Source: Parabacteroides sp. PH5-46
GTDB lineage: Bacteria > Bacteroidota > Bacteroidia > Bacteroidales > Tannerellaceae
Assembly: GCF_029892785.1 (NCBI RefSeq)
Contig: NZ_JARXXA010000017.1
Span: forward strand, 1-64,000
Length of the DNA: 64,000 bases
Reading direction: 5' to 3'
The notes below the pieces were generated by a model. That model saw nothing but the letters and a program-made list of their open reading frames with translations, ran no database searches and was not told the DNA's origin. Each line of letters opens with the position of its first letter. The first letter of the stretch is position 1. Below are positions 1 through 64,000 of the stretch, in pieces. The translations under genes and the position numbers were made by a program.

Positions 1-77
1 TAAAGATACTAATTCTTGCAGATATAAACAAGAAATAATCAAACTAATATATTGTCAATCAAATAAATGAAATGCTT

Positions 78-1802
78 TTAAGGATAGACTAAATATGATA
101 TAGATCTGCCGACTTTATCAATATCTTCATCATTGACCAATCTATGGATAAAATAGTTGTGAAGCTGGGAAATGATTGTGGTAGATATATCTGATGGGCG
201 CTGACTTGCAATTGTCATAAACACCCCAAATTTTCGCCCTTCCTTGATAATTTCCTCAAATACTTCAAGCCGATAATCTTTCCATGTATCACTTTCTCTA
301 CTTGATTGATAAGAGAGTATGTTGTGAGCTTCATCAATAATGATATTTAGATATGATAGGTCTTCTTCTTTTTTCTTTTTATGCTCATTGTATAGATAGC
401 GGGTTATTAAGAGTGGTATCATCTTCTTCGCATCTTGATTGGTATCATTCAAGTTTATAGTAGCAATATTTTTGCCATCCCAAAAATCTCGATCATCAGT
501 AAAGTCTATCAACTTCTCTATATCATTCACTACACTTTTTAGTTTATTGATGGCTGGAGCAATATGCTCGTTCATTGCCCTATTATTCAAAAGGTCTCTA
601 ATAAGTCTAAGATACATTATTTTGATGAACTTCTCAATAAAATTCGTAGGATCGGTATAAGCCCCTGCTTGCTGATAATAGAGAGTCTGCTTAGCAAATT
701 CATGATTAGAATTTCCATTTTGAGAAATATCTCGAATATTATTCAAATATGCTTCCCCTCTCCCTACGAGATAATAATAGCGGTTGTTGTCATGAAAAGA
801 AATATCACTTCTCAACTCTATTTCCTCTCCAGAATCCTCATCTATACGTTTTGGTACAATCTGTTCAACATAGTCTAAAAGAAGTTCTGCTTTGGGTTTA
901 TCAGCCATGCATAATATTTCGACAATACATTGTTTTAAATAATTCTTGAAATGAGTTTCATTGTTGATCCTTTTCGCAAGTTCAATACACCTACTAATAA
1001 ATGGTCGTTGCGTCTTTTCTGTTGCACTGGCGAAAATACAAAGCATATCAAGATCAAGCAAAGATTCTTTTGGTAGAGGCAGTGTGTCTTTTTTTGAGCG
1101 GGTTGAAAGATTACATATTTTCTTGTTTGAGACCATTACATCTTTGCCTGAATACTCGCCATTGAAATCCACAAATAAGAATTTAGAGTTATTTGAAAAA
1201 TTCAGATTATCTTTATATGATTCAAAGAGTTCTCTATATATCTTGGCGAGCGTATATGACTTTCCACTTCCTGTATTGCCAAAAACACCTATATGGCTTG
1301 AAAATAGTCTATTTACCCCTAAAGAGATTGGCATAAAGTTATCCGAGGATAATGTGCCTATTGTTATCGTCTTATCCGTGTCTTTACTAACAAATTTGTG
1401 AATTTTTACAAATTCTTCATTAGATAATAGATAGCACTCATTATCAATTAGGGGAAGTTCTTTCACTCCTTTAATAAATTTGTCTGAATCAAGGTAGCCT
1501 AGCAGACTAACACTTAAAATTCGATGTATTTTGTCCTCGCTTGAAGAATAATTGTTCCCATTTCGAGAAGTGTCTTCGGTAATATATTCACTTTCAACCT
1601 TAGCAATAATAGATGAGAAACCTTTGATGATTTTTATATAACCACCAACCGAGATATTTTTTACCAATCCACCTTTATAAATGATGTGGGAAAGATTTTT
1701 TTGTTTATCAACTCTTACTCTTACATCTCTTCCATTGACTGACAATACGCAGCCAATTCTAAATATAGACTGGTTGACAACTATCTCATTATTATTTGCC
1801 AT
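78..1802 (-). CDS. HerA-like hexameric ATPase of a SIR2-HerA defence pair, C-terminus apparently short
   Basis: This is a HerA/FtsK-type ATPase, expected to assemble as a ring and act with the SIR2 protein encoded just upstream as an anti-phage effector complex. An N-terminal beta-rich HAS-barrel-like region (about residues 10-70) precedes the motor. Walker A is GNTGSGKS at residues 175-182, Walker B is IIIDEAHNIL at about 487-496, an arginine-finger-like GRKFG lies near 522, and IASQRPSDIS is the sensor segment. The start overlaps the end of the SIR2 gene by 11 bp, which implies translational coupling. The frame ends 8 residues after VGRS; HerA proteins normally continue with further beta strands after this motif. 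I found no convincing continuation in the other two frames of the 77 bases to the window edge. The C-terminus is therefore probably truncated or frameshifted. The family call is strong; function in this copy is uncertain. Confidence 0.85.
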   Translation of the reverse strand: MANNNEIVVNQSIFRIGCVLSVNGRDVRVRVDKQKNLSHIIYKGGLVKNISVGGYIKIIKGFSSIIAKVESEYITEDTSRNGNNYSSSEDKIHRILSVSLLGYLDSDKFIKGVKELPLIDNECYLLSNEEFVKIHKFVSKDTDKTITIGTLSSDNFMPISLGVNRLFSSHIGVFGNTGSGKSYTLAKIYRELFESYKDNLNFSNNSKFLFVDFNGEYSGKDVMVSNKKICNLSTRSKKDTLPLPKESLLDLDMLCIFASATEKTQRPFISRCIELAKRINNETHFKNYLKQCIVEILCMADKPKAELLLDYVEQIVPKRIDEDSGEEIELRSDISFHDNNRYYYLVGRGEAYLNNIRDISQNGNSNHEFAKQTLYYQQAGAYTDPTNFIEKFIKIMYLRLIRDLLNNRAMNEHIAPAINKLKSVVNDIEKLIDFTDDRDFWDGKNIATINLNDTNQDAKKMIPLLITRYLYNEHKKKKEEDLSYLNIIIDEAHNILSYQSSRESDTWKDYRLEVFEEIIKEGRKFGVFMTIASQRPSDISTTIISQLHNYFIHRLVNDEDIDKVGRSISYLVYP

Positions 1803-2970
1803 AGTTGAAACTTACTGGAATCATGCGAGATATCCACTCAAAAACTTTATTTATTCCGCTAAAATCAAATTCTACAATATTGTCTATTCCAAACTTTTCC
1901 ATCGCCTCTTTATTAGCAGAGTTAAAGTTGGTTGGTGTAAATATTACTACATTGCTATTCGATTTGAACTTAGTTTGATATTTTTCTTCATCGGCATCTG
2001 AATGAGCAAAAATTGCGACCAATAAAGTTGGATTTGTTCTTGTTGCTCGCTCTACTATGCTCGCGATATGTTCATCTCCAAAAGAAAAGCCCATTACCAT
2101 CAGCAAAGAATTCTCTTTCTCGAGAGAATTAGAGAACATTCGCATTAAATCATAAAAATGGATATCTAAAACCGTTTCACTGAACTTTCTTTTGGTTGGA
2201 TTCACAATAATCAGTTTCTCATACGCGTCAAAAAACTTTTTTAGTCGAGTTCCTACTTTTATTTTCTGCCCTCCAATTTTAGTCTTGGCATCTTCTATCA
2301 TCTCGGAGAGACTATCCTTAAGAGAAATAAAAAAGTCATCTCCGATGATTGACAGCTCCTTAGAGATAGCGTCCACCAACTGAAGTCTTGAATCATTAAG
2401 TATTTGTCCGTATTCGTTCGCAGACCAATTTATTGAGCCATGCATCTTTAACAGATTGAAAACCGGTAGTTCAGTCGAGTTCTGAAAGTGGACACTGTTT
2501 TTAGTATATGATTTTTGGAAATTGCCTTCGTCAAAAATAGGCTTTACACTACCCTTGAAGCCATCATTCAATTCAACCTTGCATTTTTCAGCACTATTTT
2601 CAAAAAAAGTATCAATATTGGTTGTATATATGTTTAGCTGTTTAGCTAAGAGACTTCCGCCCCGATTATGAATTATCTGGTTCCACTGCTCAAGAAAAAA
2701 TGAATATTGATCTATAACTTGCTGATAGATGCCAATATTTTTAGCTTTTTCTGAATCAATATTGGGATACATAACTTGGATAAAATACGACTTGTAGATT
2801 GATCCCTTAACAAGACTTTTTATGTTGTCGGACTCTTTGTTGTCATTCAGATCGGCTAACAACGTTTCTATATCTCCCAGTGTTGACAAGTATGGGCGAG
2901 ACAAGCCAGAACCAATCAAAAAATTGATGTTGGCTGATTGAATAAACTCTTTCAGTTTTTCGATTCTCAT
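1792..2970 (-). CDS. SIR2-domain protein (predicted NADase) of a SIR2-HerA defence pair
   Basis: A 392-residue SIR2-like protein. The Rossmann NAD-binding signature GSGLS is at residues 20-24. A TTNID motif comes near residue 115, the catalytic-histidine segment MHGSINW near 175, and a second Rossmann-like strand GFSFGDEH near 300. In known SIR2-HerA systems the SIR2 subunit depletes NAD on phage infection while HerA provides the oligomeric scaffold and motor. Here the gene overlaps the herA-like gene by 11 bp and starts 11 bp after the stop of a large nuclease-methyltransferase gene, so the three probably share one transcript. No transmembrane segment or signal peptide is seen, so it should be cytoplasmic. 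The SIR2 fold is clear; the NADase activity is inferred from family behaviour. Confidence 0.87.
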   Translation of the reverse strand: MRIEKLKEFIQSANINFLIGSGLSRPYLSTLGDIETLLADLNDNKESDNIKSLVKGSIYKSYFIQVMYPNIDSEKAKNIGIYQQVIDQYSFFLEQWNQIIHNRGGSLLAKQLNIYTTNIDTFFENSAEKCKVELNDGFKGSVKPIFDEGNFQKSYTKNSVHFQNSTELPVFNLLKMHGSINWSANEYGQILNDSRLQLVDAISKELSIIGDDFFISLKDSLSEMIEDAKTKIGGQKIKVGTRLKKFFDAYEKLIIVNPTKRKFSETVLDIHFYDLMRMFSNSLEKENSLLMVMGFSFGDEHIASIVERATRTNPTLLVAIFAHSDADEEKYQTKFKSNSNVVIFTPTNFNSANKEAMEKFGIDNIVEFDFSGINKVFEWISRMIPVSFNYGK

Positions 2971-2981
2971 CTATTATATGT

Positions 2982-5900
2982 TTAATTGTCAATAGTGGAC
3001 ATTATTTTGTTTGTCATTACCAACGCCTTTATTATGCGTTGATAGTGCATAATGTCATCATAGGCTAGTGTGCGCCCTTGTCTGTCTTTTAGCCATTTCT
3101 GGGCGGGCTGATAGCCGCCTATATAGAATTGCCATGCTGTTAGGGGTACATTGTCAAAATACTGTTGGTCATTTACCCATATCCGACCGCTCTGTTCATC
3201 AGGAAATAATTCCCAGCGTGGTTTACCTACAATATTATCTCCGGCAACAGGATATTGCGTGATAAGTTTCGATAAGGAGGGATGCTCCATCAAATGAACC
3301 TTACGAAGTTCGCCTCCAATGACAACAAGGCGATGAAACTCTTCCGCGTCTTGCGGATAAGGCACATATGGGAAGTCTGTTTTTAGAAATTCTTTGTATT
3401 TCTTGCGGTATGCCGGACTATGAAGGATGGCATAGATATAATCGAGTAAATCTATCGGAGCATATTTGTTAGTATCGCCACTTTTTTCTGCCTCAAATTC
3501 CAGCCCAACGCCTGTAGTTATCTTCTGAACGATCTTTAAGTCAAGGTTGGGAGTACGGGTAGTGTTAAGTAAGTCAGACTGTTGTGGATATAGATATAGA
3601 GGGAATATATATCCGGTCTCTTTTGTTTGAGAAGATATATTGCACATATCAGATAATAGCTTACTTACAAATACGTGCTGGAAATCGAATGATGATTGTT
3701 GTCTGCAGGTTATTAACGAAATATTGTCTTCCTTAAAAAGATGGTTTGCGATTTCGGCTCTAGGATAAGCGACAAATCCTTTAGACTTGCCAGTATAGAA
3801 AGTGTATCGCTCGTCAAAAGGCCTATACATAATCTTAATCGCTCTCGGATTATTTGATTTCAGGTCATTTTTTGCAGCATTAATAGTCCAATCTCGACCA
3901 TCCATAGGTAGTTGTAAAATAGACCGTATATGCTCTGGGTCATTTAAAGCAAACACATTCTGTACATCACAGAGCTCTTGTTCTGTGAATTTTATGGTAA
4001 TTTTATCTCGCTTTGTCTGAAAACCAGATACATTTAATACAAATAGTCTGTCTATTTTGAATCCTTTTTCATATTCTTTAATCAAAGAAAAGTCTTTGGG
4101 GACGAAAAAGTAGTATGGCGCAGAGATGGCTAACTCAGACCAGTTGATTGTATGTAAATTGCCGGCATTTAATACAGAGTATTTATCTTCTCGTTTGCCA
4201 TAAAGATCATGATGAAAGACTTTTCCTAATTGTGTTGGTGCTTTTTCTCCGGTCTTTATGAAAATGTTGATTGAGACCCCCTGCATAATATCAAAGACAT
4301 TTTCATCTTTGCTACCATCTAAGGCAGTCTCCTTTTTTTTCGTGCTACCGTGTAAGTCTATGATATATATCTTATCAAAAGTAGTGAGTAGAGATTTTCG
4401 CATCTGACGATGAGTTACTCCGTCAATAAAGCTATTATTAGAAATATAGGCTAAGACTCCCTCTCCATTTTCATCTATGAAATGCTGCCCATATCGAATA
4501 AACTTGATATAGTCGTCATCAAGATTGATCTTTCGTTCGTTCAGATTTTTCTTGTAGTCCGCAATGAGATTCTGAATCCATTCTCCTTTGTTGTTGCTAC
4601 TCACACTATACGGCGGATTTCCCAATACTACCATAACGGGTGTGTTGCGTTTAATCTCGTTTGCACCATTGGCTTCGCGAGCGAGAAACTGAGCAAAGAG
4701 CGTTCCGGTGTCTTTGTGATACTCTTCCAATGAATTGGTAAGGAATACACGTAGGCGTTTGTTTTCTATCGCTTTATATCCAGTTTCAGTAAGCAGCCAA
4801 TCCAACTTCAGATGCGCCATTGTATAGGAAGCCATCAATAGCTCAAATCCATTGAGGCGAGGAAGCAGATGTTCTTCTACATAACCCTGCCACATGCCGG
4901 TCTGTCCTTGAAACTTATCGTATATTTGACTTACAACTTCTGCCAAGAAAGTTCCTGTTCCTGTCGCCGGATCAAGTATCTGCACTTTGTGGGTTTCTAC
5001 TTGTTCTTTCTTTTTATTATCAGTATAACGCTTATCGAGACTTTGTATGATGCTGCGCTCAATCTTGATTTTTGACGTATCTGCCAATCCCATTGGCAAG
5101 TCAAACTCTTGTTGTAAAATTTCATCTACAGCTCTTACAATAAAGCTTACTACTGCCTGTGGAGTATACCAAACGCCACGACTTTTTCTCAATTTTGGAT
5201 CATAAGCAGAAAGAAAGTTTTCGTAAAAATGAATCATCGGATCGGTTTGCTGTGTCCGCTTTCCAAATCCTTTCATAACAGCTTGAATATCCGTGGCACG
5301 AAAAGTCTCGGCCAAGTCATCTACTATCCAACTGATTCGTTCGTCGAGATCATATCCGGCAACATTTTGAAACAGTTGCCGGAGAAATGGATTAGTTTTA
5401 GGAATCAGTGTCGCTGCTTCATGGCGAGAAAAGGTGTCGGGAGTAGAATCGTGCAAACGAGCCGCAAACATACCATAAGCAATAGTTTGAGCATATACAT
5501 CGGCAAACTCTTTAGGGGTGATGTCATGAATCAAAACCTCTTTAAATGCATTCATCTGTCCTTCCAAGTTTCCTTCTATATCGCCTTGTGAAAAAGACTT
5601 TTCAATCACATCGGCTAATAATCGCGCCTTGCCCGCCATTATTTCAGCCAGCTTAGCCGAGGAGGTTATGCGTTGTGGTTTCGCATCACCAAAACGAGTT
5701 ATCAGGTGAGTGAACTTATCGAAGTTTTCTTGCAGAGGAATAATCTTTTCACCTTTGAGCTCCGCAATACGGATGCTTTCAACAAACTCACCTTTTTCAT
5801 ACAATAAAAAGTCAAGGTAGTCGGTGAACAGGATATTATCTAACGAATTTTTATACCGAGTGAATTGTTCTTTATTCTTATTGCGACCGGTAAGGTCGGA

Positions 5901-6134
5901 ATCGTTAATATCCTTTGCTTCAATAAACGCTACCGGGATATTATCCGTCTTTCGTTGCAGAATATAGTCAGGAGCTCCACAGGCTTGTCGCGCCGGTTCG
6001 TTAAGCACGATAAGATGGGGTAACATCGTTGCCAGAAGCTGTTGCAAAGCAGGTCGATAGGTGTGTTCACGTGCAACTCCAGATTGGTATTGCCTTTGTA
6101 ACTCTTCGATATACTGTTTTATGTTCATTTTCAA
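2982..6134 (-). CDS. Type ISP-like restriction/adenine methyltransferase fusion without a helicase domain
   Basis: A 1050-residue protein. The N-terminus has a PD-(D/E)xK-like nuclease pattern: PD at residues 55-56, then a hydrophobic strand with E72 and K74 in FIEAKD. A helical linker follows, then an N6-adenine methyltransferase with SAM motif I DPATGTGTF starting at residue 388 and catalytic motif IV NPPY at 506-509. The remaining 500 residues resemble the type ISP target-recognition region. Classical type ISP enzymes such as LlaGI carry a RecA-like helicase between nuclease and methylase; none is visible here, because the nuclease is followed only by about 230 linker residues. It could be a one-protein restriction-modification enzyme or a self/non-self sensor serving the SIR2-HerA genes 11 bp downstream. 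A -7 box lies just upstream of the start. Confidence 0.85.
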   Translation of the reverse strand: MKMNIKQYIEELQRQYQSGVAREHTYRPALQQLLATMLPHLIVLNEPARQACGAPDYILQRKTDNIPVAFIEAKDINDSDLTGRNKNKEQFTRYKNSLDNILFTDYLDFLLYEKGEFVESIRIAELKGEKIIPLQENFDKFTHLITRFGDAKPQRITSSAKLAEIMAGKARLLADVIEKSFSQGDIEGNLEGQMNAFKEVLIHDITPKEFADVYAQTIAYGMFAARLHDSTPDTFSRHEAATLIPKTNPFLRQLFQNVAGYDLDERISWIVDDLAETFRATDIQAVMKGFGKRTQQTDPMIHFYENFLSAYDPKLRKSRGVWYTPQAVVSFIVRAVDEILQQEFDLPMGLADTSKIKIERSIIQSLDKRYTDNKKKEQVETHKVQILDPATGTGTFLAEVVSQIYDKFQGQTGMWQGYVEEHLLPRLNGFELLMASYTMAHLKLDWLLTETGYKAIENKRLRVFLTNSLEEYHKDTGTLFAQFLAREANGANEIKRNTPVMVVLGNPPYSVSSNNKGEWIQNLIADYKKNLNERKINLDDDYIKFIRYGQHFIDENGEGVLAYISNNSFIDGVTHRQMRKSLLTTFDKIYIIDLHGSTKKKETALDGSKDENVFDIMQGVSINIFIKTGEKAPTQLGKVFHHDLYGKREDKYSVLNAGNLHTINWSELAISAPYYFFVPKDFSLIKEYEKGFKIDRLFVLNVSGFQTKRDKITIKFTEQELCDVQNVFALNDPEHIRSILQLPMDGRDWTINAAKNDLKSNNPRAIKIMYRPFDERYTFYTGKSKGFVAYPRAEIANHLFKEDNISLITCRQQSSFDFQHVFVSKLLSDMCNISSQTKETGYIFPLYLYPQQSDLLNTTRTPNLDLKIVQKITTGVGLEFEAEKSGDTNKYAPIDLLDYIYAILHSPAYRKKYKEFLKTDFPYVPYPQDAEEFHRLVVIGGELRKVHLMEHPSLSKLITQYPVAGDNIVGKPRWELFPDEQSGRIWVNDQQYFDNVPLTAWQFYIGGYQPAQKWLKDRQGRTLAYDDIMHYQRIIKALVMTNKIMSTIDN

Positions 6135-6151
6135 ATTGTTTTACTTGCTTA

Positions 6152-6159
6152 CAAATTTA
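6152..6159 (-). promoter_or_regulatory. Candidate -7 box for the methyltransferase-SIR2-HerA operon
   Basis: On the minus strand this reads TAAATTTG, matching the Bacteroidetes -7 consensus TAnnTTTG, 18 bases upstream of the methyltransferase start. No separate good promoter is seen in front of the two following genes, which supports a single transcript for all three. Confidence 0.45.
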
Positions 6160-6232
6160 ATGAATATTAGGCAAATGGGAACAACAATAATGAAGAACCT
6201 TTGTTTTTAGCAACTTATGTTGTTTTCTTACT

Positions 6233-6361
6233 CTATACTTGGCAGCCAAAAAGAAGGTTATGTGCTCTTGCTATATCTTCAGGGTCTATTACACTTAATA
6301 AATATATTATATGCTCAAAAATTGGTTATCCTGCTAATAGAATTTCGTTACCTTTGACCAT
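6233..6361 (-). pseudogene. Possible gene remnant with an in-frame stop
   Basis: The 290-base gap between the divergent methyltransferase and KAP genes holds a minus-strand reading frame that starts with ATG at 6361 and ends with TAG at 6233. It is interrupted once, by TAA at 6326-6328. The stretch after that stop reads PIFEHIIYLLSVIDPEDIAR then AHNLLFGCQV, which has the texture of real protein rather than random AT-rich translation. I do not recognise the family. It may be the C-terminal relic of a gene replaced when the defence cargo was exchanged. It could also be chance, since only about 30 codons remain. Confidence 0.35.
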
Positions 6362-6424
6362 GGTTAGTATGTTCGTAGTGTAGCATTATAACACTTTGTA
6401 GAATAGTATAATAAGATTAATCGT

Positions 6425-7855
6425 ATGATTTGTAGGTTACAAGACCCCGAAATAATAGAACGCAATCCTTTTCAGAATTGTAAATTAGGACGTGAAAAGT
6501 ATGCTAGAATATTAACACAGATAGTTTCTTCTTACACAAATGGTTGTGTCTTGGCTATCAATGGGGAATGGGGAAGTGGAAAAACAACATTTATGAAAAT
6601 GTGGCGTCAATACTTGAATAAAGAGAATTTCAAAACGCTATACTTCAATGTGTGGGAACACGATTTTGTTTCAGACCCTTTAGTCGGCTTAATAGGGGAG
6701 TTGCAAGAATTAGAACTCAAAGAGAATGTTAAAAGCAAGTTAGCGACCGTTATTGCTACTGGCGGAAAAATTTTTACCAGCATCGTTTCTGCCGCAACTA
6801 CCACTGCAGTAAAGAAATATTTAGGAGATGAGATAGGTGATGTTCTTAAAGCCGGAATAGATGCATCTTCTGATTTATTAAAAAAAGAATTAGATACTTA
6901 TAAAGAGCAATGCAACTCAATAAAAGAATTTCGCAATGCATTGATCGATCTTGTTGATTCTTGTAATGAAGGTAAGCCCTTAATATTTATGGTGGATGAA
7001 TTGGATAGATGCAATCCGGCTTATGCGGTAAAAGTCCTCGAAAGGATCAAACACCTTTTCTCTATTCCCAATATTGTATTTGTTTTATCGATCGACAAGA
7101 AACAGCTATGCAGCTCCATCCGAGGATACTACGGCAGTGACTCTATCAATGCGGAAGAATATCTCAAACGCTTTATAGATATAGAATATGCTTTGCCAGA
7201 GCCAGATATAGACAAATTTTGCGCCTATCTTTTTGATGTGTATGACTTTGATGCTTTTTTCGAAAACCCTCAACGTTTATCTAATTTTAGAGATAGAGAA
7301 GAGGGTGAGAGTTTTGTAAAAATGTCCAAAATTATATTTGCTCAGATGCATCTTAATTTAAGGCAAATGGAAAAAATATATGCGCATATTCGTCTAACGC
7401 TACAAACAATTCAAACAAATAGCTATTCTCAACCTGGTACGATTTTACTTTTGCAATACTTCCGTATATCCTACCCTGATTTTTATCACTCTTTACTTAC
7501 CAAAAAAATAACGATACAAAAAATTGTTCAATTTTTAGAAGAAAAGTTGCCTGCCAGACTTCTTTCCTCATCAGACGTATACGATACCAATTCTCGTTTT
7601 GTTATCTTCGAAATTGCAAAGCTCTTGTCTTGCTATTCGATTGATAGTAGAGGATTTAAAACTTATGAACTTCTAACCAAAGACGCAGAACCAGCATTAA
7701 CATTTAAGTTGAATGTAATAAATAACGACCTTCTATTGGGTGCTGTAAAACATTATGAAGAAAGAGGAGCGATAATAGGTGGTATATTTGATCTGAGTAT
7801 AATAATTCAACGCATTGAGTTATTATTTGAGCTTCAAGAACCAATACAAGTATAA
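6425..7855 (+). CDS. KAP-family P-loop NTPase
   Basis: A 476-residue KAP NTPase. Walker A is GEWGSGKT at residues 47-54; the FNVWEHD segment near 74-80 is typical of the family (YFNAWxxD). Walker B with the KAP-type DELDRC is at residues 191-196 and is followed by an NIVFVLSIDKKQL strand. Between the Walker motifs, residues 105-130 form a hydrophobic Ala/Thr-rich stretch at the place where many KAP proteins carry inserted membrane helices. This one is short and may not span. KAP NTPases recur in defence islands and accessory elements. The gene is transcribed away from the methyltransferase operon and converges on the mobilization genes, with a hairpin terminator between. It has no obvious partner gene on its own strand, so it may work alone. 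The function is not known. Confidence 0.87.
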   Translation: MICRLQDPEIIERNPFQNCKLGREKYARILTQIVSSYTNGCVLAINGEWGSGKTTFMKMWRQYLNKENFKTLYFNVWEHDFVSDPLVGLIGELQELELKENVKSKLATVIATGGKIFTSIVSAATTTAVKKYLGDEIGDVLKAGIDASSDLLKKELDTYKEQCNSIKEFRNALIDLVDSCNEGKPLIFMVDELDRCNPAYAVKVLERIKHLFSIPNIVFVLSIDKKQLCSSIRGYYGSDSINAEEYLKRFIDIEYALPEPDIDKFCAYLFDVYDFDAFFENPQRLSNFRDREEGESFVKMSKIIFAQMHLNLRQMEKIYAHIRLTLQTIQTNSYSQPGTILLLQYFRISYPDFYHSLLTKKITIQKIVQFLEEKLPARLLSSSDVYDTNSRFVIFEIAKLLSCYSIDSRGFKTYELLTKDAEPALTFKLNVINNDLLLGAVKHYEERGAIIGGIFDLSIIIQRIELLFELQEPIQV

Positions 7856-7880
7856 GCAAGACTGCAAAATACAGTCTTGC
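7856..7880. terminator. Hairpin terminator between convergent genes
   Basis: GCAAGACTG and CAGTCTTGC form a perfect 9-bp stem with a 7-base loop, followed by TATTTTAG. It starts directly after the KAP stop codon and lies before the end of the leftward mobilization unit, so it may serve both directions. Confidence 0.7.
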
Positions 7881-7916
7881 TATTTTAGTATGAGCTATTA
7901 GCATGACAGAAAAGAG

Positions 7917-8474
7917 TTAGTGGTTATTTTGTTTCAAATTCTCCGCCTCACGACTAAGTCGTTCCGCCTCTTGTTCTTTCAATCTCGCTTTTTCCAAACG
8001 CTTGGCTTCTTCCAATACTGCTTTCTCATGTTGCTCTACTTGCTTTCGGATAATTTTTACACTATCTCGCTTATAGTCAAATATATTTTCCAAATAGCCT
8101 ATTTCACCCGACGTTATTTCTCCTTGCATCTTAACATAGCGATATTTTAGGTCGTTATCTTTGTACATAGCCATTTCCTCTCGTTGGTAGTATATAACAA
8201 ACATACATACAAGCAAGGCAACACCTATACCGATTACACTAAAGAAGATTTTGTTCGAGGCAATGCTGAATATATGATGGCATTCTGTTTTTGTAGGCTT
8301 GCGAACCTCTTCGACTGTTTCTTGTAGCTTATCTGTCAATTCGTTTATGACGGATAAGTCCGGTAATTCTATTTCGGGTTGAATAACGGTAGGAGTATTA
8401 TCGTTCCCCTTTTTAATCAGTTTCTTGATTTCTTCAAAAAGCGTGTACACTTCGTTTATCTCTATATTTCTCAT
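7917..8474 (-). CDS. Membrane/coiled-coil protein downstream of the relaxase
   Basis: A 185-residue protein of unrecognised family. Residues 1-70 are soluble and mildly acidic. One transmembrane helix lies at about residues 75-96 (FFSVIGIGVALLVCMFVIYY). After that, residues 135-182 are a charged Glu/Lys/Arg heptad-like coiled coil (EEAKRLEKARLKEQEAERL). It begins 28 bases after the relaxase stop on the same strand and is the last gene of the mobilization unit. Single-pass coiled-coil proteins sit at this place in several Bacteroides mobilizable elements. A role in docking the relaxosome to the membrane or to a helper coupling protein is a reasonable guess, but nothing in the sequence proves it. 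Confidence 0.8.
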   Translation of the reverse strand: MRNIEINEVYTLFEEIKKLIKKGNDNTPTVIQPEIELPDLSVINELTDKLQETVEEVRKPTKTECHHIFSIASNKIFFSVIGIGVALLVCMFVIYYQREEMAMYKDNDLKYRYVKMQGEITSGEIGYLENIFDYKRDSVKIIRKQVEQHEKAVLEEAKRLEKARLKEQEAERLSREAENLKQNNH

Positions 8475-8502
8475 TCTCTTACTGTTTAATTTGTTAATAC
8501 AT

Positions 8503-9441
8503 TTACATTTGTCGTCCGAACTTTCGTTTTGGTTTCTTCTTTAATCGCTGCTGGCGAAGATATTCTGCCTCATTCTCATCGTATCCGCTTCCGGGCTGAA
8601 TATCAAACAATCCACCCAAAGCAGAACCGACTGATCCGATTGTTGATACAACGGCATTACTGGTCGAGTGGGATTGTTCCTGACTTTGGCTTGCCGACTG
8701 ACTGCGGGCATTTTGTTCCAACTGATAATCAATTTTCGAGTAACTAAACATCTTATCTACTTTTGAACCATTAAACAAATAGCCGTTTTTCTCAAACCGA
8801 ACTCCCTGTACTTCATCGGAATCTCCTTTGGTTTTGAACTCGGTTTTTATCCCTGCCTTTTGCAGTTCATTCGTCAATTGTTTCCAGTTCTTACACTTTG
8901 GTACCAATGTTTTAAGAGAATTATATATCTCGTATTTGGTTTTATCCGGTTCTTTCAAGCGATGTTCTTTTACGTTCTCTTTGCCGGTGGCGAAGTATAA
9001 ACTGTATTTCTCGGTCAGTTCCTTGCAGATCTTCTCGCTTCGGAAACGATCGTTGCTATCTGTAATTGTTTTGCCGTTATTATCCACCCGGTTATAAACC
9101 AAATGGATGTGCGGATGCTCCTTGTCGAAATGCCTCGCAATAATATATTGTGTATTCACTATACCCATTTGTTTCATATAGTCGTGAGCAATCTGTCCCA
9201 TCAGTTGATTGGATATCTTATCTTTGTCCTGTGCAGAAAAGTCTAACGAGATATGGCACACCGGCTTTGCCACACGGCTATTCAAGCTCGCTTGGGCTAC
9301 GAAACTCTGAACGATGGAAGCTTTGCTTTTCATGCGAAGCCCGTCAAAATCGACAATCTCCGTATTCTTTTGCTTGTCAAGGATATAATTGACCACACCC
9401 TTGAACGCTTTACCTTTTACTATTTTTGCCATCATCTTCAA
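8503..9441 (-). CDS. Relaxase / mobilization nuclease (MOBP-type)
   Basis: A 312-residue relaxase that should nick at oriT and carry the single strand during conjugative mobilization. The N-terminal catalytic domain has a candidate nucleophile tyrosine in VVNYIL (Y19) and the metal-binding histidine motif RHFDKEHPHIH at residues 103-113, followed by LVYNRVD. This is the HxDxxHxHxH pattern of MOBP and related relaxases. The C-terminus is short, Ser/Gln-rich and then strongly basic (KKKPKRKFGRQM), with no helicase or primase domain, as in small mobilizable elements that borrow a helper transfer apparatus. Its start overlaps the upstream mobC-like gene by 32 bp. ATG codons at residues 3 and 4 are alternative starts. 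Confidence 0.9.
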   Translation of the reverse strand: MKMMAKIVKGKAFKGVVNYILDKQKNTEIVDFDGLRMKSKASIVQSFVAQASLNSRVAKPVCHISLDFSAQDKDKISNQLMGQIAHDYMKQMGIVNTQYIIARHFDKEHPHIHLVYNRVDNNGKTITDSNDRFRSEKICKELTEKYSLYFATGKENVKEHRLKEPDKTKYEIYNSLKTLVPKCKNWKQLTNELQKAGIKTEFKTKGDSDEVQGVRFEKNGYLFNGSKVDKMFSYSKIDYQLEQNARSQSASQSQEQSHSTSNAVVSTIGSVGSALGGLFDIQPGSGYDENEAEYLRQQRLKKKPKRKFGRQM

Positions 9442-9787
9442 TCATTTCAATTACGTTATCAATCTTATCTGCCAGATAGAGGTATTCATGTCGAGTACTG
9501 GTATAGCCTTCGGCGTTAGCTCTTCTGGCAATCTGATTCAGGTTATTCCCCATACCTGATAGCTTTCGAATATAATCGTTCAGTTCAGGTGTTAACCGGG
9601 GACAAATTTCACTCCCGGCTATACACTGACGAACGAAATCACTTCGGCTAATTCCTGCCGATTTGGCTTTCGTTTTTAACGAAAAGTATTCGCGAGAATC
9701 CATTTTAACGCTGACCATATAGGTGCGTTTTTCGCCTAATCCTTTAGTGGGGCGACCACCTGTTTTTCTCGGTTTTTTATCTTCCAT
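9410..9787 (-). CDS. MobC-like relaxosome accessory protein
   Basis: A 125-residue basic protein. The region at residues 20-60 (MVSVKMDSREYFSLKTKAK, then GISRSDFVRQCI) looks like a ribbon-helix-helix DNA-binding domain. The segment GMGNNLNQIARRA at residues 78-90 is the hallmark of the MobC family. Such proteins bind oriT and help the relaxase open the DNA. The gene overlaps the relaxase start and has the proposed oriT immediately upstream, a conserved layout in Bacteroides mobilizable elements. No start problem is seen, as ATG at 9787 is the only good candidate. Confidence 0.88.
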   Translation of the reverse strand: MEDKKPRKTGGRPTKGLGEKRTYMVSVKMDSREYFSLKTKAKSAGISRSDFVRQCIAGSEICPRLTPELNDYIRKLSGMGNNLNQIARRANAEGYTSTRHEYLYLADKIDNVIEMIEDDGKNSKR

Positions 9788-9837
9788 TTTAAATTGCTAT
9801 TTAACTATTAGACCAGCGGGATTTCCTCCCATTTTGG

Positions 9838-9881
9838 GGAGCAAGTGGCGTTTTGGTATGACCAAAACATAAACTTGCTCC
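9838..9881. other. Candidate oriT (nested inverted repeats)
   Basis: Two perfect inverted repeats are nested in the gap between the primase-like and mobC-like genes. The outer arms are GGAGCAAGT (9838-9846) and ACTTGCTCC (9873-9881). The inner arms are GTTTTGGT (9850-9857) and ACCAAAAC (9861-9868) around a 3-base loop. Position directly upstream of the mobC-relaxase genes and the nested hairpins are typical of oriT for MOBP relaxases. The nick site cannot be assigned from sequence alone; one of the outer arms or its flank is the natural candidate. Confidence 0.65.
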
Positions 9882-9903
9882 GCTAAAAATCGCAGATTTT
9901 CCA

Positions 9904-10971
9904 TTAGAGTCTAAATCCGGTCTTTTTACGAGGATTTACCTTCTTCTTTGAAGAATTGTCAAGCACTAAACTAAATTCTTCCATTAGTGTTTTCAAGGCA
10001 GGATTACGTTTAATCATGTCTTGAAGGATTGCCGTAGGCTGTTTCGCCTCAAGTAGGAAATCTGCAATATCGTACCCCTCTTTCTGTTGCTCCGGCGTTG
10101 CTCGTTTCTCCAGAAAATCGAAAATTTCGACCTCTATGTTTAGGCTCTTCATCTTGTTTGCTTTCACTTGCCAATCCTCCCACGCTCCTAAATCTGGAAA
10201 TAGGATTGTCTTTCTACCTTTAAGAATCTGCAAGTTTTCATCATTGAAACAACCATGCTTTCCTCCGGTAGCGATCCATTGGAATTGGGGCATATAGTAA
10301 GAAGAGATTAATGCAGTCTTTTCGCTTTCTACAATCGCTACCGGCAGGTTGGATTGACTGGCGAGCAGGTGTTCGCCAAAGAAGCATTGTTTTAGATTGA
10401 AGTTCTCTTGCTTCAGGAGCGAGTGTACCCATGTGATATGATTATATGGATATTTAACTCGCTTTCCGGTCTCCGGATCGTATAGCATTACTTTTCCTGT
10501 GCGCACTCTTCCGGCAATATCCATTTGCCAGAAAACTGTTGCTCCGTCCCAATGCTTAGCGGAACCGACCTTGTATTTTATCATCAACTTCGTTGCTTCA
10601 TCTTCTCCCAGTTGAGAAGATAGAAATTGAAACAACTTGTTTTGCTGGTAATGACCAAGCGAGGATGCCACTAAGTTGCTATCGATGAAGCTTGGTTCTT
10701 TTTCTTTCACGGGAGGGTAGTTTTTGGGTATTATTGTAGGATGATAATCAATAAACTCCTCTCGTCTATCCGGATTCTCCTCAAAATATTGCTTCGGAGT
10801 GAAGTGGTATCCACATTTTTCTTCCCGGTCGCATCTACCCACATGATTTGGAAGCGAAACTTTATTTTCGGTATCGATGTAGCGAGAAAAACACTTCTTT
10901 TGTTCACAAGCCGGGCAGGTGTGCCGCGTTGCGATTCCTTTATAGGGTTCTAATATATATCTATAGCTCAT
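9904..10971 (-). CDS. Primase-like protein with zinc finger and Toprim-like domain
   Basis: A 355-residue protein. The N-terminal zinc finger uses C19, C22, C47 and C53 (CPAC, then a second CxxxxxC pair). A central domain follows, then a Toprim-like core near residues 209-240 with the glutamate in AIVESEKTAL, and an acidic DLGAWEDW segment that may supply the remaining metal ligands. This layout matches the small DnaG-type primase-like proteins (DUF6371-related) found in Bacteroides mobilizable elements, where they support element replication during excision and transfer. It lies between the DUF3987 gene and oriT on the same strand. The protein ends with a basic tail (KKKVNPRKKTGF). The zinc and Toprim signatures are visible; the priming activity is inferred. 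Confidence 0.82.
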   Translation of the reverse strand: MSYRYILEPYKGIATRHTCPACEQKKCFSRYIDTENKVSLPNHVGRCDREEKCGYHFTPKQYFEENPDRREEFIDYHPTIIPKNYPPVKEKEPSFIDSNLVASSLGHYQQNKLFQFLSSQLGEDEATKLMIKYKVGSAKHWDGATVFWQMDIAGRVRTGKVMLYDPETGKRVKYPYNHITWVHSLLKQENFNLKQCFFGEHLLASQSNLPVAIVESEKTALISSYYMPQFQWIATGGKHGCFNDENLQILKGRKTILFPDLGAWEDWQVKANKMKSLNIEVEIFDFLEKRATPEQQKEGYDIADFLLEAKQPTAILQDMIKRNPALKTLMEEFSLVLDNSSKKKVNPRKKTGFRL

Positions 10972-11190
10972 TATGTTTTTTACATTTTGTACACTTTCCG
11001 CATTTCTCGAAAAACAGAACTGTAAATCAATGCTTTACTTTCTTTGATATGTGCGTATCGGTTTACACAACCTCGCACTTTAAGTATGGTAAAAGCATAA
11101 AAAAGCGGAAAAGTGGATTGTTTTGCAAATTATTATATACCTGAATGTCTTTGATTTAGGATCAAAAGTGTAGAGAATGTGGAAAATGCG

Positions 11191-12579
11191 CTAAAGCAAT
11201 TTCCGGTATCGTCCATGTCTGTAGTTATCAAGCAAGCCATCCTTGAAATCACTAAGCATACGTTTGAAGCTATCTGCTGATATCGAAAACTGAGAAGCGA
11301 CTTGTATTCCTTCCGCTGTAGAGAAGTCTGACGGAAGTGCATTATACAATCGTTGTTTGTCGGAGGGAAGCTGCTCCAAAGTTGCAGAAGAGGCAACGAT
11401 TTGTTGAACTTTACGTGCGGTCTTCTGATAATAACCGACCAACTTGATAGCCCCCTCCACACTGACTAAATCAATAGAATCTTTAGAGGCTTCTCCACAG
11501 AGCCAGCGAGCAACTTGCAAGATCAGGCAAAAACGAATGGCATATATTTCCAATTTACTGTAAATACCCATCAACGTCTCGTTGATTTCTCGATTACATT
11601 GATCCGTATTCTCTCGTTGCCAGTCGTAGAGTCGCTTCCTGGCATCTTCTTGAAAATATAACTCAACAGGAATTATATCGCCATTGTCATCGGTGAGGTA
11701 TTCCTGATTGATAAGTTTCTGCATCAGGTTATTCCAAGTAGGGATTACATGCCGAGATAACTGGTGATCGCTCCAATACTGCTTCTCTAAATTGTTTGGT
11801 AACACAAATAGAATGCGGTCTAAAAAACCGTTTTGATTACGTTCGCCTTTCGCCATCTCTCTCAATACTCCATGCTGAATGGTGCCAATTACGCCAATGA
11901 AGGAGTTTTTGACTGATACAGAGTTTTTGGATCCACGTCGATCCAAAATAATGGGCTTCCCATTATAAAGAGAGAGCCAGAACTGCTCCTCAGAACCCTT
12001 TGTGTAGCGATTGAAGTTCTTAAACCAAGAAGCTAACTCGTCCGTGTATAAACAAATTCCTCTTTTGTTATTTTCGTGGATGAAGGCAAGGCTTTCAGGA
12101 GTAATGTCTGAAACAACAAACTTTTTCAGAACGGGTTCGTTTGGCAGTTCGCTAATTCCTTGCTCCTCACGCTCTTTCCGACTGAGATAAAGAAGCTGTT
12201 CGTATTCCTTAATCTCTTTCTTAAACGCAACTCCATTCTTTGCGTCATGTTCAAACAAAGGATGAAAAGCAAAGCTAAGTGGATGGCTTTTGTTTACTCC
12301 CGGACGACCAATCAATGCAGTATATAGAATTGCTCGTTCTGTCCAGCCTTCCTTCAACTTGGCAACATGCGTATTCCCAATTCCAACTGATAGTACAAAA
12401 CAAAGTGATGCTGCAATGTAATCAATGGGATAGTTGAGACATTCTCCTGTCGCATAGACAATATCCTGAATCTGATGTGGGAACACTTGAACCGGATAAT
12501 CTGAGCCGTACATCTTTCCTTTACAATGTAGAGCTTCGTGGATGATGCCCTCTGCTGTAATTTTATTGGTTTCCATCAC
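11191..12579 (-). CDS. DUF3987-family protein (helicase/primase-associated)
   Basis: A 462-residue member of the DUF3987 family, common in Bacteroidales integrative elements beside primase genes. A P-loop-like GRPGVNKSH occurs near residue 93 in place of a canonical Walker A. A DELASWFKNFNRY motif near residue 180 could be Walker B-like, and the LDRRGSKNSVSV segment is typical of the family. The C-terminal 70 residues look like a winged helix (TAEGIQVASQFSISADSFKRM). Together with the Toprim protein 219 bases downstream, it probably forms the element's replication module. Its start overlaps the end of the HTH gene by 4 bp, so the two are likely coupled. Confidence 0.82.
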   Translation of the reverse strand: MMETNKITAEGIIHEALHCKGKMYGSDYPVQVFPHQIQDIVYATGECLNYPIDYIAASLCFVLSVGIGNTHVAKLKEGWTERAILYTALIGRPGVNKSHPLSFAFHPLFEHDAKNGVAFKKEIKEYEQLLYLSRKEREEQGISELPNEPVLKKFVVSDITPESLAFIHENNKRGICLYTDELASWFKNFNRYTKGSEEQFWLSLYNGKPIILDRRGSKNSVSVKNSFIGVIGTIQHGVLREMAKGERNQNGFLDRILFVLPNNLEKQYWSDHQLSRHVIPTWNNLMQKLINQEYLTDDNGDIIPVELYFQEDARKRLYDWQRENTDQCNREINETLMGIYSKLEIYAIRFCLILQVARWLCGEASKDSIDLVSVEGAIKLVGYYQKTARKVQQIVASSATLEQLPSDKQRLYNALPSDFSTAEGIQVASQFSISADSFKRMLSDFKDGLLDNYRHGRYRKLL

Positions 12580-12887
12580 TTGCCCTCTCTTTCTCCGAGA
12601 ATTTTCCGAATATCAGACATTCTATATCTGACCTTATTCCCGATTTTGATAGTTTTCAAGTAATTCTTTTTGTTCCAATGCCACAAGGTAGCATCACATA
12701 CACCGCAAATTTCCTTTACCTCTTCTTTGGTAAGGTATTTTTCCTTTCGAGCTTCAGCGATCTCCAAAGAGAGCTCATTCTTTGCTCGGTTGATTAAATC
12801 GTTGGAGAAGTTAAGCAGGTCTTCTCCGGTTACTTCCAGTTTGATACTGGCATGCTCATTCTGAATAATGGATAATATATTCTTCAT
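12576..12887 (-). CDS. Excisionase-like helix-turn-helix protein
   Basis: A 103-residue protein with a MerR/Xis-type winged helix-turn-helix in its second half: YLTKEEVKEICGVCDATLWH at residues 50-69, then a basic wing (LKTIKIGNKVRYRMSDIRKIL). This domain is used by excisionases to bend attachment-site DNA and by small regulators of integrative elements. It leads a leftward operon with the DUF3987 gene (4-bp overlap). A -7 box lies about 87 bases upstream. Its role as recombination directionality factor for the integrase at 15.5-16.9 kb is inferred from domain and context. Confidence 0.82.
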   Translation of the reverse strand: MKNILSIIQNEHASIKLEVTGEDLLNFSNDLINRAKNELSLEIAEARKEKYLTKEEVKEICGVCDATLWHWNKKNYLKTIKIGNKVRYRMSDIRKILGEREGK

Positions 12888-12913
12888 TTTATGTCAGCCT
12901 ACCGAGGTTGAAA

Positions 12914-12945
12914 CTTTCTTTTCCGGCAGGATTACAAAAAGAAAG
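12914..12945. repeat. Inverted repeat upstream of the excisionase-like gene
   Basis: CTTTCTTTT (12914-12922) and AAAAGAAAG (12937-12945) are perfect 9-bp arms separated by 14 bases, in the leader of the HTH gene. It could be an operator or a leader hairpin. No T-run follows, so it is not an obvious terminator. Confidence 0.35.
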
Positions 12946-12973
12946 CCGCTACCCGACCAATGGATAGCAGCCA

Positions 12974-12981
12974 CAAAAATA
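12974..12981 (-). promoter_or_regulatory. Candidate -7 box for the HTH-DUF3987 operon
   Basis: The minus strand reads TATTTTTG, a match to TAnnTTTG, giving a leader of about 80 bases before the HTH start at 12887. The inverted repeat at 12914-12945 would lie inside that leader. Confidence 0.4.
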
Positions 12982-13055
12982 TATCAAATAAAATCTGAAT
13001 ATCAATGATTTAAGGCTCGTTAAATTCGCGCAATGACGGAACGAATTAAACGAAT

Positions 13056-13940
13056 TTATTTGGATAGAATATCTTTTATCTCGTCAATGTAAGTACGGTT
13101 TTCTTTTAGGTCTTTCACTCTTGTTCCTCCTACAAGGTCGGTAAGTTCTCTATATGCCTTCTGTATTCCTCTTTCGGGAATAATATGGATGTTTGTGTCT
13201 TGATACTGTTTGTGTAAGGCATCTCTAAATGCTTTTATACCACCCGGCTTTGACAATCGTAGTTCTTCTAATGCGATTTTCAGACAAGCAATATCCCGCT
13301 GGCTATGGCTATTTCGAAGAAAGTCTTCGATGGCCTGAATTAACTCTTCTGGCAGTATTTGAGTATCGGGTCTCCTTCCTGCTGTTTTCTTTTCAGCGAT
13401 AGCATCATCCATTGCCCAATCCATGACATTTTCACTTTCTGCCAGCTTCATCAACTCTCGATGCTTTTCCCAATCTGCCTTTGTTCGCAGTCCTAAATTA
13501 ATAGATCGAGCTATGACTAATTTGATAACAGGCGAAATGACAATTTTTTCGGCAAAGGTCGTCTCTGGATTACGCCGTATCTCTTCACCACGTTCCACCA
13601 TCCGTTCAAAGCTCTTTCCAAAGTAAAGCCATGAAAGCATTGCTGGCACAATAGATTCTGGAGAAGAGTTCTCAAATTCGTTTATCAAGGACTCTGCAAG
13701 ATTGTTTTCAGAAAAGAGAGTTTCTATATCAGAAACATCTTCTGTTGATGCCTGGTTAACTCTTTTTCGAATGATCTTCTGATACTTCGGCACCAAAGAG
13801 AAAGCCTTTGTAAGAATTTGCTGGTAACCGGCATTATCCTTTCGGTTCATCTCTTCCTCAAAGCAATCGTACTCTTCCGGGTGGGAATCCATCCAGTCCT
13901 TTATGCGTTGTTTGAAGTTGTTGAAGTCTTGTTGGCTCAT
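13056..13940 (-). CDS. Uncharacterised element protein, possibly DUF6043
   Basis: A 294-residue, mostly alpha-helical soluble protein with no catalytic motif that I recognise. It starts SQQDFNNFKQRIKDWMDSHP and has an acidic N-terminal half. A basic AGRRPDTQILPEEL segment lies near residue 190, and a helical C-terminus has regularly spaced Leu/Ile. Length and flavour fit the DUF6043 proteins carried by Bacteroides integrative elements, but I cannot confirm that. It follows the 131-residue gene by 18 bases and precedes the HTH operon on the same strand, so it may be read from the integrase side. Function unknown. Confidence 0.75.
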   Translation of the reverse strand: MSQQDFNNFKQRIKDWMDSHPEEYDCFEEEMNRKDNAGYQQILTKAFSLVPKYQKIIRKRVNQASTEDVSDIETLFSENNLAESLINEFENSSPESIVPAMLSWLYFGKSFERMVERGEEIRRNPETTFAEKIVISPVIKLVIARSINLGLRTKADWEKHRELMKLAESENVMDWAMDDAIAEKKTAGRRPDTQILPEELIQAIEDFLRNSHSQRDIACLKIALEELRLSKPGGIKAFRDALHKQYQDTNIHIIPERGIQKAYRELTDLVGGTRVKDLKENRTYIDEIKDILSK

Positions 13941-13958
13941 TTCCTCAATTATAATTTT

Positions 13959-14354
13959 CTAATAACCTTCAACATCTTCTCTTTTCTTTCCAATGTTCCA
14001 ATTATTCTCATCAAGTTGTTTTATTTCGAGCCCAATTTTCTCTATATCTTCTTCCAGCCGTTTGTGAAAACAACTTTCACTGTCGTCCCCAGAAATTAAC
14101 CAGTCAATTCTTTGAGCATAAGCAGCTGCTAATTTGCATAGACGAACTCCTTCTTTAAATTCTTTTAGTGTTTCACCTGAATATCGCTGCCAACCTTCCG
14201 GCCGCTCTTTTATGGTTCCGTTCTCCCCATAACCATAGCTTACTCCATCAGGATAATCTTCATATCCCTCTTTGTTCTTACGAATTTCATCTAATATCTC
14301 ATCTGCAATTGTATTGATGCGATATTGTTGGTAATCAAAATGACCTCCTGACAT
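13959..14354 (-). CDS. Small uncharacterised protein
   Basis: A 131-residue acidic protein beginning MSGGHFDYQQYRI, a start seen in many phage and mobile-element hypotheticals, with DGVSYGYGENG in the first half. The C-terminal half is helical and charged (KRLEEDIEKIGLEIKQLDE). No signal peptide, membrane segment or catalytic signature. It lies 13 bases after the YhcG-like nuclease and 18 before the next gene, all leftward. Coding status is supported by the tight spacing and protein-like composition; the function is unknown. Confidence 0.72.
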   Translation of the reverse strand: MSGGHFDYQQYRINTIADEILDEIRKNKEGYEDYPDGVSYGYGENGTIKERPEGWQRYSGETLKEFKEGVRLCKLAAAYAQRIDWLISGDDSESCFHKRLEEDIEKIGLEIKQLDENNWNIGKKREDVEGY

Positions 14355-14367
14355 GGTTTTATTCTAT

Positions 14368-15504
14368 TTATTGGTTCTCGTCTTCTTGACTTAATTCTTT
14401 CTCAATCTCTTCGATAGAAGGGAGCGAAGATTTGAAATTTTCCGGTAACAGCTTGGAAAATGTGTATTCTGAAATTCCTATCGGCTGACTACTGCTTTTC
14501 AGTGAGTACTGGGCTTCGATATCATCTTTTGTTTTACAAATAAGCAGTCCAATCGTTGGATTGTCAATGTCTTTTTTAAGTTGATTGTTAATGGCTTCTA
14601 TATAATATCCGAGTTTACCTGTATGTTCAGGTTCAAATTCTTTAACTTTTAACTCCACTACTACATAACAGCGCAGTTCTAAATGGTAAAATAGCAAATC
14701 AATGTTTCGTTCTCTACTACCGACTTTAATAGGGTACTGCCTTCCAAGAAAGGCAAAGCCTTGTCCAAGCTCCAGTAAGAACTTTGTGATATTTGTAACC
14801 AAGGCATCTTCTAATTCTTTTTCCTTATAATCATCTGCGAGAGTGAGAAAATCAAAATTATATGGATCTTTCAGAGTTTCTCTTGCCAGATCACTCTGAA
14901 CATCAGGAAGTAATCGACCAAAGTTGTTGATTGATTTTCCTTGTGCCTGATACAGACTAACATCCATGAAATTCATCAACATGGCTCTGCTCCATCCATT
15001 TTTGATAGTTTTTTGAATATAAAATAAGGCTTCTTGCACAGATTTACATTTATCAATAAGGAGTTTTTGGTGTCCCCAAGGAATCGAAAACAATGGATTG
15101 TCAAATTCAGCCCCAGCTTGGGGGTAAACTATATTGTTCACATTATCAGCGATTTGAATTTCTCCCCCAGCTTGGGGGTGGATTTTATCGGAAAGTTGCT
15201 GGTTAGATTGATATTCCTTCGTGTAAAATTGATAAAACCGCTTGCAATAATTTAAGTTAGTAACCGAGAATCCTTGCATACCGGGAAATTCTTTCTTCAA
15301 TTCTTTACTTAAGCGAGTATAAAAGCTACTTCCCCATACTGCATCCATCTGGCGGACAACTATATCCTGCCCTAAATCCCAGTACAGTCGCAACAATTCA
15401 GAATTAACCTTAACTGCTGCTCTTAGTTGGCTTTGGCGGATTCTGCCTTTCAAATCCACTAGCCATTGCTTAAATTCCGAATCTTTTGTTATATCTGTAC
15501 TCAT
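14368..15504 (-). CDS. YhcG-like PD-(D/E)xK nuclease (DUF1016)
   Basis: A 378-residue DUF1016/YhcG-family protein. The N-terminal helical domain (about residues 10-185) contains LLRLYWDLGQDIV and the SVTNLNYCKRFYQFY segment, and resumes with IPWGHQKLL. The C-terminal domain (about 225-370) is a PD-(D/E)xK nuclease fold with the core NIDLLFYHLELRCYVVVELK, giving the D and the E-x-K, followed by a helix (GKLGYYIEAINNQL). Members are found with restriction systems and in defence or mobile contexts; the exact substrate is not settled. Here the gene sits 26 bases downstream of the integrase, apparently co-transcribed. An internal repeat (PQAGGE...PQAGAE) expands the linker between FYQFY and IPWGHQ. 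Confidence 0.88.
   Translation of the reverse strand: MSTDITKDSEFKQWLVDLKGRIRQSQLRAAVKVNSELLRLYWDLGQDIVVRQMDAVWGSSFYTRLSKELKKEFPGMQGFSVTNLNYCKRFYQFYTKEYQSNQQLSDKIHPQAGGEIQIADNVNNIVYPQAGAEFDNPLFSIPWGHQKLLIDKCKSVQEALFYIQKTIKNGWSRAMLMNFMDVSLYQAQGKSINNFGRLLPDVQSDLARETLKDPYNFDFLTLADDYKEKELEDALVTNITKFLLELGQGFAFLGRQYPIKVGSRERNIDLLFYHLELRCYVVVELKVKEFEPEHTGKLGYYIEAINNQLKKDIDNPTIGLLICKTKDDIEAQYSLKSSSQPIGISEYTFSKLLPENFKSSLPSIEEIEKELSQEDENQ
15111..15179. repeat. In-frame hairpin repeat inside the YhcG-like gene
   Basis: Two identical 15-mers, CCCCAGCTTGGGGGT, lie at 15111-15125 and 15165-15179. The period is 54 bp, or 18 codons. Each is a CCCCA/TGGGG mini-hairpin with a 3-base loop. On the coding strand they give PQAGGE and PQAGAE. 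Both lie within the variable linker of the DUF1016 domain and keep the frame. Confidence 0.8.
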
Positions 15505-15530
15505 AATTATTTCTTCTGTTTTTCAACTGA

Positions 15531-16868
15531 TTAATCCAACAAATTTACTAATTCTTTTTTCATTTCCTCGTCTATCTCTCGATAACGGCTAAAAGCTTTG
15601 CTTCCTTCCTTGTGTCCGCTCAACGCTCCGATCAGATTCGGGTCTTTCACTTTCTTGTAGATATTCCCGATGAATGTCCGCCGAGCCATGTGGCTACTGG
15701 CGACTTCATATAGCGGTTTCTTAACTTCTTCATTTGTGAGTGGGTCAAGAATAGTAACGATTCTGTTTACCTCTGCCAGTTCAAAGGCTTTCTTTATGGC
15801 ATCATTGTATTTCTGCTCTGAAATGAATGGGAGAAGTTTACTCCCTTCATGATCCTTATACTTTTCCAGTATAGCTTTTGCTTTGTCGTTCAAAGGAACT
15901 CTTACCGTCACCGGATTCCCTTCTTTCGTCTTTCGAGGGATATACTCTATCGCACCGTTGATTACATTCTGCTTTGTCATCCGATATAAGTCACCAACCC
16001 GACAACCTATCAAACTTTGAAAGACAAATATATCTCGTTGGATTTCTACTTGTTTATGGGCGGATAGGTCTTTCTCATATAGTTTATCTCGCTCCTCCAA
16101 CGTGATGTAAACAGGAGTACCGTATGTGCATTCTTCAATTCTGAAATTGTCAAATGGCCTGTTTGCGGTTTTCTTTTTCTCATAACACCACAGGAAAAAG
16201 GTTCTTATCCTGCAAAAACAATCAATCAGCGTGTTTCGTCCTCTCGGCTTCGGTATCCGTTTTTCTGGGATTTGCTCATAAATAGCCGGATACAACTCAT
16301 AATATTTGTGCTCATTCTCAAAGAAATTCCAAATGTCTTGTAGTGTATCGGGAGTGACATTGTCAATGTCCAACACAAAAGACTTCTGTCCTCGTCTGGT
16401 CGCTCTTACGTATAACTCATAACGAAGTAATGCTCTCTTGACTACTCGGAAATTTTTCTGCCTGACCTCGGAGAGTTTATGCTTCAAGAGAAAATCATCC
16501 ATAAGCTGCTCAAAAGTAAGTTTCGTTTCTGCTTCTACCTCTTCTTGGGTTTTGTATTTGTCGGGATGGTGGTAGCGGTCGATTATTTCGCTCAACCATT
16601 CAGCATCGGCATCTTCTGTATAATTCTGAGTGATGAGAGATATGATACTTTGAATATCATTTCTCAACTTCATTTTCATATCATCGCCTATCAAGGCAAC
16701 CCGATCTTTGTAGCCTTGCTTCTCCGGGCTCCAGTGGTTCGGGTTGATCGTCAATTCGCTTGCCGATTTGAAATCCTTATTTTTATCTCGCAAACGGAAG
16801 TAGATGGTCGCTTGAGTATCCGTATCATTCTTCTTAGCGGTCTTTCTTAGAAATGCAGAAACCTTCAT
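15531..16868 (-). CDS. Tyrosine recombinase (integrase) of the mobilizable element
   Basis: A 445-residue tyrosine integrase of the Bacteroidetes type. An N-terminal arm-type domain (about 1-70) and a SAM-like core-binding domain (about 115-235) precede the catalytic domain. The catalytic residues are R290 (GCRVGDLYRM), a beta-hairpin lysine at K313 or K315, H393 and R396 (SHMARRTF), H419 (SGHKEGSKAF) and nucleophile Y429. All are present, so the enzyme should be active. It sits at the right end of the element, with its promoter facing the chromosome junction and three TGTTCCCA repeats upstream. The genes after it (yhcG-like, 131-residue protein, possible DUF6043) follow at 13-26 base spacing, so they may be expressed with it. 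Confidence 0.93.
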   Translation of the reverse strand: MKVSAFLRKTAKKNDTDTQATIYFRLRDKNKDFKSASELTINPNHWSPEKQGYKDRVALIGDDMKMKLRNDIQSIISLITQNYTEDADAEWLSEIIDRYHHPDKYKTQEEVEAETKLTFEQLMDDFLLKHKLSEVRQKNFRVVKRALLRYELYVRATRRGQKSFVLDIDNVTPDTLQDIWNFFENEHKYYELYPAIYEQIPEKRIPKPRGRNTLIDCFCRIRTFFLWCYEKKKTANRPFDNFRIEECTYGTPVYITLEERDKLYEKDLSAHKQVEIQRDIFVFQSLIGCRVGDLYRMTKQNVINGAIEYIPRKTKEGNPVTVRVPLNDKAKAILEKYKDHEGSKLLPFISEQKYNDAIKKAFELAEVNRIVTILDPLTNEEVKKPLYEVASSHMARRTFIGNIYKKVKDPNLIGALSGHKEGSKAFSRYREIDEEMKKELVNLLD

Positions 16869-16892
16869 AAATCAATGATGTTATGTTTGGTA

Positions 16893-16925
16893 CAAAGATA
16901 TTGATTTGTTCCCAAATTGTTCCCA
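16893..16925 (-). promoter_or_regulatory. Integrase promoter overlapped by tandem TTGTTCCCA sites
   Basis: The minus strand at 16893-16900 reads TATCTTTG (Bacteroidetes -7 box), 25 bases before the integrase start. Immediately upstream are two exact copies of TTGTTCCCA (plus-strand reading) at 16906-16914 and 16917-16925. They are 11 bp apart, one helical turn. A third copy, TGTTCCCAA, is at 17041-17049. Sites on one helix face over the promoter upstream region suggest autoregulation by the integrase or excisionase, or arm-type binding sites. Confidence 0.55.
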
Positions 16926-17081
16926 TACATCCTAAACTTATTTCAATCTCTCTAAATTCGATTAAACAACCAGGCCGTTATAACGCATTTAATATCAGTC
17001 ATATAAAACCGCAAACTTGTGAATTGCAAGAAGTCTACAATGTTCCCAATTTAACTATTTCACCCCCGGCTCTGGGTACGA

Positions 17082-17119
17082 AAAATCCTTGATAATCAAC
17101 TGATTATCAAGGATTTTTT
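17082..17119. terminator. Strong bidirectional hairpin at the element's right flank
   Basis: A perfect 16-bp inverted repeat (arms 17082-17097 and 17102-17117, 4-base loop) has A-rich and T-rich flanks. It reads as an intrinsic terminator on both strands. It separates the integrase promoter region from the AbiH gene and lies close to the expected right junction. Just beyond it, GGGGCAAC is repeated at 17127 and 17139. Confidence 0.7.
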
Positions 17120-17297
17120 CTTTTTAGGGGCAACGCATGGGGCAACAAACGATAAAATGTACGCTTTTATAGTCCATGAAATAGGTCATTTCTTTGATAA
17201 TACAGATAGAAATAACGGATAGCAAACACAAATGCAGCAACGTATCAAATTTCGCCTTCAATCCTAATTATAAACGATACAGTTTCGCTTTTTATCT

Positions 17298-18119
17298 TTA
17301 TTCTGCCAAATCAAACATTTTGAAATTGTGATGAGTTCTTATACCTTGAATCCGATTGTTGGTCATACTATCTATTTGCTTTAAAATATCGTACATTCCA
17401 TCTTCTTTGTAATATGATATAAGAATGTTTTTCCGGGTTTTATTCATAAAACCATTGAGAGATGCACTTAGAAAAAAATCCTTAAAGTAATGATGGTCGG
17501 TTTCTCCTAAAGAATACCCTAAAAAAATAATATTTTCTGCGCTGGATAGCACAGAATTAACATTAAGTATCTCATTCCACAAACTAGTTGATTTTTTTAG
17601 AAAAACATCATTTGAATTAATTCTCGCATCATCTTCAACACCAAAAACTATTTTGTTCTTCCTTGCATTGCCATGCACTCTCAATATTTTATGATTCAAA
17701 TTATTTTGGTATGCAATATAATCAAGACTTGAGGTGTAATTGAAGTTGAAAATTAGCAGATTTTTAATTTTTTTTGTTATAATCTCGTAAACTCTAGACG
17801 TTTCATCTACCTCAGACATATCTAAACTATTCAAATATTCACAGAGAGAATTACATAGTGCCTGATACTCTTTTCTAAAGACTTTTCTGTCAGAATCTTT
17901 ATAAATTATATTTGAATACTCTTTCAATTCATTTTCAATATCTATCCAATTATTGAGCTCATGTTGATTTTTCAAATATGAGCAAAGCTGATTATTAGTA
18001 GTCAGCAAATTATTAAAAGTATTACTTGTTATAAAATCTTGATAACTTGTTTTCAGTCCTAAATTTAAGTCAAATCCATTTCCAGTAATCAAGACTGCAC
18101 CATATTCATTCTCTGTCAT
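17298..18119 (-). CDS. AbiH-family abortive-infection protein
   Basis: A 273-residue AbiH-family protein. The N-terminal nucleotide-binding signature ITGNGFDLNLGLKTSYQDF (residues 11-29) and the C-terminal LGYSLGETDHHYF segment near residue 207 are both diagnostic of the family, and FNFNYTS lies between them. AbiH was described as a phage abortive-infection protein; its fold is related to SIR2-type Rossmann proteins. The gene stands alone with its own -7 box, outside the integrase end of the mobilizable element but still between it and tRNA-Pro. It may therefore be an older insertion or part of the same island. AT-rich like the defence cargo to the left. Confidence 0.85.
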   Translation of the reverse strand: MTENEYGAVLITGNGFDLNLGLKTSYQDFITSNTFNNLLTTNNQLCSYLKNQHELNNWIDIENELKEYSNIIYKDSDRKVFRKEYQALCNSLCEYLNSLDMSEVDETSRVYEIITKKIKNLLIFNFNYTSSLDYIAYQNNLNHKILRVHGNARKNKIVFGVEDDARINSNDVFLKKSTSLWNEILNVNSVLSSAENIIFLGYSLGETDHHYFKDFFLSASLNGFMNKTRKNILISYYKEDGMYDILKQIDSMTNNRIQGIRTHHNFKMFDLAE

Positions 18120-18141
18120 AATCGCATGCTTGTTTATATAG

Positions 18142-18149
18142 CAAATGTA
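18142..18149 (-). promoter_or_regulatory. Candidate -7 box for the AbiH gene
   Basis: The minus strand reads TACATTTG, matching TAnnTTTG, 22 bases upstream of the AbiH start. Confidence 0.45.
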
Positions 18150-18361
18150 GCAATTTATTTACTCTGTTATCATAACAAGCCACAGCAAAAATAAAATAGT
18201 TGATTTGCATTTTACTGGCAATATTTTTACACCTCAATGCATTTTATTGCAATTGCATCAAGAGATATAATAATGGACTGTTTGTTGTTTAAAATGGAGT
18301 GTGGGTGAATAAAAATGGGTCGTTAGTTATTTAAGTTGAGAGGTGAGTGAATGGGGGAGGT

Positions 18362-18499
18362 GCGATCACTGCGATCACCATATTCAACTTTTTATATTTT
18401 TTGGTTCCTCGTTCCTCATTTTGGACGTTAATATAAGGAACGAGGAACCGTTTTTTAATAGAAAGTTTCAAAACAGTCTAAAAGTGATCGCATGATCGC
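18362..18499. repeat. Nested inverted repeats in an 830-base gene-free stretch
   Basis: The gap from 18120 to 18951 has no convincing gene. It contains a two-layer palindrome. The outer layer is a direct pair of GCGATCAC (18362-18369 and 18371-18378) answered by GTGATCGC and ATGATCGC (18484-18499). The inner layer is GGTTCCTCGTTCCT (18403-18416) answered perfectly by AGGAACGAGGAACC (18436-18449), then T-rich sequence. Further GTTCCTC/GAGGAAC copies occur at about 18655-18700 and 18833-18852. The inner layer looks like a terminator; the outer layer is unexplained. It may be the relic of a terminal repeat or of a lost element. Confidence 0.7.
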
Positions 18500-18905
18500 A
18501 ACTTATTTTCCAAATACCGCATGAATACAGGCCTTGATGTTGCGCTTATTTTTCTTTTATGGTGTTTTCTACAAAAAATACTCCTTCAAAACATGTGTTT
18601 TTGGGGCTTTAGAGTAGCTAAATGTATGCTTTTTAGGGTCATCGAGCGTGTCATTGTTCCTCATCTTGCATATGATATGCTGCTTCGGAGGAACATATGA
18701 TGCAATATTTCAGTTGTTACGGGGAACATTTTTTTTCTTTTTTTGTCAACTCTTCACGCAAATACTAACAGCTCAGACACAGATACTTTCACAACAAACA
18801 CATGTCAATAAATTAGTTTTTATACCTCAAAACAGAGGAACCTTCGGGAACCTGTGAAGGCTTGATATATTAGAGAAATCTGTCACAAATCCGTCACGCA
18901 CCAAT

Positions 18906-18940
18906 AAAAAAAGAGATTCACAATTGCTTGTAAACCTCTT
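18906..18940 (-). terminator. Terminator of tRNA-Pro
   Basis: On the minus strand AAGAGGTTTACAA pairs with TTGTGAATCTCTT over 13 bp (two G-T pairs) around the tetraloop GCAA, followed by seven T. It starts 12 bases after the tRNA 3' end. Confidence 0.8.
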
Positions 18941-18951
18941 TATTTCAGCCG

Positions 18952-19025
18952 TCGGGATGACAGGATTTGAACCTGCGACCACACGCCCCCCAGACGCGTA
19001 CTCTACCGGGCTGAGCTACATCCCG
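18952..19025 (-). tRNA. tRNA-Pro, anticodon GGG
   Basis: The 74-base cloverleaf folds completely. The acceptor is CGGGATG/CATCCCG with discriminator A. The D arm is GCTC...GAGT, the anticodon stem is CGCGT/GCGTG with loop CTGGGGG (anticodon GGG), and the T arm is GCAGG/CCTGT with loop TTCAAAT. The 3' CCA is not encoded. A -7 box lies 15 bases upstream and a terminator directly downstream. The 3' end faces the accessory region, so this is a plausible integration hot spot. I did not find a second copy of its 3' end in the window. Confidence 0.95.
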
Positions 19026-19039
19026 TTTTATTTCGAGTG

Positions 19040-19047
19040 CAAAGGTA
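19040..19047 (-). promoter_or_regulatory. tRNA-Pro promoter -7 box
   Basis: The minus strand reads TACCTTTG, an exact TAnnTTTG match, 15 bases upstream of the mature tRNA. Confidence 0.6.
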
Positions 19048-19058
19048 GGGTATTTTGA

Positions 19059-20129
19059 TTATATACCAAAGCTTTCACGGTAAAAATCTAATGAATCCAT
19101 GATGACTTCCTTGCTTACAGATTGATTTATACGGACTTTACCAATGTCGACCAACAGGGTAAAGTTGATGATGCCGGCCTCGTTCTTCTTATCGTGAGTC
19201 ATGAAGGCATACAGGCTATTATAATCGGTACAGTTAAAGAAGAAAGGTGGATAATATTCTTTTATATAATGAGTGATCTGGCTGAGTTTTTTACTAGGAA
19301 AACCGCATTGTTTGTATGAAAGATATAACTCACAGATCATCCCAACAGCAACTGCATGCCCGTGCAACAAGGGTTGATTCTGCTTAAAGGAAAGGCTTTC
19401 GATGGCGTGCCCGACAGTATGTCCAAAATTCAGTGCCTTGCGAATACCTTGCTCCTTTGGATCTTCTTCTACGATGCGTTCTTTTACAGCAACAGAGTCA
19501 GCCACAAGCTTCGTTAACTGAGTTTTAAACGTTGAACATTGAATATTCAAATCAAAGCCCAATATAGCATTATACATCTCTTCGGAACTGATAAGGGCGT
19601 GCTTGATCATCTCGGCATAGCCAGAGAGGATATTATCCTTATCCAAAGACTGCAGAAAGGCACAGTCTATAAAGACGCACAATGGTGGATAGAAGGAGCC
19701 TATTTCATTCTTTAAGCCATTGAAGTTTATACCGGTTTTACCCCCTACGGAAGCATCCACAGAGGCCATTAATGTGGTTGGAATATTAACCGTTTGCAAT
19801 CCTCGTTTGAACGTTGCCCCGGCAAAACCTCCCAAGTCGGTAATCATGCCGCCACCGATATTTATAAGCAATGAATTACGTGAAGCCCCTTCATTTGAGA
19901 GGATATTCCAGATATACACTACCTGATCCAGCTCTTTATGAAGATCTCCTGCTTTGATCGTAATTAGTCGCGCTTGCTTTACTTGCGGAATATTTTGCAA
20001 AAGAGGAAAACATTTCTCTTGCGTATTCGTATCGGTAAGAACAAACAGTTTATCATACTTCAGAGAGGATAGGAATTGCTCTAAATCCATCCGTATATCG
20101 GCAGAGATAACTACTTTTTGAGTTGTCAT
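19059..20129 (-). CDS. aroB: 3-dehydroquinate synthase
   Basis: Converts DAHP to 3-dehydroquinate, step 2 of the shikimate pathway, in the cytoplasm with NAD and a divalent metal. The 356-residue protein is normal length. The NAD-binding GGGMITDLGGF is at residues 92-102 and the TTLMASVDASVGGKTGIN core follows at about 117-134. The metal-site histidines are in NFGHTVGHAIE and LLHGHAVAVGM. It lies 8 bases after alaS on the same strand and is probably co-transcribed with it. The companion gene aroC is 11 kb away. Confidence 0.97.
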   Translation of the reverse strand: MTTQKVVISADIRMDLEQFLSSLKYDKLFVLTDTNTQEKCFPLLQNIPQVKQARLITIKAGDLHKELDQVVYIWNILSNEGASRNSLLINIGGGMITDLGGFAGATFKRGLQTVNIPTTLMASVDASVGGKTGINFNGLKNEIGSFYPPLCVFIDCAFLQSLDKDNILSGYAEMIKHALISSEEMYNAILGFDLNIQCSTFKTQLTKLVADSVAVKERIVEEDPKEQGIRKALNFGHTVGHAIESLSFKQNQPLLHGHAVAVGMICELYLSYKQCGFPSKKLSQITHYIKEYYPPFFFNCTDYNSLYAFMTHDKKNEAGIINFTLLVDIGKVRINQSVSKEVIMDSLDFYRESFGI

Positions 20130-20136
20130 AAGGATA

Positions 20137-22758
20137 TCAACTTAGTCCTAATGCTTCAACAACACTATTGACAGCAATGGTCAAGCCATCTGCGTTTTTC
20201 CCTCCGGCTGTTGCAAAATGAGGCTGTCCACCGCCACCTCCCTGGATATGCTTGGCCGCATCTTTTACCAGCTTACCGGCATTGTGTCCTTCGGCTACCA
20301 CATCATCACTCAGCATCACCATCAGTGTACATTTGGATTCTTCAATCAGTCCGGCTACAAGAACAAAACTGTCTTTCAGCTCTCCTTTTATCTGAAAAGC
20401 TACATCTTTCATCAGTTCGGCATGGCCTTTTGTTACTACCTTTATCAACTTTGTACCATGATAGTCTACCGCCCGTGAAACAAGCTCTGCTTTTACCTGT
20501 ACTGCTTTCTCTTTCAAATAGTCCTCGATTTGCTTCTTCATATCGGCATTTTCCTCGATAGACTTTTTGATGGCTTGCACCAAGTTTGGCATATTATTCA
20601 TCAAAGTACGTAGTTCGCGAATCATATCCTGCTGATTATAGGAGTAATTCTCGGCGCCTTCTGCCGTTACAGCTTCGATACGACGAATACCAGCAGCAAT
20701 AGAACTCTCGCCAACGATACGTAACGACCCGATCATTCCTGTGGCAGGCACATGTGTACCCCCGCACAGTTCAACCGAACTACCATATCTTACCACACGT
20801 ACCTCATCGCCATATTTCTCTCCAAAAAGAGCCATTGCACCCATTTCCTTAGCTTTAGCTATCGGGAGGGAACGATGTTCTTCCAACGAATAATTCGCAC
20901 GGATTTTTTCACCCACCAAACGTTCTATCTGACGAACTTCTTCATCTGTCACCTTCTGGAAATGTGAAAAGTCAAAGCGAAGTGATTCGGGCGAAACATA
21001 CGACCCTCTTTGTTCCACATGCGCGCCCAGCACTTCACGCAGAGCTTCGTGCAAAAGGTGCGTACCGGTATGATTGCACTCACACTGTCTGCGTTTTACT
21101 TTATCTACTTTGGCAATAAATGTTGCGGCAATATCTTTGGGCAAACGTTCTGTCAGATGAACCGACAGGTTGTTCTCGCTCTTTGTATCCAAAACTGCCA
21201 CTTTATCTTCATCACTGATCAGCCAGCCACAATCACCAACCTGTCCTCCCTTTTCAGCATAGAAGGGAGTTTCGTTGAGTACGATCTGGTATAACTCTTT
21301 ATTTTTTTGTTTGATTTTTCTGTAGCGCAATATTTCAGCATCCGACTCAAAAAAGTCATACCCCACAAAACGGCTTTCACCTTCCTTCAATACCACCCAG
21401 TCACTCGTTTCAACGGCTGCGGCATTACGGGCACGATCTTTTTGCTGTTTCATCTCGGCATCAAAGGCCGCGATATCTACATTCATACCATGCTCACGCA
21501 GAATTAGTTCGGTAAGGTCAAGAGGAAAGCCAAATGTATCATATAATGTAAAAGCATCTACTCCTCCTAAGGTATTCCGTCCTTCGGCTTTTGCTTCTTC
21601 CATTTTCTTATCTAATAGACGAATACCTGTTTCCAAGGTACGGAGAAAGGATTCTTCTTCTTCCTTCATTACCCGTTCGATCAGCATCCTTTGCTCAATC
21701 AGTTCGGGATAAGCATCGCCCATTGTTTCTATCAAGACCGGCAACAGCTTATACATGAAAGATTCCCGGCGATCCAGGAAGGTATATCCATAACGAACAG
21801 CCCGGCGCAAGATACGACGAATCACATAGCCAGCTTTTGCATTAGATGGCAACTGACCGTCTGTAATAGAAAAAGCGATGGTACGGATATGGTCTGCAAT
21901 CACACGCATAGCGATATCTTTCTGCTTATCTTTTCCGTAAGTAACACCAGCAAGAGCAGCAAGCTTCTGTATGATAGGCTGGAACACATCCGTGTCATAG
22001 TTAGACGTCTTCCCCTGTACAGCCATACAAAGACGCTCAAAGCCCATCCCTGTATCAATCACTTTGGCCGGAAGGGGTTCCAGGGAACTATCAGCCTTGC
22101 GATTGTATTGCATAAATACCAGATTCCATATCTCAATCACCTGAGGATGATCCTTGTTGATCAGATCGGCTCCTTTGATTTGCTTTTTCTCTTCTTCCGG
22201 ACGAAGGTCTATATGCACCTCGGAACAAGGACCACAAGGGCCCGTGTCACCCATTTCCCAGAAATTATCTTTCTTATTCCCATTCAATATATGATCTTTT
22301 GGAAGATACTTTTCCCAATAGCCCGCAGCTTCATTATCCCGCTCCAAGCCCTCGGCAGCACTTCCTTCAAAAACCGTAGCATACAGGTTTGCAGGATTCA
22401 GTTTCAACACATCTACCAGATATTCCCATGCCCAGGCTATCGCATCTTCTTTGAAGTAATCGCCAAACGACCAATTCCCCAACATTTCGAACATCGTATG
22501 ATGGTATGTATCATGTCCAACCTCTTCCAGGTCGTTGTGTTTGCCGCTGACACGCAGACATTTCTGCGAATCTGCCACACGTGAATATTTAATAGGGACA
22601 TTTCCTAATATGATATCTTTAAACTGATTCATCCCCGCATTGGTAAACATCAGTGTAGGATCTCCCTTGATAACCATTGGTGCAGAGGGTACTATCTGAT
22701 GTTGTTTTGAAGCGAAAAACGACTTGAATGATTCGCGGGTTTCTTTTGCTGTCAACAT
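20137..22758 (-). CDS. alaS: Alanyl-tRNA synthetase
   Basis: Charges tRNA-Ala. The 873-residue protein has the class II catalytic core at the N-terminus ([10 protein letters not shown], then [11 protein letters not shown]). The editing-domain zinc and catalytic motifs follow: [11 protein letters not shown], later [10 protein letters not shown]. The C-terminal DHHA1 domain has [16 protein letters not shown] chose the ATG at 22758 ([10 protein letters not shown]) over an upstream in-frame ATG at 22797. The extra 13 residues do not look like AlaS, and the shorter start leaves a proper leader after the -7 box at 22802-22809. First gene of a likely alaS-aroB operon; it diverges from the M23 peptidase gene. 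Confidence 0.97.
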
Positions 22759-22801
22759 AATATATTGTGTACTACTCGTTAATAATCCGAAAAACAATTT
22801 G

Positions 22802-22809
22802 CAAAAATA
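22802..22809 (-). promoter_or_regulatory. Candidate -7 box for alaS
   Basis: The minus strand reads TATTTTTG, 43 bases upstream of the chosen alaS start. It lies only 11 bases from the divergent box for the M23 gene. Confidence 0.5.
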
Positions 22810-22820
22810 CTGTAAATTAT

Positions 22821-22828
22821 TATTTTTG
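22821..22828 (+). promoter_or_regulatory. Candidate -7 box for the M23 peptidase gene
   Basis: The plus strand reads TATTTTTG, 26 bases before the ATG at 22855. Divergent boxes this close imply that the two promoters compete for or share upstream contacts. Confidence 0.5.
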
Positions 22829-22854
22829 CGACAATTATCATTACAAAATATTAA

Positions 22855-23838
22855 ATGGGATTTTTTAAAACACGAAAATCATACTACTTATATGACCCCA
22901 ATACGCTGAGTTACGAGCGCGTCTACCCTTCGGCAAAAGACCGTATATTCAGTGTAATCAGGCATTTGAGTACCGGAATAGTAGTAGGGGTTATCTTGTT
23001 TTTCTCCATGATGCATTTGTTTGACTCCCCCATGGAATCTCAATTACGCAAGGAAAACAAATTACTCCAAACCCAATATGAAGTATTAGCCTTACGCTTA
23101 AATAATGCGTTTGACATCCTGAATGGTATACAGCAGCGCGACGAAAACTTATACCGCGCCATCTTTCAGGCTGAATCCATTCCCGAATCCATCCGAAAAT
23201 CAGGCTTCGGAGGAAGCAATCGCTATGAACACCTGATGAGTCTTTCCAATGCCGAACTGGTAGTAGCAACAACACAGAAGATGGACATACTAAGTAAGCA
23301 ATTATACGTACAGTCTAATTCGCTGGAAGAACTGATCAACATAGGAAAGACACAGGAAGAACGGACAAAATGTATCCCGGCTATCCAGCCAATTTCCAAT
23401 AAAGACCTTGCCCGTACGGCATCCGGCTACGGAATGCGTATCGACCCGATCTACCGTACACCTAAATTCCACGCAGGAATGGACTTCTCCGCAAAAATAG
23501 GCACAGAAATATATGCTACCGGTGACGGTGTAGTAACCTATGCCGGTTGGAAACAAGGATATGGCAACTGCCTTATGATTGACCACGGATTTGGTTATGA
23601 GACTTTATACGGACACATGAGCAAATTCAAAGCACGTGTTGGACAGAAAGTAAGCCGTTGGGAAGTAATCGGATATGTGGGTAATACCGGAAAGTCTACC
23701 GGCCCTCACCTGCACTACGAAGTAATTGTGCGTGGCAAGCATGACAATCCTTCTAAATATTACTTCATGGATCTTTCTCCTGAAGAATACGATCACATGA
23801 TTCAGCTTGCCGATAACCACGGCCAGGTTATGGACTAA
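22855..23838 (+). CDS. Membrane-anchored M23 (LytM-type) metallopeptidase
   Basis: A 327-residue murein endopeptidase-type protein. A short cytoplasmic N-terminus precedes one transmembrane helix (about residues 39-56, [17 protein letters not shown]). A periplasmic coiled-coil-like region (about 60-175) and the LytM domain in the last 150 residues follow. The zinc ligands are visible as HAGMDFSA (H, D) and GPHLHYEV (HxH), with LYGHMSKF between. The complete site suggests a catalytically active enzyme acting on peptide cross-links, unlike degenerate EnvC-type activators. It is followed 10 bases later by a MerR-type regulator gene. Confidence 0.93.
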
Positions 23839-23848
23839 TAGTTCTACT

Positions 23849-24199
23849 GTGGATCCGAAAGAAAACAAAGACAAAAAAGAGTTCTACTCTATCAAAGAAG
23901 TAGCGGATAAGTTCGGATTAAACACCCCTACACTCCGGTATTGGGAAAAAGAATTTGACATTCTTCACCCTCACACGAAGCCTAATGGGGTACGCTATTA
24001 TAAAGAGGAAGATATAGAATCCGTTCGTTTGATACATTATCTATTGAAAGAAAAAGGACTAACACTGGCTGGAGCCCGCCAACAATTAAAAGACAACAGA
24101 GAAAGTACTGTTCGCACCGCAGAGGCTATTTACCGTTTACAACAAATCAAAGAAGATTTGAGTTATCTTCAAAACGCTTTTAATTCCATAAAATTCTAA
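23849..24199 (+). CDS. MerR-family transcriptional regulator
   Basis: A 117-residue protein with a MerR-type winged helix near its start (FYSIKEVADKFGLNTPTLRY, then WEKEF) and a conserved GVRYYKEEDIESVRLIHYLL second half, ending in a short helical tail. The effector domain is minimal, so no ligand can be predicted. I prefer the GTG start at 23849 (DPKENKDKKEF), 10 bases after the peptidase stop. The upstream ATG at 23807 would add 14 residues that only shadow the peptidase C-terminus and would overlap it by 32 bp. Probably co-transcribed with the peptidase gene. Confidence 0.9.
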   Translation: MDPKENKDKKEFYSIKEVADKFGLNTPTLRYWEKEFDILHPHTKPNGVRYYKEEDIESVRLIHYLLKEKGLTLAGARQQLKDNRESTVRTAEAIYRLQQIKEDLSYLQNAFNSIKF

Positions 24200-24223
24200 G
24201 CACGATTCAAACGGTAAAAATAG

Positions 24224-24231
24224 TACCTTTG
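24224..24231 (+). promoter_or_regulatory. Candidate -7 box for the DUF3127 gene
   Basis: The sequence TACCTTTG matches TAnnTTTG, 41 bases before the ATG at 24273. Confidence 0.55.
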
Positions 24232-24272
24232 CATGTTTATTTACAAATACACAAAAATACAGATTAAATAAA

Positions 24273-24647
24273 ATGGAAGTTAGAGGAAAGATTATTGCCG
24301 TATTACCGGAACAAGGCGGCACAAGCAAGACCGGAAACGAATGGAAAAAACAGGAGTATGTACTGGAGACATATGACCAGTATCCTAAAAAGGTTTGTTT
24401 CCAAATATTCGGAGGAGACAAAATAGAGCAGGCTGCTATCCAGGCAGGCGAAGATCTGACTGTTTTCTTCGACATAGAGAGCCGCGAATACAACGGACGC
24501 TGGTATACCAATATCAATGCATGGAAAGTAGAACGCGATGCTGCAGCAGGTGGTGTAACTCCGGGCAATGCAATGCCTCCCTCCGCTCCTATTGCACCCG
24601 CTCAGGATTTCCCTCCCTCAAACCCAACGGATGACCTACCTTTTTAA
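24273..24647 (+). CDS. DUF3127 protein (OB-fold-like)
   Basis: A 124-residue protein. Residues 1-90 are the DUF3127 domain (EVRGKIIAVLPEQGGTSKTG, then QEYVLETYDQYPKKVCFQIF), a beta-barrel pattern resembling single-stranded-DNA-binding OB folds. The last 30 residues are Pro/Ala-rich and end in DDLPF, an acidic tail like that of SSB proteins. The family is widespread in Bacteroidetes. A DNA- or RNA-binding role is inferred from this resemblance. It is monocistronic, with its own -7 box, and converges on the rel gene. Confidence 0.9.
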   Translation: MEVRGKIIAVLPEQGGTSKTGNEWKKQEYVLETYDQYPKKVCFQIFGGDKIEQAAIQAGEDLTVFFDIESREYNGRWYTNINAWKVERDAAAGGVTPGNAMPPSAPIAPAQDFPPSNPTDDLPF

Positions 24648-24693
24648 AGGAATTCTTTTTACAGAATACAGGCGGATTGCTGTTGCTTACTGC

Positions 24694-26937
24694 TTAATCG
24701 GCAATCCGGCCTACTGATTTGATGTTTTTAATTTTCGCGAGTTTGATACACAAACGCTGAATATCTTCCACATCGTGTACCTTTAGTTTTATTTTGCCCT
24801 CAAACACCCCGTCTTTGGCCTCAATCAGCAAGCGCTGAATATTTACATTAAATTCTTCTGTTATGACTTTGGTTATCGTATTTATTACACCCAACGAGTC
24901 TATTCCTTTCACCTCCAGTGTAGCCTCAAAGGAAGCGATCTTATGACTGCTCCATTGGGTTGAGAGGATACGTTCGCCAAAGCTACTTTTCAGACGCATG
25001 GCAATCGGGCAGGAACGTTTATGGACTACTACCCGCCCATCATCGTTAATGAAGCCGAGAGCATCATCACCTGGAATGGGTTTGCAACATTGAGCGATGA
25101 TATAGTTATGCTCAAACTCGTCTTCTGTCAAAATATAAGCTTTGGTTTTATCAAATACAGGCTTCTCAGGGTTCTCTTCAGGCAGGGGCGCTTTTTCCTT
25201 TTTATTCATTTTAAGCGCTTCCATCACCTGTTTCCACATCGAGTTGTTCGACTTTTCTTTCAGCAGCTTCTTTATATTGTCTGGAAACGTAACATCCCCC
25301 TTTTCTACAGAATAAAAAAAGTCCTCCCGCTTGGGGAAACCAAAGAAAAGCGCCAGACGATCCATATTGGCTGAAGAAGGTTCCAGCTCCGATTTCTTCA
25401 ATACAGCAATCACCTTTTCTTCTCCTTTTTTAGCTACGTCTTTCCGTATACGCTTAAGTGCAGCATCAATTCGGGTCCGGGCTTTGGCCGTTGAAACGAA
25501 GTGTCTCCATTCCGGCTGAGGTTCTTGTGAGCGGGAAGTTAGTATCTCTACCTGATCACCACTTGACAACTTATGACTCAGGGGTACCAGCTTATGATTC
25601 ACCTTGGCTCCAATACATTTATTACCGATATTGGTATGGAGGGCATAGGCAAAGTCCAAGGCCGTTGCTCCCGCCGGGAGGGTCTTCAGATCCCCTTTAG
25701 GCGTAAACACGAATATCTCGGAAGTAAACAAGTTCATCTTGATGGTATCAAGAAAATCCAAGGCATTCGGATCCGGGCTTTCGAGTATTTCAGTAATCGT
25801 TTGAAGCCATTTATCCAGTTCGGTATCTTCCTCCACATGGCTCTCCTTGTATTTCCAGTGGGCGGCAAATCCTTTCTCGGCTATTTCATCCATACGCTTA
25901 CTGCGTATCTGTACTTCTATCCACTGCCCATCAGGCCCCATTACCGTAAGGTGCAATGCCTGATAGCCGTTTGCTTTCGGGTGACTTACCCAATCACGAA
26001 TACGGTCCGGCCGTATCCTGTAAATATCGGTTATGGCAGAATAGATATCCCAACAGGTATTCTTTTCGTCCACATCATCCTGCTGCTCAAAAATAATCCG
26101 GACGGCAAACAAGTCGTACACATCTTCAAAGGGGATACCTTTGTTCTCCATCTTATTCCAGATGGAATACGTAGACTTTACACGTGTCCGCATCTCATAG
26201 GTGAGATGCATGTTTGCTAATTTTTCCCTCACCGGAACGGCAAAGTGTTCAAATAAAGTGTTGCGATACTCTTCAGTGGCTTTCAGCTTTTCGTGTATAA
26301 GTTCGTACTCCTTGGGATGCTCGTATTTAAAGCTGAGGTCTTCCAGTTCGGTTTTTATCGTAAACAACCCCAGGCGGTGAGCCATAGGGGCATACAGGTA
26401 AAGCGTTTCACCGGCAATCTTATATTGCTTGGCCGACAGCATGGAACCCAAGGTACGCATATTGTGCAGGCGGTCTGCTATCTTAATCAGGATAACACGG
26501 ATGTCACTACTCATCGTAAGAAGCAATTTCCGGAAATTCTCCGCCTGAGCAGATGCCTGTTCTCCGAAAATACCTCCGGATATCTTAGTGAGGCCATCAA
26601 CGATCTGGGCGATCTTCTCGCCAAACATATTCTTTATGTCCTCAACCGTATAATCCGTATCTTCTACTACATCATGCAATAAGGCAGAACAAATAGAGGT
26701 AGATCCCAAGCCCATTTCGCCACATACGATACGGGCCACCGCCAACGGATGCATAATATACGGCTCACCCGATCGGCGGCGTGCATCAGCATGCGCTTGC
26801 TTGGCAAAGTTAAATGCTTTAGTGATTTTCTCTATTTTACGTCGATGGTTCGAATTAAGATAATCATCTAATAGCGCATCAAACTCTTCCTGTATCATCT
26901 GGTCGTCAGACTTCATTTGTTCTTTCGTATTGCTCAT
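24694..26937 (-). CDS. Bifunctional (p)ppGpp synthetase/hydrolase (Rel/SpoT)
   Basis: A 747-residue long RSH enzyme that makes and degrades the alarmone (p)ppGpp. The N-terminal HD hydrolase domain has HPLAVARIV and LLHDVVEDTDYT (HD intact). The synthetase domain follows, with VRIIFEQQ and GYQALHLTVMG. A TGS domain starts at FVFTPKGDLKTLPAGATALD, then a helical/zinc-finger region with CCKPIPGDDALGF, and a C-terminal ACT domain (FEATLEVKGIDSLGVINTIT). Both active sites look complete. It is the last gene of the parA-parB-DUF5683-mltD-rel run, 4 bases after mltD. A weak hairpin overlaps its stop codon. Confidence 0.95.
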   Translation of the reverse strand: MSNTKEQMKSDDQMIQEEFDALLDDYLNSNHRRKIEKITKAFNFAKQAHADARRRSGEPYIMHPLAVARIVCGEMGLGSTSICSALLHDVVEDTDYTVEDIKNMFGEKIAQIVDGLTKISGGIFGEQASAQAENFRKLLLTMSSDIRVILIKIADRLHNMRTLGSMLSAKQYKIAGETLYLYAPMAHRLGLFTIKTELEDLSFKYEHPKEYELIHEKLKATEEYRNTLFEHFAVPVREKLANMHLTYEMRTRVKSTYSIWNKMENKGIPFEDVYDLFAVRIIFEQQDDVDEKNTCWDIYSAITDIYRIRPDRIRDWVSHPKANGYQALHLTVMGPDGQWIEVQIRSKRMDEIAEKGFAAHWKYKESHVEEDTELDKWLQTITEILESPDPNALDFLDTIKMNLFTSEIFVFTPKGDLKTLPAGATALDFAYALHTNIGNKCIGAKVNHKLVPLSHKLSSGDQVEILTSRSQEPQPEWRHFVSTAKARTRIDAALKRIRKDVAKKGEEKVIAVLKKSELEPSSANMDRLALFFGFPKREDFFYSVEKGDVTFPDNIKKLLKEKSNNSMWKQVMEALKMNKKEKAPLPEENPEKPVFDKTKAYILTEDEFEHNYIIAQCCKPIPGDDALGFINDDGRVVVHKRSCPIAMRLKSSFGERILSTQWSSHKIASFEATLEVKGIDSLGVINTITKVITEEFNVNIQRLLIEAKDGVFEGKIKLKVHDVEDIQRLCIKLAKIKNIKSVGRIAD

Positions 26938-26941
26938 AATA

Positions 26942-28516
26942 TTATCCGGTAGGAACTTTCAGTATTTGGCCGGGACGTATGTTTGAATTGGGCAGGTTGT
27001 TTGCTTTTTGAAGCACGGCTGCTGAAACACCCGGATATTTCCGGGCTATGGAATAAAGGGAATCTCCCGACTTTACTTTGTATGTTACATAACCTTTATT
27101 ATTAGCAGCCGAAGCAGTCTGCGTCTTTGCTGTTGTTGCTTTAGCTGTTTGTGTTTTCACCTGTTGTGAGGCAGCTGTCGTTTTAGTTGCAGTGGCAGTA
27201 GCTGTTGTTTCTTGTTTAGCTTTGTTTGAAGCAAAGGCTACACCTCCATTATCCACATACAGTTTCAAACGCTTTCCGGAAGCAACGCGATTGGAGCCTA
27301 AGCCGTTCCATTTGCGGATATCACGCGCTGTTACACCATATTTATCACCAATGGTAAACAGGGTTTCACCTGCTTTTGTCACATGGATAATTTGTTCCCG
27401 ATTGGAAGCATTTGCTTGTCCATTCTCGTCAAACATTCCCAACAATTCATCCACCCGGTGACCATAAATAGCATTTTCTTTTTCGATATAAGCAAATGAT
27501 TTACTGGTAGGCAATTTCAATACAGATGGTTTCACATTTCCGGGGATGATATCCCGTTTATACTGCGGGTTTAATGCACGAATTTCTTCCACATCCATTT
27601 GCACTAAGTCTGCTACTTGTTGTAGATGAACCGCTCTATTTACCATGACAGTATCCGTAGAGAGCGGCAGGGTGGTTTCTACCGGGCAAATATTATGGTC
27701 ACAATAATAATTCATGGCATAGTTGGCAGCAATAAAAAGGGGCACATACGAACGGGTTTCTCTTGGCAGATGTTGGAAGATCTGCCAGAAGTCCATCTTA
27801 CCGCCTGAACGACGAATGGCCTTGTTTACGTTTCCCGGACCGCAATTATAAGCAGCCAATACCAAGTGCCAATCCTGATAAATCTCATACATATCCTTGA
27901 AGTAACGACAAGCTGCCTGAGTTGCTTTTACCGGATCGCGACGATCGTCTACAAGACTGTTTATTTCCAGTCCGTAGCTCTTACCGGTAGGCAGCATAAA
28001 CTGCCAGAGGCCAGCCGCTCCCACCCGGGACAAAGCCGTAGGATTCAAAGCACTTTCCACAACCGCCAGATATTTCAATTCCATCGGCAGACCGTTTTCA
28101 TCCAATATTTGTTCAATCATTGGGAAGTAAAAGTCTGCCATTCCCAACATATAACGTATCAGGCTGCGGCGGCGTTCCGTATACAGGTTGATACTGTTAC
28201 GGACAATATTATTATAAGTCATAGGGATTATACGAGGCAACCTTTCCAGGCGCTCTCTAATCACTTCGTCAGAGAAATAAACGTTTTTTTCGTCGTCATG
28301 GCAATAGCCGTCTGTTTTGGAGAAATATCTCACATGCCACGACTGAAGCAAACTGTCCACATTGGCATCCAAACTTTCCGGGATCAATCCGATGTCTTCA
28401 GAGAGTACATCCGACGATAAAACCGAATAGTTCTGCCCTTCTGTTGCTTCTTCCTGTGCAAATAAGGCAAAAGAGAAACAGAGAAAACAAACTAAAAGGT
28501 ATAAATGTCTGCTCAT
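26942..28516 (-). CDS. Membrane-bound lytic transglycosylase D-type protein with LysM repeats
   Basis: A 524-residue exported enzyme cleaving the glycan strand of peptidoglycan. A signal peptide (residues 1-20, ending in LFAQ) is followed by the SLT domain: catalytic Glu in YLAVVESALNPTALS, then GAAGLWQFMLPTGKSYGL and AYNCGPGNVNKA. Three LysM-like modules follow: a degenerate one around VHLQQVADLVQMDVEEIRAL, one around HVTKAGETLFTIGDKYGV, and one at the C-terminus (YKVKSGDSLYSIARKYPGV). An Ala/Thr/Lys-rich linker (about 425-475) separates the last two. It lies 4-5 bases from its neighbours on both sides, so it is translated from the par-rel transcript. Confidence 0.93.
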   Translation of the reverse strand: MSRHLYLLVCFLCFSFALFAQEEATEGQNYSVLSSDVLSEDIGLIPESLDANVDSLLQSWHVRYFSKTDGYCHDDEKNVYFSDEVIRERLERLPRIIPMTYNNIVRNSINLYTERRRSLIRYMLGMADFYFPMIEQILDENGLPMELKYLAVVESALNPTALSRVGAAGLWQFMLPTGKSYGLEINSLVDDRRDPVKATQAACRYFKDMYEIYQDWHLVLAAYNCGPGNVNKAIRRSGGKMDFWQIFQHLPRETRSYVPLFIAANYAMNYYCDHNICPVETTLPLSTDTVMVNRAVHLQQVADLVQMDVEEIRALNPQYKRDIIPGNVKPSVLKLPTSKSFAYIEKENAIYGHRVDELLGMFDENGQANASNREQIIHVTKAGETLFTIGDKYGVTARDIRKWNGLGSNRVASGKRLKLYVDNGGVAFASNKAKQETTATATATKTTAASQQVKTQTAKATTAKTQTASAANNKGYVTYKVKSGDSLYSIARKYPGVSAAVLQKANNLPNSNIRPGQILKVPTG

Positions 28517-28521
28517 ATTTG

Positions 28522-29274
28522 TTAGAATGTTATACTACAGTTAAATCCTATATTCCGCGAACTATAACGAGTCTGCGGCGAGTAGGCCGGTTCTATCCGC
28601 ATAGATAAATCCGGCGAGACGTCGAAATTAAACAATTCGGCATCTACGTACGCGTCAATCAAAGTGAGGGCATAGAAGCCCACCGTCAAAATTATACTTA
28701 AATCCCGATATCTTCGATAATAATTCTTATTATTTTTCAATCGGTCTTGTTGTGTCTTGTTTAAAACGGTTTGTTTCGGATCGGTTCCGGCAGCCATTAA
28801 GTCGAGCCATTCATTGCTGAAATTAAAGTCTACTTGCTCTCCGTTTGCCGCATTCAAGGCTTTTTGATAAGCATCGGCATCGTTCATCATACTTTTGTAT
28901 CCCTGCCAGTAATCCTGGTACATTTTATTGTTCCAGGTAACGGCATACATGAAGCCCATAAACCCTCCGTAAACGAGTGGCAGTTTCCAGTATTTACGGT
29001 TATATATCTGTCCCATACCGGGAACAAGTGCAAAAAGAACAGATTTTGTAGAGTTAGGTTTGAATGCTTGTTTGGGTACTTCCGGCATAGATGCAAAAGC
29101 CGAATCAGCTGCTTGCAAAACGGCTTGAGTCAACGAGTCGGGAGCTACAACGACCACCGTATCTACAGGCGTAACATCTACGATCTCCTGAGCACTCCCT
29201 ATTGCCGGAAAACAAAACAACCATAATAAGGCGGTTAATATGGCACTACATGTTTTAATTGTTGCCTGCCGCAT
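28522..29274 (-). CDS. DUF5683 membrane protein
   Basis: A 250-residue DUF5683 protein. A signal sequence or membrane anchor lies at about residues 9-28. The family core follows: SVLFALVPGMGQIYNRKYWK, YGGFMGFMYAVTWNN, a DYWQGYKSMMNDADAYQKAL helix and the YYRRYRDLSIILTVGFYALT membrane helix. The function is unknown. In Bacteroidales it is regularly placed between parB and a lytic transglycosylase gene, as here (8 bases after parB, 5 before mltD). This suggests an envelope role coordinated with division or chromosome segregation; that link is inference. Confidence 0.9.
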   Translation of the reverse strand: MRQATIKTCSAILTALLWLFCFPAIGSAQEIVDVTPVDTVVVVAPDSLTQAVLQAADSAFASMPEVPKQAFKPNSTKSVLFALVPGMGQIYNRKYWKLPLVYGGFMGFMYAVTWNNKMYQDYWQGYKSMMNDADAYQKALNAANGEQVDFNFSNEWLDLMAAGTDPKQTVLNKTQQDRLKNNKNYYRRYRDLSIILTVGFYALTLIDAYVDAELFNFDVSPDLSMRIEPAYSPQTRYSSRNIGFNCSITF

Positions 29275-29282
29275 CCTGTCTG

Positions 29283-30179
29283 TTATTTCAACTTATCAAA
29301 CAAACCGATCAGACGCTCCAGATCCTCCTCCGAGGTAAAAGGAATGCTTATCTTTCCTTTCCCATTCTCATTATAAGTCAGCTGTACTTTTGTATTGAAA
29401 AAATGGGACAAATGATCTTTCAACATCTTATACTCTTCCGGAAGCTTAGGTTTACGCGTATCCTTCGAAGCACCTTTATCATCTTTTTGTAGTGGATCTT
29501 CTCCGGCCGCTGCTCCGCGCACCATTTCTTCCACCATACGTACCGACAAGCCTTCCGACATGATCTGTTCGTACAAGGCCAGCTGCACTTCCGGATCTTC
29601 TACGGGGATCAATGCACGGGCATGCCCCATGTCTATTTTTTTGTCTTTCAGGCTCATTTGTATCTCAGCAGGGAGCTTCAGCAAACGCAGGTAATTGGCA
29701 ATCGTTGCCCGTTTTTTACCTACCCTTTCACTCAGCTTTTCCTGTGTGAGCCCGTAAGTATCTATTAGTTTTTGGTAAGCCAGAGCTATTTCTATCGAGT
29801 TGAGGTCTTCACGCTGAATGTTCTCTATCAGCGCCATTTCCACCACATTCTCGTCGTCAGCTGTTTTTATGTAAGCCGGGATACGTTCCAGTCCGGCTTT
29901 CAAGGAGGCACGGTAGCGGCGTTCACCCGATATAATCATGTATTTATCCGCGCCGATCTCTTTTAACGTGATCGGTTGGATAATACCTAAGGCACGGATA
30001 GATGCCGAAAGTTCTTCCAGCGTTTCTTCTTCAAAAACGGAACGAGGCTGATCAGGGTTCGGTTGAATTTTGCTTAATTCTATTTCACTAATTGATGATG
30101 AACCACCTGTTTTCAGATCGTCCATAGTGATCAAGGCATCCAATCCACGTCCTAAAGGAGACTTTTTTCCTACTGCCAT
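29283..30179 (-). CDS. parB: Chromosome partitioning protein ParB
   Basis: A 298-residue ParB that binds parS sites and spreads as a CTP-dependent clamp. The N-terminal domain has the CTP-binding ISGERRYRASLKAG motif and ENIQREDLNSIE. The central helix-turn-helix region follows (TQEKLSERVGKKRATIANYL, then RLLKLP), and the C-terminal dimerization domain has LSHFFNTKVQLTYNENGKGK. It follows parA by 1 base. No parS consensus was seen in the window. Confidence 0.96.
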   Translation of the reverse strand: MAVGKKSPLGRGLDALITMDDLKTGGSSSISEIELSKIQPNPDQPRSVFEEETLEELSASIRALGIIQPITLKEIGADKYMIISGERRYRASLKAGLERIPAYIKTADDENVVEMALIENIQREDLNSIEIALAYQKLIDTYGLTQEKLSERVGKKRATIANYLRLLKLPAEIQMSLKDKKIDMGHARALIPVEDPEVQLALYEQIMSEGLSVRMVEEMVRGAAAGEDPLQKDDKGASKDTRKPKLPEEYKMLKDHLSHFFNTKVQLTYNENGKGKISIPFTSEEDLERLIGLFDKLK

Positions 30180-30180
30180 G

Positions 30181-30945
30181 TTATTTATTCTTTTCTATTA
30201 ATTCTTTTGCCAATTGTATATGATTGAGTGAGCCTTTGGATTCTGCGTCATATAGAATAGCCGGCTTCCCATAGCTGGAGGCTTCGCTGAGTTTAATATT
30301 ACGCTGTATCACAGTTGTGAACACCAAGTCGCGGAACGGACGTTTCACCTCTTCGTATATCTGGTTTGCCAGGCGAAGACGGGAATCATACATTGTAAGC
30401 AGGAATCCTTCTATTTCCAGTGACGGGTTCAGTTTAGACTTGATAATCTTAATGGTGTTCAACAATTTGCTGATACCTTCCAAGGCAAAGTATTCACACT
30501 GCACCGGAATCATAACCGAATCGGCAGCCGTAAGTGCATTAACGGTAATCAGTCCTAACGAAGGTGAGCAGTCGATCAGTATAAAATCATACATGTCTTT
30601 CAGAGGTAGCAACACATACTTCAGTATCTGCTCCCGGTTTTCCATGTTCAGCATTTCAATCTCAGCCCCTACCAAGTCGATGTGAGACGGGATAATATCC
30701 AGGCCTTCTACCTCTGTAGGAACAATCGCCTGCTTGGCATCGTCACCGTTTACCAGGCATTCATAGATTGAAAGATTTACGTTGCGAATGTCTACGCTTA
30801 ACCCTGAGGAAGCATTAGCCTGTGGGTCAGCATCCACAACCAGCACCTTTTTCTCAAGAACAGCCAATGACGCGGCGAGATTTATAGTAGTAGTTGTTTT
30901 TCCAACACCGCCTTTTTGGTTTGCTATAGCAATAATTTTTCCCAT
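30181..30945 (-). CDS. parA: Chromosome partitioning ATPase ParA/Soj
   Basis: A 254-residue ParA/Soj ATPase. The deviant Walker A KGGVGKTTTT is at residues 10-19, with the signature lysine at K10. The switch regions are DADPQANAS and DCSPSLGLITVNAL. It partners ParB in moving the origin region. It is the first gene of the leftward parA-parB-DUF5683-mltD-rel run and has a -7 box 26 bases upstream. Length and motifs match the chromosomal (not plasmid) type. Confidence 0.96.
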   Translation of the reverse strand: MGKIIAIANQKGGVGKTTTTINLAASLAVLEKKVLVVDADPQANASSGLSVDIRNVNLSIYECLVNGDDAKQAIVPTEVEGLDIIPSHIDLVGAEIEMLNMENREQILKYVLLPLKDMYDFILIDCSPSLGLITVNALTAADSVMIPVQCEYFALEGISKLLNTIKIIKSKLNPSLEIEGFLLTMYDSRLRLANQIYEEVKRPFRDLVFTTVIQRNIKLSEASSYGKPAILYDAESKGSLNHIQLAKELIEKNK

Positions 30946-30970
30946 ATTTTGTCCTAAACTATTTCTCGTG

Positions 30971-30978
30971 CAAAACTA
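30971..30978 (-). promoter_or_regulatory. Candidate -7 box for the parA-parB-DUF5683-mltD-rel run
   Basis: The minus strand reads TAGTTTTG, matching TAnnTTTG, 26 bases upstream of parA. No comparable box was seen in the 1-8 base junctions further down the operon. Confidence 0.5.
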
Positions 30979-31078
30979 AACATTAAATATTTATACACAA
31001 TTCAAATGGTACAAAACTATACCTTACCTGTTGATAAGTGGCGAAAACTGTTGATAACTCCAAAAACAATATCCTGTA

Positions 31079-32149
31079 TCAACTTCTGCTTTTCCAAAGC
31101 AACAAGAAATCCAGGATCGTCATGGCAGCCATCGCTTCCACAATAGGAACAGCACGAGGTATAACACAGGCGTCATGACGCCCGCGAGCCGTCAAAACGG
31201 TATCCTCTCCCTCCACCGTAACCGTGTCCTGTTCCATCAGTATCGTTGCCACCGATTTAAAGGCTACGTTGAAGTAAATATCCTGTCCATTGGAAATACC
31301 TCCCTGGATACCTCCCGAATGGTTCGTGCGTGTATTGATCCGTCCTCCATCATTAAAGAAACGGTCGTTCCGTTCAGACCCTTTGTAAAGGGGAGCATTA
31401 AAGCCATCTCCATACTCAAAGCCTTTTACGGCATTGATCGAGAGCATAGCCTGCCCAAGAGCCGCATGTAATTTACCGAATACAGGTTCACCCAATCCTA
31501 CCGGACTCCCCTTGATCACACAACTAACTACGCCACCAATGGTGTCACCTTTGGATTTTACTTCCATGATGAGTTCTTCCATTTGCGAGGATAGGACAGG
31601 GTCGGGACAACGGACGATGCTTTCTTCCACCAAGTCGAGGTTATAGCCCTTATAATCACCCTTCAGCTTAACAGAACCTATTTGTGAACTGTATGCCTGA
31701 ATGGATATATTATAGGGCAGTAAGGCTTGTTTGGCAATAGCCCCGGCTACACAGCGTGCAATCGTTTCGCGAGCCGAAGAACGTCCTCCGCCTCTCGGAT
31801 CGCGGATGCCGTATTTTGTTTGATATGTATAATCAGCATGTGAAGGGCGGTACACTGTTTTCATGTTGTCGTAGTCATTGGAATGCTGATTTTTATTCCA
31901 TACCACAAAACCAATGGGTGTACCGGTTGTCTTTCCTTCATAAATGCCGGAGAGAAACTGCACTTCGTCGTCCTCCTTACGAGGAGTCGTTACCTTGGAT
32001 TGTCCTGGTTTACGACGACTCAACTCATACCGGATATGCTCCATATCCAATACGATCCCTGCCGGACAACCATCGATTACACCACCGACAGCGGGTCCGT
32101 GAGATTCGCCAAACGAAGTTAGTCTATATATCGTACCGAAAGAATTCAC
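31079..32149 (-). CDS. aroC: Chorismate synthase
   Basis: Catalyses the last common step to chorismate, using reduced FMN. The 356-residue protein has all family signatures: [18 protein letters not shown] near the start, [21 protein letters not shown], and near the C-terminus [19 protein letters not shown]. It follows slyD by 6 bases on the same strand and is probably co-transcribed from the -7 box at 32743-32750. Confidence 0.97.
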
Positions 32150-32155
32150 AACGAA

Positions 32156-32710
32156 TTAGTGCTGATGTCCGCAACCGCTGCAACCGCCACTTTCGCAGCC
32201 ATCGTCGCCACAATCACAGCCACCTGAAGAAGACATAGAAGCTATTTCCTCTGCTGTAGGCTCATGTACATCTATAACTTCACCGGTAAAGTTCAAGGTT
32301 TCTCCGGCCAAGGGATGATTGAAATCCATTACTACAACGTCATCTTTCACTTCAATAACAGAACCATTCAAACGATTGCCGTTTGAATCCATCATCGGGA
32401 CGGTATTTCCTTCTTTAATCATTTCTGCATCGAACTTACCATCTACCTCAAATATATTCTTAGGAAGCTCCAGCAGGTTTTCTTCGTTATATTCGCCATA
32501 GCCATCAGCCGGAGATATAGTAAAGTTGAATGAGTCGCCTACATTCAAGCCTTTTAATGCATCTTCAAAGGCGGGGAGCATCATGCCCGTACCGAAGATA
32601 AAACTCAGAGGCACCTCGGCTGTTGCTCTCTCCATTAATTCCCGTTCGTCACCTTCGCCTACGTTCAGGTCGTAAGTAACCGAAACGAATTTATTTGTTG
32701 CAATTTTCAT
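32156..32710 (-). CDS. slyD: SlyD-type FKBP peptidyl-prolyl isomerase with metal-binding tail
   Basis: A 184-residue FKBP-fold prolyl isomerase. The two-part FKBP domain (FIFGTGMMLPAFEDALKGLN, then FNHPLAGETLNFTGEVIDV) surrounds the insert-in-flap chaperone domain (about 75-125). The last 20 residues are extremely rich in Cys, Gly, His and Asp (GGCDCGDD, CSGCGHQH), the nickel/zinc-binding tail typical of SlyD. In other bacteria SlyD supports metal-enzyme maturation; here the genomic partner is aroC. Confidence 0.92.
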   Translation of the reverse strand: MKIATNKFVSVTYDLNVGEGDERELMERATAEVPLSFIFGTGMMLPAFEDALKGLNVGDSFNFTISPADGYGEYNEENLLELPKNIFEVDGKFDAEMIKEGNTVPMMDSNGNRLNGSVIEVKDDVVVMDFNHPLAGETLNFTGEVIDVHEPTAEEIASMSSSGGCDCGDDGCESGGCSGCGHQH

Positions 32711-32742
32711 TTGATTTTTGATTTATAAATGCTTACTGATTG

Positions 32743-32750
32743 CAAAGATA
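32743..32750 (-). promoter_or_regulatory. Candidate -7 box for slyD-aroC
   Basis: The minus strand reads TATCTTTG, matching TAnnTTTG, 33 bases upstream of the slyD start. Array A lies just upstream of it, between this promoter and the end of the MalY-type gene. Confidence 0.55.
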
Positions 32751-32768
32751 ACATTAACCTGCTATTTA

Positions 32769-32874
32769 TCATAGCTCACGAGCTATAAAAAATCGCATGC
32801 GTGCAATTCTGAAATCGCATGCGTGCAATTTTCAAAACGCATGCATGCGATTTTTCAAACGTATGGGCACGTTT
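32769..32874. repeat. Palindrome array A: leader plus four units at 22-bp period
   Basis: Four 18-bp units start at 32791, 32813, 32835 and 32857, exactly 22 bp apart. Units 1 and 2 are identical (AATCGCATGCGTGCAATT). Unit 3 is AAACGCATGCATGCGATT. Unit 4 is diverged (AAACGTATGGGCACGTTT). Each is a near-palindrome flanked by A and T runs, with 4-base spacers. A leader palindrome, ATAGCTC-AC-GAGCTAT (32771-32786), is centred 21 bp before unit 1. The array ends 1 base before the stop codon of the leftward MalY-type gene. Each unit could act as a short bidirectional terminator or as a protein site. The same design recurs at 55.2 kb. Confidence 0.9.
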
Positions 32875-32875
32875 T

Positions 32876-34051
32876 TTATCTGTGCCGAATAGCCTCTTTT
32901 AATGCGGGTAGTGAACGTTCCAACACAGCGCGCGGGCAGCCGACATTCATACGCATATATCCTTCGCCGCCGGAGCCAAACATAGCGCCGTCGTTCAAGG
33001 CCAGCCCGGCATCGTTTACAAACAGGCTTACCAGCTCCTTCCGGCTCAATCCCAGCTCCCGGCAATCCAGCCACACAAGGAAAGAGGCCTGAGGTTTGTA
33101 AACCTTTATCTGAGGGATATTTTCGGCCATATAGTTTGCAACATAGTCTACATTCTGCATGACGTACTGAAGCATTTGCTTCCGCCATTCCTCTCCGTAC
33201 GTATAGGCGGCACGGGTGGCTTCGTACGCAAAAATTGTACCTGCGCTCAGTTCTCTTGCTTCCAGAAAAGTATAGAATTTCTCACGAATAAGGTCATCGG
33301 GTATGATGGCATAAGAGGTTACAATCCCCGCTATATTGAAGGTTTTGCTAGGCGCCATAAATGTGATACTGCACGAAGCAGCCGTTTCCGAAACCGAAGG
33401 AAACGGATAATGCCTGAAAGGAGGATACACCATCTCGGAATGTATTTCGTCTGAGACAACCAGCACCTGATGGCGGGCACAGATCTCGGCCAAACGGGCG
33501 AGGGTTTCTTTCGTCCAGACAATTCCCCCGGGATTATGGGGATTAGACAATATCAATACTTTACACTTCTCGTCGATAATGGATTCCAGCTGATCGAAGT
33601 CCATCTCATACGCGCCCTCTGTCTGCTTCAGTGGGTTGTAAACTACCTCCCGCTGCATGGCTTCCGGCACCAAACGAAACGGATGATATACCGGCGGCTG
33701 GATAATAACTTTATCGCCCGGACGGGTAAAGCAGTCCAACACAAAGGCTATTCCCTTTACAATTCCCGGAATGTAGCTTAACCATTCTTTTTTGATTTCC
33801 CAGGCATATTGAGTATTTAGCCAGCGGATAATGCTATGATAGTAATCGTCGGAAGCAAAGGTGTATCCGAATACTTCATGCGCACAGCGTTTCTTTAGTG
33901 CATCGACAATAAAATCGGGCGTGCGAAAATCCATATCAGCCACCCATAGAGGCGTAAGATCCGCCTTGCCATAAACCGTTTCCAGAGCATCTACCTTTAT
34001 ACAGTTTGTTCCTTTGCGGTTAATAATCTCATCAAAATTATATTGTTTCAT
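32876..34051 (-). CDS. MalY/PatB-family PLP-dependent aminotransferase or C-S lyase
   Basis: A 391-residue class I/II fold PLP enzyme. The N-terminal PLWVADMDF is typical of the MalY/PatB branch (cystathionine beta-lyase-like). NPHNPGGIVWTKETL binds the cofactor, VVSDEIHSEMVY gives the cofactor aspartate, and APSKTFNIAG contains the Schiff-base lysine. The conserved arginine is in the GYMRMNVGCPR segment near the C-terminus. The likely reaction is beta-elimination of cystathionine or cysteine conjugates; a plain aminotransferase cannot be excluded. It is monocistronic with its own -7 box. Confidence 0.92.
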   Translation of the reverse strand: MKQYNFDEIINRKGTNCIKVDALETVYGKADLTPLWVADMDFRTPDFIVDALKKRCAHEVFGYTFASDDYYHSIIRWLNTQYAWEIKKEWLSYIPGIVKGIAFVLDCFTRPGDKVIIQPPVYHPFRLVPEAMQREVVYNPLKQTEGAYEMDFDQLESIIDEKCKVLILSNPHNPGGIVWTKETLARLAEICARHQVLVVSDEIHSEMVYPPFRHYPFPSVSETAASCSITFMAPSKTFNIAGIVTSYAIIPDDLIREKFYTFLEARELSAGTIFAYEATRAAYTYGEEWRKQMLQYVMQNVDYVANYMAENIPQIKVYKPQASFLVWLDCRELGLSRKELVSLFVNDAGLALNDGAMFGSGGEGYMRMNVGCPRAVLERSLPALKEAIRHR

Positions 34052-34078
34052 TCCTTTGTTTGTTTAGTTTAGTACAAA

Positions 34079-34086
34079 CAAATATA
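34079..34086 (-). promoter_or_regulatory. Candidate -7 box for the MalY-type gene
   Basis: The minus strand reads TATATTTG, 28 bases upstream of the start at 34051. It diverges from the DUF3108 promoter 10 bases away. Confidence 0.5.
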
Positions 34087-34096
34087 TAAATCTTTT

Positions 34097-34104
34097 TATA
34101 TTTG
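34097..34104 (+). promoter_or_regulatory. Candidate -7 box for the DUF3108 gene
   Basis: The plus strand reads TATATTTG, 23 bases before the ATG at 34128. The whole divergent intergenic region is only 76 bases. Confidence 0.5.
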
Positions 34105-34127
34105 TAAGATATATAACTTTTGAAACG

Positions 34128-34919
34128 ATGACTTTTAGATATATAATCTTATTTTTCTCACTCGTGTTTGCCTGGCAGATAAGCGCCCAGTGCAGAGTAG
34201 ACAACAACACCTTCCAGGCAGGGGAAGACCTGAGGTATGATATGTATTTCAAATACGGGCTTATCAACGCAAAGGCCGGAAATACCTCCTTACGGGTGAC
34301 AAATGAAAAGTACAACAACAAGGATGCCTTGAAAATGACATTGATGGCCAAATCCTCGGGAGTAGTGAAGTCGGTTTTCTCATTGGCAGACACGCTTTCC
34401 TGCATTATGTCCAAGGATCTTGTTCCGTTAGCTTATCTAAAGAATGCTTTTGAGAACGACGACTATACCATTGAAAAGGCGACATACAGCTACGAAGGCG
34501 AAAAGGTGCATATCAAGACATCACGCGTACGAAACGATATCCTGCGCTTCGACGAAAATCTAACATCAGCCTCTTGCATCTACGACATGCTGAGCATAGT
34601 GTATTATGCCCGTACCCTTGACTATTCCACGATGAAAGAAGGGCAGAAAACAAATGTAGCTTTTCTGTCAGGAAAACGAATGGAAAATATGGATATCGTA
34701 TATCAGGGGACAGAGGCCATGAAAGCCAATGACGGAAACAAATACGACTGTATCAAGCTGGTATTAATCATAAACGGTGAAGTCTTTGAAGACCAGAAAG
34801 AGGCAATGAAAGTGTATATTACCAACGATCCCAACCGCATCCCTGTACGTATCGATTCTAAGCTAAAGGTGGGCTCTACCCGCGCCATCCTTAAAAGCTA
34901 CCAGGGCTTAAAATACTAA
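34128..34919 (+). CDS. DUF3108 exported protein
   Basis: A 263-residue DUF3108 protein. A signal peptide (residues 1-20, ending in ISAQC) precedes an all-beta periplasmic domain. Family features are the FQAGEDLRYDMYFKYGLINA start, the AGNTSLRV strand and the C-terminal NDPNRIPVRIDSKLKVGSTR segment. The function is unknown; the family is exported and conserved in Bacteroidetes. Its stop overlaps the end of the convergent phosphatase gene by 4 bases. Confidence 0.9.
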   Translation: MTFRYIILFFSLVFAWQISAQCRVDNNTFQAGEDLRYDMYFKYGLINAKAGNTSLRVTNEKYNNKDALKMTLMAKSSGVVKSVFSLADTLSCIMSKDLVPLAYLKNAFENDDYTIEKATYSYEGEKVHIKTSRVRNDILRFDENLTSASCIYDMLSIVYYARTLDYSTMKEGQKTNVAFLSGKRMENMDIVYQGTEAMKANDGNKYDCIKLVLIINGEVFEDQKEAMKVYITNDPNRIPVRIDSKLKVGSTRAILKSYQGLKY

Positions 34920-35578
34920 GAAGCCGGATATAACTTATACGGTTTTACATCCCAGGCCGTACATGTCCAGAACGGCTCATTGTCTTCTTTTTCAAAAACA
35001 CAAACGCCTCCTGTGGCAACCTTTATCTCATGCTCTTGAGTGAATTTCTCAAAATCTCCGGTCAGATACGGGGCGAAGCGGAGTATTCCGTTACTACTAA
35101 CCAGTAATACCGTCTGATGAGCGGGATCTGATGCTACTTTTGCAGCGAAATCTTCCCAGGTCCGGATAATTTGCTGAGGATTTACATGCCAGCCGTCCGG
35201 CACGATTGCTTCCTTATTCCAGGCGTCTATAATGGCTTTTCCTTTAGCTATATCGCCAGCGCCCAAGCGCATCATTACTTCTTCTTCCGTGCGATTTTCG
35301 TCTACGCCATAGTCTATTTCAACAAAATCGACCAAGGGGATTACGGATGTTTGCAGACCCATTACCTGAACGGCTAGTTCTGCAGTCTGCTTCGTACGTA
35401 ACAGAGGCGCTGCGTAAACGGTGTCTGGAATCAGGTTGTTTTCTTTTAAATATATCCCGATGCTCCTTGCTCGGTGCTCTTCTACCAATGGCAGATCTGT
35501 CTTAGCTCCCACTCTTGTGGGAGTCTCTCCCGGACGGAACGTATTCCCGTGACGGGCTATGATTATCTTTCTTCGCAT
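34916..35578 (-). CDS. Histidine phosphatase-superfamily protein
   Basis: A 220-residue phosphoglycerate-mutase-like phosphatase. The phospho-acceptor histidine is in IIIARHGNTFRPGETPTR (R9-H10-G11). The YAAPLLRTKQTAEL segment gives the second arginine. VLLVSSNGILRFAPYL replaces the usual HGG/SHG motif with SSNG, so the second catalytic histidine appears to be missing. Substrate unknown. It overlaps kdsB by 16 bp and may act in the same sugar-nucleotide context, but that is inference. Confidence 0.88.
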   Translation of the reverse strand: MRRKIIIARHGNTFRPGETPTRVGAKTDLPLVEEHRARSIGIYLKENNLIPDTVYAAPLLRTKQTAELAVQVMGLQTSVIPLVDFVEIDYGVDENRTEEEVMMRLGAGDIAKGKAIIDAWNKEAIVPDGWHVNPQQIIRTWEDFAAKVASDPAHQTVLLVSSNGILRFAPYLTGDFEKFTQEHEIKVATGGVCVFEKEDNEPFWTCTAWDVKPYKLYPAS

Positions 35579-36393
35579 AACTCTCCAAATTCGGCAATTA
35601 GTTGTTCCGCTCTAGCTACATCTTCCGGGCTGTCAACTCCCGACATAGACTTCCGGCCTCTATAATCGACTTCCACCATTTTCACAAGTATCCTATTGTG
35701 TAGGAAACGCATCTGTTCAAGACCTTCGGGCAATTCGTAGGGCGAAGGTTCTTCTTCAAAATAGTTCTTCAGCGCATCATACGTGTAGGCATACAGGCCG
35801 ATATGCCTGCGTACGGGAGACTTATCCAACAAATCCCTCAGTTTCTCTTCTTTCCGAATAGCCGGGATGATCATCTTGCTAAACGCCAAAGCATAGCCAA
35901 ACTTATCCACCAGAACGGTAGTTCCCGAATAAGGGGTTGATTGTTTGGCTTCTTTCATCCGGTCATATTCTTCCCAAGACAAGTGCAGGCAGGGAGTAAA
36001 GACCTGTGCTTCCTTATCTTTTTCCCAACTATCTATCAACTGGTCGATAAACCAGGGAGGGCATAATGGATTATCTCCTTGCAAATTTATGATAAACTCA
36101 GGAGCGTACTCCATCGGTTGAACAGCATCCCAGCAACGCTCTGTTCCACTTTTACATGTCTCGGAAGTCATCGTTACCGGAATATGGTGCAAAGTGCAAA
36201 AGTCTACAATTTTATCATCATCCGTTGCCACCACATAGCTGCACGATTCATGCTTACGGGCTACAGATTCAGCTATTTCGGCTACGCGCTTTATCATTTC
36301 CTTTCCGGCTATTTTTACCAGCGGTTTACCCGGGAGCCTCGTACTGGCATAGCGGGCAGGAATTACAATCAGTATTTTATGTTGTTTCATCAT
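35563..36393 (-). CDS. kdsB: 3-deoxy-manno-octulosonate cytidylyltransferase
   Basis: Activates Kdo with CTP for lipopolysaccharide core synthesis. The N-terminal nucleotide-binding IPARYASTRLPGKPLVKIAG, the VATDDDKI segment and NLQGDNPLCPP (metal-binding aspartate) are all present, as is HIGLYAYTYDAL with RFLHNRILVKMVEVDY near the end. The 276 residues are slightly longer than typical because of a C-terminal extension. ATG codons at residues 1 and 2 are equivalent starts. A -7 box lies 20 bases upstream. Confidence 0.95.
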   Translation of the reverse strand: MMKQHKILIVIPARYASTRLPGKPLVKIAGKEMIKRVAEIAESVARKHESCSYVVATDDDKIVDFCTLHHIPVTMTSETCKSGTERCWDAVQPMEYAPEFIINLQGDNPLCPPWFIDQLIDSWEKDKEAQVFTPCLHLSWEEYDRMKEAKQSTPYSGTTVLVDKFGYALAFSKMIIPAIRKEEKLRDLLDKSPVRRHIGLYAYTYDALKNYFEEEPSPYELPEGLEQMRFLHNRILVKMVEVDYRGRKSMSGVDSPEDVARAEQLIAEFGELCEER

Positions 36394-36412
36394 GATCCGG
36401 AAGTTTGTTACG

Positions 36413-36420
36413 CAAAGATA
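36413..36420 (-). promoter_or_regulatory. Candidate -7 box for kdsB
   Basis: The minus strand reads TATCTTTG, 20 bases upstream of kdsB. It probably also serves the overlapping phosphatase gene. Confidence 0.5.
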
Positions 36421-36441
36421 TTCATTATTTCAGACAAACCT

Positions 36442-37671
36442 TTATTCGGCCTCACGATCCTCCGGTTCCAGATCGACAGCTTCTCCTAGAAGGTCTACAG
36501 CTTTTTCTTGGGGAAGCTCCTGAACAGCACGTAGTTTTTTCTCTATAGCTCTTGATCTTACTCCAGCTGCGTCTATCACATTTGTAGCAGCTTGTAGTTT
36601 TCTCTTTGTATCGTCTAAGAGTCTTCCAAACCTGCCAAATTCGGTTTTTACGGCTCCAAGGATTTCCCATACTTCGCTTGATCGCTTCTCTATGGCTAAT
36701 GTCTTGAATCCCATCTGTAAGCTACTCAGAAAGGCTACCAGATTGGTTGGTCCAACGACCGTAACCCTGTAATCCCTTTGCAGAACTTCAAAAAGGCCTG
36801 TACGCCTCAATATTTCAGCATAAAGCCCTTCTGTGGGGACAAACATAATGGCAAAGTCTGTTGTCACCGGAGGGTTTATGTATTTGCTTCTTATATCCTT
36901 GGCATTCTTCTTTACTGAATTTTCAAACTGCTTGGAGATAGCGTCTACCTCTTTGGAGTTTAAGTCGCTAATATTCTCGTACACATCCAGCAAGCGCTGG
37001 TAGTCTTCTGTTGGAAACTTTGAGTCGATAGGAAGCAGAAGTGATTGGTCGTCATTGTTCTTTCCGGGAAGTTTAATCGCGTATTCCACCCGCTCCTGGC
37101 TACCTTTCTTCACGGCAGCATTATGTTCGTACTGTTCGGCAGAGAGTATCTGCTCCAGAATAGCGCCCAACTGTATCTCGCCTAAATTTCCACGGGTTTT
37201 GACATTCGTAAGTACCTTCTTCAGATCACCTACCCCTGAGGCCAGGGTTTGCATTTCTCCAAGTCCACGATGTACCTGTTCCAGCCGATCGCTTATCATT
37301 TTAAACGACTCGTTGAAACGCTTCTCTACCGTTTCCTGAAGTTTTTCATCCACTGTTTTACGCATCTCCTCCAAGCGCTTGTTGTTATCGTCTTGAATGC
37401 TCCTTAGTTTACTCTCAACGGTTTCGCGTATCTCCTTTAGGGAGGTAGCTTGTTCCACCCGGTTATCCTTCAACGATTGGCGGCTTTCGTCCCTGTTGCG
37501 GCTAAACTCATCACGTATCAGAGGATCAATCCTGCGCAGTTCCGCATTCATCTCAATCAGCTTATTCTTGAACCCTCCAAGATTACTCCTACTCCCTATT
37601 AAAGTCAATATAATATTAATAAGCCCAATAGCTATCAGACCTACCAACAAGAAAAAAGTCGTTATATCCAT
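36442..37671 (-). CDS. rmuC: RmuC-family DNA recombination protein
   Basis: A 409-residue RmuC-type protein. An N-terminal membrane anchor (ITTFFLLVGLIAIGLINIIL) precedes a long charged coiled coil (about 25-130). The RmuC domain follows, with LPGKNNDDQSLLLPIDSKFP, FAIMFVPTEGLYAEILR and VVGPTNLVAFLSSLQMGFKT. In E. coli RmuC limits inversions at short repeats; a nuclease-like fold has been proposed. I chose the ATG at 37671 (MDITTFF) over 37686 because the -7 box at 37697-37704 would leave almost no leader for the longer start. Confidence 0.93.
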   Translation of the reverse strand: MDITTFFLLVGLIAIGLINIILTLIGSRSNLGGFKNKLIEMNAELRRIDPLIRDEFSRNRDESRQSLKDNRVEQATSLKEIRETVESKLRSIQDDNNKRLEEMRKTVDEKLQETVEKRFNESFKMISDRLEQVHRGLGEMQTLASGVGDLKKVLTNVKTRGNLGEIQLGAILEQILSAEQYEHNAAVKKGSQERVEYAIKLPGKNNDDQSLLLPIDSKFPTEDYQRLLDVYENISDLNSKEVDAISKQFENSVKKNAKDIRSKYINPPVTTDFAIMFVPTEGLYAEILRRTGLFEVLQRDYRVTVVGPTNLVAFLSSLQMGFKTLAIEKRSSEVWEILGAVKTEFGRFGRLLDDTKRKLQAATNVIDAAGVRSRAIEKKLRAVQELPQEKAVDLLGEAVDLEPEDREAE

Positions 37672-37696
37672 TGTACAATTCATCATTCTAATCTCA

Positions 37697-37704
37697 CAAA
37701 AATA
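37697..37704 (-). promoter_or_regulatory. Candidate -7 box for rmuC
   Basis: The minus strand reads TATTTTTG, 26 bases upstream of the chosen rmuC start at 37671. Confidence 0.5.
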
Positions 37705-37735
37705 CGTATATATTTTGGCTAAAACTTATTTAGCG

Positions 37736-37743
37736 TATTTTTG
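37736..37743 (+). promoter_or_regulatory. Candidate promoter for the TPR-CPBP gene pair
   Basis: The plus strand reads TATTTTTG, 45 bases before the TPR gene. A TTTTGG lies about 19 bases further upstream, near the spacing expected for the -33 TTTG element, which makes this one of the better promoter candidates here. Confidence 0.6.
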
Positions 37744-37787
37744 TCTAACTTATTATTTGTCTAACCTATTAATGTAAAAGATAACAA

Positions 37788-38606
37788 ATGGAAAACACCT
37801 TTCACGACACGAACAACAACACCAACAGTTATTTCCCCGAAATAGCAGCAGATCTTAATAATACGGCAAAAGCCCTTATAGCAGAAGAAAAGTATGAAGA
37901 GGCATTGGCGAGTTTCAAAAAAGCGGAAATTCTCTATCGGCATGCTTCTAAGAATAATTTGGAACATTTGTCTGATTATGTCACTGTATTAAGTAATATG
38001 GGTTTTTTGCATCAGGCAATGGATGAATACGATGAGGCCTTTGAAAAATATGAAAAGGTTCTATCCATCCGAAACTCATTAACACCAGAAGAAAAATCTC
38101 TAGTTCATTTGCCTGATACTGAAAAAATAATGAATGCTCTGACAGCAATGTCTTATTCCCTGAATGAACAAGCATCCCATCACAGGATGAAAGGGGAAAT
38201 CGACGAAGGTTTGGAGAAGGCTCAAAAAGCCTTGTCAATGTGCCGGTTGCTTGTCAGTAATAATCCTAAGCCCTATTTGATCTTTCTGGCAACGCTCCTC
38301 AATGATCTGGCCATTCTACACACTGCAAAAGCGGAGCATCATGAAGAGGCCCTGTCTGAGTTTAACGAAGCATTGACAATTTTCCGGTCACAAGCAAAAG
38401 AAAATCCTCAGGATCACCTACCCAGTGTTGCTGCATGCCTTATAGGTCTGAGTGCCTTTTATATAAATGCAGTCCCTGACAAAACACAATCAATCATGTA
38501 TGCCAAAGAAGGCATTGAAATCATGAATGACTTTCCAGCTCTTTCAACATTAGATCCCTATCGAGAATGTGCCACTCAGATTCTCCAGGAACATCAGAAA
38601 CAATAA
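37788..38606 (+). CDS. Tetratricopeptide-repeat protein
   Basis: A 272-residue, all-helical TPR protein. Repeats are visible as YEEALASFKKAEILYRHASK (about residues 43-62), YDEAFEKYEKVLSIRNSL (about 83-100), IDEGLEKAQKALSMCRLL (about 142-159) and HEEALSEFNEALTIFRSQ (about 188-205). No signal peptide, so it should be a cytoplasmic scaffold. It is followed 27 bases later by a membrane protease gene on the same strand, so the two probably form one transcript. Partner proteins are unknown. Confidence 0.88.
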   Translation: MENTFHDTNNNTNSYFPEIAADLNNTAKALIAEEKYEEALASFKKAEILYRHASKNNLEHLSDYVTVLSNMGFLHQAMDEYDEAFEKYEKVLSIRNSLTPEEKSLVHLPDTEKIMNALTAMSYSLNEQASHHRMKGEIDEGLEKAQKALSMCRLLVSNNPKPYLIFLATLLNDLAILHTAKAEHHEEALSEFNEALTIFRSQAKENPQDHLPSVAACLIGLSAFYINAVPDKTQSIMYAKEGIEIMNDFPALSTLDPYRECATQILQEHQKQ

Positions 38607-38633
38607 ATATAAAAAACAATAACTATATACATT

Positions 38634-39467
38634 ATGAAAGACGTACCTTTTGTTGCACGAGTACTTGTGACTTTATTGAAATTACTACTTTTCGGGATTG
38701 TATTTTCTCTCATATCAGGGATACTAATATTGCCTTTTGTTATATTTGGAGAGAAGAGTATTGAATCTATAGATCCTTTGATATCTGTTTACGCACAGCT
38801 GATTGCCACATTAATTACCATCTTTATTTTTTATCGTTTCAATAAGAAGAAGATGACAGATTTGGGCTTTTCGCTTCGGGGACACGTGAAGGAGTTCTGG
38901 ACAGGCTCTGGCATTGCCATAGTCATCATGCTTATATCTTTTGGCATTCTATTATTGTTCAAACAGATAGGAGCAGAGGCTAATGCATTTGATGTAGGGG
39001 CTTTTCTTTCTGCTCTTGTACTGTTTATCGGAGTTGCGGTTTTTGAGGAAGTGCTCTGCCGGGGATATATACTGGGCACTCTGATGGATTCAATGAATAA
39101 GTATGCCGCTTTGATTATTTCGTCGGCTATTTTTGCACTCATGCATTTGCCCAACAATCATATAGCGCCGCTGCCGGTATTCAACCTCTTCCTGGCAGGT
39201 ATATTGCTAGGCTCCGCATATATTTATACGCGTAATTTATGGTTTCCGATTGGCATGCACTTGTTCTGGAACTTTACGCAAGGCACACTTTTGGGCTTCA
39301 ACGTAAGCGGACAGGAAATCTATAGCATTCTTCGTTTGGAATATCCGGAGAACAACTTCTTCAATGGCGGGGCTTTCGGGCTAGAAGGATCTTTTCTGAT
39401 TTCGGCATTCAGTATTGCCGCTATCGTACTCGTACTAAGGCATTACAAATCCATTTCACAGGAATAA
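38634..39467 (+). CDS. CPBP-family intramembrane metalloprotease
   Basis: A 277-residue membrane protein with about eight hydrophobic helices. The CPBP/Abi catalytic motifs are intact: EExxxR in FEEVLCRGYILGTL, FxxxH in IFALMHLPNN, and the HxxxN segment MHLFWNFTQGTLLG. Members include Rce1-like prenyl-protein proteases and bacteriocin self-immunity proteins; the substrate cannot be told from sequence. A terminator follows directly. Confidence 0.92.
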   Translation: MKDVPFVARVLVTLLKLLLFGIVFSLISGILILPFVIFGEKSIESIDPLISVYAQLIATLITIFIFYRFNKKKMTDLGFSLRGHVKEFWTGSGIAIVIMLISFGILLLFKQIGAEANAFDVGAFLSALVLFIGVAVFEEVLCRGYILGTLMDSMNKYAALIISSAIFALMHLPNNHIAPLPVFNLFLAGILLGSAYIYTRNLWFPIGMHLFWNFTQGTLLGFNVSGQEIYSILRLEYPENNFFNGGAFGLEGSFLISAFSIAAIVLVLRHYKSISQE

Positions 39468-39471
39468 AAAA

Positions 39472-39517
39472 GGCAGCATCAGTATAATTCAAATACCTGA
39501 TGCTACCTCTCTTTTTT
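39472..39517 (+). terminator. Terminator after the CPBP gene
   Basis: GGCAGCATCAG (39472-39482) pairs with CTGATGCTACC (39497-39507), with a single mismatch, and is followed by CTCTTTTTT. Confidence 0.75.
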
Positions 39518-39528
39518 CATGATAAAAG

Positions 39529-39620
39529 AATCGCGCCACATATGTCACGCGATCGATTTACATATGTGTTTCGATCACTCCACATATGTGTTTTGATCGT
39601 TCTACATATGTCACGCGATT
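39529..39620. repeat. Palindrome array B: four ACATATGT units at 22-bp period
   Basis: The octamer palindrome ACATATGT occurs at 39538, 39560, 39582 and 39604, exactly 22 bp apart. The linkers share GATC (39551, 39573 and 39595), with AATC at 39529 and GATT at 39617 in the same register. The outer two units share the right half-site GTCACGCGAT; the inner two share GTGTTT. The array fills the gap between the CPBP terminator and the end of the leftward GH10-like gene. It is the same design as arrays A and C but with a different core palindrome. Confidence 0.9.
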
Positions 39621-39627
39621 CTTTTTA

Positions 39628-41022
39628 TTACAATTTATACTTCTCGAAAGACGTATTCTCCGGCTTTACATCCCATCCGGAAATGATTCCACCGTAGAAA
39701 TAGAATGTAACGTCGAATGCTACATTGCTTGCTTTGTCTAGTACCTGATAGCATACTGTTGTGCCATACTCGTCTGTTACTTTGTATTCGCCTAAATCAA
39801 GCTTTTCGGGCTGCGCCTTATTTTCCAGACTTAAGGCCTTGAGCATACGTGCTTGAATCAGCTTCATGATACCTTCGTTCTTGAAGGGATCAATATTCAC
39901 GGTTGTACGGGCTTGCACAGGGTTTCCTTTGTGTTCGGCACGAACGGCTTTTACACTATCCGTATAGGCCTTGAACTGTGCCCGCACTTCCGGTGAGCGC
40001 AGGCTTCCAACTGTAAAGATAGCAATACCCTCTGCCCCATTATTCAATGCTTCATTCATGCAGTCAAACATCATCGGGCCATTGGAAGCCATCATCCCGC
40101 AATACAGAGTAGTATTAGGATTTTTATCCTTTACGTTCTCTATTGTACAGTCGGATATAAAGCTCACATCTTCGGTATAGAAGTTATGGTATACCATCGG
40201 GAATACGATATCCAGGTTCCATTTGCCCCAGTCCTGGCGAACCATCCGCTTAGACATCTTAGGCGTAGGGAACGGAGAGGCAGCCATCACTTTTCCGTAC
40301 GAATGAACTACTTCGGCAATCTCGTTGGCTACTTCCGTGATCTGGTCGCAGCGGAACTGCAGCCACAGATCGTCGGCAGACGGGTCTTCCTGCTCACGCG
40401 GATCGTAGCCATGTTTCGCCTTGAAAGCTTCAATCATCGCCGGATGATAGCCATAGTCCCACTCGGGATACTCACGGTCTTGTACAATTCCGTAACGAGG
40501 CCACAGGGTAGTAGGCAGAATCACGTCTACAAAGCGGTGATAGTCGATAGCGATACCATTAAGCCCTTCTACTTCGCAATAGGCTTTGATTTTCTCGCGG
40601 ATGTGTTGGCGTACTTCAGGGAGGATGGGGCACATGAATTTATAATAATTCACATACGCTTTTGTATCCGCCAGGCTCTCTCCTTTGCGGTTTACACTGA
40701 ACCATTCGGGATGTTCTTTCAGGATTCTTTCCCGATCGTGCTCCAGGTTCATCGTCCATAACCAGGCATATACTTCAAGCCCGTGTTTATGTGCAATTGG
40801 AATGGCTTTACGGTAATCGTCGGGCGTTGGCGCATTCAGCATTACGCCTTCAATTCCCGTCTCTTTCATAACGACGCAAACCGAGTCGAAATTCATCGTT
40901 GGGCGATAGTCCAACCATGTCCAGAACATCGGATACTTAGATACTGGCTCTTCTTTTTTTTCTGTACAGGAAAGCATTCCCACAGCTACCAGCAATAACA
41001 AAACAATTTTCAGATTTCTCAT
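39628..41022 (-). CDS. GH10-like / DUF187-type lipoprotein glycosidase (putative)
   Basis: A 464-residue predicted surface or periplasmic lipoprotein, with lipobox MLSC and lipidated C19. The body is a TIM-barrel-like protein resembling the family-10-like glycosylhydrolases (FenI/DUF187 group). Features are MFWTWLDYRPTMNFDSVCVV, GLEVYAWLWTMN, GLNGIAIDYHRF with a D in the beta-strand-end position, and DIVFPMVYHNFY. The GH10-like assignment is by resemblance; specificity is unknown. It is the last gene of PUL 1 and lies 25 bases after the DUF5009 gene. Confidence 0.8.
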   Translation of the reverse strand: MRNLKIVLLLLVAVGMLSCTEKKEEPVSKYPMFWTWLDYRPTMNFDSVCVVMKETGIEGVMLNAPTPDDYRKAIPIAHKHGLEVYAWLWTMNLEHDRERILKEHPEWFSVNRKGESLADTKAYVNYYKFMCPILPEVRQHIREKIKAYCEVEGLNGIAIDYHRFVDVILPTTLWPRYGIVQDREYPEWDYGYHPAMIEAFKAKHGYDPREQEDPSADDLWLQFRCDQITEVANEIAEVVHSYGKVMAASPFPTPKMSKRMVRQDWGKWNLDIVFPMVYHNFYTEDVSFISDCTIENVKDKNPNTTLYCGMMASNGPMMFDCMNEALNNGAEGIAIFTVGSLRSPEVRAQFKAYTDSVKAVRAEHKGNPVQARTTVNIDPFKNEGIMKLIQARMLKALSLENKAQPEKLDLGEYKVTDEYGTTVCYQVLDKASNVAFDVTFYFYGGIISGWDVKPENTSFEKYKL

Positions 41023-41047
41023 ATTTCATTAATTATATATTATCTAA

Positions 41048-42268
41048 CTATATCTTTAACTTTATGTAAACACGTCCCAGCAGATACGTCACGCCTATAA
41101 TGACAAAGGCGAAACAGAGGCAATTAACAATCCCCATGAATCCGTGCGTAAACCAATCCGGCAATATAATCCCCGTTAGGTCAGCCAGTCCGTAAGAAAC
41201 ATAAGGTATCAGATACGTGGTGAGCGTAGCCGTACCAGCCGGCTTGATGATATCGAACCAGGAAGCCTTGCCCGCATTTGCCAGCCAGGTAAGCAGAGCA
41301 TACATGGCAACAGCTATAGCCGTAACATAAAAGACAAAAGGAGGAGTAGCGCCTATCTTCGCCAATATCCAGAAGTTCCGGGAAATAAACCCGGCTAGGA
41401 ATAATACAGCGACAGTTACAAGCACAAATATGATTTTCTTACGAGTAGCCACTTGCGAGTACTTGGTACTTATCAGCGACAAAATCACACCTCCCATTGT
41501 AAAGGCCGGCAAAGCTCCGTTTCCTATATGCAGGATACCTAAGAAATCGTTATAGAAGTTAGGGCGTGGCAAATTCAGGATAGCCGTAGCCCCAAACTCT
41601 TCCCTCATCCTTGAACCCAGGATACAGATAATGACAAACACAAACCATATAGGGATCAATTTCTTCAGATTATCACGTGTAAACACATAGATAACAGCAC
41701 ACAAGAGGTACGTCCAGCCGATAGAGCCCAGAATACCCCAATGAGCACCAAAAACACCCTCCTTCGGATTGCGGAAAGTAATTGCCAGATAGATCAGAAT
41801 GATTGTCCCCAACACTTTCAGCCCAGTGTAAAGCCTTTTTCTGTTAGGATCTTCTGTGCGTGGATATTGGTTCCATATACAGATAAAGCCTATCACCATC
41901 AAGATCCAATATACCCCGATCTTATAACTAACATCCGGATGCAAACGAGCTTCGGAATTAGTGATAAAAGCGCCCATCACGAGCAATGCAAATGTACGGG
42001 AGAGGATATGTCCTATTGTTGATTCTCCCGAAAATCCTTTGCTGTACCTGCGTTCGATGGCAAAAGGGATTGACATCCCAACCACGAACAGGAAGCAGGG
42101 GAATACTACATCTGCCAGCCCCATAAAGTCCTCCCCCCACTTGGCATGCTCCAGCCAATGAGGGACATCATGTATCTTCCAGAAATCGTTGACAAAGATC
42201 ATCACAAACATAGTGAGTGCCCGCAACAGATCTATGCCTACATTTCTTTGCGTAAAGTCCGTTTTCAT
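41048..42268 (-). CDS. DUF5009 membrane protein (acyltransferase-like)
   Basis: A 406-residue polytopic membrane protein with about ten to twelve helices. The start, RNVGIDLLRALTMFVMIFVN, and the FPCFLFVVGMSIPFAIERRY segment match DUF5009, the group related to NagX and heparan-alpha-glucosaminide N-acetyltransferase. Such proteins are common in Bacteroidetes PULs and are suspected of acetylating or transporting sugars at the inner membrane. It starts 6 bases after the GH9 stop, inside PUL 1. Confidence 0.87.
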   Translation of the reverse strand: MKTDFTQRNVGIDLLRALTMFVMIFVNDFWKIHDVPHWLEHAKWGEDFMGLADVVFPCFLFVVGMSIPFAIERRYSKGFSGESTIGHILSRTFALLVMGAFITNSEARLHPDVSYKIGVYWILMVIGFICIWNQYPRTEDPNRKRLYTGLKVLGTIILIYLAITFRNPKEGVFGAHWGILGSIGWTYLLCAVIYVFTRDNLKKLIPIWFVFVIICILGSRMREEFGATAILNLPRPNFYNDFLGILHIGNGALPAFTMGGVILSLISTKYSQVATRKKIIFVLVTVAVLFLAGFISRNFWILAKIGATPPFVFYVTAIAVAMYALLTWLANAGKASWFDIIKPAGTATLTTYLIPYVSYGLADLTGIILPDWFTHGFMGIVNCLCFAFVIIGVTYLLGRVYIKLKI

Positions 42269-42274
42269 AAAACA

Positions 42275-44719
42275 TCAAAATTCGGAAATTAACGAAATCC
42301 ACCTTCCGGCAGAAGATCCCCAGACTTCTTTATACGTAGCCGTATTAAATTGCGGCCAGTAAGGAGTATCTTCATTGAAGCGAGACTGCATCCCTACGGG
42401 GATCTCACCTACGGTTTCGCCCGGAAGTGCGGTATATTGTTGCGCATAGTTGCTTCCCTCACCCCAGATAAGAGATTGTCCGAACGGATTCTTCCCTACA
42501 ATCCAGAATAGTTGTTGTTCAGCAATATCAATAAGCTCCCGGTCTTTCAGGAATTTCCCGCAAAGAGCGGCAGACTTCCCGGTTGCCAGATGAACCGCAG
42601 CATTTCCTTTGAAAGAGAACCAAACGGGGAACACTCTCAGGTAATGTTCTTTATCCAGCTTGAAGCCATTCTCCAGCTGCTCCTTATAATCAGCATCAGC
42701 CCCCTTGCGGATTCCTACCTGTGCGATATAGAAATTAGCCGAATCCTTCACTTCATCGATATGATACACCCCACTTGGCACCATGCCGTAAGGTTTTACA
42801 TATTGCATGATGCTCTTCAGGTATTCCGCATGCTGTTTGATGGCATTTTCCCAGTTTGCATAGTCTTTATGTCCGGGCTGTGTTTCGCAAAGCAGTGTCA
42901 AAGCCCACATAAAGTAATGGTCACGCGACTGGTGGTTATAATGAACAATCGATTTCTTATCTAAGTCACGATAGAAGAAACCACGGATTTTGTTTTTGTC
43001 TTTCAAAGGCTCTGTGCGTTGGCATTGCAGGGTGTATTGAATCACCTCGGCTGCTTTGTCAGCATAGTACTTATCTCCGGTAAGTTTGTACAACATACTG
43101 GCAGACCATGACACATTCGCCATGTATTGACTCTGCGATGCCATAGCTGCATGGTCTCCACCACCGCCTCCACTGGCCAGTTCCTTGTAGCCCATTTCTT
43201 CAAAACGTTTGATAGCAAACTCAAAATCTTCTTTCGCTACCTTCTGAAGATGCTCTTTCAACATCACGTCTTTCTCTATGCTCATAGCTGCATATGCCTC
43301 TATACCTGCAAAGACAAAGTTTTCAAAGGCGCGATTGTGGATGCGAACCTGTCTGCGACCCGAATCATCCTTTGTTCCGATAAAGCCGTCTGTCCAAAGA
43401 TTGGTACCCCAGGTTTGTACCCGGTAACCGTCTCCAAAACGGGTTTTCAAGACATAATCCAATCCCCATTGGGCCTCTTCCAGCAAGCGCAGGTAGAGAT
43501 CTTTATTGCCTTTCTCCTTTGCCCGGTTTGCCATTTCCAACATAGAAAGGGCTATTTCGCCGGTCTGCAACGTCTGCTGAGACATATCTGCCGCATCGTG
43601 CCAACCGCCATTTACGGTAAACATCTGTCCGTTATGCACGCCGTTCAAGTCGGTATGGCAAGCACCATGTTTCTCGGGAACAGGATAGCCACAGCGCTCT
43701 ACAAACATAAAGTTCAAAACGCGCCAGGCGGAGTTCTCCCACAGGTTGTTGTTGATATAAAAGGGCATAGAAATAACATCCCCTACCCGGATTACATATT
43801 GTCCTTCTTTCTTGAATTCGGAAAAATCAAGTGTTTCAAAGGCCCCGATAGCTGTCTTTCCGGAAACGATATCACCTTCATAAGCTACCAGCGAAGTCCT
43901 ATAATCTATCAACTGGAACTTACCTTTATGATCGTCTATCCGGACGATAGCTGTTTTCTCACTATCTGCCCGATAACCGGACGTGGAGAAAATTATACGG
44001 CCCGTGGCCGGTTGCCAGCCGGACACGACCTCTGGATTTTCAATCACTTGCAATTCTACCGCATCTATATCAAACTTCAGAGAATCACCCATAGTACGTT
44101 CTTTCCCAAACACTTCAATAGCAAATGAGAGCTTGGTTACTTTATCGCGCGCCAACTCCGGCATTTCAACGAAACACTCGTTCCACTGACCATTGACAAG
44201 GTTTATTTCATGATAACCTTCCCTGCCATATTTATCCGGCACTTTGATCTCTCCGTCATTCTCTACATAAAGGTTCAGATAGATACTACGGGCACCTTCG
44301 CAGTCCGGAAAAACAGACAGCTTGATACGATTATACTTTTCCCAGTTTTCGCCACCTACATCATAGCTGGCCAAAGAGGTTCCGAAACCCAGCCCCCAAC
44401 CCAGGAACTCGTCTACTGTAGAGGGAGCGACAATCCGCAAACTATGCTTGCCGGATTTGCTTCTTTCAGCGGTTTGATAGATTCCGCCAATTCCGTCATG
44501 AGACCACTTGCTCATATCCTCCATATCGCAAAGCATATCCGAGAGGCTGACTTTTTTAGTCAGCCCGAAAGTCTCGAATGATTTGCTATAATCCAATGGT
44601 AACGGGCTATGAACATAGCCTGTATTACGAATATCCTCCTTTAGTTTTTCATCAATTTGAGCCGTGAGGCTACTGTGTCCAAGAAGGATCAGAGAGATTA
44701 CTCCTAAAACTTTTTTCAT
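42275..44719 (-). CDS. Glycoside hydrolase family 9 protein
   Basis: An 814-residue exported enzyme. A signal peptide (1-20, ending in SLTAQ) is followed by a jelly-roll CBM-like domain (about 55-230). Next comes the GH9-associated Ig-like domain (about 240-330, VVSGWQPATGRIIFSTSGYR) and the (alpha/alpha)6 catalytic domain (about 330-814). The catalytic aspartate pair is in GGWHDAADMSQ, where the usual GDYGK is replaced by ADMSQ. The substrate histidine segment is GKNPFGQSLIWGEG. The terminal acid is probably in TATYKEVWGSSAGRW. GH9 enzymes act on beta-1,4-linked glucans, and Bacteroides GH9s are known from xyloglucan and mixed-linkage glucan loci. The substrate here is therefore probably a beta-glucan, but not proven. 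Confidence 0.9.
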   Translation of the reverse strand: MKKVLGVISLILLGHSSLTAQIDEKLKEDIRNTGYVHSPLPLDYSKSFETFGLTKKVSLSDMLCDMEDMSKWSHDGIGGIYQTAERSKSGKHSLRIVAPSTVDEFLGWGLGFGTSLASYDVGGENWEKYNRIKLSVFPDCEGARSIYLNLYVENDGEIKVPDKYGREGYHEINLVNGQWNECFVEMPELARDKVTKLSFAIEVFGKERTMGDSLKFDIDAVELQVIENPEVVSGWQPATGRIIFSTSGYRADSEKTAIVRIDDHKGKFQLIDYRTSLVAYEGDIVSGKTAIGAFETLDFSEFKKEGQYVIRVGDVISMPFYINNNLWENSAWRVLNFMFVERCGYPVPEKHGACHTDLNGVHNGQMFTVNGGWHDAADMSQQTLQTGEIALSMLEMANRAKEKGNKDLYLRLLEEAQWGLDYVLKTRFGDGYRVQTWGTNLWTDGFIGTKDDSGRRQVRIHNRAFENFVFAGIEAYAAMSIEKDVMLKEHLQKVAKEDFEFAIKRFEEMGYKELASGGGGGDHAAMASQSQYMANVSWSASMLYKLTGDKYYADKAAEVIQYTLQCQRTEPLKDKNKIRGFFYRDLDKKSIVHYNHQSRDHYFMWALTLLCETQPGHKDYANWENAIKQHAEYLKSIMQYVKPYGMVPSGVYHIDEVKDSANFYIAQVGIRKGADADYKEQLENGFKLDKEHYLRVFPVWFSFKGNAAVHLATGKSAALCGKFLKDRELIDIAEQQLFWIVGKNPFGQSLIWGEGSNYAQQYTALPGETVGEIPVGMQSRFNEDTPYWPQFNTATYKEVWGSSAGRWISLISEF

Positions 44720-44758
44720 ACGGTACTATTTTTAACATTTGGGTCTAAATCTGCCACA

Positions 44759-46345
44759 TTACAGATTGGGTTTATTGATATCCCAGAACAAACGGGTGGC
44801 GCCGGAATCCGGACCTTTCAGCATTTCTACCGCTTTGGCATAACCTTCCGGATTATCGCTTTTTTCCCTGTTTGTATAGGTAAGGCGTCGTACTCCCCAT
44901 TCAGTAGAAATTTCTTCATTCTGACTTGCATTCCACACTACCGGGAATAATTTGGGATAGCCTGTCCGGCGCCACTCAGCCCATGCGTTCATTCCTTCGG
45001 GGAAGCCTGCGATCCATTTTTGGGTGATGATCTTTTCCAATCGCTCTTCATCGGTCTTAGCATCGTCCCAGTTTGGAGATACTTTGCTTACGGCAGGAGA
45101 ATTAAAATCTTCACGAAGCGGGTCTACCCAGTCGGCCGGTTTGTTAGCGCTATTCAGATAATCCCCCATGGATGCTCCCCATTGTGAGAATGAAGCACTC
45201 ACGCCTTCTTCATAGAACTGCCGCGCATTACCTCCGGCATCCCATCCTCTTAATGCTGCTTCAGCCAAAAGGAAATAACTTTCTGCAGCTGTAAAGATAA
45301 CACCTGGCTGCTCTTGTGTAACATTTATTTGAGAAATAATTTCCTTATACGAATCTTGCAGGACGCTTAGATCTGGTAATCCGGTTCTTACACCAATCAC
45401 ACCGTCTGAAGTTTTTGCCAAACCATACAGAGGCAATCTGGGATCTGCATACCCCCCTAATATAGATTGCACATTAGCACTGATAAAAATGTCATTATAT
45501 GAAATAGAACACGTATATAGTGGATGTCTCCAACCGTATCCGTTTACGATGTAGCTATCATCCTTTTTCATAACTCCCTGAGGAGCTTTGATAGCCGCTT
45601 CTGCTTCTTTCTTTGCCCATATAGCATCATACTTCACAACACGCATCGCCAAGCGCAGGCGTAAGGAGTTGGCCAATCTCATCCACTTGTCCAATTTCCC
45701 TCCGTAACATAGATCAAATTTAGCAAAGGAAGCAGACGGTTTACCAAGGAAACCCTCTAGTATGCCTACGGCTTCTGTCAATTCAGAGAAGAAAGCTTTA
45801 TATACGTCTTCTGCCGAATTATAAACACCGCCGGTCATCGTTTCACCATATCTTGTGTAGATAATCGGCCCGTACTGGTCGCAAATACGAGACATCGTCA
45901 GCACACGGATAATAGAGTTTATGGCATCAAAATGGGCATAGGTTTCATATCCAAGTTCCTGGCATTTTTCTTTTACTTTCAGCTGATTTACCATCACACT
46001 GCTATAGGTGTATGACCAGCAGGCGTCGTTCCAGTCATTATTCAGGAAGTAAGTCTGGTTATTAATTCCGTTCTTAAAATTGGTAGGTGAAGCCATATAC
46101 CCCGACCAGATATCGGCGCTCAGGTTCTGATACAGCTGAAAATCCCAACCAAAACCGCTCGGATTGTAATAAATAGACTTCTGCATACTCGGGAAGTGCA
46201 TACCAATGATGTTATTATCCTGTGTCAGTTCCTGGTCGGTCACTCCAAACGGATTTGTATTCATTTCTTCAAAATCACCCGTACATGCAGGCAATAAAAG
46301 GAAAAGCGATAAAATAGCTGTTATATATTTATTTATTGTTTTCAT
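44759..46345 (-). CDS. SusD/RagB-family glycan-binding lipoprotein (PUL 1)
   Basis: A 528-residue SusD-like lipoprotein, with lipidated C21 in LLLPAC. The early DFEEMNTNPFGVTDQEL, the helical TPR-like body and AAESYFLLAEAALRGWD near residue 350 are typical of the SusD-like_2/RagB group. It sits on the outer surface, capping the SusC channel encoded 11 bases upstream, and delivers oligosaccharide to it. Confidence 0.95.
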   Translation of the reverse strand: MKTINKYITAILSLFLLLPACTGDFEEMNTNPFGVTDQELTQDNNIIGMHFPSMQKSIYYNPSGFGWDFQLYQNLSADIWSGYMASPTNFKNGINNQTYFLNNDWNDACWSYTYSSVMVNQLKVKEKCQELGYETYAHFDAINSIIRVLTMSRICDQYGPIIYTRYGETMTGGVYNSAEDVYKAFFSELTEAVGILEGFLGKPSASFAKFDLCYGGKLDKWMRLANSLRLRLAMRVVKYDAIWAKKEAEAAIKAPQGVMKKDDSYIVNGYGWRHPLYTCSISYNDIFISANVQSILGGYADPRLPLYGLAKTSDGVIGVRTGLPDLSVLQDSYKEIISQINVTQEQPGVIFTAAESYFLLAEAALRGWDAGGNARQFYEEGVSASFSQWGASMGDYLNSANKPADWVDPLREDFNSPAVSKVSPNWDDAKTDEERLEKIITQKWIAGFPEGMNAWAEWRRTGYPKLFPVVWNASQNEEISTEWGVRRLTYTNREKSDNPEGYAKAVEMLKGPDSGATRLFWDINKPNL

Positions 46346-46356
46346 GTTCCGTAGAT

Positions 46357-49300
46357 TTAAAAATTAACTTTCAAATTGAAACCAAAAGAGCGTGAACTCG
46401 GCATACCGAAGGCATGAACCCCCTGTAATGAGTTTCCTACAGATAATGTTCCATCCGGATCATAAGGGGCATTGTTCTTGAAGAAGAACAGATTCCTACC
46501 AATCAAAGACAAGTCTATACCCTTAATAAAAGGAGTATTGTTGAACATCTTACGTGGGAACGAGTATCCCAAAGACAATTCGCGTAAACGAATGTTGGTT
46601 GCATCGTATACATAATATTCTGTGATACCATCACGTCCGCCAACGATGTTATAGAATCCTTCTACATTCTTGATGAGTTTTCCGTCGAAGGAAACACCGC
46701 CTCTTGTACGATCATCCCCAGTCCGTTTGCTCACACCGTATTTGTCCAGTTCTGCTTCTGTCAGTGACAGCACATCGCCTCCGAAACGTCCGTCTATCAG
46801 GAAGTATAATGAGAAGCCTTTGTACGTAAAGGTATTGCTCCAACCCAAATTAAACTTCGGAGAGGTGTTTCCCACTTTCTGCAAATCCGATTTATCCGGC
46901 ATCGGCACATCGTTATTATCATACAGGATGTTGCCTTGTTCGTCGCGGGAGAATGTTCTTCCGTAAATATCACCGAAAGATCCACCTTCTTCCAATCTCA
47001 TCTGATAACTGTTAGAATTCTGTCCGCTCACGCTGAAATAGCCCAACTCTTCCGTCAATTCTATCACTTTATTTCTGTTCAGAGAGAAGTTTACACCAGT
47101 TTTCCATCTGAAGTCACCGGTCCAAACAGGAGAACCACTTAGTATGATTTCAACACCCTTGTTCTGTATATTTCCTGCATTTACATAATAAGTCGTATAT
47201 TTTGATCCTGAAGGAGCAGACAGAGAGAATAACTGGTTCTTGGTATTTGTTTTATAGAAAGTGAAATCAAATTCCAGACGGCTATTGAAGAAACGCCATT
47301 CCGTACCGGCTTCGATAGAAGTTGTCATTTCCGGTCTCAGTTCATTAAAAGGAGCTGTAGAATTATAACCGATTGTTCCACTACGTCCTACACTGTTCAA
47401 CGGATTACTTCTGTAGCGAGGCAGTCCGTTACCTACCTTAGACCAAGCGCCTCTAACTTTTCCTAAGTTAATCCATTCCGGAAGAGATAATGCTTCGTTC
47501 ATCACCCAGGTTAGACCCACAGAAGGATAGAAGAAACCTTTGTTTTTATATTTAGTGAAAGCCAAGGTAGAAGTCCAGTCATTACGAGCTGTTACATCCA
47601 GGAATAACCAGTCGCGGAAGCCCACTTGTCCGGCAAAAAATACCGCTTGCTCCTGTCCATGATATTTGCCCATAGAAGGCGAGCCGCCATTATAATCTAT
47701 ATTGCCCGAATTAAACAAGTTCGGATTATACATTCCACCAGGATATGAGTCTACGCCCAGAGATTTGCCTCTGTCGTCTTTAATGCTGGCTCCGGCTGTG
47801 GCATTCACGCTGATATCATTAAATGTCTGCATGTAGGTTAACATTGCATCGCCATATAGACCCATGCTGTTTGATTCGCTCACGGAATAACGTCCGTTGT
47901 TTCCACCTGTCAATGCGGGGGTTGTGCCAGCATACATCTTCATTTCATAATTGTCGAGTATAAGGTCGGCATTACCGCGCGCTTTTACGGTGAAATATTC
48001 ATTTATTTTGAAAGAAAGGCTCAGGTTAGCAATTGTACGATAGCGTTGATCTTCACTTGGGAGCATATTGGTCAACCAGAATGGGTTTTGTTCCCAGGTT
48101 GTAGGCTCTGTGTACCAGTTCTGGAGATACATATTACGCTCTGCGTTGAATACTTTGTAGTTTTCCTTGTAATAGGCAAATGATTCTCCGCCATATACGC
48201 CACCTCTGGGGAAACGATACACACCGATCAGCGGGTTCATGTAGAAACCTCCGGGCGACGGTCTGTTGCGAACATCCTGATACATCAGGTTGATGTTTGC
48301 GTCGGCAATTAATCTTTTGTCGAAGAAATTAGCTGTTTGCCTGAAATTGAAGTTATGCTTGTCCAGAGAGCTATTCTCGATAACGCCTTTTGCATGTGTA
48401 TTGGCATAAGAAAAATAAGCTTGCATGCTTTCTGAACCAGTGCTTAATGCAAGAGAGTTTATGGTAGTAAAGCCTGTTTTGAAAAATTCTTTCATATAAT
48501 CAGGGCTACCGGATATCTTTATATACTCGTCACTGTCGGGCATTTTCCCCCAGCTGGTAGAATAGCCACCATAACTATTCTGGAATTCAGGTCTGCCATG
48601 AACGGCATTTTCCCATGTTGTGTTAGAATTGAAAGTAATGGCGGTACGGCCTACTTTTCCTTTCTTAGTTGTTATTACTACAACCCCGTTTGCTGCTGAG
48701 CTACCATACAAAGCGGCTGCCGCCGGACCTTTCAGGATGTTCATACTTTCAATATCATCCGGGTTCAGGTTGGAGATACCATCACCACCGTCGCGGTTTC
48801 CGGCATCATTATTCCCACCTATGGTTGTTGCCGTCTGGTTATTGGCGGAGCTATTGATAGGCACACCATCGATTACGTACAACGGCTGGTTACTTCCGTT
48901 AACGGAACGGTCACCACGTATGGTAACTTTTACGGATCCCCCTAAACCGGCAGAGCTACTGCGTATCTGCACACCGGCAGTTTTACCGGCTAAGGTATTG
49001 ATCAGGTTCGGGTCTTTTGCGCGGGTTAACTCTTCCCCGTCTACTATTTGCGTAGAATAAGTCAGAGACTTCTCTTTCTTTACGATACCCAGGGCTGTAA
49101 CAACTACTTCGTCAATCAGTTTACTATCTTCCTGCATCGTTACATTTATGATACGTTGGTTGCCTATTGCCTTTTCAACACTTGTATATCCGATATAAGA
49201 GAAAACCAGTGTTGCATTAGCAGAAGAAGCATTGATACTATACCTTCCGTTCATATCAGTGATCGTTCCGATAGTAGTTCCCTTCACCAATACAGTTACA

Positions 49301-49752
49301 CTTGGCAATGATTCTCCTGTTTCATCTACTACCGTACCTGTAACAGTAATCGTTTGTTGATTTACGGCAGGTGCATTCTTCAGCTTATGAGAAGAAAGGA
49401 GGATATAAGAACCTTCAAACTCATAATCAATACCCGTACCTTCAAAGATTTGCTCCAATGCTTTCTGCAAAGGTGCTTCAGTAATACTTACAGAGACATT
49501 TCTGTCAACATCCACGTTTTTGTTATAGACAAACAAGTAGTCTGATTGTTTCTCTATTTCGTTTAAAACCTGCTCCAATTGCGAACGTTCCTTCTTCAGG
49601 GTAATAAGTACATTCTGAGAATTAGCATTTTCAGCCTGAAGGCCAAAAACGAAGGCTAACAACAGTATTGTGGTGATTCTCATTATTCTAAAAAATTGTT
49701 TAAATCGTGGCCTTTTATATAGCAAGGCTCCTGATAATGAATTTTTATCCAT
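46357..49752 (-). CDS. SusC/RagA-family TonB-dependent transporter with STN domain (PUL 1)
   Basis: An 1131-residue outer-membrane importer. After a membrane anchor/signal (about 22-42) comes the STN domain (about 48-120, VLITLKKERSQLEQVLNEIE). The carboxypeptidase-like beta domain follows (about 135-205, VTGTVVDETGESLPSVTVLV). Next are the TonB box and plug (DEVVVTALGI, then LAGKTAGVQIRS and NPDDIESMNILKGPAAAALY) and a 22-stranded barrel ending in FGFNLKVNF. The STN domain signals to the FecR protein encoded 148 bases upstream, so uptake and transcription are coupled through the ECF sigma factor. Full length with no visible break. Confidence 0.96.
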   Translation of the reverse strand: MDKNSLSGALLYKRPRFKQFFRIMRITTILLLAFVFGLQAENANSQNVLITLKKERSQLEQVLNEIEKQSDYLFVYNKNVDVDRNVSVSITEAPLQKALEQIFEGTGIDYEFEGSYILLSSHKLKNAPAVNQQTITVTGTVVDETGESLPSVTVLVKGTTIGTITDMNGRYSINASSANATLVFSYIGYTSVEKAIGNQRIINVTMQEDSKLIDEVVVTALGIVKKEKSLTYSTQIVDGEELTRAKDPNLINTLAGKTAGVQIRSSSAGLGGSVKVTIRGDRSVNGSNQPLYVIDGVPINSSANNQTATTIGGNNDAGNRDGGDGISNLNPDDIESMNILKGPAAAALYGSSAANGVVVITTKKGKVGRTAITFNSNTTWENAVHGRPEFQNSYGGYSTSWGKMPDSDEYIKISGSPDYMKEFFKTGFTTINSLALSTGSESMQAYFSYANTHAKGVIENSSLDKHNFNFRQTANFFDKRLIADANINLMYQDVRNRPSPGGFYMNPLIGVYRFPRGGVYGGESFAYYKENYKVFNAERNMYLQNWYTEPTTWEQNPFWLTNMLPSEDQRYRTIANLSLSFKINEYFTVKARGNADLILDNYEMKMYAGTTPALTGGNNGRYSVSESNSMGLYGDAMLTYMQTFNDISVNATAGASIKDDRGKSLGVDSYPGGMYNPNLFNSGNIDYNGGSPSMGKYHGQEQAVFFAGQVGFRDWLFLDVTARNDWTSTLAFTKYKNKGFFYPSVGLTWVMNEALSLPEWINLGKVRGAWSKVGNGLPRYRSNPLNSVGRSGTIGYNSTAPFNELRPEMTTSIEAGTEWRFFNSRLEFDFTFYKTNTKNQLFSLSAPSGSKYTTYYVNAGNIQNKGVEIILSGSPVWTGDFRWKTGVNFSLNRNKVIELTEELGYFSVSGQNSNSYQMRLEEGGSFGDIYGRTFSRDEQGNILYDNNDVPMPDKSDLQKVGNTSPKFNLGWSNTFTYKGFSLYFLIDGRFGGDVLSLTEAELDKYGVSKRTGDDRTRGGVSFDGKLIKNVEGFYNIVGGRDGITEYYVYDATNIRLRELSLGYSFPRKMFNNTPFIKGIDLSLIGRNLFFFKNNAPYDPDGTLSVGNSLQGVHAFGMPSSRSFGFNLKVNF

Positions 49753-49805
49753 ATCTTTACATGTCTATTAGATTAATACAGTTAATTAGTTAATTGTGTT
49801 GATTT

Positions 49806-49839
49806 GCCGATGAGTGTTGGCGCACTTGTCGGCTTTTTT
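49806..49839 (+). terminator. Hairpin with T-run on the strand opposite the PUL
   Basis: GCCGATGAGTG pairs with CACTTGTCGGC (11 positions, one G-T pair and one mismatch) around a 6-base loop. It is followed by TTTTTT on the plus strand. All genes here run leftward, so as an intrinsic terminator it would act on antisense transcription into the fecR-susC gap. On the minus strand the same hairpin sits 54 bases upstream of the SusC start as a possible leader structure. Confidence 0.5.
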
Positions 49840-49900
49840 GTGTTTTTCAAATTGGTTACTTCTCCATAGGCAATTAATTTTTTATTTTAGGGTTAAAAAG

Positions 49901-50842
49901 TTATTTAATGTAAATCACGGCGTTTTCTATATCTCTTATATATGTGTATTTTGCATCTTTTTGTAAAATTCTTAATGCATTATCTATTCCGTCTGATATT
50001 CGAAATTTACCACTGAATACATGGTCGGCCAGCCTTTCGTTTTCTATTATGATATCAATGTCATAATATTTTTCAAACCAATTCATCAGCTCTATAAAAT
50101 TGGTGTTTTTAAAACAGATAAGACCATCCTTCCAACGATACATATCAAAATCGCTAATTATACTCGAAGCCAGCAAACCTTGCGAGGACACATACGCCTT
50201 CTGGTTCCTTTCAAGTGTAATATTATCCGCTTCATTGCTACGGTTTACAATCTTGACAGAGCCTTCCATCAACGCTGTTGAAAATTTCCCTGTTTCGTTA
50301 TAGGCTTCCACATTGAAGCTGGTTCCTAAAACCTCCACATCATAGCGTTCCGTATGGACAACGAATCTTTTACCTCCGGTAGGCTTCACATCAAAATAAG
50401 CTTCCCCGTTCAAATATACCTCACGGGTAGATCCGTTAAAAAATGATGGATACTTCAACTCCGTAAGAGCATTCAGCCAAACATTCGTTCCATCCGGAAG
50501 GATTAGGTTGACACGCTGGCCAGCCGGCACAATAATGGTATTTTGCACCGTATTTATTTCGTTTATTTTCAACTGATAAAAGCTAACTCCCGCAATTATC
50601 AGAAGAGCTATAGCAGCTACAAGCCTTAACAGTTCGCGCCGAATCGTTGAAGAACGATGTCCTTTCAGTTGTTTATTTTCATTACGTTTATAGCCGGATA
50701 AGAGTATCGCATCAAAGAACTCACGCTCTCTCATAAATTCCTCCTTGTTCAGAGAAGAAGAGTCAACCCAGTTTTTGACTTCTTCTTTCTCTTGTTGAGA
50801 AGCTGAACCCTCATAAAAACGATATAAAATCCGTTTATCCAT
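49901..50842 (-). CDS. FecR-family anti-sigma factor
   Basis: A 313-residue single-pass inner-membrane protein. The cytoplasmic anti-sigma region (about 1-60) is followed by one transmembrane helix (about 72-90, LVAAIALLIIAGVSFYQL). The periplasmic FecR domain comes next (about 105-205, VILPDGTNVWLNALTELKYP-like pattern with GEAYFDVKP), then the C-terminal DUF4974 domain (about 235-313). It relays the SusC STN signal to the ECF sigma factor encoded 41 bases upstream, and 148 bases separate it from susC. One unit with PUL 1. Confidence 0.94.
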   Translation of the reverse strand: MDKRILYRFYEGSASQQEKEEVKNWVDSSSLNKEEFMREREFFDAILLSGYKRNENKQLKGHRSSTIRRELLRLVAAIALLIIAGVSFYQLKINEINTVQNTIIVPAGQRVNLILPDGTNVWLNALTELKYPSFFNGSTREVYLNGEAYFDVKPTGGKRFVVHTERYDVEVLGTSFNVEAYNETGKFSTALMEGSVKIVNRSNEADNITLERNQKAYVSSQGLLASSIISDFDMYRWKDGLICFKNTNFIELMNWFEKYYDIDIIIENERLADHVFSGKFRISDGIDNALRILQKDAKYTYIRDIENAVIYIK

Positions 50843-50883
50843 ATTATGCTTTTGTTAATAAAGCAAACAAGATGCAAATATCC

Positions 50884-51471
50884 CTAAAACAAATTTAAAC
50901 TTTTTTCAGAAAAATAAAGAAGAAGCGGCAAAAGAGGGAAATAATCCTGCAAAGCGCTCTTCAATATTTTCAATGCTTTTGTTATGTGATACTCCACACT
51001 TTTCGTGGAAAGCCCTATGGCTATGGCTATTTCCTTGTGGCTTTGTTTCTCGAAACGGCTTCGTACAAAGATATCACGCGTTTGTTCTGGAAGCGACGTC
51101 AATGCATTGTCTATAATCTCTTGTACTTCGGAAGAAAGAAGCTTTTCCGGATTACATGCTTCAAGTGTGGCTATGCGCATATCCAGTTCCCAGGCGTTTG
51201 TCTTGGATATGTAACTCCTTATCTCTTCTTCTTTTTGCATTCGCTGAAGATGATTCAGGCATTTATGCTTGATTGTGGTCAGAATATAAGCAGGGATGTT
51301 CCATTCGTTGGCTAAATTCGTCCTATTTTCCCAATAATACATAAAACTATCAATCACAATATCTTCGGCAGCTTCTTCCAGGCAAACATAGGTTTTGGCA
51401 AAACGGACAAAACGCTCTTTATAGTTTACAAAGAGACTATTCAGATCCCGCGTATTATCTATGTCTTCCAT
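50884..51471 (-). CDS. ECF-family RNA polymerase sigma factor
   Basis: A 195-residue ECF sigma-70 factor. Region 2 lies at about residues 10-75 (FVRFAKTYVCLEEAAEDIVI with ILTTIKHKCLNHL). Region 4 is at about 115-170 (SLPEQTRDIFVRSRFEKQSH, then STKSVEYHITKALKIL). I chose the ATG at 51471 over the frame's first ATG at 51552, because the -7 box at 51501-51508 lies between them and the extra 27 residues do not look like an ECF N-terminus. It should drive the susC promoter when released by FecR. Confidence 0.94.
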   Translation of the reverse strand: MEDIDNTRDLNSLFVNYKERFVRFAKTYVCLEEAAEDIVIDSFMYYWENRTNLANEWNIPAYILTTIKHKCLNHLQRMQKEEEIRSYISKTNAWELDMRIATLEACNPEKLLSSEVQEIIDNALTSLPEQTRDIFVRSRFEKQSHKEIAIAIGLSTKSVEYHITKALKILKSALQDYFPLLPLLLYFSEKSLNLF

Positions 51472-51500
51472 AAAGATTAAAGTGGTAGCATTCAAAAAAG

Positions 51501-51508
51501 CAAATATA
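51501..51508 (-). promoter_or_regulatory. Candidate -7 box for the ECF sigma gene
   Basis: The minus strand reads TATATTTG, 30 bases upstream of the start at 51471. Its position decides that start. Confidence 0.5.
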
Positions 51509-51559
51509 ACATTTTTAATGCTACTTTCACCTTTTTTTGTAGAAAAAGACAATAACCCC

Positions 51560-52783
51560 TCAGGTAATTTTCTTTTCGCGGCGATCTAAACGAAGCGAAG
51601 TAGTAGGAAGGAAAGCTATGAAACCAATCACAACCATCATTATACCACAAACGATAAAGGAGGTAGTAAGCCCTAGATGGTCGGCAAAAAAACCTATCCC
51701 GGCCAATCCGATCAGCGAAGGGTAAAGCCCTACCGAATAGTACATGGAAAGAACACGCCCCAAAGCAGCCGGGTCTATCTTCGTCTGCACAATAGCTGTA
51801 AAAGCAGAGATGAATACGGTTCCGGATATACCGCCAATGGATGTTAGAATGGCAAATAACACAAATCCGTCGTGCGATAAGATACCGGAGAAAAGAAACG
51901 TCAACCCCAGCACAATATACATCAGGTTAATCAATACCACTTTATTGATCCGGTAGACTTTCACTCCCATAATAGCTCCACCGATCAAGGCTCCGGCGCC
52001 CCATAGGGCTTCAATCAGGCTCACCTGAAAAGCGTTTCCATTGAAATGCTCTAATGTCATCAACGGGAACATCACACTAACCGGCATGATAAAGAACATC
52101 ATAATAATTGAAAAAAGGAACATCCAGCTAAGGCCTCTGTTGTCCCAGATAGCCATAAAGCCTTCCTTCATCTCACGTAGAAAACGTTTCGGCTCCTCCT
52201 CTTCCGCCTTCTCCGGATCGGGAATATGTACAAAGAGCAAAGAGACACATGCTATAATAGCTCCCAGTACATCCAGCAGTAATACATATTGCATATCCCA
52301 GATAGACAGGAATAGAGCGCCCAAGGCCGGACCAGCTATATTCCCTACCGAAAAGATAATCTGGTCGATACCGGCAATGCGGGTCAACTGATCTTGCGGT
52401 GCGATCAGGGGAACAGAGGCTTGCATCGCCGGTCCGTGAAAAGCGGATCCTACGGAACGCATCGCCAGCAAGACAAAGATATGCCACATCTCGGCTACCC
52501 CTACCCAGAACAAAACAGCCAGTATCAACGTGCAAAGGGCAATAAAGCTATCCGACAATATCATAACGAGCTTACGATTCCAGCGGTCGATAAACACACC
52601 GGTAACCGGGCCTAGTATAGCCTGCGGAAGCATGGCAGCAATAGCAGCTTTGGCCAGCATCTCTACCGAACCGGTCTCAATGCTTATCCACAAGATAATG
52701 GCAAAGTTTACAATCGTACTACTCAGGATAGACAAGAATTGCCCCGACCAGATAATAAGGAAAATCTTTTTCCAATTTTTCAT
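51560..52783 (-). CDS. Major facilitator superfamily transporter
   Basis: A 407-residue MFS protein with 12 predicted helices. The N-terminal KIFLIIWSGQFLSILSSTIV, the DRWNRKLVMI segment (motif A-like) between helices 2 and 3, and the EEEEPKRFLREMKEGF cytoplasmic loop at mid-protein resemble the MFS_3/enterobactin-exporter-like group, often drug or siderophore exporters. I chose the ATG at 52783 (MKNWKKIF) over 52843, since the first 20 residues of the longer frame are not MFS-like and would overlap the promoter. It is followed, not preceded, by the ECF operon on the same strand, and is probably separate from it. Confidence 0.92.
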   Translation of the reverse strand: MKNWKKIFLIIWSGQFLSILSSTIVNFAIILWISIETGSVEMLAKAAIAAMLPQAILGPVTGVFIDRWNRKLVMILSDSFIALCTLILAVLFWVGVAEMWHIFVLLAMRSVGSAFHGPAMQASVPLIAPQDQLTRIAGIDQIIFSVGNIAGPALGALFLSIWDMQYVLLLDVLGAIIACVSLLFVHIPDPEKAEEEEPKRFLREMKEGFMAIWDNRGLSWMFLFSIIMMFFIMPVSVMFPLMTLEHFNGNAFQVSLIEALWGAGALIGGAIMGVKVYRINKVVLINLMYIVLGLTFLFSGILSHDGFVLFAILTSIGGISGTVFISAFTAIVQTKIDPAALGRVLSMYYSVGLYPSLIGLAGIGFFADHLGLTTSFIVCGIMMVVIGFIAFLPTTSLRLDRREKKIT

Positions 52784-52787
52784 TTTA

Positions 52788-52795
52788 CAAAGATA
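52788..52795 (-). promoter_or_regulatory. Candidate -7 box almost touching the MFS start codon
   Basis: The minus strand reads TATCTTTG and ends only 4 bases before the ATG at 52783. If used, transcription would start at or inside the first codons, giving a leaderless message. The alternative is that the box is fortuitous and a promoter further upstream is used. Confidence 0.35.
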
Positions 52796-52845
52796 ATATT
52801 GCTTCCGAATATTATTCCCGGAAATATAGAATGAAATAAACATCG

Positions 52846-52853
52846 TATCTTTG
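52846..52853 (+). promoter_or_regulatory. Candidate -7 box for sufS-vanZ-rnhB
   Basis: The plus strand reads TATCTTTG, 38 bases before the sufS ATG. Confidence 0.55.
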
Positions 52854-52891
52854 ACGTTTGTTTATATGAATATGATTTAATTCAGAAGATT

Positions 52892-54106
52892 ATGTTAGAC
52901 ATACAATCCATACGCAAGGATTTTCCGATCCTGTCCCATACAGTATATGATAAACCGTTGATTTATTTCGACAATGCCGCTACCACGCAAAAGCCCCGCC
53001 AAGTGGTAGAGAAGATAGAGAATGGCTATTACAATGTGAATGCCAATATTCACCGGGGCGTACATTTTCTGAGCCAGGCGGCTACCGAAGCACACGAAGA
53101 GGCTCGCAAAACCATACAACGTTTCCTGAACGCCCGCTCGTCCAACGAGATTATCTTTACAAGGGGGACTACCGAATCGATCAACTTGATTGCTTCCAGT
53201 TTTACCGATGCCTTTATGGAAGAGGGCGACGAAGTTATTATTTCCGAAATGGAGCACCATTCAAACATCGTTCCCTGGCAGATACAGGCTGCCCGGAAAG
53301 GCATTAGTCTGAAGGTTATTCCTATTACGGAGAAGGGAGAGCTTTGCATGGATACGTATCGCAGCTTGTTTTCAGAGCGAACCAAGCTGGTATCGGTCGC
53401 TCATATTTCAAACGTATTAGGTACTATAAATCCGGTGAAGGAAGTTATCGAGATAGCCCATCAGCACGACGTACCGGTTTTGCTGGACGGTGCCCAGGCC
53501 GTGCCCCATACCAAAGTGGACGTACAAGCATTGGATGCTGATTTCTATGTATTCTCCGGACACAAGATATATGGACCAACCGGAATCGGTGTACTATACG
53601 GCAAAGAAGACTGGTTGGACAAACTCCCTCCTTATCAGGGCGGGGGCGAAATGATCGCTACGGTTACGTTTGAGAAGACGACATTTAATGAGTTACCCTT
53701 CAAATTTGAAGCCGGCACCCCGGATTACATCGGCAGCACAGCCCTTGCCGAAGCCATACATTACGTAGAGCAGCTGGGCATAGAGGCCATTGCCGCCCAC
53801 GAAGACGAGCTACTTCGTCATGCCAGCAAGCGCCTGGAGGCTATTGAAGACGTCCGTATCTTCGGGCAGTCTGTTCATAAGAGCAGCGTGTTATCCTTTC
53901 TGATCGGAGACATTCATCATTACGATATGGGAATGTTGTTAGACCGTTTGGGAATCGCCGTACGTACCGGGCATCACTGTGCGCAGCCTTTAATGAAGGC
54001 ATTCGGTATAGAAGGAACCGTTCGTGCTTCTTTCGCCTTCTACAATACCAAGGAAGAAATAGACACGTTCATAGCAGGTATCGAACGGGTTAAAACCATG
54101 TTTTGA
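52892..54106 (+). CDS. sufS: Cysteine desulfurase SufS
   Basis: A 404-residue group II cysteine desulfurase that frees sulfur from cysteine for Fe-S cluster assembly. The start MLDIQSIRKDFPIL, then IYFDNAATTQKP, the substrate motif EMEHHSNIVPWQ and the PLP-lysine in FSGHKIYGPTGIGVLYG are canonical. The active-site cysteine is in RTGHHCAQPLMKAFG. No sufBCD or sufE genes adjoin it in this window; instead vanZ follows 12 bases downstream. Confidence 0.96.
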   Translation: MLDIQSIRKDFPILSHTVYDKPLIYFDNAATTQKPRQVVEKIENGYYNVNANIHRGVHFLSQAATEAHEEARKTIQRFLNARSSNEIIFTRGTTESINLIASSFTDAFMEEGDEVIISEMEHHSNIVPWQIQAARKGISLKVIPITEKGELCMDTYRSLFSERTKLVSVAHISNVLGTINPVKEVIEIAHQHDVPVLLDGAQAVPHTKVDVQALDADFYVFSGHKIYGPTGIGVLYGKEDWLDKLPPYQGGGEMIATVTFEKTTFNELPFKFEAGTPDYIGSTALAEAIHYVEQLGIEAIAAHEDELLRHASKRLEAIEDVRIFGQSVHKSSVLSFLIGDIHHYDMGMLLDRLGIAVRTGHHCAQPLMKAFGIEGTVRASFAFYNTKEEIDTFIAGIERVKTMF

Positions 54107-54118
54107 CAAATATAAGTT

Positions 54119-54511
54119 ATGCTCTACTACATTAAGAAATATCCTTTCTCATTGACAATTATACTGATTGTCCTTTATTTGTCATTCTTCAAACCTCCAT
54201 CCCTGGATATGCCGTTTTTTCCGGGTATAGACAAAGTAGCTCACTTTTGCATGTACGGAGGGATGTCGGGCATGCTATGGCTTGAATATCTGCTTAATCA
54301 CAGAAGGGAGCGACTAAGTATCAAACACATCGTAGTGGGTGCTATTCTCTGCCCCATTATGTTCAGTGGAATAGTAGAACTGGGACAAGAATACCTTACT
54401 GCATATCGCGGGGGTGACTGGTTCGATTTCTTGGCCAATACCGGAGGAGTGCTTACGGCATCCTTGTTTTGTTGGTATGTCTTACGTCCCCGGATTATCA
54501 AAAAGAGCTGA
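54119..54511 (+). CDS. VanZ-family membrane protein
   Basis: A 130-residue VanZ-like protein with four predicted helices. Motifs are [20 protein letters not shown] (conserved D-K-xx-H) and [15 protein letters not shown] near the C-terminus. The first helix is [15 protein letters not shown]. Family members are linked to glycopeptide resistance and envelope stress, but the biochemical role is not established. Translationally close to sufS (12 bases) and rnhB (1 base). Confidence 0.9.
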
Positions 54512-54512
54512 T

Positions 54513-55112
54513 ATGTTATTACCTTACTTCAAAGCGGGACGCATAGAAGCGGGTTGCGACGAGGCAGGAAGAGGCTGTCTGGCAGGATCCGTCTTTGCCG
54601 CCGCCGTTATTCTGCCTGCCAACTTCAGCAATGAAAAGCTAAACGACAGTAAAAAGTTGAGCGAAAAGGATCGCTACGCCCTACGCCCCATCATAGAGCA
54701 AGAGGCCATCGCCTGGGCTGTAGGTATCGTAACTGCCGAGGAGATCGACAAAATAAACATACTGAACGCCTCTTTCCTGGCTATGCACCGGGCCATAGAC
54801 CAACTAAAAGTAAGGCCGGAGCATCTACTGATAGACGGCAACCGATTCACCCCCTACCCCGACATCCGGCACACCACCGTAATCAAAGGAGACGGTAAGT
54901 ACCTCTCCATCGCCGCCGCTTCCATCCTGGCCAAAACATACCGCGACGACTATATGGACGAATTAGACAAAATACATCCCGCCTATCATTGGAAAAACAA
55001 CAAAGGCTACCCCACCAAAGCCCATCGGCTAGCCATCCAAGCCCACGGTATCACACCTCATCATCGTAAAACATTCACCCTCCTACCCGAACAACTCACC
55101 CTCAATTTCTAA
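54513..55112 (+). CDS. rnhB: Ribonuclease HII
   Basis: A 199-residue RNase HII that removes ribonucleotides from DNA and RNA primers. The catalytic residues are in [20 protein letters not shown] (D and E) with further acidic positions in [11 protein letters not shown] and [16 protein letters not shown]. The ATG at 54513 starts [18 protein letters not shown] and is 1 base after the vanZ stop. The longer in-frame ATG at 54414 would run across vanZ with unrelated sequence, so I reject it. Last gene of sufS-vanZ-rnhB. Confidence 0.95.
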
Positions 55113-55131
55113 GGTTTACACCCATCAATAT

Positions 55132-55237
55132 TTATAGCTCGTTAGCGAAAAAAAATCGCACGTGTCCTTTTTATAAATTGCACACGTGCGTTTTTGAGAT
55201 TGCATGCATGCGTTTCTAAAATCGCATGCATGCAATT
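55132..55237. repeat. Palindrome array C: leader plus four units at 22-bp period
   Basis: Units start at 55154 (AATCGCACGTGTCCTTTT), 55176 (AATTGCACACGTGCGTTT), 55198 (GATTGCATGCATGCGTTT) and 55220 (AATCGCATGCATGCAATT), exactly 22 bp apart with 4-base spacers. A leader ATAGCTCGTTAGC begins at 55134, 20 bases before unit 1. That is the same leader and the same offset as in array A. The array lies between the convergent ends of rnhB and the DUF5107 gene and has the same orientation relative to the leftward gene as array A. Confidence 0.9.
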
Positions 55238-55259
55238 TTTCAGCATATAACAATGAGTT

Positions 55260-58200
55260 TTATTTATTCAGTAACTGCTTGGGCCAGATCATGTTCTGAT
55301 TCATCTGAACAGCTTTTTGGAAGTCGGCTTTTGCTTTGTTTTGATCGCCTTCGTACCAGTGGACAAGTCCGTTCAGGTAATTCAGGTTAGCTAAGCGTTC
55401 GGCGCGTGAACCGTCTTCACCAAACTTAGAGTATTCGTCTACTACAGCCGAACTGTTTAGTTGCTTGTTGACTTCTTCTTTCAAGTTGGCCATAAGTTTA
55501 TTGGCTTCACTTGTTTGTCCGCTTTCGCGCATAGCCAATGCTTTGAAGAAGACATCTTCCGATACGGCTCTCCAGCGGTGCGTTTGTGCTCCGGCGGCTG
55601 TTTCAAAACATTGCTTCGCCTTCTCTGTGTCACCCATCTTCTTGTAGGCCTCGCCCATATAGTAGAAGCCTTTGGGGCTATGTCCCCCACCAACGGGACG
55701 TCCTACTTCCAGGTTTTCGGGATATAGGTCTGCCCGTTCAAAGGATTTGATGGCTTCGGCATATTTCTTTCCGTTTAGTAGTTTCATGCCTTTTAGTAGA
55801 TGAGCATCCACATATACGCCATGTACCTGTCCGCCGCCTTCCCATACGTGGAAATGCCGTTCGTCCAGAATCTTGATTGCCTTATCATAGGCGCCTGTTT
55901 CATTGTATAAAGTGAGCAGACGAATCACGGCATCGTCATGCTTCAAGACGGTCTTCAGATTCTTTTCCATCAACGAAAGACGCTCTTTTGCCGTTTTACC
56001 GGATTGCTCATAAAGCTGGTCTAATTCAAGGAAGAAGCGGGGATCATTCTTATCTGCCTTGACCGCCTGTTCGTAAGCCGCAACAGCCTTGCCAAGATCA
56101 GCGGCACGGTTATAACCAAAGCCCAGGTTGCGATAGGCCTGTGCAAAGGATGGATCCGCCTTTACAGCCTGCTCCCAGCAAGCAACGCCTTTCTCTTTTT
56201 GGCCTAAATAATAGAAGAGATTCCCCAGATAGAAAGCACCTTTTCCGTCAATCGGATGGGTTTGCAAAGCGGCATTCAGGACGGCGATCTCTTCCAGGCG
56301 GAACGGGAAACAATAAGCGGAAGGTTGCTGAGCTGCCTTGTCAAACATAACTTTTGCCGTTTCCTTATTATCCTGTTTCAGGTTGTAATATCCATTATAA
56401 TAATAGACTAAGGGTGATGAAATATACGGCTCACCAAGGGCTATCGCTGCATTCAGCAAATCAATCGCTTCCTGATACCCCCCTATGTTGCCATAATCCA
56501 TGACAATCTCCAGAAACTCCTGAAGGCGGACAATACCGTTTCCGCGTGAATCGTCGGCTTTGCCCAGGAAAGCTACCCCTTTACCGGCCAGCAGGCTTTC
56601 TTCCGAAAGCGACCAGTAATCAAGTGGGTCTATTGCCAGCACCTTCTTCAATACATCCGAAGCCTCTTTGGCTTTTCCTGCTTTACGAAGAAGATAGGCC
56701 TTCAGCGTAAGCGCCTTGGTGTCGTTTCCTCCGACATTCAGCGATTGATCTATCATATCCATTGCTTCAGCCATATCACCCTGTATGGCGGCTATCTCGG
56801 CCAAAGCATAATAGGAAGGATGCTGGAAGGTAGGATACCAGGTTGCTTTCCAATAGGCATTGGCAGCCTCTTTGTATCTTCCCTGCATTTGATAAACGAG
56901 CCCGAGGTAGTAGTGAGGTTCGGGGTCTTTTACTACCGTATAATCTTTAGCGGAGCGTTCCAAGGCCTTCAACAAGTGCTCTTCTGCCTTCTCCCATTCT
57001 CCGCCACGCGCATAGCGGATACCTACTACCGTATTCACCCGTGCATCCAGCGGATCGCGGCGCAAAGCTTCATTATAGAAGTCCATCGGATCCAGGCGGG
57101 CGTTATGGAACTGCTCTACACGCAAGCCTGCCAGATAGAGCTCCTCAACCGTCTTATATTCGCTTACCGGCTTTGTACCTTCTACCACTTCGGGGAGCGG
57201 CTTTTCTTCCAATACCACCGGCTGATAGGCTACCAGCTCCTTTCCGTTGGCATCCGTCAATACAACACGCATTTCTTCGTCTTTAATGCTCTGGCGAATG
57301 TCTACCTCTTTCACAAAAGGAGTAGCCGGGTCAATTTGTATGGTTTGTTCAAAAAGGATCTCATTGCCATGGGTCAGCAATACACGTGCGTTCGGATACT
57401 TCGTTGTCGCGTTCAATCCGATAAACACCTTACCGGGGGCTAAACGCTCCAGGTTTACCGCCGCATCGTCGGTAGCATTCTTTACCGAGCGGATATCACG
57501 GATACCATACCATCGCTGTGAAAACTCGCGCGTTTCGCCCGGGCCTATCCAGCTATAATCCGGTTGGTTGTCCGAAAAAGCGCCTACCATCAGTTCCAGA
57601 TAATGCCCGTCTTTATCAGACAGCATCGTGTTCCACATCTCGGCACTTGGATTGTTTCCCCAGAGGAAAAACTTCTTTCCGTTCACCACATGATGGTTGG
57701 CCACATGTACCGTTCCGGCATGTTTGCCGTGATCGTATCCCGCCAGGAAGTCGTCTTCAAAATTCCAGGCAAAGATAGATCGTGAATTACCTGTATAGTT
57801 TTCCCAGCGGGACAGATCTACATCCTCACCGCTTCCGTGTACAGCCTCGCCATACGGCCAACGGGTAAAGTACACCTTCGAGTGGTCGGTACCGAATTGT
57901 GTAGCGGGCGGGAATATTACTTCATAACCTTTATTACAATGCACCGAGACATTGGCCCAGTAAAGCATCGACTGGATAAAAGGCGTACGGTTCATGACCT
58001 TTACCTTTGCCTCTACCCAGGAGCGTCCGGGATAGACCGTTACGCCTATCGACCATTTAAAGCGGTGGCGAAACTCCGTTTCTCCTACCCAGATGGTCTT
58101 GCTGCCGTCTTCGTTTTCTTCCATCGTCCAGTCTATATCCATATAGCTCGACGGGCGGTGATGATGCGGGAAGTTCCATTCTACTCCTCCCGACAGCCAG

Positions 58201-58583
58201 GCACCGAGCATCCCGATCAAGGCCGGCTTAATACCCGTTTGTTTGTAAAAGATCTCGTAATTGTTCGTCTTATCTGTTGCCGACAGGATGCGTCCTCCCA
58301 TTTCCGGGAGAACGCATACATTTACATATTCATTATCAAGATACAATGCGTTATAGTCTTTGTCAACTTTAACGTCTGTTAGAATGTCATACAATGGATA
58401 GGGATAGATATGTCCCTGTGCCCCCTGATACACGCGCCCTGTAAAGAAAATAGAGTTCGCATCGGGAGCACCAATCTCATACGTAGGAAGTGTCAACGTC
58501 TTCTGCTCCATCTTCACTTGCTGGGCATTGATATAATATCCCAGCATCATCAGCATGGATAATGCTAAATATATTTTTTTCAT
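55260..58583 (-). CDS. DUF5107 and TPR protein (PUL 2)
   Basis: An 1107-residue exported protein. A signal peptide (1-20, ending in YINAQ) precedes the N-terminal DUF5107 domain (about 30-330), a galactose-mutarotase-like beta-sandwich: FFTGRVYQGAQGHIYPYPLY, GGRILSATDKTNNYEIFYKQ, GAWLSGGVEWNFPHHHRPSS. The C-terminal 700 residues are TPR repeats (GGEWEKAEEHLLKALERSAK, YDKAIKILDERHFHVW and others). Such proteins accompany glycan-utilization genes in Bacteroidetes and may bind or process sugars; the activity is not established. Last gene of PUL 2, ending beside array C. Confidence 0.88.
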   Translation of the reverse strand: MKKIYLALSMLMMLGYYINAQQVKMEQKTLTLPTYEIGAPDANSIFFTGRVYQGAQGHIYPYPLYDILTDVKVDKDYNALYLDNEYVNVCVLPEMGGRILSATDKTNNYEIFYKQTGIKPALIGMLGAWLSGGVEWNFPHHHRPSSYMDIDWTMEENEDGSKTIWVGETEFRHRFKWSIGVTVYPGRSWVEAKVKVMNRTPFIQSMLYWANVSVHCNKGYEVIFPPATQFGTDHSKVYFTRWPYGEAVHGSGEDVDLSRWENYTGNSRSIFAWNFEDDFLAGYDHGKHAGTVHVANHHVVNGKKFFLWGNNPSAEMWNTMLSDKDGHYLELMVGAFSDNQPDYSWIGPGETREFSQRWYGIRDIRSVKNATDDAAVNLERLAPGKVFIGLNATTKYPNARVLLTHGNEILFEQTIQIDPATPFVKEVDIRQSIKDEEMRVVLTDANGKELVAYQPVVLEEKPLPEVVEGTKPVSEYKTVEELYLAGLRVEQFHNARLDPMDFYNEALRRDPLDARVNTVVGIRYARGGEWEKAEEHLLKALERSAKDYTVVKDPEPHYYLGLVYQMQGRYKEAANAYWKATWYPTFQHPSYYALAEIAAIQGDMAEAMDMIDQSLNVGGNDTKALTLKAYLLRKAGKAKEASDVLKKVLAIDPLDYWSLSEESLLAGKGVAFLGKADDSRGNGIVRLQEFLEIVMDYGNIGGYQEAIDLLNAAIALGEPYISSPLVYYYNGYYNLKQDNKETAKVMFDKAAQQPSAYCFPFRLEEIAVLNAALQTHPIDGKGAFYLGNLFYYLGQKEKGVACWEQAVKADPSFAQAYRNLGFGYNRAADLGKAVAAYEQAVKADKNDPRFFLELDQLYEQSGKTAKERLSLMEKNLKTVLKHDDAVIRLLTLYNETGAYDKAIKILDERHFHVWEGGGQVHGVYVDAHLLKGMKLLNGKKYAEAIKSFERADLYPENLEVGRPVGGGHSPKGFYYMGEAYKKMGDTEKAKQCFETAAGAQTHRWRAVSEDVFFKALAMRESGQTSEANKLMANLKEEVNKQLNSSAVVDEYSKFGEDGSRAERLANLNYLNGLVHWYEGDQNKAKADFQKAVQMNQNMIWPKQLLNK

Positions 58584-58608
58584 GGTATGTAACTTAGTTG
58601 ATAATTAA

Positions 58609-60483
58609 TTAATAACCGGTAGCTTTAGGGCTTATATCATAAGGCGCTAATTCTCCGCTATGAACCTGATATATACGTTTGTGAGTTTCCTGCATCGCTT
58701 TTACCATTTCCGGATAGGGGCGATCGGTAATGTCGAGCAAGCCTATATTATAGTTCTCGCCGTCCATTCGCCCGGTATTTGCCTGATCGATCCACTGAAA
58801 CCAATGGGCGCCGATCAAGGACGGGTGGCTATACCCTTGCTCATTATAGAAACGATAGGCGTTTGCCCTTTCATCGTAATTGGGAACCTGCATAATACCG
58901 GCAGCCATCCCCCGGTCGGGAACGCCAAAGTGATACTCGCCAATGATAATAGGCAAAGCCGTTTGCTCGTCAATCCGCTTCATAAAATCAAGCGAAGGCT
59001 GTATCTCGTAACAGTTGAAGCTGAATACATCAAAATGCTTAGCCGTTATAGCCAGTAAGGCATTGGAAGTATGTCCGCCAAAGCGCATACCCAAATTCAG
59101 GTGATTCGGGTCGTGCTTCTTAAGCGTACGGTTTACCAGGCCAAGGAATACATTGAAGGTTTCCTGTACAAAGTCCACTCTGTTTTCCGGCGTATCGCCA
59201 TTAGCTTTCAGATAGGATTGAAGCATTCCTTTGATAGGCGCCTCCTTTTCCAAGGCTAAGATACGATCACAAAGAACACTTTCCTGTCCCGGCCAAGGCT
59301 GTTCATTCCCGACAAAGTATCCGAGAAGCCAAGGATTATCCTTGTATTGAGCAGCCATTCCACCGATAGACTGATCGATATCTTTTTCGTATTGCGGATT
59401 ATACACATCGGGCAAACCCATGATTCCTTCGTGCAACTTTAAGCCCGGCAATGAGAGAACAAACGGCATCCGGTTAGAGCCTATGATTTCGCGCGACGAC
59501 CAGTTGGCGATGGTATTCAGTCCCCAGTTGTGCATACGTTTAACAGCTGTATTGATCCATTCTCTCTCATTCCCTACACCATAGCGCTTTTGAATATTCC
59601 AGAGGTAATAGTCTGCATAGCCTTCGCCTTCTTTCAGTCCATCAAAGATAAACTCCCGTCCTTCGGTAGTCGTACGTACCGAAGCATTCATGCAGTCTAC
59701 CCCGGCAGAGAGAAACAGATATCCTTCGGGATCAACGAACCACCAACGACCGTCAATCTTATCTACCCGGAAAAAGTCAGTAGCCTTTTGCCGTGGGGCT
59801 GATTTGTAGCCTCCATATTGTGAGACCTCTGAAGACAAAGGTGTTTCTAATTGCTCGTCTTCCGCTTTCCAAGCAGCCTGAAGCTCTTCCGATGACTTCA
59901 CCTTACCAGTCCAGTCTTTTGTAGCCCATTGTCCGAAGGCATCTACCAGATATCCCTCTTGCAGTAAAGCCTCTCCCGGATCTTCAACGTCCAGCGATAC
60001 CGAACGAATCTCCAAAGTAGGGTCATTAACCGGATTGCGCATAAAAAAGACAAGACTGTCAATACCCGTCAACGGACCTACCTGGGAGGTGTGAATATTA
60101 ATCTGACCCAGTTTCCTGCGCTTATTGTAAGTAGCTGCCATATCTACAGCCGATGCGGGCAACTCCCTGAAGTAATCAAGCGGAATGGTAAACCGTATCC
60201 ATGCACCCGGAAAAGGCTGAATATTCTTGGGCAGAAGTCCTCCGGCAGTAAGCGGTCCCATCGAGAACCGCTGCGGCGATGAAGCCTTCATCTCCAACAC
60301 CAGATAATTATACGTCGACCAGTCCGAAGGCAGATCGGGAGCCATATCATTTAACGCCCAAGAGTAAGTAGCTAGGCTCTCTGCAGAAGAAAACTGCATT
60401 TTCACTCCCTTCTCTGATTGCTCACATGAAATAAACGGTAGCATCAATAAGCAACCGACAAAAAAGGCCAGATAGTTGTTCAT
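58609..60483 (-). CDS. GH-A-clan-like glycosidase lipoprotein, agarase-like (PUL 2)
   Basis: A 624-residue lipoprotein with lipidated C20 in PFISC. Residues 25-190 are a jelly-roll CBM-like domain (FRELPASAVDM and similar). A TIM-barrel domain follows, starting at FFRVDKIDGRWWFVDPEGYL. The acid/base glutamate is probably in GYFVGNEQPWP and the nucleophile in LPIIIGEYHFGVPDRG, with GAHWFQWIDQ after it. This arrangement is that of clan GH-A and resembles GH50-type beta-agarases; whether the true substrate is an agar- or beta-galactan-like glycan is open. It sits 5 bases after the SusD stop. Confidence 0.82.
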   Translation of the reverse strand: MNNYLAFFVGCLLMLPFISCEQSEKGVKMQFSSAESLATYSWALNDMAPDLPSDWSTYNYLVLEMKASSPQRFSMGPLTAGGLLPKNIQPFPGAWIRFTIPLDYFRELPASAVDMAATYNKRRKLGQINIHTSQVGPLTGIDSLVFFMRNPVNDPTLEIRSVSLDVEDPGEALLQEGYLVDAFGQWATKDWTGKVKSSEELQAAWKAEDEQLETPLSSEVSQYGGYKSAPRQKATDFFRVDKIDGRWWFVDPEGYLFLSAGVDCMNASVRTTTEGREFIFDGLKEGEGYADYYLWNIQKRYGVGNEREWINTAVKRMHNWGLNTIANWSSREIIGSNRMPFVLSLPGLKLHEGIMGLPDVYNPQYEKDIDQSIGGMAAQYKDNPWLLGYFVGNEQPWPGQESVLCDRILALEKEAPIKGMLQSYLKANGDTPENRVDFVQETFNVFLGLVNRTLKKHDPNHLNLGMRFGGHTSNALLAITAKHFDVFSFNCYEIQPSLDFMKRIDEQTALPIIIGEYHFGVPDRGMAAGIMQVPNYDERANAYRFYNEQGYSHPSLIGAHWFQWIDQANTGRMDGENYNIGLLDITDRPYPEMVKAMQETHKRIYQVHSGELAPYDISPKATGY

Positions 60484-60488
60484 TTTAT

Positions 60489-62057
60489 TTATAGATTAGG
60501 ATTAAGCATTTTATCCTTCTGAGGTATAGGAGCGAAGTATCTCTCATGGCTCTGATCATTGGGAGCGCCTACCACCGGAATCTCCTTCGAGTTCCTTTTA
60601 GCAGTTGTAGCAGCTACCGTTTCTGTCCTTACCATATCATACCAGCGAGCGCAAGGCTCTAATCCGGCAAACTCCCACTTACGCTCCATAACAACCGAAT
60701 CACGAAAAGCGGTATTGCTCAAACCGGTAGTCATGTCCGGTAATCCGGCTCTGTTTCTAACCTGATTCAGGCAGCTGTATGCCATTTGATTCGGACTGCC
60801 ATCAGCCATGGGTTGAGCTTCCGCATATATCAACAAGACCTCTGCATAGCGGATTACCTGGCTTGTACGCGAACTCCACCAGTCAATATACGCACTCATG
60901 TTGGTATAATCAAAGCCCGGGATTTCTATATACTTCTTATAGTATGGATGAGAGGCCGTAAACTGATCCCACCCTATAACCGGACTTTCGGGAGTAGCCT
61001 GTCCACTCGTCAGGAAAGTAGCATCTTTTCTGGGACCTTCCGGAAATTCGTTGAAAAAGGTTAGCTCTGCAAAAGCATCAGACCATCCCCCGAAGTTTTC
61101 AGGAAACATAGATGCCGGAGCCAACATATTACCATTGGATTCCGTACCACCATCACTCCAATCCCCTACAGAGGTATTATAATGACAGGTAAATACATTC
61201 TCGGCATTGCCTACTTCTTTCCAGCCGCTTTCCCATTTCCACAAATCGCCGTAATTCTCCAATAGACGGTATCCGTAAGTGTTTGCATTATCAATCACCT
61301 CTTTTGCTTTCGCTGCAGCCAAAGCATACTTCGAATTATCTTTGAGCGGGAAACCGGCCCAGGTAAGATAAACAGATGCCATCAGCGACTTTACTGCGCC
61401 TAACGAAGCACGTGCGTAATAAGTTGTCTTCTCCATATCAGAGGCGTTGGGAGCTGTTCTGTAATCTGCGGGAATCAGCTTCTCTGCATTTATCAGATCG
61501 GTTTCTATCAGGGTGTAAATTTCCCCGAAAGGCGCCTTGGTCAGCTCATAATCAATAGTCAAACCATCCACGATGGGCACTTCACCAAAGGTACGCACTA
61601 AGTTATAATAAGCAAGGGCTCTCAGAAAATAAGCTTGTCCCAGTGCTCTGTTCTTCTGAGCTTCTACATATTCTATAGACAGGGTAGGCTCTTTGATATT
61701 ATCCATAGCTCCGATAATTACATTTGCCTGCTTGATCACATCATAAGCGGTATCCCACTGCTTCTCTATACGATCGTTGTTGTCTTGTGCGTTGAAGATA
61801 TCGAATTGCAAGAAGGCTCCTTTATTACCTCCGGGCAAGGTAGTTACATCATCACCTCCCATGCAGGCCACAAAACATCCCGCTTCGCGATACATACTAT
61901 TATTTATACTGTAGAGTGCATTCACACATTTCTCCAGACTGCTTATAGACTGAGGATATGTGCTGGGAACAACAAGGCCATACGTTTTTTCGTCCAAAAA
62001 GCTATCGCAGGAAAAAAACAGAAAGATGGCTAAAAGAGAAATTATATGTCTTTTCAT
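60489..62057 (-). CDS. SusD/RagB-family glycan-binding lipoprotein (PUL 2)
   Basis: A 522-residue SusD-like lipoprotein with lipidated C17 in FFSC. Typical RagB features are SLEKCVNALYSINNSMYREA near the start, AYFLRALAYYNLVRTFGEVP, VIRYAEVLLIYAEAQ and the C-terminal FAPIPQKDKMLNPNL. It partners the SusC channel encoded 16 bases upstream. Unlike the PUL 1 SusD it belongs to the classic pfam-type RagB group by these motifs. Confidence 0.95.
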   Translation of the reverse strand: MKRHIISLLAIFLFFSCDSFLDEKTYGLVVPSTYPQSISSLEKCVNALYSINNSMYREAGCFVACMGGDDVTTLPGGNKGAFLQFDIFNAQDNNDRIEKQWDTAYDVIKQANVIIGAMDNIKEPTLSIEYVEAQKNRALGQAYFLRALAYYNLVRTFGEVPIVDGLTIDYELTKAPFGEIYTLIETDLINAEKLIPADYRTAPNASDMEKTTYYARASLGAVKSLMASVYLTWAGFPLKDNSKYALAAAKAKEVIDNANTYGYRLLENYGDLWKWESGWKEVGNAENVFTCHYNTSVGDWSDGGTESNGNMLAPASMFPENFGGWSDAFAELTFFNEFPEGPRKDATFLTSGQATPESPVIGWDQFTASHPYYKKYIEIPGFDYTNMSAYIDWWSSRTSQVIRYAEVLLIYAEAQPMADGSPNQMAYSCLNQVRNRAGLPDMTTGLSNTAFRDSVVMERKWEFAGLEPCARWYDMVRTETVAATTAKRNSKEIPVVGAPNDQSHERYFAPIPQKDKMLNPNL

Positions 62058-62073
62058 GTCTTTGCTAATTTAA

Positions 62074-64000
62074 TTAAAAGTTGAATTGTAAACCTAAAGT
62101 AACAGTACGCGGGTTCGGATAGGCACCTACATCAATCGCTCCGTCGATATCGTTGTTGGTAGTAGATGATTCCGGGTCATAGCCTTTATACTTCGTAATA
62201 GTAAACAGATTCTGAGCACTAAGAGTCAACCTTATATCAGTAAACTTGGTAACAGACCGATCCAGGTTATAAGATATACCTATATTCTTCAGTTTCACAT
62301 AGCTTCCGTTCTGCAAGAATTGAGTAGAAGCAATGAAGTTCTTACCGGTACTGGTAGAGGGGCTTGCAAACTTCGCACCTTCATTCTGAGGAGTCCAGAA
62401 GTCAGCGCCATCAACACTTGATATAACAGTTGCATCCGATAAGACAGTAGAAGCCGCCGCATACATCGTATTCAGCACTTCCCGTCCGTGGGCTGCCTGG
62501 ATCATAAAGTTTAATGTAAAGTTTTTATACGTGAAATTATTGTCAAAGCCCCATACGAAATCGGGTAATGCTTTTCCTATAATGTGTTGGTCTTTACTGG
62601 TGATTTCGCCGTCATTGTCGTAGTCCAGATATTTATTATCTCCGGGTTTAAATCCGTATTTTGCAGCTTCTTCAGCTTCGGAAGTCTGATAGACTCCTCC
62701 CCACTTGTAGCCCCAGAATGAGCCCATGGATTCACCTACTTTCAACACAAAAGGAGAAGTGGCGAACATACCGGTAGCTGGTATCGTAGAACTCAGGATA
62801 AAGTCTTCATCTCCCAGGTTTTTCACCTTATTCTTATAAGATGAGATATTGAAATTAAAGTTCCAGGAAAAATTCCGGTTGTCTATTGGCGTACTGGAGA
62901 GTGTAATCTCGAACCCTTTGTTTTGTATGTTTCCTACGTTTTTGTTCATTGTTCCGCCTCCGTTGTAATTGGGTATAGAAACAGCCAATAGCAGATCGGT
63001 AGTATTCTTCACGTAATAATCGGCACTTAAACTAATGCGTCCGTTCAGGAACGAAACATCCATCCCTACGTTGGTTTGCTTGGTTGTTTCCCATTTCAGA
63101 TCTGGATTATCGGCACCAACATAATACGTACCCGGATACATTACGCTTTGTCCGTAAGAATGCGACCAGTTAGATACCTTGGCTATCGTAGCATAAGGGT
63201 TTACTCCCTGATTACCTGTAATACCCCAACTTCCACGTAGCTTAAGATTACTTATTATATCCTGATTCTTCATAAATGACTCTTCCGACACCCTCCAGGC
63301 AAGAGCAGTCGAAGGGAAATATCCCCATTTGTTATCCTCTTGGAATTTAGATGTACCGTCTGCACGATAAGTGGCCGTAAGTAAGTATTTACCCATAAGA
63401 GAATACGAAACCCTTCCGAAGAAAGATTGCAAGGCATACTTTGTTCTTGAAGAAGTAGCATTCTTATTATCCGCAAGTCCTAAATTATCATATCCGACAG
63501 AAATAGGATCTACTCCCTGAGCGCTGGCGCTGAAAAAAGAATATTGCGAACTGGTCTGTTCATTGGCAGCCATAAGAGTCAGATCATGTATTTCTCCAAA
63601 TATTTTATTATAGGTCAAAATATTACTATTCTGCCAGGTATATGTTTTAGCTTCGTTTAAGGAAGCGGAAGGATTTGTACTAACCCAAGCGTTAGAGATA
63701 TTACCTCCCTGGCGGCTGATATTATCTATACCTAACAAGACATCAAGCTTTAATCCGTCAATGATCTGATAAGACAATTTTGTATTTGCCGTCAACGAGT
63801 TGGTTATATAATCGCTATGTCTTTCTTTCAGGCTCATTAATGGGTTGGAATAATTCGGCCCGGAAAGATTGTCCACCCGGTTCCATTGTCCATCCGTATA
63901 GATAGGGAAGGTTGTCGGGAAAACAGGAGCCAACCACACCGGAGACCCCTTCGCTCCGTTATCCTCTGTATTCAATCCTTTTGTTCTACCGGCTGTCAGG
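62074..64000 (-). CDS. SusC/RagA-family TonB-dependent transporter, C-terminal part only (PUL 2)
   Basis: The frame is open through the right edge of the window, so only the C-terminal 640 or so residues are present. Residues at the edge read LTAGRTKGLNTEDNGAKGSP, in the first barrel segments. The remainder has SusC barrel landmarks: RADGTSKFQEDNKWGYFPST, LRGSWGITGNQGVNPYATIA, VGNIQNKGFEITLSSTP, YKWGGVYQTSEAEEAAKYGF and the final TVTLGLQFNF. An apparent start at 63975 is a TTG within the open frame and is not the real start. It should be the first gene of a susC-susD-GH-DUF5107 operon. Confidence 0.95.
   Translation of the reverse strand, partial: LTAGRTKGLNTEDNGAKGSPVWLAPVFPTTFPIYTDGQWNRVDNLSGPNYSNPLMSLKERHSDYITNSLTANTKLSYQIIDGLKLDVLLGIDNISRQGGNISNAWVSTNPSASLNEAKTYTWQNSNILTYNKIFGEIHDLTLMAANEQTSSQYSFFSASAQGVDPISVGYDNLGLADNKNATSSRTKYALQSFFGRVSYSLMGKYLLTATYRADGTSKFQEDNKWGYFPSTALAWRVSEESFMKNQDIISNLKLRGSWGITGNQGVNPYATIAKVSNWSHSYGQSVMYPGTYYVGADNPDLKWETTKQTNVGMDVSFLNGRISLSADYYVKNTTDLLLAVSIPNYNGGGTMNKNVGNIQNKGFEITLSSTPIDNRNFSWNFNFNISSYKNKVKNLGDEDFILSSTIPATGMFATSPFVLKVGESMGSFWGYKWGGVYQTSEAEEAAKYGFKPGDNKYLDYDNDGEITSKDQHIIGKALPDFVWGFDNNFTYKNFTLNFMIQAAHGREVLNTMYAAASTVLSDATVISSVDGADFWTPQNEGAKFASPSTSTGKNFIASTQFLQNGSYVKLKNIGISYNLDRSVTKFTDIRLTLSAQNLFTITKYKGYDPESSTTNNDIDGAIDVGAYPNPRTVTLGLQFNF

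Follow-up and report, generated by a model that had tools for sequence, protein, structure and literature searches.

What are the four near-palindromes, set at exactly 22-bp intervals, that lie between a malY-like and a slyD-like gene of Parabacteroides sp. PH5-46? The window, i.e. the whole stretch of 64,000 nucleotides that was analysed, contains this array together with a second one, and the features that matter here are the following:

32156–32710, minus strand: slyD-like FKBP-type peptidyl-prolyl isomerase gene (ORF list), downstream in the direction of malY transcription
32771–32786: leader or cap palindrome ATAGCTC-AC-GAGCTAT (sequence; empty-site comparison; analogous cap elsewhere)
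32790–32877, plus strand: whole array of 4 x 22 bp, overlapping the last 2 bp of malY on the stop codon side
32790–32809: unit 1, AAATCGCATGCGTGCAATTC (position matrix and single-unit calling)
32812–32831: unit 2, AAATCGCATGCGTGCAATTT, whose inner 18-mer is that of unit 1
32834–32853: unit 3, AAAACGCATGCATGCGATTT, the one nearest to the family consensus
32856–32875: unit 4, CAAACGTATGGGCACGTTTT, the most diverged, with the phase kept
32876–34051, minus strand: malY/patB-like aminotransferase gene (ORF list), the upstream neighbour, whose 3' end abuts the array
55151–55238, minus strand: second four-unit array, between convergent genes

The name slyD was given from sequence features and malY was taken from an earlier note on this DNA, neither with a family search behind it. 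That note had described four units at an exact 22-bp period, two of them identical and two diverging towards malY, and this description holds for the array at 32790–32877: the spacing between its 20-bp near-palindromes is 22, 22 and 22, units 1 and 2 share the same 18-mer, and units 3 and 4 diverge. Our 20-mers start at 32790, 32812, 32834 and 32856, the 18-mers of the note one base further on. Unit 4 falls below the 12-bit single-unit threshold when units are called individually. Scored as a whole with the family matrix, the array reaches 109 bits, whereas the best score in shuffled sequence is about -55; with this score and 48 collinear copies in the genome, the array and its period are far beyond chance. 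The separate palindrome announced 21 bp before the first unit was likewise found, its centre 21 bp ahead of that of unit 1 and hence nearly in phase with the array. It belongs to the segment that is missing from the malY-slyD gap of relatives (see below), and in other array copies its position is occupied by an analogous cap hairpin, TTACTTCRTGTAA. The palindrome is most readily taken for a flanking 'cap' unit that has degenerated.

The array is one member of a dispersed family, something that the earlier note had missed. A DNA search of the PH5-46 genome matched about 40 places, and an 88-position model recovered 48 strong arrays across the whole 4.42 Mb, including the two in the window, all collinear with the model and without indels; below these, the scores drop steeply to a few weak places, mostly a second family (described below) or partial copies. 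A position matrix, applied to part of the genome, picked up 41 four-unit arrays there. When units were called singly and with free spacing over ~880 kb, neighbouring units were 22 bp apart in 123/123 cases, forming 39 groups of four and 3 groups of three (with a weak fourth unit), plus 8 singletons, which is about the chance expectation. The MAFFT alignment was gap-free for 37 arrays with a mean column identity of 80%, while mean pairwise identity between copies was 71% (range 61–88%). Units are separated by 2–4 bp only, and the linker positions 21 and 22 are near-random in sequence (0.21 and 0.09 bits) at an invariant length. The zero-indel count applies to loci collected by similarity, among which arrays decayed past recognition would escape (two clearly decayed places, L239 and L248, were noticed), and it could partly reflect descent from a few master copies. 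Outside the source genome, no array match was obtained by BLAST against 40 relatives, in 18 same-genus draft genomes, or in plasmid, phage and IMG/VR collections, and Rfam returned no family at gathering score, with sub-threshold chance matches only.

The family consensus of a unit is AAAWCGCATGCATGCRATTTNN, but each unit position has its own consensus, and unit 1 runs in the opposite orientation to units 2 and 3. Units inside one array resemble each other no more closely than units taken from different arrays (z -4.0 to -0.1), which argues that the four-unit block was inherited whole and did not originate, or become homogenised, by slippage. Strict purine-pyrimidine alternation, which makes DNA Z-prone, occurs in 80 of the 164 unit cores; it was set aside, many well-phased units interrupting the alternation.

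Nearly all mapped arrays (40/41) are intergenic. Twenty-three of the 41 lie in tandem gaps, 12 in divergent and 6 in convergent ones, a mix similar to the background of all gaps measuring 100 bp or more (94 tandem, 52 divergent and 23 convergent, i.e. 52/169 divergent). Stop codons facing an array lie at a median distance of ~26–30 bp, and gene starts mostly at least 80 bp away. Such placement is to be expected of a tolerated insertion and lends no particular support to termination. The flanks carry further conserved features in part of the copies, namely the cap TTACTTCRTGTAA on both sides of the array and a distal GAAAAATACAATAAGG on one side, at a near-constant 78–82 bp. As to terminal inverted repeats (TIRs), part of the copies have a TTACA.GAAGTAAAA cap in inverted form and, distally, a conserved ACAATAAG, both of them absent at the window copy. 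A flank search for an autonomous element sharing the array ends returned copies linked to arrays, along with short or partial matches, and nothing else. The arrays are short, non-coding, multi-copy (48), dispersed and intergenic, as a MITE would be.

The history of the window copy can be approached through two relatives (G017 and G010), whose malY-slyD gap is intact, ~120 bp shorter, and contains neither array nor leader palindrome. Since the array is missing from this gap in both, a lineage-specific insertion or gain at malY is a simpler reading than loss in the relatives. Same-genus genomes are ~71% identical in DNA to the source genome, and at this identity the boundaries of the empty sites in G017 and G010 are too diverged for a target duplication to be read. 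Judged by dispersal and this one empty-site comparison at ~71% identity, the element may be mobile or may have been so in the past.

The source genome harbors a second, smaller family of arrays, with exactly three units at 22 bp whose cores are GTATGCATAC or CTATGCATAC, followed by GTATTAATAC and a related third unit:

C12:956 (span L238:969-1031): three-unit array
C6:107992 (span L240:1992-2060): three-unit array
C8:56258 (span L241:1958-2035): three-unit array
C5:7100 (span L259:1478-1540): three-unit array

The earlier note had made its case depend on related genomes carrying such phased arrays; the array sequence was found in 0/18 same-genus drafts, and it is the architecture, with other cores, that recurs in the same family and order. 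A scan of the genomes of 85,000 species with two GCANNNNTGC units at 22 bp as query returned nine stretches, eight of which belong to Bacteroidales or unclassified Bacteroidetes (Tannerellaceae, Paludibacter, Prolixibacteraceae and one 'Bacteroidetes bacterium'), the ninth being a tandem repeat of Ruminococcus; the cores differ among the stretches (AGCT, CCGG, TGCA). A further case is G235, a genome from the same family, where ~35 arrays are built from AAAA-N11-TTTT units with a GC-rich core of the GGCCGGCGGCC type, unrelated to that of the source genome. Their spacing is exactly 21 bp in 105/106 cases, and 29/35 arrays have exactly four units. About 20 of these arrays occupy the centre of an element and are flanked by its long inverted repeats (CACATAAAAGTTTT...ATCAGCGTTTCGGGTGAAAGG and complement), the remainder lacking such flanks. 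That the same design occurs with an unrelated sequence in a related genome suggests that geometry, not letters, has been preserved.

The G235 half-sites are of four discrete types (CGGCC, CAGCC, CAGGG and CGGAG, read outward), the combination of which varies from array to array in a manner resembling a combinatorial code, with the outermost halves nearly always CGGCC (L159-L197). The two halves that meet at the first linker show a negative correlation (z -3.7). Alongside the GGCCGGC family, the same genome also contains array families with TCTCTTAGATG, ACTACCGGTAGT and ACACCGGTGT cores at ~22 bp (L163, L164, L172, L173, L180).

In looser relatives (G123, G333, G152 and others), the number of units in the 22-bp arrays varies: G123 (L148, L155) and G333 (L158) reach 7–11 or more units of the AACCCCAACGTTGTGGTT or AAAACGTAAGCACGTTTT type, and the long G123 array in L148 is followed by further 42-bp repeats. 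Between orthologous Paludibacter arrays (L086:6943-7100 and L091:6222-6283), the length differs by exactly 88 bp, i.e. four 22-bp units, so that unit number can shift there by whole units. The bare skeleton, AA-N14-TT four times at period 22, is present in 105/393 Bacteroidales genomes; its period-20 control is also frequent (29/124 genomes), hence the skeleton is not specific and we claim no order-wide excess, period 22 being commoner than period 20 in a few genomes only and not clearly so otherwise. Across periods 17–29, the skeleton occurs in the source-genome and G235 stretches at periods 20–23 only, with peaks at 21–22, a descriptive result given that these stretches were picked for their arrays. 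We claim the architecture where arrays were read, namely in the source genome, G235, G041, G042/G044/G045, G043 and G152, and less surely in G333 and G123. The strong array families are restricted to some lineages.

The observations to be explained are the number of copies, their exact unit count and phase, their position between genes, a position-specific consensus, gain at a single locus and recurrence of the geometry around an unrelated core. The reading we prefer, tentatively and at somewhat less than even odds, sees in the array the conserved core of an intergenic repeat that is dispersed, non-autonomous and MITE-like; this core, with its dimeric sites in helical phase, would serve as a platform for a candidate protein. 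The core would consist of four imperfect palindromes, AAAWCGCATGCATGCRATTT, each of the size of a dimer site, and its period of two helical turns would turn all four towards one side of the duplex, as the earlier note had supposed, a supposition that fits the spacing of 22 in 123/123 cases here and of 21 in 105/106 in G235. Four dimers of one sequence-specific protein would then most likely bind cooperatively on this common face, the candidate binder being either a recombinase responsible for the element's spread or an architectural or regulatory protein of the host. We infer that the array is bound by a protein, that this protein is the reason why the phase has been kept, and that the element moves now or did so formerly.

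Equally, the palindromes could function in a single-stranded, folded form, adjacent or nested units pairing, as ssDNA or RNA, into one or two long hairpins. These would be read by a Y1/HUH-type transposase (RAYT/IS200-like) or by an RNase, as in REP/BIME or PATE-type elements, an explanation that we regard as possible but rather doubtful. Predicted folds of the arrays are far more stable than those of shuffled sequences on both strands (z -3.9 to -5.6), the G235 arrays forming one hairpin in which units 1-4 and 2-3 pair and those of the source genome folding as 1-2/3-4 or as 1-4/2-3, and some loci (L068, L063, L036) have perfectly complementary neighbour units with compensated changes. When units were recombined among loci, however, the predicted energies of the source arrays changed only slightly (real vs recombined, -34.0 vs -32.8 and -34.5 vs -32.0 kcal/mol) and those of G235 did not favour the real arrays (-43.1 vs -46.7 and -45.0 vs -45.6 kcal/mol); since recombination does not consistently weaken the hairpin, pairing of particular units is not clearly selected. 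Complementary covariation between units 1 and 2, with z 4.1 under matrix orientation, falls to z 1.6–2.5 once the arrays are oriented by flank, statistics that ignore the shared ancestry of the copies. As to the enzyme, the source genome encodes three Y1_Tnp genes, with a complete array ~200 bp upstream of one and a single unit upstream of another (L083, C8:119940-120580, and L084, C1:131954). None of the three has an array unit on both sides, a GTAG or CGTC tag lies within 12 bp of the array edge in just 1 and 4 of the 41 arrays, respectively, and the Y1 genes bear different, REP-like palindromic flanks of their own, e.g. GGCGGCGCCAGCC. These flanks speak against a Y1/RAYT origin of the arrays. 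Finally, hairpins would tolerate indels in the linkers and none was seen there; a linker of fixed length and random sequence is more easily explained by duplex phase than by hairpins, and for this reason we favour the protein platform.

The earlier note had proposed that the A/T-run flanks let each unit act as a mini terminator in both directions, which would make the arrays bidirectional terminators or insulators between genes, composed of A-run/stem/T-run modules in series. A-runs and T-runs do flank the units on both sides, and the arrays do lie near gene 3' ends, at a median of ~26–30 bp past the stop codon. The proposal nevertheless fares poorly, and we consider it unlikely: the intrinsic-terminator scan made no call at the window array, the arrays are neither depleted in divergent gaps (12/41, against 52/169 in the background) nor enriched in convergent ones (6/41), and termination requires neither an exact helical phase nor an exact count of four. 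Even less probable, and strongly disfavoured, is a passive minisatellite expanded by slippage and copied along with neighbouring DNA. Period-22 tandem arrays elsewhere do change in unit number, as the Paludibacter difference illustrates, and long tandem arrays occur in G123 and G375; in the source genome, by contrast, four is the constant number, sharing an array does not make units more similar than belonging to different arrays, and each unit position has a consensus of its own.

Should the platform reading be right and the phase indeed have been kept for a protein, each genome would contain tens of high-order binding platforms, and the array could be used as bait. Interspersed bacterial repeats are usually defined by sequence or by hairpin, whereas here it is count and helical phase that are fixed, at 71% identity. 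A contrast between spacings differing by half a turn can separate action as duplex DNA from action as a folded strand for a bacterial repeat. More speculatively, and with lower confidence than for the platform reading, the Bacteroidales may possess a class of dispersed chromosomal docking sites in which three or four near-palindromic dimer sites keep a distance of exactly two helical turns, whereas the letters that the protein recognises change from genus to genus; the partner would be a novel, co-evolving protein, acting in DNA binding or recombination, whose oligomeric architecture is fixed and which has tens of sites in each genome.

How do the arrays compare with known systems? As the earlier note had stated, no common class accounts for their phasing, neither CRISPR nor tagged REP elements explaining them. 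A CRISPR array needs unique spacers of ~26–40 bp and was rejected for units only 2–4 bp apart, as was the intrinsic terminator class on the scan and gap data given above. Among the closest known systems is BrickBuilt, a MITE of Porphyromonas gingivalis whose 19 copies carry 23-nt tandem repeats between a leader and a tail; the number of repeats ranges from 1 to 22.8, indels reach 6%, and the TIRs, GAGACCTTTGCA, are IS5-like (PMC4596501). Both are dispersed, intergenic tandem arrays of short repeats in Bacteroidales, with predicted long stem-loops and no transposase. Unlike BrickBuilt, the arrays described here are fixed at four units with a period of exactly 22, no indels and other ends, BrickBuilt-type TIRs not being seen at them; this distinction was drawn from the published description of the BrickBuilt architecture. 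With the REP/BIME/REPIN elements mobilised by RAYT (TnpA-REP), the arrays share short imperfect palindromes that are intergenic, grouped and present in tens of copies (PMC3733652, PMC2817692), as well as the Y1 transposases in the genome. They differ from them in lacking the GTAG/CGTC tag and a RAYT flanked on both sides by the array palindrome, and in forming fixed, helically phased fours instead of variable groups and dimers.

Serial protein sites of ~22 bp on one helical face are known from the iterons of plasmid origins and from the right end of Tn7, which are single loci made of asymmetric direct repeats; our 48 arrays are dispersed, intergenic and near-palindromic, with no replication or transposition gene attached. 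ERIC-type palindromic MITEs, i.e. imperfect palindromes of 100–200 bp found between genes in tens of copies, share with the arrays these imperfect intergenic palindromes and their copy number, and we know of no helically phased internal unit structure in them. The literature, in which subscription journals were thinly covered, yielded no described repeat defined by four helically phased palindromes. By analogy with these systems, the arrays would work like a multi-site protein platform and spread like a MITE.
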